Virus record (IMG/VR): IMGVR_UViG_3300044608_000137
Coordinates: 1 to 30,390 of that record
Reading direction: 5' to 3' (one strand)
Source: a virus
Length of the DNA stretch: 30,390 nucleotides
Shown here: positions 1 to 30,390 of the stretch, one piece after another
Layout of the letters: each line of letters starts with the position of its first letter
Position numbering within the stretch: the first letter of the stretch is position 1
Notes under the pieces: generated by a model
Told to the model about the DNA's origin: nothing
What the model saw: the letters and a program-made list of their open reading frames with translations, nothing else
Databases searched by the model: none
Program-made: the position numbers and the translations under genes

Positions 1-127
1 ACAACGGTGCACAAGTTCAAACACGAATAACATCAAGTTCAAGCTATGACATACGATATCCTTTAATCTCAAGTAGTAGAGTTTGGCAGTATGGCGGTGG
101 TGGAGCGCAAGACATAAGCCAGAATAG
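1..127. repeat. Terminal direct repeat, left copy (circular closure)
   Basis: These 127 bases are identical to the last 127 bases of the window (30264-30390). An exact repeat of this odd length, lying inside an open reading frame that stays in phase across the join, is what a short-read assembler leaves when it closes a circle with a k-mer of 127. I therefore read it as proof of circularity or circular permutation and not as a biological terminal repeat. The unit genome is 30,263 bp. Confidence 0.95.
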
Positions 128-1934
128 CCACCATATGCATTACTACGAGTTGTTTCCTGCGGTAAGAATAAGCAAAGTATTTGAAGCTATAGAAACGAAA
201 TACGATATAGATTTTCAAGGATTATTTCTAAATGACAAGAGGTTTACGAATTGTTACTTATGGCTAAAGAATAAAGATACGTTTGCTTTTTACTCAGATA
301 GGAAAGCATTGGATTTTACTGCGGTAAGCCAAGCAACAGGAGTAGGTACGGCAGCTATATTAGATAGGAATGTTTTAAAGTTTAATTACGACCCTGAAAA
401 CTCAATAGGAGGTACGGTACCCGGAACACTTAAACAGATTCAGTTTTATGTAAATGCATACGGAGTAGGTGGAGCAGATGTTACAACAAGCGATGTATTT
501 ATTGATGTGTACGAAAACGATAATCTTATAGCTACCGTTAGTGCTTCTTTTGGTAATGCAGCAGAATATACAGGAATCGTTGATTGGGATGGTTCTTTAG
601 ATACTGAGTTTTCTTTTGTGGGTAGAGCAGAAGGTGATGTAATTGTAGGTTATTGGTGTGAGTTGAATTTGTTAATTAATGGTTCTTTAACAGATGCAAG
701 TGGTAACTTTTGGGACTATGCTTATGTAACGGTTACTGATAACACATTTACAAAAGACTTAGATATTTCTGGCAATTTCCCAGATATGAAGATAAGCGAT
801 TTCGTAGCAGGTATATTAAAGCAGTTTAATTTAACTTGTTATGGTTTATCTCCTACTATATTTCAGATTGAACCTTTAGAGGATTGGTATAGCAAAGGAA
901 GAATAATAGACGTAACAAAACACATAGATATAGATAGCATAGATTACGAGCGTGTAAAGTTGTATAAGAAGATAGGATTTAAGCATTTAAAAAGTGCTAC
1001 TATTTTAAACACACAATTTGCAGCTAATAATAATCGTGAGTATGGCGATTTAGAGCAGGTGTATGATTACGATGGCGGTGAGTACGTTATACAATTACCT
1101 TTTGAAAATCTTTGCCACCAAAAGTTTACAGGAACGGATTTACAGGTAGGCTACTCTTTAGACAAAACTTTAGCACCTATTATTCCGCAGCCTATTTTAT
1201 TGTATATGAATGAGCAAAAGACGGTATCATTCTACTTTAATAATGGAACGTCTACAAATCATATAACAAGCTATATGCCTTTTGGGCAGGATTTAATTTA
1301 TAACTCTTCAAGATATACGTTAAACTTTGGACAAGATAATAGCACGTTCTTTTTAGAGCCTATTGAAAGAAATATATTTAAGGTATATTACTATAACTAC
1401 TTAGCTAATTTATACTCTAAGAAACAAAGGTTAGTAAGTTGTAAAGGATTATTCCCTACTCCTATTCTTACAAGTCTAAAGATGAACGATAGGATATTAA
1501 TTAGGGACAAAAGGTATATCATAAACGAGATAAAAACGGAAACAACCACAGGAGATGTGGATTTAGTCTTGCTAAATGATTTTCGTTCTATAAAGGCATT
1601 AAATGCCCCTAAGACAGGAAAGGGAGTATTAACTGTAACGGTGGGTGTATTGCTACCTACTGGAGTGACTGAGGTTGCTTTAGATATGGGAACTACAGGT
1701 GTAACGGCAAGTGCTGCTACTATTACTACAGACACGGATGTTGTATTTACTTATCCTGTAGTTACTCCAAGTTATACGATCATTGCAGAAAACTCAGACG
1801 ATTTAATAACGGAGTTTAACCAATACCTAAGAGGAGAAGAAGGAAACACTAACGTTTACGATATAGAATTAACTTATACAAACGAGGACGGAAGCACAGA
1901 GGTAGACACCCTAACACTAACACAAGAAGTATGA
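1..1934 (+). CDS. Large tail-associated structural protein, C-terminal part (gene begins at 29852)
   Basis: The reading frame is open from base 3 with no start codon of its own. The ATG at 135 is internal (about residue 183). Joined through the circular junction to 29852-30390, the full protein is 781 residues. It resembles large tail proteins of Bacteroidota phages that sit just before the tape measure gene, so a distal tail, hub or baseplate role is likely. The body is rich in beta-type sequence. After the stretch ending LLNDF (near 1580) there is a Thr/Val/Gly-rich C-terminal region of about 120 residues that looks like an Ig-like or carbohydrate-binding beta-sandwich. No enzymatic motif is evident. 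The stop overlaps the next start (ATGA at 1931-1934), suggesting translational coupling. The structural role is inferred from position and general likeness. Confidence 0.75.
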   Translation, partial: NGAQVQTRITSSSSYDIRYPLISSSRVWQYGGGGAQDISQNSHHMHYYELFPAVRISKVFEAIETKYDIDFQGLFLNDKRFTNCYLWLKNKDTFAFYSDRKALDFTAVSQATGVGTAAILDRNVLKFNYDPENSIGGTVPGTLKQIQFYVNAYGVGGADVTTSDVFIDVYENDNLIATVSASFGNAAEYTGIVDWDGSLDTEFSFVGRAEGDVIVGYWCELNLLINGSLTDASGNFWDYAYVTVTDNTFTKDLDISGNFPDMKISDFVAGILKQFNLTCYGLSPTIFQIEPLEDWYSKGRIIDVTKHIDIDSIDYERVKLYKKIGFKHLKSATILNTQFAANNNREYGDLEQVYDYDGGEYVIQLPFENLCHQKFTGTDLQVGYSLDKTLAPIIPQPILLYMNEQKTVSFYFNNGTSTNHITSYMPFGQDLIYNSSRYTLNFGQDNSTFFLEPIERNIFKVYYYNYLANLYSKKQRLVSCKGLFPTPILTSLKMNDRILIRDKRYIINEIKTETTTGDVDLVLLNDFRSIKALNAPKTGKGVLTVTVGVLLPTGVTEVALDMGTTGVTASAATITTDTDVVFTYPVVTPSYTIIAENSDDLITEFNQYLRGEEGNTNVYDIELTYTNEDGSTEVDTLTLTQEV

Positions 1935-2086
1935 TTAAGAATATTTTAGAGTTATTAAAAATAGACGATTTCTACGGAAAGACGGAGTTCATTGACATAG
2001 CAAAAGGTAAGTATAAAATACCCACAAGCGTACGTGAAGCATACAAACAAGGTAAAAGAGAGTTAAAGAGTAAAAGACGTAAGTAA
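1931..2086 (+). CDS. Small basic protein between tail protein and tape measure, 51 aa
   Basis: This 51-residue frame fills the space between the large tail protein and the tape measure exactly. Its ATG overlaps the upstream stop (ATGA) and its TAA overlaps the tape measure ATG (TAATG). It starts MIKNILELLKIDDFYGKTEF and ends in a Lys/Arg-rich tail (KSKRRK). Perfect coupling on both sides argues that it is translated. I recognise no family. Position suggests a minor tail or assembly factor that works with the tape measure, but nothing in the sequence shows this. Confidence 0.7.
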   Translation: MIKNILELLKIDDFYGKTEFIDIAKGKYKIPTSVREAYKQGKRELKSKRRK

Positions 2087-4044
2087 TGGCTGAAAAGAAA
2101 GTAATAGAATTAGAGGTAAAGACGGAATCACTTAAACCACTAAAAGCACAATTAAGAGAAGCACAAGCTGAAGTTGCTGCATTAGCTGAAAAGTTCGGTG
2201 CTACATCTCAAGAGGCAGTACAAGCAGCGAAGAAAGCAGCAGAATTAAAAGACGCTATTGCAGACGCTAAAAACTTGACTGACGCATACAACCCAGATGC
2301 CAAATTCAACGCATTATCTGCCTCGATTAGTGGAGTATTAAATGGATTTCAAGCCTTTGAAGGTGCGTTAGGGTTAGTAGGTGTAGAAGGCGAAGCGGTA
2401 CAAGCTACTTTGCTAAAGGTGCAATCTGCTATGGCTTTAACTCAAGGTATTAATGGAGTCTTAGAAGCTAAAGAAGACTTTGCCAACTTAGGTAAACAAA
2501 TCACAGGAGTATATGAGGGAGCGGTAAAAGGATTCCAAAATATGACTGCCGCAGGTAAAGTATTTGCTATTACAGGAATAGGACTACTTATCACAGGATT
2601 AAGCCTTGTTATTACTTATTGGGATGACATTAGAAAAGCTGTAGGGGATGTATCTGAGGAAGAGCAAAAATTAGCAGAATACAGAAGACAATATGCAGCC
2701 GAACAAGATAAACAAGTAGCAGAAGAATCAAAAGGATTCGCTACTCTTATTGCTCAATTAAAAGCATCCAATAAAGGCAGTAAGGAGCGTTCTGAATTAA
2801 TATCTGAGATTAATAAAAAATACGGAACTACTCTTAAAAATTTATCGGATGAAGCTGAATTTCAAAACCAATTAAATCAAGAATTAGCTAATTATTTAAC
2901 TTACCAACAAGCTAAATTTAGACTTCAAAAAAATGAAGAGGCTATAGTTAGAAACTTAGAAACTCAAAGTAAACTAAAAAGAGAGTTAGTACAAGCAGAA
3001 AAAGATTTAGCTAAAGCTATTCAAGATGGTGCAGGAAAAACACGAACTACATTAGAAGAAGGTGTAGCAGTTCAAATAGCAGTTAATCAAGAAGCATCTA
3101 ACGCAGCAGAAAGAGCATCTGAAAGAATAAAGAAAAATACTAAAGAATTAGCAGATGCAGAAAATAGATTTGAAAACTATGGTAAGGCAGCAATCTATGC
3201 AAGTGGACAAATTGACAAGTTAACTTATTCGGGTAAGAAGTACGTTGAGCAAAACACGGAAGTAAAAACAAGCACAGAGAAATCTACTAAAGAAATTACT
3301 AAGCAAGCAGATGCAGTTAGAGATACTAATCAAGAGATGTTAGATGCGGGTGACACATTTGCTGAAGCTGCGAAAAAACGAAGAGATAAAACAGAACAAG
3401 AAATAAAAGATAGTGAACAAGCAAAGAATGATGCTTCAAGGTACTGGCAAAATTTAGACCTTGATTTTACTTTAAAAAATGAAGAGGAAAAACAATTAGC
3501 AAGACAAAAGACTGTTGATTTAGCTTTAAAAACAGCTCAAACATTTGGGCAAGTATATGCTGAATTAAACAACCTTTTAAATGCTTCAGATAACGAAAGG
3601 TTAAAGAATGTAAAGAAAGGAAGCAAAGAAGAAGAGGCAATCAAAAAGAGAATGTTTGAGCGTGATAAGAAATTACGTATTGTTCAAACAATTATAGATA
3701 CTGCATCGAATGTAGTTACTTCTGTTCGTAATGGTGGAGGTATTCCTACAGGTATTCCTTTCGGTGTCGCGGCTGGTGTTATGGGTGCTTTACAAATTGC
3801 TGCTATCTCTAAAACTAAATTTGAAGGAAGTACAGGCGGTGGAGGTGAAGATACTGCCATTCCTCAGATTGCAGGAGCAGGTGGTGTTATGGCTCCTAAC
3901 TTTAATTTAGTAGGAAACGCTCAAGCTACAAACCCATTAGCAGGATTAGGAGAAGGATTAATACAGGCTTATGTAGTAAGTGGAGATGTAACGACTGCTC
4001 AGTCTTTAGATAGGAATAGAGTGAATAACGCAACGTTTGGATAA
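2086..4044 (+). CDS. Tail tape measure protein
   Basis: This 652-residue protein has the usual tape measure composition. An Ala/Glu/Lys-rich helical N-terminus (residues 1-65) is followed by a hydrophobic segment at about 157-178 (FAITGIGLLITGLSLVITYW). A long charged coiled-coil region spans about 190-530. A Gly-rich hydrophobic C-terminal part (about 550-600) holds a possible second membrane-active segment. Tape measures set tail length and help DNA cross the cell envelope. At the usual rule of roughly 0.15 nm per residue this would mean a tail near 100 nm, typical of a siphovirus. No lytic transglycosylase or peptidase motif is visible. It is translationally coupled to the 51-residue ORF before it. 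The frameshifted chaperone-like gene that normally precedes a tape measure lies about 5 kb upstream, before the neck genes. Confidence 0.85.
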   Translation: MAEKKVIELEVKTESLKPLKAQLREAQAEVAALAEKFGATSQEAVQAAKKAAELKDAIADAKNLTDAYNPDAKFNALSASISGVLNGFQAFEGALGLVGVEGEAVQATLLKVQSAMALTQGINGVLEAKEDFANLGKQITGVYEGAVKGFQNMTAAGKVFAITGIGLLITGLSLVITYWDDIRKAVGDVSEEEQKLAEYRRQYAAEQDKQVAEESKGFATLIAQLKASNKGSKERSELISEINKKYGTTLKNLSDEAEFQNQLNQELANYLTYQQAKFRLQKNEEAIVRNLETQSKLKRELVQAEKDLAKAIQDGAGKTRTTLEEGVAVQIAVNQEASNAAERASERIKKNTKELADAENRFENYGKAAIYASGQIDKLTYSGKKYVEQNTEVKTSTEKSTKEITKQADAVRDTNQEMLDAGDTFAEAAKKRRDKTEQEIKDSEQAKNDASRYWQNLDLDFTLKNEEEKQLARQKTVDLALKTAQTFGQVYAELNNLLNASDNERLKNVKKGSKEEEAIKKRMFERDKKLRIVQTIIDTASNVVTSVRNGGGIPTGIPFGVAAGVMGALQIAAISKTKFEGSTGGGGEDTAIPQIAGAGGVMAPNFNLVGNAQATNPLAGLGEGLIQAYVVSGDVTTAQSLDRNRVNNATFG

Positions 4045-4062
4045 TTATAAAGTTATTAGGTT

Positions 4063-5124
4063 ATGAATAAGATAATAGAATTAGTGATAGACGAGAACGA
4101 TGAAATGAGCGGAATAGATGCCGTTTCAGTTGTTAGTTCTCCTGCAATAGAAGAAAACTTTATTGCGTTACATAAACACGAAGTAGAGTTGAAAGAAATA
4201 GATACTGAAAAGCGTATCTTAATGGGTGCTGCTTTAGTGCCTAATAAACAAATCTACAGACGTAACGACAAGAACGAAGAGTATCATATCTATTTCAGTA
4301 AGGACACGGTTAGAAAAGCATCTGAGTTATTTCTAATGAGAGCAAATCAAAATAACGCTACATACGAACACGATAAAAAATTAAGTGGAATGAGTGTGGT
4401 AGAATCGTGGATCATTGAAGATGAGAAAAAAGACAAGTCTGCAAAATACGGATTCAGTCTGCCGGTAGGAACTTGGATGATTTCTATGAAGGTAAATAAT
4501 GATGAGGTATGGAAAGACGTGAAAGAAGGTAAAGTAAAAGGATTTTCTATAGAAGGTTACTTTGCAGACAAATACGAAATGAGCCTTAAACCTACGATTA
4601 CTGAGCCAGAAACAGAAGAGGAATTAATTGAGAAGTTAAAAGCACTTATATTAAAAGCTGAACAAGAGGAATTAGAAGAGGGAGTAGAGCATTACACAAA
4701 AGACGGAAAGGTATATACAGGCCCAACGCATAAAGACGCTTCAGGTCGTTTAATGACGGGTGCAGTTCACACAGAAGATAGCGAGTATTTATATCATAAA
4801 GACGAACTACCATTACAACTTGAAAGCTACACAGACTATCCAGAAGCAGCTAAAGAAAACGCTAAGATAGCTTTAAGATATGCAGAAGAAAACGGATGGG
4901 GAGATTGCGGAACACCTGTAGGTAAAGCACGAGCAAATCAGTTAGCAAATGGCGAACCTATAAGCGAAGAAACTATTGCACGAATGGCATCGTTTGAACG
5001 TCAACGTCAAAACTCTGACAAGGAGTTAGGAGATGGATGTGGTAGATTGATGTGGTTAGCGTGGGGTGGTGATGAAGGAGTAGAATGGGCGCAACGTAAA
5101 TTAGAACAAATCAAAAACAAATAA
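4063..5124 (+). CDS. Prohead protease, XkdF-like, with extra C-terminal domain
   Basis: Residues 1-175 resemble XkdF-type phage maturation proteases. The stretch GAALVPNKQIYRR (55-67) is followed by a His in YEHD (H103) and by the VKGFSIEG motif with S162, which match the His/Ser arrangement of herpesvirus-type prohead proteases. Such enzymes cleave scaffold and capsid precursors during head maturation. After an acidic linker (about 180-208) comes a second domain (about 209-353) with motifs TKDGKVYTGPTHKDASG, ENGWGDCGTPVGKARANQLA and RLMWLAWGGDEGVEWA. It is often attached to these proteases in Bacteroidota phages; its function is unknown to me. The small Cys-rich gene, scaffold and major capsid protein follow directly, as expected for a head-assembly block. 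The catalytic residues are inferred from motif context and not tested by alignment. Confidence 0.75.
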   Translation: MNKIIELVIDENDEMSGIDAVSVVSSPAIEENFIALHKHEVELKEIDTEKRILMGAALVPNKQIYRRNDKNEEYHIYFSKDTVRKASELFLMRANQNNATYEHDKKLSGMSVVESWIIEDEKKDKSAKYGFSLPVGTWMISMKVNNDEVWKDVKEGKVKGFSIEGYFADKYEMSLKPTITEPETEEELIEKLKALILKAEQEELEEGVEHYTKDGKVYTGPTHKDASGRLMTGAVHTEDSEYLYHKDELPLQLESYTDYPEAAKENAKIALRYAEENGWGDCGTPVGKARANQLANGEPISEETIARMASFERQRQNSDKELGDGCGRLMWLAWGGDEGVEWAQRKLEQIKNK

Positions 5125-5125
5125 G

Positions 5126-5323
5126 ATGGCAAAACAAAAAACACTAAGTAAGACAAGTCCTAAAGGCGGTAAAAGAGGATGCCTTTGTGACGACGGCACG
5201 TATAACTCAAAATGCTGCGATGGCACACTACAAGCGCAGGGTGTAGGTAGTTTAGTTTCGCAAGGAACTCCCACCATTGTAAACACGAATGAAGCAAGAG
5301 TTATTACAAGTGTTAATGGGTAA
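5126..5323 (+). CDS. Small Cys-rich protein in the head gene block, 65 aa
   Basis: This 65-residue protein starts one base after the protease stop. Its basic N-terminus (MAKQKTLSKTSPKGGKRG) leads into a Cys-containing motif CLCDDGTYNSKCCDG with Cys at 19, 21, 30 and 31, then a polar tail. The four Cys could bind a metal or form disulfides. I have a general memory of similar small proteins at this position in Flavobacterium-type phages, always between protease and scaffold, but know no function. A minor head protein or assembly cofactor is possible. Confidence 0.7.
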   Translation: MAKQKTLSKTSPKGGKRGCLCDDGTYNSKCCDGTLQAQGVGSLVSQGTPTIVNTNEARVITSVNG

Positions 5324-5364
5324 AAATACAACAGAACAAAAACACGAAAGTTATTAAGTTATAA

Positions 5365-5985
5365 ATGTTAAATATGAAAAAGAACGTAATCAATCAAATT
5401 AAAGAACTTTTAGGAATGGAAGTTAAATTGGCTACTATGAAACTTTCCGATGGAATGACTATTCTAGAAGCTGAAGTGTTTGAAGCAGGATCAGAAGTTT
5501 TTATAGTTGCTGAAGATCAAAAAATCGCTTTGCCTGTAGGAGAGTATGAATTGGAAGATTCTAAAATGTTGGTAGTAATCGAAGAAGGTATTATTGCTGA
5601 AATTAAAGAAATGGAAGCTGAAGAGGAAATGCCGATGGGAGAGCCAGAAGCAGAAGCAGAGGTAGAAGTTGAAGCAGAAGCAGCAGCACCTAAAGACATT
5701 AAAAAGACGGTTGAATCTATCGTTAAAGAAACGTTCTTCTCAGAAATGGAAGCACTTAAAATTGAAAACGAAGAGTTGAAAGCTAAGTTAGAAATGTTTT
5801 CAAAAGTTGAGCCTACTACAGAAGTTGCTACTGAAGAAACTACTAAAGAAAATAAGGTTGAATTAGAGGAAGTATCTCCTATCACTTTCAACCCTGAGAA
5901 TGTAAATAAAGCAGAAGGATTCAAATTTGCTTCTAAAAGAGCAAGAACTACAATGGATTCTATCCTTGAAAAATTAAATAAATAA
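5365..5985 (+). CDS. Putative capsid scaffold protein
   Basis: This 206-residue, strongly acidic protein lies directly upstream of the major capsid gene. It has a small folded N-terminal part (about 1-80), a repetitive Glu/Ala-rich stretch (residues about 85-108), a coiled-coil segment (about 110-145, with KETFFSEMEALKIENEELKA) and a basic C-terminal tail (KFASKRARTTMDSILEKLNK). Acidic helical body plus basic tail is the usual plan of scaffold proteins, where the tail contacts the capsid subunit. Neighbouring prohead protease could degrade it during maturation. The first ATG (5365) and a second one three codons on (5374) are both possible starts; I keep the first. Family membership is inferred from composition and place. 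Confidence 0.65.
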   Translation: MLNMKKNVINQIKELLGMEVKLATMKLSDGMTILEAEVFEAGSEVFIVAEDQKIALPVGEYELEDSKMLVVIEEGIIAEIKEMEAEEEMPMGEPEAEAEVEVEAEAAAPKDIKKTVESIVKETFFSEMEALKIENEELKAKLEMFSKVEPTTEVATEETTKENKVELEEVSPITFNPENVNKAEGFKFASKRARTTMDSILEKLNK

Positions 5986-6008
5986 TTAACTAATAATTTA
6001 AAAAAAAG

Positions 6009-6962
6009 ATGGCTACTACAACATCAATTACAACTACTTATGCTGGGGAGTTCGCAGGTAAGTACATTGCTGCAGCACTTTTGTCTGCACCAACTTTAGA
6101 GCAAGGTGGTTTAACTATCCACCCAAATGTTAAGTACAAGCAAGTTATCCAACGTGTTGCTACTGACGGAATCGTTAAGAACGCTACTTGTGATTTTGAC
6201 GCTACTTCAACTTTAACTCTTACTGAAAGAGTGCTTCAGCCGGAGGAATTTCAAGTAAATTTGAGCCTTTGCCGAAAAGATTTTCACCAAACTTGGCAGG
6301 CGGCTGAGATGGGTTACGGAGCATTCGATGTTCTTCCTAAATCTTTCGCTGATTTCCTTATTGCTCACGTAGCTGAGAAAGTTGCTTCTCATATGGAAGG
6401 TGTTATTTGGGAAGGTAACAACGCTTCTGCAGGTGAGTTCTCAGGTATTATGCGCCAACTTGCAGCTGATTCTGCTTTACCAGCCGCACAAGAGGTAGCA
6501 GGTACTACAGTAGATGCAGGTGACGTTATTGCTGAACTTGGTAAAATCGTAGACGCTTGTCCATCACGTTTGTACGGACAACCAGATTTGAAATTGTATC
6601 TTTCTTCTAACATCGTACGTGCTTATATCCGTGCTTTGGGTGGATTCGGTGCATCAGGTTTGGGTGCTAATGGTGTTAACGCACAAGGTACTCAATGGTA
6701 CACTAACGGTTCACTTTCTTTCGATGGTATTCCAATCTTCTTGGCTTATGGTCTTGATGACAACAGAGGTCTTTTGACTCAGTCTTCTAACCTACACTTC
6801 GCTACGGGTCTTCTTTCTGACTTGAATGAAGTTAAAGTTATCGATATGGCAGACCTTGATGGTTCTCAAAACGTAAGAGTAATTATGCGTTTTACTGCAG
6901 ATGCTAAATATGGTTTCGCTGGAGATTGTGTTACTTACGGTGTAACTAACTCAGCTAACTAA
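6009..6962 (+). CDS. Major capsid protein
   Basis: This 317-residue protein follows the protease and scaffold genes. Its N-terminus (MATTTSITTTYAGEFAGKYI) and middle (AEMGYGAFDVLPKSFADFL, MEGVIWEGNN) match the major capsid proteins I know from Bacteroidota phages, with a presumed HK97-type fold. The gene's codon choice differs from its neighbours: it prefers GGT, GCT, AAC, ATC, TTC, CGT and CTT, the pattern of very highly expressed genes. A strong terminator follows 22 bases after the stop, consistent with a dominant late transcript ending here. There is no obvious long N-terminal delta domain, fitting the separate scaffold gene. Confidence 0.85.
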   Translation: MATTTSITTTYAGEFAGKYIAAALLSAPTLEQGGLTIHPNVKYKQVIQRVATDGIVKNATCDFDATSTLTLTERVLQPEEFQVNLSLCRKDFHQTWQAAEMGYGAFDVLPKSFADFLIAHVAEKVASHMEGVIWEGNNASAGEFSGIMRQLAADSALPAAQEVAGTTVDAGDVIAELGKIVDACPSRLYGQPDLKLYLSSNIVRAYIRALGGFGASGLGANGVNAQGTQWYTNGSLSFDGIPIFLAYGLDDNRGLLTQSSNLHFATGLLSDLNEVKVIDMADLDGSQNVRVIMRFTADAKYGFAGDCVTYGVTNSAN

Positions 6963-6983
6963 TCTTAACTAATAAAATAACGA

Positions 6984-7013
6984 GGGTGGTGGAATATCTA
7001 CCACCCTTTTTTT
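6984..7013 (+). terminator. Rho-independent terminator after the major capsid gene
   Basis: GGGTGGT (6984-6990) pairs with ACCACCC (7000-7006). Three further pairs, one of them G-U, extend the stem to 10 bp with a 3-base loop. Seven T follow (7007-7013). It ends the head-gene transcript. Confidence 0.9.
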
Positions 7014-7027
7014 ATAAAATATTAACC

Positions 7028-7056
7028 ACACTTTAACAAAGTGTTAAAATTTTAAC
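7028..7056 (+). promoter_or_regulatory. Tandem palindromes just before the 7059 start codon
   Basis: Two inverted repeats lie side by side between the capsid terminator and the next ATG. ACACTTT-AAC-AAAGTGT occupies 7028-7044. The perfect 14-base palindrome GTTAAAATTTTAAC occupies 7043-7056 and ends two bases before the start codon. A near-identical copy of the second (GTTAAAATATTAAC) stands before the 12494 gene. The only transcription start that could serve the 7059 gene in this 45-base gap must lie in or near these elements, so they may be part of a late promoter, an operator, or a translational control site. Confidence 0.45.
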
Positions 7057-7058
7057 AA

Positions 7059-7610
7059 ATGAGCTGTGATATTGCAAACGGAAGAATAGAGCCTTGTAAA
7101 GATGCGGTAGGTGGTTTAGATGCTATCTACATTATCAATTACGGAGACTATTCTTACCCAAATGATTTAACGTATAACGTTACCAACACGGATGTTATTG
7201 ATGACATTAACAACGTAACAAACGTGTATAAATTCGAACTTAAAGGAACTAACTCTTTTGAGCAAACGATAAACTCTTCAAGAGACAACGGAACTACTTT
7301 TGTGGAGCAGGTTTTAGTTGCTAACTTGAAAAAGCAAGATGTAGCTACCCATAAAATGGTTAAGTTACTTGCTTACGGACGTCCTCACATCGTGGTAAGA
7401 AACAGAAACAATCAGTTCTTTCTTGCAGGTGTAGAGAGAGGAATGGATGTAACTGCAGGTACTATCTCTAACGGGACGGCACTTGGGGATTTTTCTGGGT
7501 ACACTTTGACGTTCACAGGAATGGAGAACATCCCTGCAAACTTCTTAAATTGTTCAACTGAGGTAGGGCTTAGAACGGTTCTTTCTAACGCGACAATTGT
7601 AACAGTATAG
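7059..7610 (+). CDS. Probable major tail (tube) protein
   Basis: This 183-residue protein stands alone between two strong terminators, as suits an abundant virion component. It begins MSCDIANGRIEPCKDAVGG and is predicted to be largely beta, with KFELKGTNSFEQTINSSRDN in the centre. It resembles proteins I associate with the tail tube or another major structural protein of Bacteroidota siphoviruses. No other gene in the window is a better tail tube candidate by size and fold type. It carries two palindromes at its start and its own terminator, so it can be made at its own level. Confidence is high that it is virion-related, lower for the exact role. Confidence 0.55.
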   Translation: MSCDIANGRIEPCKDAVGGLDAIYIINYGDYSYPNDLTYNVTNTDVIDDINNVTNVYKFELKGTNSFEQTINSSRDNGTTFVEQVLVANLKKQDVATHKMVKLLAYGRPHIVVRNRNNQFFLAGVERGMDVTAGTISNGTALGDFSGYTLTFTGMENIPANFLNCSTEVGLRTVLSNATIVTV

Positions 7611-7635
7611 TTTTTCTTTCATAATAGTTGGATTA

Positions 7636-7664
7636 GGGTAGCTTCGGTTACCCTTTTCTTTTTT
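7636..7664 (+). terminator. Rho-independent terminator with TTCG tetraloop
   Basis: GGGTAGC (7636-7642) pairs with GTTACCC (7647-7653), one G-U pair included, closing an extra-stable TTCG loop (7643-7646). A T-rich tail follows (7654-7664, one C). It ends the transcript of the 7059 gene. Confidence 0.9.
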
Positions 7665-7697
7665 AAAACAATATCGAAGTGTTTAAGTTAATATAGT

Positions 7698-8030
7698 ATG
7701 ATAGTATTAAATGTATCAGCTACAAGCCAAATTATTAGCTTCATTCCACGAGAGGAAAGCTATGATACTTTGGAGTTAACTGACGAGCAAACAAATGATA
7801 CGCAGGTTGTAACTATAATCGATTCTACGGTAGGTGAATATTACCACACTATAGAAGCTATATTTGATTTAGTTGAAAATCATTTCTATATGTTGGTATT
7901 AAAAAACGGGAGTGATATAGTATTTAAAGACAAGGTATTTTGTACTAATCAGCCTTTGGTGTCATTTAGCGTAAACAATGGTCAGTATGTAAGTTCGACC
8001 ACAACAAACGACTTTATAATTTATGAGTAA
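7698..8030 (+). CDS. Small beta-rich protein before the portal, 110 aa
   Basis: This 110-residue protein starts MIVLNVSATSQIISFIPREE and consists of short alternating hydrophobic strands, as in a small beta-sandwich. It overlaps the portal gene start by 8 bases, which implies coupled translation and a related role. It may be a head decoration or neck protein, or an accessory tail component. I recognise no motif. Similar short proteins with the same N-terminal pattern exist in Flavobacterium-type phages by my recollection, without assigned function. Confidence 0.7.
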   Translation: MIVLNVSATSQIISFIPREESYDTLELTDEQTNDTQVVTIIDSTVGEYYHTIEAIFDLVENHFYMLVLKNGSDIVFKDKVFCTNQPLVSFSVNNGQYVSSTTTNDFIIYE

Positions 8031-9777
8031 TCTACACATATTAAATTTAGCAAAATACGAAGCGCCTATCATTGAGGAATCAAAGAAGAATGAATGGGTA
8101 ACGTATGGAGAAAATAACTCTTATTATCAGTTCTTAATTGATAGATATAAAAACTCTACTACCAATAACGCTATTATAAACAATATTAGCCGTTTGGTAT
8201 ATGGCAAAGGTTTAAGCGCAGTAGATGCTTCAAGAAAGCCTAACGAGTACGCTCAAATGATGGCTATGATTAACGCAGACGATATGCGTAAAGTAGTATT
8301 AGATTTTGAGATGTTGGGACAAGCAGCGTTTCAAGTACATTATTCTAAAGATAGAAGCAAAGTATTAAAGGCGTATCATATTCCTGTGCATCTTTTAGCA
8401 CCTGAGAAGTGCAATAAAGACGGACAAATCGAAGCCTATTACTATTCTGATAATTGGGAAGATTTAAGAAACTACGCACCTAAGAGAATTCCTGCATTTG
8501 GATTTGGTAATGAGCAAGTAGAAATAATGTTCATTCAGCCTTATTCGGTAGGGATGAAATATTTTAGCTATGTAGATTATCAAGGTGGCATCCCTTACAC
8601 AGTATTAGAAGAAGAGATTTCAAGCTATTTAATTTCTGAGGTTCAGTCTTCATTTAGTTCACGTACGGTAGTAAACTTCAATAATGGACAACCAACTCCA
8701 GAGGAGCAAGATATTATTTCTTCTAAGGTTATGTCTAAACTTACAGGCGCAAATGGTCAACGAGTAATCGTAGCATTTAATAACAACGCTGAAAGTAAGA
8801 CTACAATAGATTCTATTCCTGTAGACAATGCACCCGATTTATACAATCAGTTAAGTGACGAATGTATGCGTAAGATTATGTTATCGCATAACGTTACAAG
8901 TCCTTTGCTTTTCGGTATTGCTTCAACAAATGGATTTAGTTCAAATGCAGATGAGTTACAAAATAGCTTTGTGTTATTTGATAACTTAGTTGTAAGACCA
9001 AAACAAGAAATATTGCTTAGTGCTATTGATAGAATGTTAGCAGTTAACGGAATCAGTCTTAACCTATTCTTTAGAACTCTTAAACCACTTGAATTTACAG
9101 ATTTAGAGAATGCTCAAACTGAAGAGCAAGTAGCAGAAGAAACAGGAACACAGTTAAGTTCACAAGACGATTTGATATCGAATGCTTTAATTGAAAAAGG
9201 AGAAGAACCTAACCAAAATTGGCTTCTAATAGACGAATACGAGGTAGAATATGATAATGACGATAAAGAGAATGAAATGCTTTTAAATGGCGTTAAATTG
9301 TCTTTATTTGATAAGATAGTAAACTTAGTTAGTACAGGAACTGCAAGACCTAATTCTAAATCGTCACAAGACGAAATTATAGATGGTGTTAAGTTTATTA
9401 CTCGTTACGTTTATGCTGGAGATACTACAGAAAAAAGTAGAAAGTTCTGTAAAAATATGATTGCAGCTAATAAAATTTACAGAAAAGAAGATATCATACA
9501 AATGAATAACCAGATAGTTAATGCAGGATGGGGACCGAGAGGAACTAATACTTATGACATTTGGTTTTACAAAGGTGGTGGTGCTTGTCATCACAGATGG
9601 AATAAAAGAGTATACGCAAGTTTTGAAGGTGTGGGAATAGATGTAAACAATCCTAACGCACGAATTATAGCGGGTAAAAAAGCAGAAGAATTCGGTTATG
9701 TAATTAAGAATCCATCTTTAGTATCTACAAGGCCTATAGATATGCCTAACAAAGGATTTTTACCAAAAGAAAATTAA
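8023..9777 (+). CDS. Portal protein with a C-terminal extension domain
   Basis: This 584-residue protein has a portal-like first part (about 1-360). It carries NNISRLVYGKGLSAVDA near residue 55, the SYLISEVQSSFSSRTVVNF stem-like helix region, and the LSDECMRKIMLSHNVTSPLLFG stretch typical of SPP1/HK97-type portals. The portal is the dodecameric ring through which DNA is packaged and ejected. A linker rich in Glu/Gln (about 365-420) leads into a C-terminal domain (about 425-584) with SRKFCKNMIAANKIYRKEDI, GPRGTNTYDIWFYKGGGAC and HHRWNKRVY. That domain looks like the head-morphogenesis (MuF-type) or minor-capsid module that other phages encode as a separate gene after the portal. Conserved Cys and His residues in it may bind metal. 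The portal identity is strong; the fusion reading is inferred. Confidence 0.8.
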   Translation: MSNLHILNLAKYEAPIIEESKKNEWVTYGENNSYYQFLIDRYKNSTTNNAIINNISRLVYGKGLSAVDASRKPNEYAQMMAMINADDMRKVVLDFEMLGQAAFQVHYSKDRSKVLKAYHIPVHLLAPEKCNKDGQIEAYYYSDNWEDLRNYAPKRIPAFGFGNEQVEIMFIQPYSVGMKYFSYVDYQGGIPYTVLEEEISSYLISEVQSSFSSRTVVNFNNGQPTPEEQDIISSKVMSKLTGANGQRVIVAFNNNAESKTTIDSIPVDNAPDLYNQLSDECMRKIMLSHNVTSPLLFGIASTNGFSSNADELQNSFVLFDNLVVRPKQEILLSAIDRMLAVNGISLNLFFRTLKPLEFTDLENAQTEEQVAEETGTQLSSQDDLISNALIEKGEEPNQNWLLIDEYEVEYDNDDKENEMLLNGVKLSLFDKIVNLVSTGTARPNSKSSQDEIIDGVKFITRYVYAGDTTEKSRKFCKNMIAANKIYRKEDIIQMNNQIVNAGWGPRGTNTYDIWFYKGGGACHHRWNKRVYASFEGVGIDVNNPNARIIAGKKAEEFGYVIKNPSLVSTRPIDMPNKGFLPKEN

Positions 9778-9780
9778 ACA

Positions 9781-10515
9781 ATGGCGGAAGCACTTTTAAT
9801 ATCGAGAACAGACTTAGTTAAATTTACTGCGGTAAATGGCAATGTAGATACAGATAAATTTATTCAGTTTATCAAAATAGCGCAGGATGTACACATACAA
9901 ACTATGTTAGGTACAGACTTGTTAAATAGAATTAAAGCTGAAATTACTTTAGCTACGTCAGGAATCCCAACGGCAATAACTGTAACAAATCAAGGAACAG
10001 GTTATACAACGGGAACAGACAGAAGTACAACAAGCGCAACGGGAACGGGTTTAAAATTAAATATTACTGCTGCGGCAGGCTTAATTACAAACGCTACAAT
10101 AAACACGGCAGGAACGGGTTATAAAGTTGGAAATACTGCAACGGTAGCAGGTGGTACAAATGGAGCGGTAACAATCAGTTCAATCTATACAATACCAAGT
10201 GCGTATAACAATCTTTTAATTGACTATATAAAGCCTATGCTTATACATTGGGCAATGGTAGAATATTTACCTTTTGCAGCTTACACGATTGCTAACAAAG
10301 GAGTATATAAACACGATTCCGAAAACGCTACTACAGTAGAAAAAAACGAAGTAGATTTCTTAGTAGAAAAGCAACGACAAATAGCACAACACTATACGCA
10401 AAGATTTGTAGACTACATTAATTTTAACACGGCATCTTTCCCTGAGTATAATTCTAATTCAAATGGTGATATGTACCCACGAGGAGAGAATAACTTAAAT
10501 GGGTGGTATTTATGA
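9781..10515 (+). CDS. Head-tail connector with inserted beta-repeat domain
   Basis: The helical N-terminal part (1-58, with ISRTDLVKFTAVNGNVDTDK) and C-terminal part (about 138-244, with YIKPMLIHWAMVEYLPFAAY) together match the small alpha-helical head-tail connector (adaptor) of Bacteroidota phages, which binds the portal ring. Between them lies a Thr/Gly/Ala-rich segment (about 60-137) with a doubled motif VTNQGTGYTTG and INTAGTGYKVG. This looks like the GTGY-type beta repeats found on phage fibres and other virion surfaces. The usual connector lacks it, so the protein is longer than the family norm. The insert sits where two helices would be joined by a loop, so the core fold can stay intact and the insert can project outward. 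It starts 3 bases after the portal stop. Confidence 0.75.
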   Translation: MAEALLISRTDLVKFTAVNGNVDTDKFIQFIKIAQDVHIQTMLGTDLLNRIKAEITLATSGIPTAITVTNQGTGYTTGTDRSTTSATGTGLKLNITAAAGLITNATINTAGTGYKVGNTATVAGGTNGAVTISSIYTIPSAYNNLLIDYIKPMLIHWAMVEYLPFAAYTIANKGVYKHDSENATTVEKNEVDFLVEKQRQIAQHYTQRFVDYINFNTASFPEYNSNSNGDMYPRGENNLNGWYL

Positions 10516-10619
10516 AGAAGTACAAGGTAAAAGAAAACAATATACAAAAGTTAAAGTTATACTTAAAGAAAGTAGAGAAAGATGGCGAACACAATAGGAT
10601 GGGGACAAGGCGTTCTTAA
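10512..10619 (+). CDS. Possible 35-aa basic micro-ORF
   Basis: The ATG overlaps the connector stop (ATGA) and the frame runs 35 codons, overlapping the next gene by 38 bases. The product (MKKYKVKENNIQKLKLYLKK...) is Lys-rich and helical. Coupling to the upstream stop is the only support. It could equally be a spacer that carries ribosomes to the 10582 start. Confidence 0.35.
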   Translation: MKKYKVKENNIQKLKLYLKKVEKDGEHNRMGTRRS

Positions 10620-10806
10620 CACGATTAGTTGGGGAGCAGATGGAAGCAGCGGTGGTTTAGAGACTACTAATTTACTTGCTGAGAATTCTGATTTCTTTGT
10701 TACAGAAGCAGAGGACTTTCTTATAGACGAGACATTATTTAATAGCGGTGGATTTGGAGCAGTTTATGACGTTTCTTATTCAGGCGAAACATTATTAGAA
10801 CGATAA
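10582..10806 (+). CDS. Small Gly/Trp-rich virion protein, 74 aa
   Basis: This 74-residue protein begins with repeated IGWGQG / ISWGADG units and ends YDVSYSGETLLER. Short IGWG-repeat proteins of this kind are common just before the tail fibre gene in Bacteroidota phages, by my recollection. A tail tip or fibre attachment role is plausible. It is followed 10 bases later by the fibre gene. Confidence 0.6.
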   Translation: MANTIGWGQGVLNTISWGADGSSGGLETTNLLAENSDFFVTEAEDFLIDETLFNSGGFGAVYDVSYSGETLLER

Positions 10807-10816
10807 AAAATACAAA

Positions 10817-12163
10817 ATGGCAGAGAAGAAAATAAGTGAACTAACGGCTAAAGGAGCAACGGTTGCAGACACGGATTTAATGGTTATATCTGAGGTTAGC
10901 GGTGCATCGTATGTTACTAAGAGAGTTACAGGAGCAAACGTTAAAGCATTGGTAACTGATGCCAATATGACTACTTCAGACATTACTACAAATGATGTAA
11001 GTACGGCTAAACACGGATTTGCACCAAAAGCACCAAATGATACTACAAAGTTTTTAAGAGGTGATGGAACGTGGGCGGTGCCAGCATCAGGAGGATTAAC
11101 AGAATTCACCGAAGCAGAGAACACTTCTACACCAAACGCTACTGTACCAGTTAATTCATTAACACCAGTAACGGCTGCAACGAATGCAGACTTTGCTATT
11201 GTACCTAAAGGCAATGGAGCATTACTTGCAGATATTCCTGACAATTTAGGTGCTGGAGGAAATAAAAGAGGTGCATATGCGACAGATTGGTCAAGGATTA
11301 GGTCTAATTTTGACCCAGCTGCTGTAGCAAGTGGAACCAATTCAACTGTATCAGGAGGAGAGAATAATAGAGCAAGTGGAAGCAATAGTACAGTAATCGG
11401 TGGAATAAATAATATTTCTTCAAATAGTGCCTCTATCTCTGGTGGAACAGCAAGTACTGCTTCGGGAGACACTTCAGTAGCATTAGGGAACGCAAGTGCT
11501 TCAGGTCAATATTCTACAGCAATTGGTTATCAAAACGGATCAAGTGGGACATCTGCTACTTCTTTAGGTAGAGCAAATACAAGTTCAGGAACTGCTTCAT
11601 TTTCAGCAGGGCAATCAAATACAGCAAGCGGAAACTATTCTGTTGCTTTAGGTGAGTTTAATACTGCAAATGGTTCATATTCAAACGCACAAGGTTATCA
11701 ATCTCACGTATTTGGGATATATGGTAGACAATCTTATGCAAGCGGTCAAGAATCAACAGCTGGTGACTCTCAAGCATCTAAATTTATATTAAGAGAAAGA
11801 ACTACAAACGACACAGCTACAACTTTAACATCAGATTCAGCTGGAGCAGGAACAACAAACCAAGTAATTTTATCTAATCAATCAGCATATAGATTCAAAG
11901 GCAGCATTGTAGGAAAGCAATCAGGTAGTGTAAACGCAGCGGTTTGGGATATAGACGGATTTATTGTAAGGGGAGCAAATGCAGCAGCTACTACATTAAA
12001 TGTTTCAAACGTTACATTAGTTCAAAATACTCCTGCTTGGGGTACACCAACACTAGCAGCAGATACAACTAACGGAGGTCTTAGAGTACAAGTAACGGGT
12101 GCATCAGCAACTAATATTCAATGGACTGCGGTTATAGAAACAACAGAAGTAATTTACGCTTAA
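10817..12163 (+). CDS. Tail fibre with trimeric-adhesin-head (Hep_Hag-like) repeats
   Basis: This 448-residue protein is the best receptor-binding candidate. The N-terminus (1-45, KISELTAKGATVADTDLMVI) is the attachment segment seen in many Bacteroidota phage fibres. Then comes the fibre motif NDTTKFLRGDGTWAVP (about 74-89). Residues about 168-312 form a run of roughly 14-residue repeats of the type SxAxGxxNxAxG (for example SVALGNASASG, STAIGYQNGSSG, SVALGEFNTANG). This is the left-handed parallel beta-roll pattern of YadA-like trimeric autotransporter heads (Pfam Hep_Hag). A beta-rich C-terminal domain (about 320-448) ends in WTAVIETTEVIYA. A trimeric fibre that binds the host surface is inferred. 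Two small genes of the fibre region flank it. Confidence 0.8.
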   Translation: MAEKKISELTAKGATVADTDLMVISEVSGASYVTKRVTGANVKALVTDANMTTSDITTNDVSTAKHGFAPKAPNDTTKFLRGDGTWAVPASGGLTEFTEAENTSTPNATVPVNSLTPVTAATNADFAIVPKGNGALLADIPDNLGAGGNKRGAYATDWSRIRSNFDPAAVASGTNSTVSGGENNRASGSNSTVIGGINNISSNSASISGGTASTASGDTSVALGNASASGQYSTAIGYQNGSSGTSATSLGRANTSSGTASFSAGQSNTASGNYSVALGEFNTANGSYSNAQGYQSHVFGIYGRQSYASGQESTAGDSQASKFILRERTTNDTATTLTSDSAGAGTTNQVILSNQSAYRFKGSIVGKQSGSVNAAVWDIDGFIVRGANAAATTLNVSNVTLVQNTPAWGTPTLAADTTNGGLRVQVTGASATNIQWTAVIETTEVIYA

Positions 12164-12172
12164 TTATAAACT

Positions 12173-12466
12173 ATGGCAATTTACAATACATTACACATAT
12201 TTGGGTACGGAGAGACTCAAGTAATTACAGATACAGAAAATAAGAAGGTAGCAACTGATTCAATTGTAGGAGTGCAGTTAGTAGTAGATGACCTTTACTC
12301 TAAGAAGCCATCTGACAATCCAGCAACAACTGAGTACAGAACAATCACTATCTTGAATGATATCTTTGCAGATTATTCAGATGAACAAGGCAATAGCTTT
12401 AGAGTTGACTATTCAGAACTGAATGCAGCACTTATTGATGCAGTAGTATTAGAAGTATTAAAATAA
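12173..12466 (+). CDS. Hypothetical protein downstream of the fibre, 97 aa
   Basis: This 97-residue protein (MAIYNTLHIFGYGETQVITD...) starts 9 bases after the fibre stop and is the last gene before the lysis block. It has alternating strands and an acidic C-terminal helix (ELNAALIDAVVLEVLK). I know no characterised relative. Its place suggests a fibre-associated or chaperone-like role. The inter-gene spacing and codon use match the neighbours, so it is likely real. Confidence 0.65.
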   Translation: MAIYNTLHIFGYGETQVITDTENKKVATDSIVGVQLVVDDLYSKKPSDNPATTEYRTITILNDIFADYSDEQGNSFRVDYSELNAALIDAVVLEVLK

Positions 12467-12472
12467 TCTATT

Positions 12473-12486
12473 GTTAAAATATTAAC
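12473..12486 (+). promoter_or_regulatory. Palindrome GTTAAAATATTAAC before the lysis genes
   Basis: This 14-base inverted repeat differs in one central base from the perfect palindrome at 7043-7056. Both stand in the short gap just before a start codon (7 bases here, 2 bases there). Two copies at two late gene starts suggest a shared binding site for a regulator or the phage sigma factor. AT-rich DNA makes chance partly credible. Confidence 0.4.
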
Positions 12487-12493
12487 TTTATAA

Positions 12494-12769
12494 ATGGCAC
12501 TAATACCTATAATAGAAGCTATAAAGAAACACGGGGTAATAGGTGTTTTAGTATTAGTAATATTCTTAATGTATAGCTTTTTTACTAAAAGATTTGAGGT
12601 TTTAGAATCTAAACTTGAAAGAGTAGAGTTAAAGTTGTACGATTGCTTAGAAGATAGAATACAAACAAGCAAAAGACAATTAGATAAACACATACAATTT
12701 AGCGAATTAATGGTAGGTATTTTACCTGATAAAAAGAAATATGGAACTAAAAGAAAGATGGCTATCTAA
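12494..12769 (+). CDS. Small membrane protein with coiled coil, holin-like, 91 aa
   Basis: One transmembrane segment (about residues 13-31, HGVIGVLVLVIFLMYSFF) is followed by a charged coiled coil (32-70, KRFEVLESKLERVELKL) and a basic tail. The N-in single-TM plan resembles BhlA-type holins or the inner-membrane spanin type. Its place, directly before a second membrane protein and the endolysin, supports a lysis role. The family is not certain. Confidence 0.6.
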   Translation: MALIPIIEAIKKHGVIGVLVLVIFLMYSFFTKRFEVLESKLERVELKLYDCLEDRIQTSKRQLDKHIQFSELMVGILPDKKKYGTKRKMAI

Positions 12770-12941
12770 AACTCCTAAGTTTTGGAAGAAAGTACAAAGA
12801 GTAGGTATCATTGCAGGAGCAGTAGGAGCAGCTATAATCGCAGCACCTGTAGCTTTACCTGCAGCATTAATTACGGCAAGTAGTTATTTGTTAGCAATCG
12901 GTGGAGTAACTGCTACACTATCACAACTTACTAAAGAGTAA
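12741..12941 (+). CDS. Second small membrane protein, putative holin, 66 aa
   Basis: A basic amphipathic N-terminus (MELKERWLSKTPKFWKKVQR) is followed by a long Ala/Gly/Val hydrophobic region (about 22-62) that could form two membrane helices joined by a Pro-containing turn. Small size, a two-helix hydrophobic core and the endolysin gene 16 bases downstream all fit a holin. It overlaps the previous gene by 29 bases, so the two are probably co-translated. Which of the two makes the lethal hole cannot be told from sequence. Confidence 0.6.
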   Translation: MELKERWLSKTPKFWKKVQRVGIIAGAVGAAIIAAPVALPAALITASSYLLAIGGVTATLSQLTKE

Positions 12942-12957
12942 CTTACCTAATAGTAAT

Positions 12958-13407
12958 ATGCAGTTAAGTAAGCATTTAAGTAGAGCAGAATTTGAGCGTT
13001 CAGATGCTGCTACAAACTACGGAATAAGCAATTCGATGAACTCTGGGCAACTTGCTAAAGCTATGGCATTAGCTATTAATTGTTTTGAGCCTATTAGAGA
13101 GCATTTAGGAAAGCCAATTAGAGTGAATAGTGGTTATCGTTCTCCTGCCGTAAATAAACGCATTGGGGGGGCGCTAACGTCTCAGCATAGTTTAGGCGAA
13201 GCAATAGATTTAGATTTACACGATAGAGATTTATTCGAGTGGATTATAGATAACGTTGTTTTCGACCAATTGATTTACGAAGCAGGAAATGATACTGAGG
13301 CAGCTTGGTTTCATATTTCCTACCGAGAAGGGCACAATCGTAAGCAAGTCTTACGAATGATAAAGAAAGGCGGAAAATCTACCTATATACCTTACAAACG
13401 CAAATAG
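12958..13407 (+). CDS. Peptidase M15 endolysin
   Basis: This 149-residue protein is a single M15-type (peptidase M15_3-like) catalytic domain, the D-Ala/L-Ala carboxypeptidase-like fold that cuts peptidoglycan cross-links. The motifs are RVNSGYRSPAVNKRIGG (55-71), SQHSLGEAIDLD (75-86) with zinc ligands H77 and D84, and WFHISY (117-122) with the third ligand H119. No signal peptide or cell-wall-binding domain is present, so it depends on the holin for release. The size is normal for Bacteroidota phage enzymes of this type. A terminator follows immediately, marking the end of the late region. Confidence 0.88.
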   Translation: MQLSKHLSRAEFERSDAATNYGISNSMNSGQLAKAMALAINCFEPIREHLGKPIRVNSGYRSPAVNKRIGGALTSQHSLGEAIDLDLHDRDLFEWIIDNVVFDQLIYEAGNDTEAAWFHISYREGHNRKQVLRMIKKGGKSTYIPYKRK

Positions 13408-13430
13408 AACCGAGTAACATCGGTTTTTTT
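13408..13430 (+). terminator. Rho-independent terminator after the endolysin
   Basis: AACCGA (13408-13413) pairs with TCGGTT (13420-13425) around a 6-base loop. The T-run spans 13424-13430. The stem starts right after the endolysin TAG and separates the lysis block from the exonuclease gene. Confidence 0.82.
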
Positions 13431-13443
13431 ATTCAAACTTATT

Positions 13444-14220
13444 ATGAGAAGACGTTTGTTTTTTGACATAGAAACATCATTTAATATTGGTATATTTTGG
13501 AGAAGTGGTTACAATCTTACAATACAACCAGAAGACATTATAAAAGAACGTGCTATAATTTGCGTGAGTTGGAAGTGGGAAGGTAAAGATGAGGTTCATA
13601 ATTTAACTTGGGATAAAAACCAATGCGATAAAAAACTTTTAAAAGATTTTGTTAAAATATTAAATCAAGCAGATGAAATAGTAGCGCATAATGGAGATAG
13701 ATTCGATATAAAATGGCTGCGTACAAGATGCTTAAAACATAAGATTGATATGTTTCCACAATACCAATCTATAGACACGCTTAAACACGCTAAAAGTCAG
13801 TTTAATTTCAATTCAAACAAGTTAGATTATATTGCTAAATTTCTCGGAGTTGGTGCTAAGCTGAAGCACGAAGGTATGGATATGTGGAAAGCTATCATTT
13901 TTAATAAAGATGCTGATGCATTAAAGCGAATGGTAGAGTATTGTGATATGGATGTTATTGTACTTGAAAAGGTTTACCACAAATTAGAACCATATACAAA
14001 GCAAAAAGTAAATTATGCGGTATTAAGAGGTGGAGAAAAGTTTGAATGCCCTAACTGTGGAAAGCTACCACACTATAAAAGTATGTACACAACTGCCGCA
14101 GGAACTATTCAACACAGAATGCAATGCTCAGACAGACAAATTTGCAATAAGAAGTTTACTATTAATAACAAAACTTATATTGGTTATTTACAATTTAAAC
14201 TGCGTAGTAATATAAAATAG
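13444..14220 (+). CDS. DEDD-type 3'-5' exonuclease (RNase H-like) with zinc ribbon
   Basis: This 258-residue protein has an RNase H-like exonuclease fold of the RNase_H_2/DnaQ type. FFDIETS carries D8 and E10, VAHNGDRFDIKWL carries D88, and EYCDMDVIVL gives Y166 and D170 in the YxxxD arrangement of DEDDy enzymes. The C-terminus adds a zinc-ribbon-like unit with CPNCG (C202, C205) and later C228 and C234. It should act on DNA ends during replication, recombination or host DNA turnover. The gene is isolated: a terminator ends 13 bases before its start and another follows its stop by about 50 bases. No promoter of the usual host type is visible in the small gap, so it may rely on readthrough or a non-canonical promoter. 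Confidence 0.78.
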   Translation: MRRRLFFDIETSFNIGIFWRSGYNLTIQPEDIIKERAIICVSWKWEGKDEVHNLTWDKNQCDKKLLKDFVKILNQADEIVAHNGDRFDIKWLRTRCLKHKIDMFPQYQSIDTLKHAKSQFNFNSNKLDYIAKFLGVGAKLKHEGMDMWKAIIFNKDADALKRMVEYCDMDVIVLEKVYHKLEPYTKQKVNYAVLRGGEKFECPNCGKLPHYKSMYTTAAGTIQHRMQCSDRQICNKKFTINNKTYIGYLQFKLRSNIK

Positions 14221-14272
14221 CTACCTTAGCAGAACTTTTTTCGTAAAGTACAATCTGTTTTGTTTAGGTAAG

Positions 14273-14309
14273 AAAGGGAGTTCAGAGATGTTCTCCCTTT
14301 GTTTTTTTT
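14273..14309 (+). terminator. Rho-independent terminator before the early promoter
   Basis: AAAGGGAG (14273-14280) pairs perfectly with CTCCCTTT (14293-14300) around a 12-base loop, followed by G and eight T (14302-14309). It isolates the early operon from upstream transcription. The remainder of the gene-free stretch 14221-14451 contains only this terminator, an A/T-rich spacer and the promoter at 14383. Confidence 0.87.
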
Positions 14310-14382
14310 ACATTCTACTTCCCTTTGTTTATAAGGCTTTCAAAAATAAATCAAAAAAAAAGTAAAAATAATTGTGTAAAAG

Positions 14383-14413
14383 TTTGGTAGTTATAAACAA
14401 TTGCGTACATTTG
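14383..14413 (+). promoter_or_regulatory. Early promoter of the Bacteroidota type
   Basis: TTTG (14383-14386), 19 bases, then TACATTTG (14406-14413) match the -33 TTTG and -7 TAnnTTTG consensus of the Bacteroidota primary sigma factor with ideal spacing. Transcription should start near 14418-14420 and run into the early operon. It lies right after a strong terminator. This is the best promoter in the window and the main evidence for the host phylum. Confidence 0.85.
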
Positions 14414-14451
14414 TAAGGTCAATAAGGCACAAAACAAAAAACAAAACAGAT

Positions 14452-14652
14452 ATGAAAACTCAAAAAAATAAAACAATATTTATCTTAGATACTTTCACAA
14501 ATGAGGTTATTTCATCAATGGTAATTAAGTCTGACTCATCTATCCCATTTTCTTTTAAGTGTGAGTTTGAAATGCTAAAAGAAAAGTTAGGTACTATTGT
14601 AGCAAAAGAATGGATAGAAGGAGAAGAAAAAGCTAAAAGAATTTTAAACTAA
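14452..14652 (+). CDS. First early gene, hypothetical, 66 aa
   Basis: This is the first gene after the early promoter, with an A-rich leader of about 33 bases and an ATG at 14452. Upstream in-frame codons exist but overlap the promoter, so they cannot be translated from it. The protein (MKTQKNKTIFILDTFTNEVI...) has a small beta-alpha pattern and the motif KEWIEGEEKAKRILN at its end. No family is recognised. First early genes often encode host-takeover factors, which is only a positional guess. Confidence 0.65.
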   Translation: MKTQKNKTIFILDTFTNEVISSMVIKSDSSIPFSFKCEFEMLKEKLGTIVAKEWIEGEEKAKRILN

Positions 14653-14662
14653 AATAAACCAA

Positions 14663-14687
14663 CGAGGGGTGCGACTCGGTAACGCAC
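14663..14687 (+). ncRNA. Compact H-type pseudoknot in the intergenic RNA
   Basis: CGAG (14663-14666) can pair with CTCG (14675-14678), and GTGCG (14669-14673) with CGCAC (14683-14687). The two helices cross in the classical H-type order with connecting loops of 2, 1 and 4 bases, which is sterically favourable. The stretch is GC-rich in an otherwise AT-rich region and ends 15 bases before the next ATG (14703). It may control translation of that gene, shield the mRNA, or be a small aptamer. No known family is recognised. Confidence 0.45.
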
Positions 14688-14702
14688 ACTAATACAAAAC
14701 AG

Positions 14703-14945
14703 ATGAAAAAACAGATTAAAGAAGCCTTAGAGCTTCACGCAAAAGCAAACGAATTGCTTTACTTATGCGAAGGAATGCAGAACCGAATAGATAATATGCT
14801 TCGGTACAATGCAGAGATAGCCATCCCTAACAACTTTCACGAGCATTCAGACAATGTTATTGATACCTGCCAACGTGGATTAGGTAGATTATGGAGAAGC
14901 TACCAGATAGTCATTGATAAACTTAAAAGCCTTGATGAGATATGA
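14703..14945 (+). CDS. Hypothetical helical early protein, 80 aa
   Basis: This 80-residue protein (MKKQIKEALELHAKANELLY...) is almost wholly helical, with two or three amphipathic segments. It is preceded by the compact pseudoknot and overlaps the next start by ATGA (14942-14945). It heads a train of five tiny, coupled ORFs. I recognise no family and infer no function. Confidence 0.65.
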   Translation: MKKQIKEALELHAKANELLYLCEGMQNRIDNMLRYNAEIAIPNNFHEHSDNVIDTCQRGLGRLWRSYQIVIDKLKSLDEI

Positions 14946-15079
14946 AAGAAGATTTAATAAAGTACGTTGAGCAATTGGAGATTGAGCGACAAGCAAACAC
15001 AGATGTTTATTCAGAAGAAACATTAAACAGATTAGATAATTTAATTAAAGAGTATCACAAACTAATATTGTCACTATGA
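14942..15079 (+). CDS. Hypothetical micro-protein, 45 aa
   Basis: This 45-residue frame (MKEDLIKYVEQLEIERQANT...) is coupled on both sides by ATGA overlaps (14942-14945 and 15076-15079). It is acidic and helical. The exact tiling of the space between two neighbours is strong evidence for translation despite its size. Function unknown. Confidence 0.65.
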   Translation: MKEDLIKYVEQLEIERQANTDVYSEETLNRLDNLIKEYHKLILSL

Positions 15080-15264
15080 AAACACGGAACGTATTTAAGA
15101 AAGTAACAGAGGCATTTAACCAACACGTAAAGCCTACTACATTAGAAAACGAGTTCATCCCTAACAACGGAGTAAGACACGGAGACTTAAAAAGATATTG
15201 GGATAATTACAACGCACAATTAGTTAACAGAATCTCAGAGATAAAAAGCTATGAAACGATTTAA
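15076..15264 (+). CDS. Hypothetical micro-protein, 62 aa
   Basis: This basic 62-residue protein (MKTRNVFKKVTEAFNQHVKP...) contains the motif NGVRHGDLKRYWDNYNAQLV. It overlaps the upstream stop by ATGA and the next gene by 14 bases. No known family. Confidence 0.65.
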   Translation: MKTRNVFKKVTEAFNQHVKPTTLENEFIPNNGVRHGDLKRYWDNYNAQLVNRISEIKSYETI

Positions 15265-15394
15265 GATAACATACAAGGTAAAGCTAAAGAGATGGGAGGA
15301 ACGTTATTTAATTGTAAGCGCATACACTCAGTCAGATGCTAAAGATAAATTCCAATTATGGAAAGGTTTAATAACAGATATAAGTGAGATATGA
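15251..15394 (+). CDS. Hypothetical micro-protein, 47 aa
   Basis: This 47-residue basic protein (MKRFKITYKVKLKRWEERYL...) has a strand-strand-helix pattern with a Lys/Arg-rich first half, so it could bind nucleic acid. It overlaps the previous gene by 14 bases and the next start by ATGA (15391-15394). The tiling supports translation. No family recognised. Confidence 0.6.
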   Translation: MKRFKITYKVKLKRWEERYLIVSAYTQSDAKDKFQLWKGLITDISEI

Positions 15395-15615
15395 AAACAG
15401 CAATAGAGTGGTTTGCACAACAGGTTAATTCATCTAAATGGAAATTTGCTGATAAAACAGATAGAGAAGCTATTATTCAACAAGCCAAACAAATGGAGAA
15501 AGGGCAGATTATTGAAAGCTATTGTCAAGGTTGTTTTGATATTAGCAAAGATGAAAATATTTTTCCAAGAGAAACATCAGAACAATACTACAACGAAACC
15601 TTTAAATCAGAGTAA
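15391..15615 (+). CDS. Hypothetical protein, 74 aa, common Bacteroidota phage type
   Basis: MKTAIEWFAQQVNSSKWKF followed by IIQQAKQMEKGQIIESY is a pattern I recognise from many small early proteins in Bacteroidota phages. The IIxQAKxMEKxQI helix is the most constant part. A C-terminal Cys pair (CQGC) is present. No function has been assigned to my knowledge. It is coupled upstream by ATGA and precedes the 151-residue protein by one base. Confidence 0.7.
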   Translation: MKTAIEWFAQQVNSSKWKFADKTDREAIIQQAKQMEKGQIIESYCQGCFDISKDENIFPRETSEQYYNETFKSE

Positions 15616-15616
15616 G

Positions 15617-16072
15617 ATGAAGCTAATTAAAACAGAAGTAAATTATCTTCTTAAAAATGAAGAAGGTGTTATTATAGCCTCAACATCTACAAAAGACGGG
15701 AATAACAAACTATCCAAACAAAACTGTGATGAGATATTTGGAGTAGTTGATGTTGAGAAGTTGGCTGAGGAATCTTGGGGAGATAAAATATCATCACCTT
15801 ACCACGCTTATGTAGATGGCTTCAACAAAGCAATGGAGTTGAATAAAGACAAGGTGTTTAGTTTGGAGGATATGAGAAAGGCTTATGAAGAAGGCTATCT
15901 TGATGAACATAGTTTTGAAGTTGTTATCCAATCACTCCAACAACCAACAGAAATTGAAGTTGAGATTGAGATGGAAGATGTAATTCAATTGAAGAAAAGA
16001 GCAGGAGGTATTACTAATATGGGTAAACCAAAACTTGACTCACAGGGATGTTTAATGCTTAAAAAGATTTGA
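15617..16072 (+). CDS. Hypothetical protein, 151 aa
   Basis: I choose the ATG at 15617, one base after the previous stop; the open frame extends further upstream, but that part overlaps the real 74-residue gene and has shadow-like composition. The protein (MKLIKTEVNYLLKNEEGVII...) has a strand-rich N-terminus, a helical middle (AYVDGFNKAMELNKDKVFSL, EDMRKAYEEGY) and a VEIEMED acidic stretch. The DMRKAYEEGY-type motif recurs in small early phage proteins of this phylum, function unknown. Confidence 0.7.
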   Translation: MKLIKTEVNYLLKNEEGVIIASTSTKDGNNKLSKQNCDEIFGVVDVEKLAEESWGDKISSPYHAYVDGFNKAMELNKDKVFSLEDMRKAYEEGYLDEHSFEVVIQSLQQPTEIEVEIEMEDVIQLKKRAGGITNMGKPKLDSQGCLMLKKI

Positions 16073-16073
16073 T

Positions 16074-16238
16074 ATGCCAGATATAGCAATGTGCAAGAAT
16101 GAAACTTGCAAACTAAAAAAAGATTGTTACCGGTATATGGCAGAACCATCTAAATATTGGCAAACATACGCAGACATAAACCCTAACGAAAAAGGCGAAT
16201 GTGATTACTTTATCAAATATATAAAACCAAAAAAATGA
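16074..16238 (+). CDS. Small Cys-motif protein, putative zinc binder, 54 aa
   Basis: This 54-residue protein has Cys at 7, 12, 18 and 43 in the arrangement MCKNETCKLKKDCYRY ... CDYF. This is a familiar small phage zinc-binding pattern (CxxxxCxxxxxC, then a distal C followed by aromatic residues). It is coupled to the DnaA-like gene by ATGA (16235-16238). Function is unknown; four Cys suggest a metal-stabilised mini-domain. Confidence 0.7.
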   Translation: MPDIAMCKNETCKLKKDCYRYMAEPSKYWQTYADINPNEKGECDYFIKYIKPKK

Positions 16239-16669
16239 ATTATAACATACAATCAATTACAGACACAAAGAACTCATTTCCTAAGAATACAAGATTCGTG
16301 TTTGAGGATTTTCTAATAGCTTGTCCTTTCTCTCTGGAGTATCTTCGCCAGGTATCACGCAAACGAGAAGTAATGCAATGGCGGCAGTTAGGTATGGTTT
16401 GGTTAGCAATAGAAAATATGCACCTGAGCAAAGCAGGTAAGTTCTTCGACAAAGACCACAGCACAGTTATTCACGCTTTAAAAGTAGTTAGACAAGCAAA
16501 TAACGGATTTGATTATGTGCTAAAAGAAAAGATTGACAAGATAATGAACTGCATTGATCTTAGCGTACCTTACTCAAACGATTCAAGTGAGAACGAAAAG
16601 AACTCTTTAATTTATTTAGAACGATTAATTAAAAAAAAATTAGCTGCTGAAGGTATGCTATGTGTTTAA
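16235..16669 (+). CDS. Stand-alone DnaA domain IV-like DNA-binding protein
   Basis: Residues about 38-88 match the C-terminal DNA-binding domain of DnaA. SRKREVMQWRQLGMVWLAIE is the basic loop and helix region, and GKFFDKDHSTVIHALKVVRQ contains the DHST signature (74-77) that reads DnaA boxes. The AAA+ ATPase domain of DnaA is absent: the protein is 144 residues in all, with a short N-terminal part and a C-terminal helix. It could mark the phage origin, sequester host DnaA boxes, or repress. It sits just before the recombination genes. An A9 run near the 3' end (16631-16639) encodes KKK. Confidence 0.82.
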   Translation: MNYNIQSITDTKNSFPKNTRFVFEDFLIACPFSLEYLRQVSRKREVMQWRQLGMVWLAIENMHLSKAGKFFDKDHSTVIHALKVVRQANNGFDYVLKEKIDKIMNCIDLSVPYSNDSSENEKNSLIYLERLIKKKLAAEGMLCV

Positions 16670-16675
16670 AAGTAT

Positions 16676-16683
16676 TATATTTG
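16676..16683 (+). promoter_or_regulatory. Candidate -7 promoter element before the ERF gene
   Basis: TATATTTG matches the TAnnTTTG box and lies 24 bases before the ERF start codon, in a true gap between genes. No TTTG is found at the -33 position, so the promoter would be weak or internal to the early operon. Confidence 0.4.
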
Positions 16684-16707
16684 TAAACAATTAAAAACAG
16701 AATAACT

Positions 16708-17247
16708 ATGAAAAAAGAAGAAGTGGTAGACGTTCTACCGAAAAGCGAAACTATCTACACTAAGCTATGGAAAGCGAAGCAAGAGATAGGCAAAGTTACT
16801 AAAGGAAGTAACAATCCTTTCTTTAAATCAAAATACGCTGATTTAAACGCTATTTTAGAAGCTACTGAACCAATCCTATTAAAACACGGTTTAATACTCT
16901 TACAACCCATCTTAGACGGCAAAGTATGCACTCAGATAATAGACATAGAAAACGGAGATAAGATAGAAAGCAGTTTAGTTCTTCCAATGATTACCGACCC
17001 ACAAAAATTAATTGCTTCGATTACTTATTACCGAAGAGGGTCACTCCAAACTCTGCTCACGCTTCAGGCGGTGGATGACGATGGTAACACGGCACGAGAA
17101 GCGGTAAGTAAGTTATTTCCTCAGGAACGTTTTGAATCGGGACTTACTAAAGTATCAAACGGAGAGTTAACTACAGAACAATTTAAGAATGCGTTGAAAG
17201 GATATGAATTAACTGAATTACAAACAAAAGCAATGTTATTGTTATGA
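16708..17247 (+). CDS. ERF-family single-strand annealing recombinase
   Basis: This 179-residue protein matches the ERF superfamily. EIGKVTKGSNNPFFKSKYAD (27-46) and LNAILEATEPILLKHGL are the core motif region, and the block around LIASITYYRRGSLQTLLTLQ ends in DDDGNTA. ERF proteins anneal complementary single strands and drive phage recombination and concatemer formation. The partner exonuclease gene follows with an ATGA overlap (17244-17247), forming a classic two-component recombination system. An SSB-like gene is close downstream. Confidence 0.85.
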   Translation: MKKEEVVDVLPKSETIYTKLWKAKQEIGKVTKGSNNPFFKSKYADLNAILEATEPILLKHGLILLQPILDGKVCTQIIDIENGDKIESSLVLPMITDPQKLIASITYYRRGSLQTLLTLQAVDDDGNTAREAVSKLFPQERFESGLTKVSNGELTTEQFKNALKGYELTELQTKAMLLL

Positions 17248-17915
17248 AGATTAGATGTAGCGCAATAGGTAAGATAATGACTTCTCCCAGAACAAAGGGA
17301 GAGGTTCTATCTGAAACGGCAAAGACTTATATTCAAGATTACTTTAAAGAAAAGGAATTAGGAATAGCTAAAGAGTTTTGGAGTAGATACACGGATAAAG
17401 GTTTACAGATGGAAGATGAGGCAATAGAGTTTGCAGGTCAAGTCTTAGAATGGGAGTTTGTGGTTAAAAACACGGAACGATATAATAACGAATGGCTCAC
17501 AGGCGAACCCGATGTAATTACAAAGTACCTACTTGCTGATATAAAATGCTCTTGGGATGGATCTACGTTTCCGTTATTCGATACTGAGTTAAAGAATAAA
17601 GATTATTTTTGGCAGATGCAAGGATATATGATGCTTACAGGGTTAGATAAAGGTGAGTTAATTTACTGCTTAATGAACACTCCCCATCAAATTGTAGAAG
17701 ATGAGGTTCGTAGAGCGCATTGGAAAGCAGGATTAATAGATGAGGATTTAGACTTGCGTGAAGCGGTACAGAGCCAACACACATTTGATCATATTCCTAA
17801 CAACCTACGAATTAAAAGATTCATCGTAGAAAGAGACGAACACGCTATAGAACAGATTAAAGAGAAAGTAGAACTTTGTAGAAACTATTACGAAACGTTA
17901 AAAAGTATAATTTAA
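17244..17915 (+). CDS. Lambda exonuclease/YqaJ-like PD-(D/E)XK nuclease
   Basis: This 223-residue protein is the 5'-3' exonuclease partner of the ERF annealase. Active-site residues are E59 (QMEDEAIEF), D90 in GEPDVI, and the D99-x-K101 pair in LADIKCSW, followed by the Q-containing helix YFWQMQGYMMLTG. The order E, GxxD, DxK, Q is diagnostic of the lambda-exo/YqaJ family. It would digest double-stranded ends to expose single strands for annealing. Its ATG overlaps the ERF stop. Confidence 0.87.
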   Translation: MKIRCSAIGKIMTSPRTKGEVLSETAKTYIQDYFKEKELGIAKEFWSRYTDKGLQMEDEAIEFAGQVLEWEFVVKNTERYNNEWLTGEPDVITKYLLADIKCSWDGSTFPLFDTELKNKDYFWQMQGYMMLTGLDKGELIYCLMNTPHQIVEDEVRRAHWKAGLIDEDLDLREAVQSQHTFDHIPNNLRIKRFIVERDEHAIEQIKEKVELCRNYYETLKSII

Positions 17916-17927
17916 AAACAAAGTAAA

Positions 17928-18125
17928 ATGAGTAGAAGTAGTCTTAAAATATCAGAACATTATATAAACCACGATACTTCAATTGAATATTATACTTTAT
18001 CTTTTGAAATAATGGTTCCTGAAGATATTACAAAAGAAGAATGGTATATATTAAATCATAAATTAGAAGATTTATATTACGAAATGAAAGAAAGTAAAAA
18101 TAATAATAATCAAAAACAAAAGTAA
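17928..18125 (+). CDS. Hypothetical protein, 65 aa
   Basis: This 65-residue acidic protein (MSRSSLKISEHYINHDTSIE...) has a beta hairpin-like first half and a helix with the motif TKEEWYILNHKLEDLYYEM. A poly-Asn/Gln/Lys tail follows. It lies between the exonuclease and the SSB-like gene with 2 bases to the latter. No family recognised. Confidence 0.65.
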   Translation: MSRSSLKISEHYINHDTSIEYYTLSFEIMVPEDITKEEWYILNHKLEDLYYEMKESKNNNNQKQK

Positions 18126-18127
18126 AA

Positions 18128-18364
18128 ATGAGTTACGACAATACGAACACGGCAGTTATTTTTAAGAATAACAAGAAAGAAAACGAGAAGCATCCAGATT
18201 ACCGCGGGACTATAAACGTAGATGGAAGAGAATTAGAAATTAGTCTATGGGTTAAAGATGGTAAAGCAGGTAAGTTCTTTTCAGGTAAGATACAAGAACC
18301 ATTTAAAAAGATGGAAAATACATCTGACAAGATTAGAAACGAAAGTTCTGGGCTGCCTTTCTGA
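18128..18364 (+). CDS. Putative single-strand DNA-binding protein, 78 aa
   Basis: A compact beta-rich domain (NTAVIFKNNKKENEKHPDYRG, then LEISLWVKDGKAGKFFSGKI) is followed by a flexible tail that ends SSGLPF. The pattern of an OB-like core plus a C-terminal hydrophobic-Pro-Phe tip resembles bacterial SSB, whose terminal peptide recruits repair proteins. The tip lacks the usual acidic residues. Similar short proteins occur near ERF and exonuclease genes in phages. The SSB role is inferred from fold type, tip and context. Confidence 0.55.
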   Translation: MSYDNTNTAVIFKNNKKENEKHPDYRGTINVDGRELEISLWVKDGKAGKFFSGKIQEPFKKMENTSDKIRNESSGLPF

Positions 18365-18381
18365 TATTAAACATATTTGTT

Positions 18382-18389
18382 TATATTTG
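18382..18389 (+). promoter_or_regulatory. Candidate promoter for the replication genes and leader RNA
   Basis: TATATTTG matches the TAnnTTTG -7 box. About 19 bases upstream (18358-18363) lies TTTCTG, a poor but partly matching -33 element that overlaps the end of the SSB-like gene. A start near 18395 would place the RNA 5' end exactly at the beginning of the structured leader. Confidence 0.55.
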
Positions 18390-18395
18390 CCGCAT

Positions 18396-18489
18396 AGATT
18401 TGCTCTCACATTATAAAATCTAAGGAATTTAGTTTGTCCTGATTAACAAGTAGCGAGGTGAGAGCCGTGAAAGTTAGTCGGGACTTTTT
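18396..18489 (+). ncRNA. Structured leader RNA with crossing helices and U-tract
   Basis: The gap 18365-18505 before the replication genes holds two long complementary pairs. Helix A: GCTCTCAC (18402-18409) with GTGAGAGC (18458-18465), 8 perfect pairs. Helix B: GTCCTGATTAA (18436-18446) with TTAGTCGGGAC (18474-18484), 11 pairs with two G-U. The 5' strand of B lies inside the loop of A and its 3' strand outside, so both together form a pseudoknot with loops of 26, 11 and 8 bases. Extra short helices are possible (18396-18401 with 18416-18421; 18420-18423 with 18429-18432, these two exclusive). Helix B is followed directly by five T (18485-18489), as in a terminator, and the ATG is 16 bases on. 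This is the plan of an attenuator, riboswitch-like or protein-binding leader. I match it to no known family. Confidence 0.6.
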
Positions 18490-18505
18490 ATTTAATATTA
18501 GAATT

Positions 18506-18922
18506 ATGGCTAAAGACAAAAAAGGATTTATCTTATACGCTGACCAAAAAGCATTATTTGAACAACTACCAAATGAAAAGGCAGGGGAATTGATAAAATT
18601 TATCTTTGCTTATGTAAACGATGAAAATCCTGTAACAAAGGATTTAATTATAAATTTAGCTTTCACTCCAATTAAACAACAACTCAAAAGAGATTTAATT
18701 AAGTTTGAAGAAACTAAGGAAAAACGGAGTGAGGCAGGTAAGGCAGGTGCTAACAAAAGATGGCAAAACATAGCAAACGATAGCAAACGCATTTCGACTA
18801 TAGCAAAAATAGCTGATAATGTAAATGTAAATGATAATGTAAAAGATATAAATAAACAACCTATTCCTCATTGGAATTCTGACATAGGAGTAGATGGTTA
18901 TTCAATAAACAAAAAGAAATGA
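18506..18922 (+). CDS. DUF6291-like replication-associated protein
   Basis: The start is the ATG at 18506, after the leader RNA; the frame continues upstream to a GTG at 18458, but that lies inside helix A and adds no family-like sequence. The 138-residue protein begins KDKKGFILYADQKALFEQLP and NEKAGELIKFIFAYVNDENP, a pattern I associate with DUF6291 proteins found before phage helicase genes. A basic linker with KRSEAGKAGANKRWQ may bind DNA, and the tail is Asn/Asp-rich and disordered. It overlaps the helicase start by ATGA. A role as replication initiator or helicase-loader partner is inferred. Confidence 0.7.
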   Translation: MAKDKKGFILYADQKALFEQLPNEKAGELIKFIFAYVNDENPVTKDLIINLAFTPIKQQLKRDLIKFEETKEKRSEAGKAGANKRWQNIANDSKRISTIAKIADNVNVNDNVKDINKQPIPHWNSDIGVDGYSINKKK

Positions 18923-19773
18923 TAGTTAATCATAGAAGCCAAGATGAGTTATTAGAGTTACTCAGACAAGATAAGATTCCTTTGGGTAAGGGAATAAGTA
19001 TAGAATTAGACAATCATTTAAGATTTAAAGAAGGTACGTTTAACATTATTTTAGGACACGCTAACGTAGGTAAGACTTATTGGGTATTATGGTACTTACT
19101 TACTATGTCGGTTAAATACAACCTTAAACACCTAATTTACTCTTCTGAGAATTCCGTGTTTGGAATCAAGCGTAATTTGATAGAGTTGTGTGCTGGTAAG
19201 AAGATTAAGGATATGTTTGAATATGAATTAGACAACTATAAAAACTTTATTGAATCTCACTTTGATTTTATAGATGCTCAGAGAGCGTGGACAATTGACG
19301 AGTTTATGAAGCAAGTACAGGAATTAGGTAATTACGATGCTTTAATGATTGACCCTCACAACTCTTTTTTAAGACCTAAAGGAAGCAATGCTCACGATTA
19401 TGATTACGAAATGGCTACGAGGCTAAGGTTATTTGCTAAAAAGACGAACACAACTATCTATTTATGTATTCACGCTGCTACAGATGCTTTAAGAAAGACA
19501 CATAAAGACGGGGAGTATAATGGCTTACCTATTCCCCCAAGTATGGCAGATGCAGAAGGTGGTGGTAAATGGGGAAATAGAGCAGATGACTTCTTAGTAA
19601 TACATAGATACCCTGCTCACGAATCACATTGGATGTTTACAGAGATTCACGTTAAGAAGGTTAAAGAAACAGAAACAGGTGGAATGCCTACATTTGCAAA
19701 CAAACCCGTATTATTTAGATTAGAATACGGAACTAAATTTACTTGCGAAGGAATTAATGCTTTAGGAATATGA
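18919..19773 (+). CDS. DnaB/RepA-like replicative helicase ATPase
   Basis: This 284-residue RecA-fold ATPase has a Walker A motif GHANVGKT (46-53), then SSENS (75-79) in the place of the catalytic Glu strand of hexameric helicases, Walker B DALMID (140-145), a sensor-like CIHAAT (183-188), and NRADDFLVIHR (220-230). This matches a DnaB C-terminal/RepA-type single-domain helicase. It lacks the N-terminal primase-interaction domain of full DnaB. It is coupled to the DUF6291-like gene and to the following coiled-coil gene by ATGA overlaps. No primase gene is seen, so the host enzyme is probably used. Confidence 0.8.
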   Translation: MIVNHRSQDELLELLRQDKIPLGKGISIELDNHLRFKEGTFNIILGHANVGKTYWVLWYLLTMSVKYNLKHLIYSSENSVFGIKRNLIELCAGKKIKDMFEYELDNYKNFIESHFDFIDAQRAWTIDEFMKQVQELGNYDALMIDPHNSFLRPKGSNAHDYDYEMATRLRLFAKKTNTTIYLCIHAATDALRKTHKDGEYNGLPIPPSMADAEGGGKWGNRADDFLVIHRYPAHESHWMFTEIHVKKVKETETGGMPTFANKPVLFRLEYGTKFTCEGINALGI

Positions 19774-20042
19774 ATTTATTTGATGTAATACACGCTAAGA
19801 CTTCCTTAAATGCGATTATAGGAAGCATCCGACTTTCTCTACACGATTTACGAGAGAAACACGAACACAGAAAAGATTTAATAGAAACCTTAGAGAAATA
19901 CGAAATATGGATGAGTGAAACCAGAGATACTTTAAGCGCTATGGAAGATGAGAATAAGCAGCTAATTAAAAGACTTGCTCAGTATCATACTGAATATTTA
20001 AAATTGAAGCGAGAAAATAATGAATTTAAACAGTTGTTATGA
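19770..20042 (+). CDS. Coiled-coil protein, 90 aa
   Basis: This 90-residue protein is predicted helical throughout, with a heptad-like stretch (about 40-90) containing LSAMEDENKQLIKRLAQYH and LKLKRENNEFKQLL. It overlaps the helicase stop and the next start by ATGA. It may be a helicase accessory or dimerising adaptor. No family recognised. Confidence 0.7.
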   Translation: MNLFDVIHAKTSLNAIIGSIRLSLHDLREKHEHRKDLIETLEKYEIWMSETRDTLSAMEDENKQLIKRLAQYHTEYLKLKRENNEFKQLL

Positions 20043-20410
20043 ATGAAGAACAATTATTTAATTATTTAAAAAAATATTATATATACGATTTAACAAAAAG
20101 CGAAGATAAATTTTCAAGTTATGATTGTTTTAGTTCAACATATAAATGCGTAATTGAATTAAAATGTAGAAATAAACACTATGATAATTTGATGTTAGAG
20201 AAAATTAAATATGATAGTTTAAACAAAATGAATTGCAAGGCTCTTTATATAAATTCAACACCAGAAGGAATATTTGTTTTCAATATAAATGATATAAAAC
20301 CAAATTGGATTACTGATAATTCAATGCCTAAACAAACAGAATTTGAAAATAATAACAAGATTGAAAAGACATATACATTAATTTCTATACATAATGCCAT
20401 AAAAATATGA
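20039..20410 (+). CDS. Putative PD-(D/E)XK-type nuclease, 123 aa
   Basis: The motif YKCVIELKCRNKHYDNLMLE (about 35-54) contains the E-x-K pair typical of the PD-(D/E)XK fold. D29 upstream is a candidate for the missing acid. The following ALYINSTPEGIFVFNIND pattern fits the core strands. The protein lies between helicase-associated genes and NinG, so a recombination or restriction-type nuclease is plausible. Its DNA is more A/T-rich than its neighbours (many AAT, AAA, ATA codons), a possible sign of a more recent arrival. Catalytic function is inferred only. Confidence 0.5.
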   Translation: MNEEQLFNYLKKYYIYDLTKSEDKFSSYDCFSSTYKCVIELKCRNKHYDNLMLEKIKYDSLNKMNCKALYINSTPEGIFVFNINDIKPNWITDNSMPKQTEFENNNKIEKTYTLISIHNAIKI

Positions 20411-20934
20411 AAGCTAAGAAATGCAAAGTATGTAAAAACGAATTTACACCGATATATACTACTGCACAAAGCACTTGTTCGTTAAGTTGTGCTATTGAAC
20501 AAACTGCCCAGAAGAAAAGCCAAGCGTGGAAAGAGCGTAAGAAGATACTAAAAGACGAACTAACTACTGTGCAGGATTTAATGAAAGTAGCGCAGCAAGT
20601 ATTTAACAAGTATATTAGGTTAAGAGATGAAGGAAATTTATGCGTGAGTTGTGGTAAAACTCCTAAGAAAGGCAATGCAGGACATTTCTATTCAGCAGGT
20701 GGACACTTCAACGTAAGGTTCGATGAGCGCAATGTACATTTACAATGTGAGTATTGCAATTCGTTTTTATCTGGCAACCTTTTACCTTACCGTGAAAATC
20801 TTTTAGTTAAGTTAGGATATGAAGAGTTCGAGCGTTTAAGCGTTGATGCGATGAAAACACGAAAGTTTACACGAGAAGAATTAAAAGAGATTATAGAAAA
20901 ATATAAGCAAAAGATAAAAGACTTTAAAAATTAA
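20407..20934 (+). CDS. ninG: NinG/Rap-family recombination protein
   Basis: This 175-residue protein matches the lambda NinG (Rap) family, which cuts branched recombination intermediates. The N-terminus has a zinc finger (CKVCKNEFTPI, with C6, C9, C24, C28). The middle holds NLCVSCGKTPKKGNAGHFY (C79, C82, H93) and VHLQCEYCNSFLSGN (C114, C117), the HNH-like zinc core. A basic coiled C-terminus follows. With ERF, exonuclease and SSB-like protein it completes the phage recombination set. The start overlaps the previous stop (ATGA). Confidence 0.87.
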   Translation: MKAKKCKVCKNEFTPIYTTAQSTCSLSCAIEQTAQKKSQAWKERKKILKDELTTVQDLMKVAQQVFNKYIRLRDEGNLCVSCGKTPKKGNAGHFYSAGGHFNVRFDERNVHLQCEYCNSFLSGNLLPYRENLLVKLGYEEFERLSVDAMKTRKFTREELKEIIEKYKQKIKDFKN

Positions 20935-20937
20935 ATA

Positions 20938-20945
20938 TATATTTG
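20938..20945 (+). promoter_or_regulatory. Possible -7 promoter element after ninG
   Basis: TATATTTG lies in the gap between ninG and the next ATG (20967), 22 bases before it. No -33 TTTG is present at the right distance. It could restart transcription of the small-ORF block before the sigma factor. Confidence 0.3.
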
Positions 20946-20966
20946 AACCAACAAAACAGAAAAATT

Positions 20967-21275
20967 ATGAAAGTAGAAATCCAAAACTTTACAGGAACTC
21001 AGAAAGAGTTTGAATTAGAAATCGTCTATGCACAAGGAGTGATAGAGGCATTCTCAGCTAAAGCCGAATACAGTTACGGCTATGATTTAGCAACTGACAC
21101 ACCAGAATTTATCTTTGAAAGCATTCAAGGAGCTAAATGGAATGGCATCACAGGAATTTATTATCCTTATATTTTCTCAGAGGAAGAATGTAACGCAATT
21201 GAAGCGCAGATGAGAGACCAAATTGATTGGGAAGAAATTATAGATGTGTTAAACAATTGGAATAATAGAGACTGA
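20967..21275 (+). CDS. Hypothetical protein, 102 aa
   Basis: The ATG at 20967 is preferred over a TTG 24 bases upstream, which overlaps the candidate promoter element. The protein (MKVEIQNFTGTQKEFELEIV...) has a beta-rich first half and an acidic helical end with FSEEECNAIEAQMRDQIDW. It resembles no family I can name. It is followed after one base by the next gene. Confidence 0.7.
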   Translation: MKVEIQNFTGTQKEFELEIVYAQGVIEAFSAKAEYSYGYDLATDTPEFIFESIQGAKWNGITGIYYPYIFSEEECNAIEAQMRDQIDWEEIIDVLNNWNNRD

Positions 21276-21276
21276 T

Positions 21277-21495
21277 ATGAAAGCAATATTAGAATTTAAC
21301 CTACCAGAAGACGCACACGAGTATAATCTTGTAAACAAGGCGGTAGATATGAGCGTAGTTCTTCACGAGTTCGACCAATATTTAAGAGGGAGACTTAAAT
21401 ACGAAGACAATATAACCGATGATGCATATAATGCGTTACAGGATGCGCGTGATAAATTGTGGGACTATGCTAAAGATGCAGGTATAGAACTATGA
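21277..21495 (+). CDS. Widespread small phage protein, 72 aa
   Basis: MKAILEFNLPEDAHEYNLV and LHEFDQYLRGRLKYEDN match a small protein often seen in phages of several host phyla, commonly near replication genes. Its function is unknown to me. The fold appears alpha with a short N-terminal strand. It is coupled to the next gene by ATGA (21492-21495). Confidence 0.75.
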   Translation: MKAILEFNLPEDAHEYNLVNKAVDMSVVLHEFDQYLRGRLKYEDNITDDAYNALQDARDKLWDYAKDAGIEL

Positions 21496-21740
21496 CACCG
21501 AAAGAGAAAGCAAAGGAGTTATTGTACAATTACGAATTGCAAGTAAGATTCAGTATGGAGGATTGCTCGTTTACATATAGAGATACTAATTATGGTTTAG
21601 CAATAAAAAGAACGGCAAAACAATGCGCATTAATTGCAGTTGATGAGATGCTTGATTTTAGAAATGGCTTATACATTAATGAGGGGAGTTTGGCTCATCA
21701 ATGGCTACTAGATGTCAAACACGAAATACAAAAACTATGA
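21492..21740 (+). CDS. Hypothetical protein, 82 aa, common phage type
   Basis: MTPKEKAKELLYNYELQVRF followed by AIKRTAKQCALIAVDEMLDF is a familiar pattern in small phage proteins (MTPKEKAxEL ... KxxALxxVDEM). Function unknown. It overlaps the next start by ATGA (21737-21740). Confidence 0.72.
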   Translation: MTPKEKAKELLYNYELQVRFSMEDCSFTYRDTNYGLAIKRTAKQCALIAVDEMLDFRNGLYINEGSLAHQWLLDVKHEIQKL

Positions 21741-21964
21741 AAAGCACAGAACTAAAAATCTATCACGCTACAATGTTTATTATATTTAGCGTAATACTTG
21801 TTTTACTCGTTTCTAAGGCACTTTCTACTGATAGTAATAGCAAAGTATATCCAATAGAAAGAAGCACGATTAAAACGTCTTATTTAAAGCCATCTGATTT
21901 ATCAAAAGAAAACCTATCTTTGCAGAAACAAAATTATTACGAGAGATTATGGAACGAGAAATAA
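21737..21964 (+). CDS. Small single-TM membrane protein, 75 aa
   Basis: The start at 21737 overlaps the upstream stop. A transmembrane helix at about residues 11-28 (ATMFIIFSVILVLLVSKAL) is followed by a polar region of about 45 residues. It is the first of two adjacent membrane micro-proteins outside the lysis block. A role in superinfection exclusion or host membrane takeover is possible but unproven. Confidence 0.65.
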   Translation: MKSTELKIYHATMFIIFSVILVLLVSKALSTDSNSKVYPIERSTIKTSYLKPSDLSKENLSLQKQNYYERLWNEK

Positions 21965-22125
21965 TATTTATATACCTTTTGATTCAAGCATTTTTTATGT
22001 TAGGACTAAGTATGTTAGCATTTAAGATGGAATATTTTAATTTAGCAGTAATATTTTTAGTAATTGGTGCATTGAATTTGATAGCTTTGAGCATCTTTAT
22101 GTATGATATATGGCTAGGAAGATAG
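21949..22125 (+). CDS. Small two-TM membrane protein, 58 aa
   Basis: This 58-residue frame (MEREIIFIYLLIQAFFMLGL...) consists of two hydrophobic helices (about 4-25 and 30-53) joined by a short turn with KMEY. It overlaps the preceding gene by 16 bases. Together with the 75-residue membrane protein it forms a pair. Function unknown; holin-like size but in the early region. Confidence 0.6.
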   Translation: MEREIIFIYLLIQAFFMLGLSMLAFKMEYFNLAVIFLVIGALNLIALSIFMYDIWLGR

Positions 22126-22235
22126 TAAAAGACGAAATGCACAGGGCATACAGGATGAAAAGACGTACTTGTGATTGGTTCTTAAATTATATGTATGATG
22201 GTATGGCTTTTATAAGGCTAAACCCTGAGGAATGA
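22110..22235 (+). CDS. Basic micro-protein, 41 aa
   Basis: This 41-residue frame (MARKIVKDEMHRAYRMKRRT...) overlaps the upstream gene by 16 bases and the following ATG by ATGA (22232-22235). It is rich in Arg/Lys in the first half. Tiling with both neighbours is the main support. Function unknown. Confidence 0.5.
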   Translation: MARKIVKDEMHRAYRMKRRTCDWFLNYMYDGMAFIRLNPEE

Positions 22236-22309
22236 AATATGTTTATAAGGTTATAGATTTAATTTGGGTGTATGTTATTAGCCGATTGTATAGAAACGAA
22301 GACAACTGA
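22232..22309 (+). CDS. Possible 25-aa peptide
   Basis: MKYVYKVIDLIWVYVISRLY followed by RNEDN. Its ATG overlaps the preceding TGA, and it overlaps the sigma factor start by 38 bases. It could be a short hydrophobic peptide or merely carry ribosomes to the sigma gene. Support is weak. Confidence 0.25.
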   Translation: MKYVYKVIDLIWVYVISRLYRNEDN

Positions 22310-22844
22310 AAATAGTTCGGAGTGGTTAGCATCGGTAGCAAAACACCACAAGCACTTTATATCGGTAGTTAAATCCTTTGGAGAAGACCGATACTCAGAA
22401 GACATAGTGCAAGAGATGTATTTAAGAATCTACAAATACACGAACCCAGAAAAGATAATAAAAGACGGACAAGTAAATCAAGGATTTATATGGTTTGTAC
22501 TGCGTAATATTTATGTAGACTACTGTAAGCAAAAATCTAAGATTGAAAAGGTAACTGTAAACGATGCTTTAGATATAAAAGATATTGATGTTAGCGGAAT
22601 GGAGAAAGCTAAAAATGATATAGAACTAAAGATTTATATGGAAATAGATTCGTGGCATTGGTACGATACGATGTTGTTTAAGTTATATAAAGAGAACAAT
22701 CACTCTATGCGTGAGTTATCTGCGTTAACTAAAATATCTGTAACGTCTATATTTCACACTATAAAGCATTGTAAGCAACGTTTGATTGAGAATGTAGGAG
22801 AAGACTACGAAGATTATTTGAATGGCGATTATGAAAGAATCTGA
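22272..22844 (+). CDS. Phage RNA polymerase sigma factor (ECF-like)
   Basis: This 190-residue protein has sigma region 2 at about 25-90 (RYSEDIVQEMYLRIYKY, then FIWFVLRNIYVDYCKQKSK) and a region 4 helix-turn-helix at about 133-172 (HSMRELSALTKISVTSIFHT). This two-domain plan is that of ECF-type sigma factors and of sigma-like late regulators in phages. It would redirect host RNA polymerase to late promoters, which fits the lack of the host-type TTTG/TAnnTTTG promoters before the late genes. The linker between the domains is short and acidic. The target promoter is not known; the palindromes at 7043 and 12473 are candidates. Confidence 0.8.
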   Translation: MLLADCIETKTTENSSEWLASVAKHHKHFISVVKSFGEDRYSEDIVQEMYLRIYKYTNPEKIIKDGQVNQGFIWFVLRNIYVDYCKQKSKIEKVTVNDALDIKDIDVSGMEKAKNDIELKIYMEIDSWHWYDTMLFKLYKENNHSMRELSALTKISVTSIFHTIKHCKQRLIENVGEDYEDYLNGDYERI

Positions 22845-22992
22845 AAATACATACACAACGTTAGCGGAATTGCGTAAGAATTATACTGAGCAGTTAGACA
22901 AGTATTATGCTTTGCTACAGAAACACGAAAAGCTACAGGAAGAATTTGACCAACTAAAAGAAAGATATATGAACTTAATAGATAACAAATGA
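22831..22992 (+). CDS. Coiled-coil micro-protein, 53 aa
   Basis: The frame starts inside the end of the sigma gene (alternative ATG at 22822, three codons earlier). The product has a clear heptad pattern from LAELRKNYTEQLDKYYALLQ to EEFDQLKERYMNLI. It is coupled to the next gene by ATGA (22989-22992). It could dimerise or bind the sigma factor as an anti-sigma or adaptor, which is only positional inference. Confidence 0.6.
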   Translation: MKESENTYTTLAELRKNYTEQLDKYYALLQKHEKLQEEFDQLKERYMNLIDNK

Positions 22993-23165
22993 AGACGATA
23001 AAAGCGTATTTAGAAAACCAAAAGGAGTTAGCATATGTAGCATTTGCAAATAGTCTGCAAGGCGAAAATGTTAACTTATTAGATGCAAAACACTTTTTAG
23101 AAAGAATAGTACATTTAGAATTAATGATTAAAGAATTAGGAAATGGAAAAGAAAAGAAGGGGTAG
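22989..23165 (+). CDS. Helical micro-protein, 58 aa
   Basis: This 58-residue protein (MKTIKAYLENQKELAYVAFA...) is helical with a Lys-rich end (GNGKEKKG). It overlaps the next gene by 23 bases and the previous by ATGA. No family recognised. Confidence 0.6.
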   Translation: MKTIKAYLENQKELAYVAFANSLQGENVNLLDAKHFLERIVHLELMIKELGNGKEKKG

Positions 23166-23607
23166 GCAGCCGAAGGTAGTTACCGAAGTGGTAGACCTAT
23201 TAAAAGACGAAGGACAAGAATTAGTAAACGAGATTAAAGAAGATGTCGCTGAAGGTTTAGGAGATACTTTAGAAAAGGTATTTAAGAAAACAGGCATCAA
23301 GAAGTTAGTAAAGTTTATAGCTGGAGAGGACTGCGGATGTGACGAGCGTAAGAAGAAGCTAAACGAACTATTTCCTTACAGAAAGATTAGCTGCCTAAAT
23401 GAAGACGAATATAATGTATTAGATACTTTCTTTGGTAAGAATACTGCTGAAATAGCACCGAGCGATCAACACGAACTACTCAAAGTTTACAATAGAGTTT
23501 TAAATATAAACAGAGAGCCTACAAGCTGCTCTAGTTGTTGGAGAGATATTCTTAATCAGTTGAAGAAAGTATACAACCAATATAAAGACGAACATACTGA
23601 AGACTAA
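23143..23607 (+). CDS. AT-hook/Cys-motif protein, 154 aa
   Basis: The N-terminus EKKRRGRQPK resembles an AT-hook, which binds the minor groove of AT-rich DNA. An acidic helix follows, then GEDCGCDERKKKLNELFPYR (C64, C66) and a C-terminal PTSCSSCWRDILNQL (C129, C132). The paired Cys could bind zinc. Proteins with the CGCxxRKxxLNxLFP and CxxCW motifs are common in Bacteroidota phages, by my recollection, with no function known. DNA binding is plausible. Confidence 0.7.
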   Translation: MEKKRRGRQPKVVTEVVDLLKDEGQELVNEIKEDVAEGLGDTLEKVFKKTGIKKLVKFIAGEDCGCDERKKKLNELFPYRKISCLNEDEYNVLDTFFGKNTAEIAPSDQHELLKVYNRVLNINREPTSCSSCWRDILNQLKKVYNQYKDEHTED

Positions 23608-23617
23608 AGACTGCATA

Positions 23618-23800
23618 GTGAACTATTACTTAGTAGTTATAAACCCAGAACTCCATAGACAAGTATGGAATAGCTTAAGACTTACTATGGCAATTGCTGA
23701 AGCTGAGTATGTGTTGTTTTATGATAACACGATTAAGACCATACATCTGGAAGAAGTAAACTATGAAGAGTATAGAAGTTATAATTACTCATTGAACTAA
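23618..23800 (+). CDS. Hypothetical protein with GTG start, 60 aa
   Basis: No ATG is available at the beginning; the frame opens with GTG at 23618, 10 bases after the upstream stop. The product (NYYLVVINPELHRQVWNSLR...) has a strand-helix-strand-helix pattern. It ends one base before the ParB-domain gene. No family is recognised. Codon use is like the neighbours. Confidence 0.55.
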   Translation: MNYYLVVINPELHRQVWNSLRLTMAIAEAEYVLFYDNTIKTIHLEEVNYEEYRSYNYSLN

Positions 23801-23801
23801 T

Positions 23802-24317
23802 ATGAAAGTAGATAAAGTAAAAATAAGCGAGGTAAAGACGAACCCAAAGAATCCACGTTTAATTAAAGACGATAAGTTTAAAAAGTTAGTAAAGTCTATA
23901 CAGGACTTTCCACAGATGCTTGAGTTAAGACCTATCGTAATAGATGAAAACAATATTGTTCTGGGTGGTAATATGCGTTTAAAAGCGTGTAAAGAAGCAG
24001 GGTTAAAAGAAGTGTATATTGTCAAGGCTGATAATCTAACCGAGCAGCAGAAAGACGAATTCATTGTAAAGGATAATGTAGGTTTTGGAGAATGGGATTG
24101 GGATATGTTAGCAAATGAATGGGACACCGAAAAATTAGAGGATTGGGGGTTGGATTTACCTATATTTAAAGATGATGAAACTGAATTAAAAGATTTATCA
24201 AGTACAATAGATAATTTATATCGTATTGAAATCGTATGTAAAGACGAAGAACATCAAGAAAATAGTTACAACAAATTAATTGAGGAGGGTTACGAATGCC
24301 GACTTTTGACATTGTAA
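23802..24317 (+). CDS. ParB-like N-terminal domain protein
   Basis: Residues 1-85 are a ParB/sulfiredoxin-type nuclease-like domain: VKISEVKTNPKNPRLIKDD, LRPIVIDENNIVLGGNMRLK (with the GGNxR signature at 55-59), then KACKEAGLKEVYIVK. Next comes FIVKDNVGFGEWDWDMLANE and KLEDWGLDLP, the linker known from phage ParB-methyltransferase fusions, where a DNA methylase domain normally follows. Here the methylase is absent. The chain ends with a short domain (about 130-171, LYRIEIVCKDEE ... YECRLLTL). The gene overlaps the next by 22 bases. A role in targeting or regulating a DNA-modifying enzyme is inferred; no ParB helix-turn-helix is present, so plasmid-type partition is unlikely. Confidence 0.78.
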   Translation: MKVDKVKISEVKTNPKNPRLIKDDKFKKLVKSIQDFPQMLELRPIVIDENNIVLGGNMRLKACKEAGLKEVYIVKADNLTEQQKDEFIVKDNVGFGEWDWDMLANEWDTEKLEDWGLDLPIFKDDETELKDLSSTIDNLYRIEIVCKDEEHQENSYNKLIEEGYECRLLTL

Positions 24318-25375
24318 AAGAAGTAAAGCCAACTAAAACTTTTAGAGTTGCTTCAGTGATTGGTAAATTTGATTTACAATCTGAAAACGTAATTGAACAT
24401 TTTAAAGGAGATATTGATATTCCTGATAATTGGCAAATAGGGTTAATTGTAGGAAAAAGCGGAACAGGAAAAACTACAATAGCAAAACAATTATTTGAAG
24501 ATGCTTATGTAACATCTTATGAATACACGAAAGAAACTGTATTAGACGATATGCCAAAAGAATGTAGCGTAGAACAAATTACATCTGCATTTAATTCAGT
24601 AGGCTTTTCTAGCCCACCGAGTTGGTTAAAACCATATTCAGTTTTAAGTAACGGACAAAAGATGAGAGTTGATTTAGCAAGAGCAATATTAGAAAAAAAC
24701 GAACTATTTGTATTTGATGAATTTACAAGCGTAGTAGATAGAAACGTGGCTCAAATAGGTTCTTTTGCTATGCAGAAAGCCATTAGAAAAACAAATAAAA
24801 AGTTTATAGCAGTTACTTGTCATTTTGACGTACAAGATTGGTTACTTCCCGATTGGGTATTTAACACCGATACAATGACCTTTCAAAGTTTTGAAGGGCA
24901 AAAAAAAAATAGACCAGAAATTAAATTTGAAATATTCAATTACGGAGATAAGTCAATTTGGAAAATGTTTGCTAAGCACCATTATTTAAGTCATTCACAT
25001 AATAACGCCGCTAATGTATTTATAGCAACAGTAAACGATGAGATAGCAGGATTTATAAGTGTTTTTCATTTTCCTCATCCCAAGAGTAAATTTTTTAAAC
25101 AAGTTCACCGATTAGTTATTTTACCTGACTATCAAGGAGCAGGAATAGGATTAAGATTGCTTAATGAAGTTGGAGCAATTTATAAACAAGAAAATTGGAG
25201 ATATACTATTATTACATCAGCACCAAGTTTAATTAATGCTTTAAAAAAATCATCAAATTGGATATGTAGAAGTTTTGGTAGAAAACCACCTCAAAATATA
25301 AACACAGGAAATCCAATTAGCACAAGAAAAACAGATAGCAGCACAAGAATTACCGCATCATTTGAATTAAAATAA
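24296..25375 (+). CDS. ABC ATPase fused to a GNAT acetyltransferase domain
   Basis: Residues 15-200 form an ABC-type ATPase: Walker A GKSGTGKT (53-60), signature LSNGQKMRVDLARA (117-130), Walker B LFVFDE (137-142), D-loop SVVD (145-148) and H-loop H176. No transmembrane part exists, so it is not a transporter. Residues about 210-335 form a GNAT domain: AKHHYLSHSHNNAANVFIA (226-244), VNDEIAGFISVFHFP, then VHRLVILPDYQGAGIGLRLL (270-289), whose QGAGIG loop is the acetyl-CoA-binding motif A. This plan resembles COG2401 (ABC ATPase fused to predicted acetyltransferase). The HYLS-type start recalls Mu Mom, a GNAT-fold enzyme that modifies adenine in DNA. An A10 run (24900-24909) lies at the domain border. 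It is coupled to the ParB-domain gene and precedes the terminase. A DNA modification role is inferred. Confidence 0.75.
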   Translation: MPTFDIVKEVKPTKTFRVASVIGKFDLQSENVIEHFKGDIDIPDNWQIGLIVGKSGTGKTTIAKQLFEDAYVTSYEYTKETVLDDMPKECSVEQITSAFNSVGFSSPPSWLKPYSVLSNGQKMRVDLARAILEKNELFVFDEFTSVVDRNVAQIGSFAMQKAIRKTNKKFIAVTCHFDVQDWLLPDWVFNTDTMTFQSFEGQKKNRPEIKFEIFNYGDKSIWKMFAKHHYLSHSHNNAANVFIATVNDEIAGFISVFHFPHPKSKFFKQVHRLVILPDYQGAGIGLRLLNEVGAIYKQENWRYTIITSAPSLINALKKSSNWICRSFGRKPPQNINTGNPISTRKTDSSTRITASFELK

Positions 25376-25396
25376 ACAACGAATCAACAACGAACA

Positions 25397-25732
25397 ATGG
25401 CAGGAAAAGGACAAATAGAACCACGATGGGAAAAAGGCGAAAGCGGAAATCCTGCAGGAAGACCAAAGGGAAGTAAGAACCGAAGCACAATAGCACGCCA
25501 ATGGTTAGAAGTTAATCAAAACTTAAAGAATCCTTTAACAGGCGAGAATGAAACAATGTCTCAGGAAGATTTAATGACGTTAGCATTGATTAAGAAAGCA
25601 CGTGAAGGAGATGTAGCAGCGTATAAGGCTTTGATGGATTCAGGATATGGCGCACCTGTTCAGCAGATAGAGCAGCATAATATTGAAATACCTTTATTCC
25701 CAGATGTTTCAGAGGACAACAGCAACGAATAA
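25397..25732 (+). CDS. Putative small terminase subunit (DUF5681-type)
   Basis: This 111-residue protein begins with WEKGESGNPAGRPKGSKNRS, the DUF5681 signature of basic Gly/Pro-rich N-termini found in proteins directly upstream of large terminases. A helical part follows (LMTLALIKKAREGDVAAYKA) and the C-terminus is acidic. The small terminase recognises the packaging site and regulates the large subunit. It overlaps the terminase gene by 29 bases. DUF5681 proteins are not always terminases, so context carries the assignment. Confidence 0.7.
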   Translation: MAGKGQIEPRWEKGESGNPAGRPKGSKNRSTIARQWLEVNQNLKNPLTGENETMSQEDLMTLALIKKAREGDVAAYKALMDSGYGAPVQQIEQHNIEIPLFPDVSEDNSNE

Positions 25733-26861
25733 AGTTTTATCTTTAAAAAGACGAACTAAAATAATTCAGGGCGGGACTTCTGCTTCGAAAACGTATTCTA
25801 TTTTAGCAGTATTAATAGACAAAGCATTAAAGAATACTACTGAGATTAGTATAGTAGCTGAAACAATACCACATTTAAGAAGAGGTGCATTAAAAGACTT
25901 CTTAAAGATAATGAGGTGGACTAATAGATATGTAGATGCAAACTTTAATAAATCACTTTTAAGATATGAATTTGCGAATGGCAGCGTTATGGAATTCTTT
26001 TCGGCTGATGATAGTTCTAAGTTACGGGGCGCTCGTAGGGATATATTATATATTAACGAGTGTAACAATGTCACTTTTGAAGCGTACAATGAGTTATCGA
26101 TTAGAACGAAGAGAGAGGTATTTTTAGACTTTAACCCTGCGAATGAGTTTTGGGTACACACGGAACTAAAAGACGAACCAGATAGCGACTTCATAATTCT
26201 AACCTACAAGGATAACGAAGCCTTAGACCAATCCATAATAGACCAAATAGAAAAGAACAAAGAGAAAGCAAAGACTTCTGAGTATTGGAGGAATTGGTGG
26301 AACGTTTACGGACTTGGTTTAGTAGGTAGCTTAGAAGGAGTTGTGTTTAATAATTGGAAGATAATCGATAATATTCCGATTGAAGCACGATTAATTGGCA
26401 TAGGATTAGACTTTGGTTATTCAGTTGACCCTACTGCGATAGTGGAAATATATCAATACAACGGACAAAGAATAGTAAGAGAAAAGGTATATCGCACCGG
26501 TATGCTTAACTCTGACATAGCTAAAGAACTACAAAAAAACGTAGTAGTGTATGCAGATAGTGCTGAGCCTAAAAGTATAGAAGAAATACGCAGACAAGGA
26601 ATAACGATTAAAGGTGTTACGAAAGGAAAGGATTCGATTAATTACGGAATAGATGTAATGCAACGTCAGGAGTATTTAGTAACGTCTGATAGTACTAATC
26701 TAATCAAAGAACTTAGAAGCTACTGTTGGGACACGGATAGAACAGGAGTAAGATTAAATAAACCTGCAGGTGGCAATGACCACATTATAGATGCGCTACG
26801 GTATCACGAAATGGAAACTTTAGGATTAAACAATAGCTATGGGACATACGCCATCCGTTGA
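25704..26861 (+). CDS. Terminase large subunit
   Basis: The ATG at 25704 gives 385 residues; a TTG seven codons upstream is possible but unneeded. The ATPase half has a Walker A-like GGTSASKT (23-30), ISIVAETIPHLRRGALKDF, and a Walker B with catalytic Glu in RRDILYINECN (E119). The nuclease half has LDFGYSVDPTA (D236), VVYADSAEP (D285) and GGNDHIIDALRY (D359, D363), the three-acid RNase H-like site. It pumps DNA into the prohead and cuts it. The length is on the short side for the family but all key motifs are present. Confidence 0.93.
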   Translation: MFQRTTATNKVLSLKRRTKIIQGGTSASKTYSILAVLIDKALKNTTEISIVAETIPHLRRGALKDFLKIMRWTNRYVDANFNKSLLRYEFANGSVMEFFSADDSSKLRGARRDILYINECNNVTFEAYNELSIRTKREVFLDFNPANEFWVHTELKDEPDSDFIILTYKDNEALDQSIIDQIEKNKEKAKTSEYWRNWWNVYGLGLVGSLEGVVFNNWKIIDNIPIEARLIGIGLDFGYSVDPTAIVEIYQYNGQRIVREKVYRTGMLNSDIAKELQKNVVVYADSAEPKSIEEIRRQGITIKGVTKGKDSINYGIDVMQRQEYLVTSDSTNLIKELRSYCWDTDRTGVRLNKPAGGNDHIIDALRYHEMETLGLNNSYGTYAIR

Positions 26862-27015
26862 GGAAATGATAGCAATAGTACAGGACTACATATACGATAG
26901 AAAGCGTGTAAGGGTAAGAATAGTATTTGACAATCCAATGAGAATGAGAAGAGATGTAATGCTCTTAAACGAAGCGTATAGTATTGCAGTTATGTATAAC
27001 AATAAGGATAAATAA
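26839..27015 (+). CDS. Hypothetical protein after the terminase, 58 aa
   Basis: This frame overlaps the terminase end by 23 bases. The protein (MGHTPSVEEMIAIVQDYIYD...) has a helix, then a basic strand-rich middle with RVRVRIVFDNPMRMRRD. It lies 13 bases before the chaperone-like gene. No family recognised. The tight fit supports that it is real. Confidence 0.6.
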   Translation: MGHTPSVEEMIAIVQDYIYDRKRVRVRIVFDNPMRMRRDVMLLNEAYSIAVMYNNKDK

Positions 27016-27028
27016 AAGTTATAAAAAT

Positions 27029-27715
27029 ATGAAGTTAGAATTGCTTATACCAACATCACTAAGTGAGATTCCATTAAAGCACTACCAAGAGTTTAGAAAG
27101 GTAGCTGAGAACTCAAATGATGAGGAGTTTATAGCTGAGAAAATGATAGAGTTATTTTGCGGCATAGAACTAAAGGATGTTATAAAAATTAAAGCATCTG
27201 ATATTTCTGATATGGTTAGCCACTTCAATAAATTGTTTTCTGTAAAGCAAAAGTTTGAACATCGTTTTAAGATAGGAGATTTAGAGTTTGGATTTGTACC
27301 TGACTTAGAGAATATATCTTGGGGTGAGTATATCGATATAGAACGCAACCTTACAGATTGGGACACGATGCATAAAGCTATGGCAGCAATGTATAGACCT
27401 ATCACCAAGCGTAAAGGAGAAAAATACGAAATAGAAGAGTACAACGGAACTGCTAACTATTCGGAAGTAATGAAGTACGCACCTTTAAATGTAGTGTTTG
27501 GTGCATCGGTTTTTTTTTGGACTTTAGGAAGCGAATTGTTGACGGCTTTGATGGACTATTTGGAGAAGGAGATGAAGGGGATGGACTTAACGACTATTCA
27601 GAGCAAACTCAATTTGGAAAACAATGGGGTTGGTATCAAAGCATATATGCACTCGCTAAAGGAGACGTTACAAGATTTGACGCAGTTACCAGAGAACCAT
27701 TGGTTAAGTGTTTGA
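27029..27715 (+). CDS. Probable tail assembly chaperone, zero-frame product
   Basis: I use the ATG at 27029 (MKLELLIPTSLSEIPLKHYQ); an in-frame ATG 45 bases upstream lies in the preceding gene. The 228-residue protein resembles helical proteins I associate with Bacteroidota phage tail assembly. It contains SWGEYIDIERNLTDWDTMHK and MAAMYRPITKRKGEKYEIEE. The T9 run at 27510-27518 encodes VFF and is followed by a zero-frame tail of about 65 residues (LGSELLTALMDYLEKE ... PENHWLSV). A second, open -1 frame overlaps this tail for 199 bases. Two products sharing an N-terminus, as in lambda gpG/gpGT, is the hallmark of tail assembly chaperones that coat the tape measure during assembly. The chaperone identity is inferred from this and from the neighbours. 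Confidence 0.65.
   Translation: MKLELLIPTSLSEIPLKHYQEFRKVAENSNDEEFIAEKMIELFCGIELKDVIKIKASDISDMVSHFNKLFSVKQKFEHRFKIGDLEFGFVPDLENISWGEYIDIERNLTDWDTMHKAMAAMYRPITKRKGEKYEIEEYNGTANYSEVMKYAPLNVVFGASVFFWTLGSELLTALMDYLEKEMKGMDLTTIQSKLNLENNGVGIKAYMHSLKETLQDLTQLPENHWLSV
27510..27518 (+). promoter_or_regulatory. T9 slippery site for -1 frameshifting
   Basis: Nine T in a row span 27510-27518. In the zero frame they read G-TT TTT TTT TGG. A slip of one base back at T-TTT-TTT leads into TTG GAC TTT and a 90-codon open frame to 27789. Polymerase slippage adding one U would give the same frame. Confidence 0.65.
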
Positions 27716-27789
27716 CCTTACTAACATTTGAGAAGCAAAAGACGGAAATAGAAATTAGACAAATTAAAAAGCAACAACAAAAATGGTAG
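27517..27789 (+). CDS. -1 frame extension of the tail assembly chaperone
   Basis: This frame has no ATG anywhere; it can only start at TTG 27517 or be entered by frameshift from the upstream gene. The product of about 90 residues contains FGKQWGWYQSIYALAKGDVT and VKCLTLLTFEKQKTEIEIRQ, which reads as a well-formed domain of the kind found at the end of frameshifted tail chaperones. Fused to the first 163 residues of the 27029 gene it gives a protein of about 253 residues. The frame is closed upstream by TAA at 27454. The stop overlaps the next start region (ATG at 27783). Confidence 0.65.
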   Translation: MDFRKRIVDGFDGLFGEGDEGDGLNDYSEQTQFGKQWGWYQSIYALAKGDVTRFDAVTREPLVKCLTLLTFEKQKTEIEIRQIKKQQQKW

Positions 27790-28238
27790 GATTCTACACG
27801 ATCATAGATAAGTTAAAGACGGAGTTAAATAGTTCTCCGTTTGTTAATTCAGTTACAGAAGGGAGCATCTTTAATGTTGACTTAGCTAAACAGACTATAT
27901 TTCCTTTATCTCACATTATGGTTAACTCAGCATCGTTTGAGGAAAACGTGATTAGGTTTAATGTTAGCATCATTGCAATGGATATTGTGGATATATCAAA
28001 AGACGAAACTACAGATGTATTTACAGGCAACGATAACGAACAAGATGTATTGAATACTCAGTTAGCAGTTCTTCAACGAGTATATGAAGTAATGAGACGA
28101 GGCACGTTATACACGGATTTATTTCAGATAGATGGCGTTCCTAATTGCGAACCATTCACAGAACGCTTTGAGAATCTTTTAGCAGGGTGGACAATGACAT
28201 TCGATGTGTTGGTTAAAAACGAAATGAGTATCTGTTAA
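27783..28238 (+). CDS. Putative tail terminator or head-tail joining protein
   Basis: This 151-residue alpha/beta protein (MVGFYTIIDKLKTELNSSPF...) has the pattern helix, strands (FNVSIIAMDIVDIS), long helix (NTQLAVLQRVYEVMRRGTLY) and terminal strands (WTMTFDVLVKN). This matches the general plan of tail terminator proteins that cap the tail tube. It stands beside the gp10-like gene, as such proteins often do. Identity is inferred from topology and position. Confidence 0.55.
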   Translation: MVGFYTIIDKLKTELNSSPFVNSVTEGSIFNVDLAKQTIFPLSHIMVNSASFEENVIRFNVSIIAMDIVDISKDETTDVFTGNDNEQDVLNTQLAVLQRVYEVMRRGTLYTDLFQIDGVPNCEPFTERFENLLAGWTMTFDVLVKNEMSIC

Positions 28239-28239
28239 G

Positions 28240-28773
28240 ATGCAGAAAGACGAAGTACAAAAGGCTTTAGATAGGTTTAAAGACCATATAATAGCACAAG
28301 CTAAACGTAACCTTACCAACAAGGATAAGAACGTTAGTAAGAAGCTATACAACTCTATCGAAGGAGAAGTAAAAGTATTTCCTAATTCCATAGGTATGTA
28401 CTTTAGTATGGAAGAATACGGAGCGTATCAGGACTTAGGAGTTAAAGGAAAGAAGAGTGCAAGTAAAGCACCACAATCTCCGTTTAGATTTGGAAGCGGT
28501 ACAGGTAAGAAAGGTGGATTAACGGCAGCTATGGAGAAATGGGTTACACAAAGACGAATCCAATTCAAAGATAGAAAGAGCGGTAAGTTTATGACTTACA
28601 AATCTACTGCGTGGTTAATGACCAGAAGTATATACTCTAAAGGAATTAAACCGAGTTTATTTTTCACGAAGCCATTCGAGGCAGCATACAAAAACCTACC
28701 AAACGAGTTAATAGATAAATACGGACTTGAAGCAACTAAACTATTTAACGACATAATAAAACAACCTAAATAA
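28240..28773 (+). CDS. HK97 gp10-like neck/tail completion protein
   Basis: This 177-residue basic protein starts with a long helix (QKALDRFKDHIIAQAKRNLT), followed by LYNSIEGEVKVFPNSIGMYF and the motif MEEYGAYQDLGVKGKKSASK. This matches HK97 gp10-like proteins, which have the signature short strands then YGxYxDxG-type loops. A C-terminal extension carries FRFGSGTGKKGGLTAAMEKW. It joins head and tail. It overlaps the following gene by one base (TAATG). Confidence 0.7.
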   Translation: MQKDEVQKALDRFKDHIIAQAKRNLTNKDKNVSKKLYNSIEGEVKVFPNSIGMYFSMEEYGAYQDLGVKGKKSASKAPQSPFRFGSGTGKKGGLTAAMEKWVTQRRIQFKDRKSGKFMTYKSTAWLMTRSIYSKGIKPSLFFTKPFEAAYKNLPNELIDKYGLEATKLFNDIIKQPK

Positions 28774-29852
28774 TGGCTAATATATCAGCACGTTCCCCAT
28801 TTATAGTAGAGATAGATGAAGCAGGACAAATAGAAACGAAAGTAGAATTAAGAATATGGAACGGGTCACCTGCTTCTGTACCAGCTTCAGCAACGTATAC
28901 TTTAAGCAAGCTTATACCTGCGCCAACGGTTACAAAAACAACTTACAATATTAGTCCGTACATAAAAGAATATATAACGCACGCATCGTTTCAAAACAAC
29001 TATAATGTTACCAATACGGCTTTAACTAATGCGGAAAGCTGCAACGTACAAGTAAAAAGATTTAAGAAATTAACTACAACTTTTACGCAGGTAGGTAGCA
29101 CGGAGTTATATACTGCTTTTGATGGTTACGGATTATATACGGAAGGTTACAATGAGGACTTAGGCGAAGTATTATTATATGAAAAGACGTATTATTATTT
29201 ATACGATGCTAACGCAAATTTAGCAACCGATACTTTAAAAAGAGCAGGTAGTGTAACGTGGAATGCTACTGCAGGGCAAAAGCTAAGATACACCGAGTTA
29301 GGCACAGGAACAATATTTAATGCGACAATACCTACAAGCGATGTAATAACATCTTTTAGGGTAAGCACTTCTTTCTACGACAACGGGAACTTAATGGAGA
29401 TTTTAGATGCTTCAAATAATGTTCTTTGGAGTGCTACCTTTAAGCCAAAAACAGAATGTAAATATGAGCCTGTTTGCTGCGACTTTATCAATAGATACGG
29501 AGCGTGGCAAAGAGAGTTCTTCTTTAAGGCATCTAAGAATAGTATTAACGTTGAAAACTCAGAGTATAATTTGCTTCAGTCCAATCTTGTTAATTATAGC
29601 GTATTGGAAGGACAAAGAAAAACGTTCAACACTAACTATTCAGAAACTATTACGGTGAATACGGATTGGGTATCTGAGGACTTCAGCGAGAATCTACGTG
29701 AGTTAATGACAAGTGAAAGAATATTGTTAGACAATAGACCTGTTAAACTAAACACGAAAAGCACGGAGTTATTTAAACAGATAAACACGAAAATGATAAA
29801 CTATACTTTAGAATTTCAGTATGCAAGTGACATCATTAACAACGTAGTATAA
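28773..29852 (+). CDS. Tail-associated structural protein, 359 aa
   Basis: This 359-residue protein (MANISARSPFIVEIDEAGQI...) is beta-rich in the first two thirds. A conserved-looking stretch CKYEPVCCDFINRYGAWQRE has three Cys in eleven residues. A basic and polar C-terminus follows with EFQYASDII. The same combination occurs in the protein before the 781-residue tail gene in Bacteroidota phages, in my recollection. It may be a distal tail or baseplate component. The stop and the next ATG share one base (TAATG). Confidence 0.65.
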   Translation: MANISARSPFIVEIDEAGQIETKVELRIWNGSPASVPASATYTLSKLIPAPTVTKTTYNISPYIKEYITHASFQNNYNVTNTALTNAESCNVQVKRFKKLTTTFTQVGSTELYTAFDGYGLYTEGYNEDLGEVLLYEKTYYYLYDANANLATDTLKRAGSVTWNATAGQKLRYTELGTGTIFNATIPTSDVITSFRVSTSFYDNGNLMEILDASNNVLWSATFKPKTECKYEPVCCDFINRYGAWQREFFFKASKNSINVENSEYNLLQSNLVNYSVLEGQRKTFNTNYSETITVNTDWVSEDFSENLRELMTSERILLDNRPVKLNTKSTELFKQINTKMINYTLEFQYASDIINNVV

Positions 29853-30390
29853 TGAAAAGAAAAGTACAGATATATATTGAAGGTGAGCGTTTAGAGTTAT
29901 TCGATGACGAAAAGATTTCTATAACATCGAGCATTCAAAACGTACAAGATATTGCTAAAACATTTACTGATTTATCACAGAGTTTTACCGTACCTGCAAG
30001 TGAGCATAACAACGCTATATTTAAACACTTTTACGAGAATGCTATAGATAATAGCTACGACTATCAGGTAAGAAGGGATGCAAGGATAGAGATAGATTTA
30101 ATTCCGTTTAGAACAGGTAAGATACAACTCGAAAAGGCGAATGTAAAAAAGGGTTTAGCACAAAGTTATAGCATTACGTTTTACGGCGATTTAAGAACGT
30201 TACAAGATTACTTCGGAGAAGACAAGCTAAACACTTTAGATATGTCTCCTTACACGCACGAATACAACGGTGCACAAGTTCAAACACGAATAACATCAAG
30301 TTCAAGCTATGACATACGATATCCTTTAATCTCAAGTAGTAGAGTTTGGCAGTATGGCGGTGGTGGAGCGCAAGACATAAGCCAGAATAG
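29852..30390 (+). CDS. Large tail-associated structural protein, N-terminal part
   Basis: This is the first 179 codons of the 781-residue protein whose remainder is at 1-1934. It begins MKRKVQIYIEGERLELFDDE. The segment SIQNVQDIAKTFTDLSQSFT, followed by VPASEHNNAIFKHFYENAI, is a pattern I recognise from the start of large tail proteins in Bacteroidota phages. The region to about residue 130 is strand-rich. The frame passes unbroken through the 127-base overlap into base 3 of the window, which supports the circular reading. Confidence 0.75.
   Translation, partial: MKRKVQIYIEGERLELFDDEKISITSSIQNVQDIAKTFTDLSQSFTVPASEHNNAIFKHFYENAIDNSYDYQVRRDARIEIDLIPFRTGKIQLEKANVKKGLAQSYSITFYGDLRTLQDYFGEDKLNTLDMSPYTHEYNGAQVQTRITSSSSYDIRYPLISSSRVWQYGGGGAQDISQN
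30264..30390. repeat. Terminal direct repeat, right copy
   Basis: Identical to 1-127. It lies inside the 781-residue tail protein gene. See the left copy for interpretation. Confidence 0.95.

What the first reader, a model, noticed from the sequence alone, without database searches (positions are those of the whole stretch)
23802..25375. ParB-domain protein plus ABC ATPase-GNAT fusion: a candidate Mom-like DNA modification cassette
Seen: a ParB-like protein ends in the linker KDNVGFGEWDWDMLANEW that in phage ParB-methyltransferase fusions leads into a DNA methylase. Here the methylase is missing and the next gene, overlapping by 22 bases, is an ABC ATPase (all motifs intact, no membrane part) fused to a GNAT acetyltransferase. 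Known: phage Mu Mom is a GNAT-fold enzyme that modifies adenine; COG2401 describes ABC ATPase-acetyltransferase fusions of unknown role. Inferred: the pair modifies phage DNA to evade restriction, with the ParB domain guiding or sensing and the ABC domain powering strand opening or dimer clamp formation. Its place right before the terminase genes fits late modification of packaged DNA. Alternatives are tRNA or protein acetylation or an anti-defence function.
Basis: partly seen in the sequence, partly recalled or inferred. Interest (0 to 1): 0.82.

Follow-up and report, generated by a model that had tools for sequence, protein, structure and literature searches.

The report
Phage DNA-modification cassette with programmed slippage
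This widespread phage gene pair sits exactly where close relatives carry known DNA base-modifying enzymes, so it very probably adds a chemical mark to phage DNA to escape bacterial restriction, and its ATPase-acetyltransferase gene carries a conserved slippage site that should yield both a short and a long form of the enzyme.

Summary
In detail: a ParB_N protein (23802-24317) overlaps by 22 bases an ABC ATPase-GNAT fusion (24296-25375) with all motifs intact. The ABC-GNAT family was already predicted (Iyer et al. 2013, restated in PMC7824862) to acylate a DNA base, so that part is not new. New evidence found here: (1) in phages with near-identical terminases, the same ParB N-domain and slot carry ABC-GNAT, or an N6/N4 methylase, Mom, a TAGT-type glycosyltransferase or a Tet/JBP oxygenase, and never two of these; (2) in Mu-like phages ABC-GNAT sits behind a com gene, where Mu has mom; (3) its constant partner is not ParB but a ~35-residue adapter, fused to the ParB C-terminus or free-standing, present in 174/174 such loci and 0/80 Mom loci; (4) the domain linker carries an invariant A10 tract (24900-24909) under extreme synonymous constraint, followed by a stop in the shifted frame; streptococcal and lactococcal relatives instead encode the GNAT in the -1 frame behind a T-run and stem-loop: a dnaX-like design. 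The GNAT is not Mom by sequence. Function is strongly inferred from context; the chemistry is unproven.

The parts
23802..24317 (+). ParB_N-domain protein, 171 aa (swappable platform; N-domain about residues 1-120 = 23802-24161)
   Evidence: Pfam ParB_N 28.8 bits; N-domain shared at up to 95% nt / 97% aa identity with ParB-methylase, ParB+Mom and ParB+TAGT phages, diverging after WGLDLP
24213..24314 (+). C-terminal adapter segment of ParB (residues 138-171), homologous to free-standing 42-60 aa proteins (phrog_28816) in Mu-like phages
   Evidence: HMM built from adapters hits 81/81, 80/80, 6/6 and 7/7 ABC-GNAT loci and 0/80 Mom loci; phrog_28816
24296..24317 (+). 22-base ParB/ABC-GNAT gene overlap
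   Evidence: exactly 22 in 81/81; synonymous variation obs/exp 0.0
24296..25375 (+). ABC ATPase-GNAT fusion, 359 aa
   Evidence: AlphaFold2 mean pLDDT 82.9
24296..24892 (+). ABC ATPase domain (residues 1-199)
   Evidence: VIA match to ABC ATPases, Z about 15; invariant K59, S118, G120, D141, E142, H176
24900..24909 (+). A10 slippage site in the ABC-GNAT linker
   Evidence: A10 in 81/81; synonymous obs/exp 0.01-0.04; only one other A10 in 666 kb of the same loci
24910..24912 (+). stop codon (TAG) read after a one-base slip: QKKK-stop, gives an ABC-only product
   Evidence: stop kept in 80/80 relatives; TAA in L075-L077
24923..25372 (+). GNAT acyltransferase domain (residues 210-359) with HHYL (24977-24988) and CoA motif QGAGIG (25133-25150)
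25397..26861 (+). flanking DUF5681 protein and large terminase that bound the modification slot (context)

Best explanation
The pair is a phage DNA base-modification cassette that protects the genome from restriction. The GNAT domain transfers an acyl group from an acyl-CoA to an exocyclic amino group of a base (inferred). The ABC ATPase dimer positions or gates it on DNA (inferred). The ParB C-terminal adapter recruits the ABC-GNAT, and the ParB N-domain is a shared, swappable platform that other phages attach to methylases, Mom or TAGT/TET enzymes (association shown, role inferred). Slippage at the A10 linker tract makes both ABC-only and ABC-GNAT subunits, as dnaX makes gamma and tau (the signal is shown, the products are inferred).
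For: Slot swap: of 80 terminase relatives, 32 carry an enzyme in this slot and every one is a DNA base modifier or ABC-GNAT: ABC-GNAT 8, N6_N4_Mtase 18, TAGT-type 4, Mom 1, Tet_JBP 1. In a separate scan 76/80 Mom loci have this ParB directly upstream, usually with the same 22-base overlap, and none has ABC-GNAT. In Mu-like phages ABC-GNAT follows a Com gene (PF10122, down to 2e-18; 68/80 loci by motif), and Com is the known translational activator of mom. Mom is absent from 18 ABC-GNAT phage records, with a positive control. The adapter is constant. The CoA motif and ATPase residues are conserved. Recoding: A10 81/81, synonymous obs/exp 0.01-0.04 at the site. Relatives L429, L430 and L432 keep A9/A10 while the GNAT frame drifts to -1, +1 and -1. 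Streptococcal and lactococcal relatives encode the GNAT in the -1 frame without a start codon, behind T5-T7 and a stem-loop with compensatory pairs. Runs of nine or more A or T slip efficiently in bacteria, and dnaX uses all these arrangements (PMC5009743).
Against: All functional evidence is context, and no nucleoside has been measured. The GNAT fold lies closest to protein N-terminal acetyltransferases (RimI, Naa50; Z 14). The adapter is missing in TR-TP2, P12024S, VmeM-32, PX29 and pT24, and recoding signals are missing in several in-frame lineages, so neither is universal. Poly-A counts in metagenome contigs could be off by one.
Confidence: 0.72

Rival explanations
1. The GNAT acetylates a protein (host RNA polymerase, ribosome or defence protein), like phiKMV Rac or RimI, and sits next to ParB for other reasons.
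For: Nearest solved folds are RimI and Naa50; best equivalog hit is rimI at 22.1 bits, far below its cut-off of 86.4; protein-acting phage GNATs exist (PMC7824862).
Against: Slot swap with four kinds of DNA base-modifying enzyme and the com-linked position in Mu-like phages.
Confidence: 0.12
2. The cassette modifies a nucleotide pool, a tRNA, or a base pre-modified by another enzyme, so the GNAT is a second-step tailoring enzyme.
For: A Formyl_trans_N gene follows ABC-GNAT in 39/50 Mu-like loci with enough flank, hinting at extra tailoring chemistry.
Against: No such partner was seen next to the window-type cassette, where only ParB, DUF5681 and terminase genes flank it.
Confidence: 0.1
3. The A10 tract is only a lysine-rich linker and is translated in one frame; the conserved bases reflect some other DNA or RNA element.
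For: In-frame fusion is the zero-frame product in the window; several lineages have no run.
Against: Synonymous suppression is confined to this spot and the gene overlap; homopolymer kept while phase drifts; independent -1 frame architecture in streptococcal and lactococcal phages.
Confidence: 0.15
4. The slot before the terminase is a general cargo site, so its contents say nothing about function.
For: Cargo hot spots are common in phages (general knowledge).
Against: All 32 identified occupants are DNA base modifiers or ABC-GNAT, and they share the ParB N-domain wherever the flank is long enough to see it.
Confidence: 0.06

Closest known systems
ABC ATPase-GNAT predicted DNA-acylation system (Iyer et al. 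2013, cited in PMC7824862; Tenacibaculum phage pT24 QAX98348.1; phrog_11143)
   Same: Same family: pT24 is hit at 1e-45; same domain pair and same predicted function.
   Different: The copy here comes with a ParB-adapter, a slot shared with known DNA modifiers, and a slippage site; the passage read in PMC7824862 mentions none of these. The 2013 paper itself was not held.
Phage Mu Com-Mom (PF10122, PF25680)
   Same: Same genomic position in Mu-like phages with com upstream; interchangeable with Mom behind ParB; both have a GNAT-type fold and an HHY motif in the same region.
   Different: No profile match; the Mom alignment lacks the QxxGxG CoA motif that is invariant here; Mom has no ABC domain and the 80 Mom loci never carry the adapter.
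ParB-DNA methylase fusions (phrog_498)
   Same: Same ParB N-domain, same slot before DUF5681-terminase.
   Different: Enzyme fused in cis; no adapter, ABC or GNAT.
dnaX tau/gamma recoding
   Same: ATPase with a C-terminal extension whose truncated form is made by slippage at A-runs, followed at once by a stop; both zero-frame arrangements and both mechanisms occur.
   Different: Different protein; no experimental products known here.

Membership tests
ABC-GNAT family (phrog_11143 / Iyer et al.) | Full-length homology of ABC ATPase plus GNAT in one reading unit | tested here: met
   6.8e-99 over residues 11-356; pT24 1e-45
ABC-GNAT family (phrog_11143 / Iyer et al.) | Intact ATPase and CoA-binding motifs | tested here: met
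   invariant columns in 60 homologues
ABC-GNAT family (phrog_11143 / Iyer et al.) | Acyl modification of a DNA base | not testable with these tools
   needs nucleoside mass spectrometry
Mom (PF25680) | Profile match to the Mom family | tested here: not met
   no PF25680 hit at E up to 1 for the GNAT domain alone; hhalign probability 3.2%; phrog_1384 Mom-like only 0.16
Mom (PF25680) | Mom-type active-site region without the canonical CoA motif | tested here: not met
   QGAGIG conserved here, absent from the Mom alignment
Mom (PF25680) | Com-linked position in Mu-like phages (relatives of the window enzyme) | tested here: met
ParB/Srx superfamily | ParB_N domain above the curated cut-off | tested here: met
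   28.8 vs 26.3 bits
ABC transporter | Adjacent or fused membrane permease | tested here: not met
   flanking genes are ParB, DUF5681 and terminase genes; fused domain is GNAT
RimI / ribosomal N-acetyltransferase | Curated family score | tested here: not met
   22.1 vs cut-off 86.4 bits
dnaX-like programmed slippage | Conserved homopolymer of 9 or more with a stop in the shifted frame | tested here: met
dnaX-like programmed slippage | Two protein products detected | not testable with these tools
   needs expression experiment

The most novel reading that the evidence does not exclude
A previously unseen class of DNA hypermodification: CoA-dependent N-acylation of bases by an ATP-driven ABC-GNAT machine built from a slippage-set mix of ABC-only and ABC-GNAT subunits, recruited through a 35-residue plug-in adapter. 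Phages exchange this machine at one ParB-marked or com-marked socket with methylases, Mom and TET/TAGT enzymes.
Probability: 0.4. Interest if true: 0.86.

Novelty: new variant of a known kind. Interest (0 to 1): 0.68.

Why it matters
Hundreds of phage contigs carry this enzyme (335 window-type and 359 Mu-type matches in IMG/VR), from phages of many bacterial groups, and the held literature contains no experiment on it. The slot-swap and com-linkage turn a 2013 prediction into a sharp, testable one and name culturable phages to assay (P335, SL25, LE3/LE4, Komp_PAO1_1). The adapter and the ParB socket suggest a general plug-in design for phage DNA modification. The slippage site would be a dnaX-like recoding case in a DNA-modifying enzyme, and explains why annotators split the gene into 'ABC siderophore transporter' and 'hypothetical protein' in streptococcal and lactococcal phages.

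Tried and rejected
COG2401 gave no paper in the library. Iyer et al. 2013 (gkt573) and Karambelkar et al. 2020 on Mom are not held, so whether the 2013 paper noted ParB or the adapter is unchecked. Profile comparison with Mom was tried and failed. No known Mom protein appeared among the fold matches shown; that absence is not evidence. PADLOC gave no convincing defence system. The genome-contig scan was weak because of generic P-loop patterns: 7 real hits of 38. An internal promoter or start for a separate GNAT at the A10 site was considered and dropped because the candidate TAnnTTTG is not conserved. Split genes as simple two-gene operons in streptococcal phages were rejected: the GNAT first strand and helix lie in the -1 frame upstream of any start codon. 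A 3' stem-loop at the window's own A10 site was not found (z +1.2), so transcriptional slippage is favoured there.

Full report
WHAT IS THERE. The window is a 30,390-base IMG/VR virus record. A ParB_N protein (23802-24317) overlaps by 22 bases an ABC ATPase-GNAT fusion (24296-25375), followed by DUF5681 and a large terminase. The fusion matches phrog_11143 over nearly its whole length (6.8e-99). ATPase and CoA-binding residues are conserved across 60 homologues. AlphaFold2 gives two domains joined at about residues 199-210 (pLDDT 82.9). The GNAT domain is a canonical GNAT, Z about 14 to RimI and Naa50, and the ABC half resembles transporter-type ATPases, Z about 15. The flanking genes are ParB and packaging genes, not a permease.

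PRIOR KNOWLEDGE. The jumbo-phage survey PMC7824862 states that a GNAT coupled with an ABC ATPase was earlier predicted (Iyer et al. 2013) to acylate a DNA nucleobase, and names Tenacibaculum phage pT24. pT24 is a clear relative of the window gene (1e-45). The idea that the pair modifies DNA is therefore a published prediction; the 2013 paper was not held.

SLOT SWAP. I fetched 80 relatives of the window terminase and read what precedes it. 32 carry an enzyme in the slot: ABC-GNAT in 8 (one truncated); an N6_N4 methylase in 18, normally fused to ParB (15 tested by Pfam, three more judged by matching ORF length and ParB N-domain; in three of the 18 the contig is cut so that ParB cannot be seen); ParB plus Mom in one (PF25680, 5.4e-48); ParB plus a TAGT-type glycosyltransferase in four, one of them recognised only through phrog_842; and a Tet_JBP oxygenase in one whose upstream flank is short. 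No locus has two of them. The rest lack the ParB/DUF5681 arrangement. The ParB N-domain is shared between types at up to 95% nucleotide identity with the window, and diverges right after WGLDLP. A separate scan with the Mom protein found this ParB adjacent in 76 of 80 Mom loci, mostly with the same 22-base overlap, and never ABC-GNAT. The association with DNA base modification is shown; that ABC-GNAT does the same job is inferred.

COM-LINKED COPIES. Relatives of the Pseudomonas phage Komp_PAO1_1 enzyme sit after tail-fibre genes, where Mu carries com-mom. Upstream is a Com zinc finger (PF10122, E down to 2.2e-18 in tested cases; 68/80 by motif). Com activates translation of mom in Mu (PMC6483171). 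Mom itself was absent in 18 ABC-GNAT phage records searched, with a positive control. A Formyl_trans_N gene follows in 39 of 50 loci with enough flank; its role is unexplained.

THE ADAPTER. Mu-like loci have no ParB, but always a short protein, mostly 42-70 residues (phrog_28816, unknown function), just before ABC-GNAT. It is homologous to the last ~34 residues of the window's ParB. An HMM built from these segments hits 81/81 window-type, 80/80 Mu-like and 6/6 streptococcal/lactococcal-type loci, 7/7 bona fide bacterial-contig loci and 13/19 named-phage loci. It hits exactly the five L187-L264 terminase relatives that have full ABC-GNAT, and 0/80 Mom loci. Seeds are included in the positive counts, but the negative sets are independent. 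It is absent in TR-TP2, P12024S, VmeM-32, PX29 and pT24, and in SSU5, which has a more distant ABC. The constant partner is thus the adapter, and ParB is one carrier of it.

RECODING. The ABC-GNAT linker holds A10 at 24900-24909 in all 81 close loci. Synonymous variation among 47 clusters (under 95% identity) is close to the gene average everywhere except at the ParB overlap (obs/exp 0.0) and here (0.01-0.04). A one-base insertion or -1 shift gives QKKK-stop in 80/80, with the stop TAG or TAA. Only one other A10 occurs in 666 kb of the same loci. Three more distant relatives keep A9 or A10 while the GNAT frame is -1, +1 and -1 relative to ABC; with the frame read across they are full-length. 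In Oenococcus, Lactococcus and Streptococcus phages the GNAT first strand and helix lie in the -1 frame with no start codon. They follow a T-run and, in most, a stem-loop (z -2.2 to -4.8; L104 and L105 lack a significant one) with compensatory changes in 4 of 8 consensus pairs. Gammaproteobacterial, actinobacterial, leptospiral and Mu-like relatives examined are fused in frame without runs of 9 or more. Bacterial RNA polymerase slips efficiently on nine or more A or T, and dnaX shows this same set of solutions (PMC5009743). The signals are shown; the two products are inferred.

MECHANISM AND CONFIDENCE. Best account: acyl-CoA-dependent modification of phage DNA bases against restriction, with an ABC assembly carrying fewer GNATs than ABC subunits, recruited by the adapter (0.72 for DNA modification; the acyl chemistry and stoichiometry are less certain). 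The structural nearness to N-terminal acetyltransferases keeps protein acetylation alive (0.12). By sequence it is not Mom, although it stands in for Mom at two unrelated kinds of locus.

LIMITS. All functional evidence is genomic context. Many loci are metagenomic and related to one another. Host assignment of window-type phages was not tested. Homopolymer lengths in single contigs may be wrong by one. Mu-like is judged from the Com gene and gene order; the transposase was not searched for.

Noticed in passing
L091:6107-6724 and 39 of 50 Mu-like loci: A Formyl_trans_N (PurN-like, phrog_9240) gene directly follows ABC-GNAT in Mu-like phages; its role in the modification is unexplained.
   Followed up: partly
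L100 (Salmonella phage SSU5) 1593-4737: Two ParB genes, an ABC ATPase, a small protein and a 296-aa protein annotated as an ABC protein: a distant variant of the cassette without the adapter.
   Followed up: no
L267 (Lactococcus phage LW4) 2977-4157: A ParB protein followed by a 214-aa phrog_21813 protein of unknown function: a candidate further ParB partner.
   Followed up: no
L265 (Streptococcus phage Javan23) 3492-4571: ParB-DUF4417 fusion deposited as 'DNA modification methylase'; the ParB-only gene of Javan523 (L084 4504-5022) bears the same wrong label.
   Followed up: partly
window 27510-27518: A T9 run inside ORF 26984-27715, close to the start of the overlapping ORF 27517-27789: another possible slippage site.
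   Followed up: no
window 22272-22844: Sigma-factor-like ORF (phrog_1740, 1.1e-5) upstream of the cassette, conserved as a neighbour in many related loci.
   Followed up: no
L268-L347: ParB and Mom genes also overlap by exactly 22 bases in most loci, as ParB and ABC-GNAT do, although the overlap sequences differ.
   Followed up: partly
L348-L353: Planctomycetota contigs carry adapter plus ABC-GNAT, with ParB in some and apparently without it in L353.
   Followed up: partly
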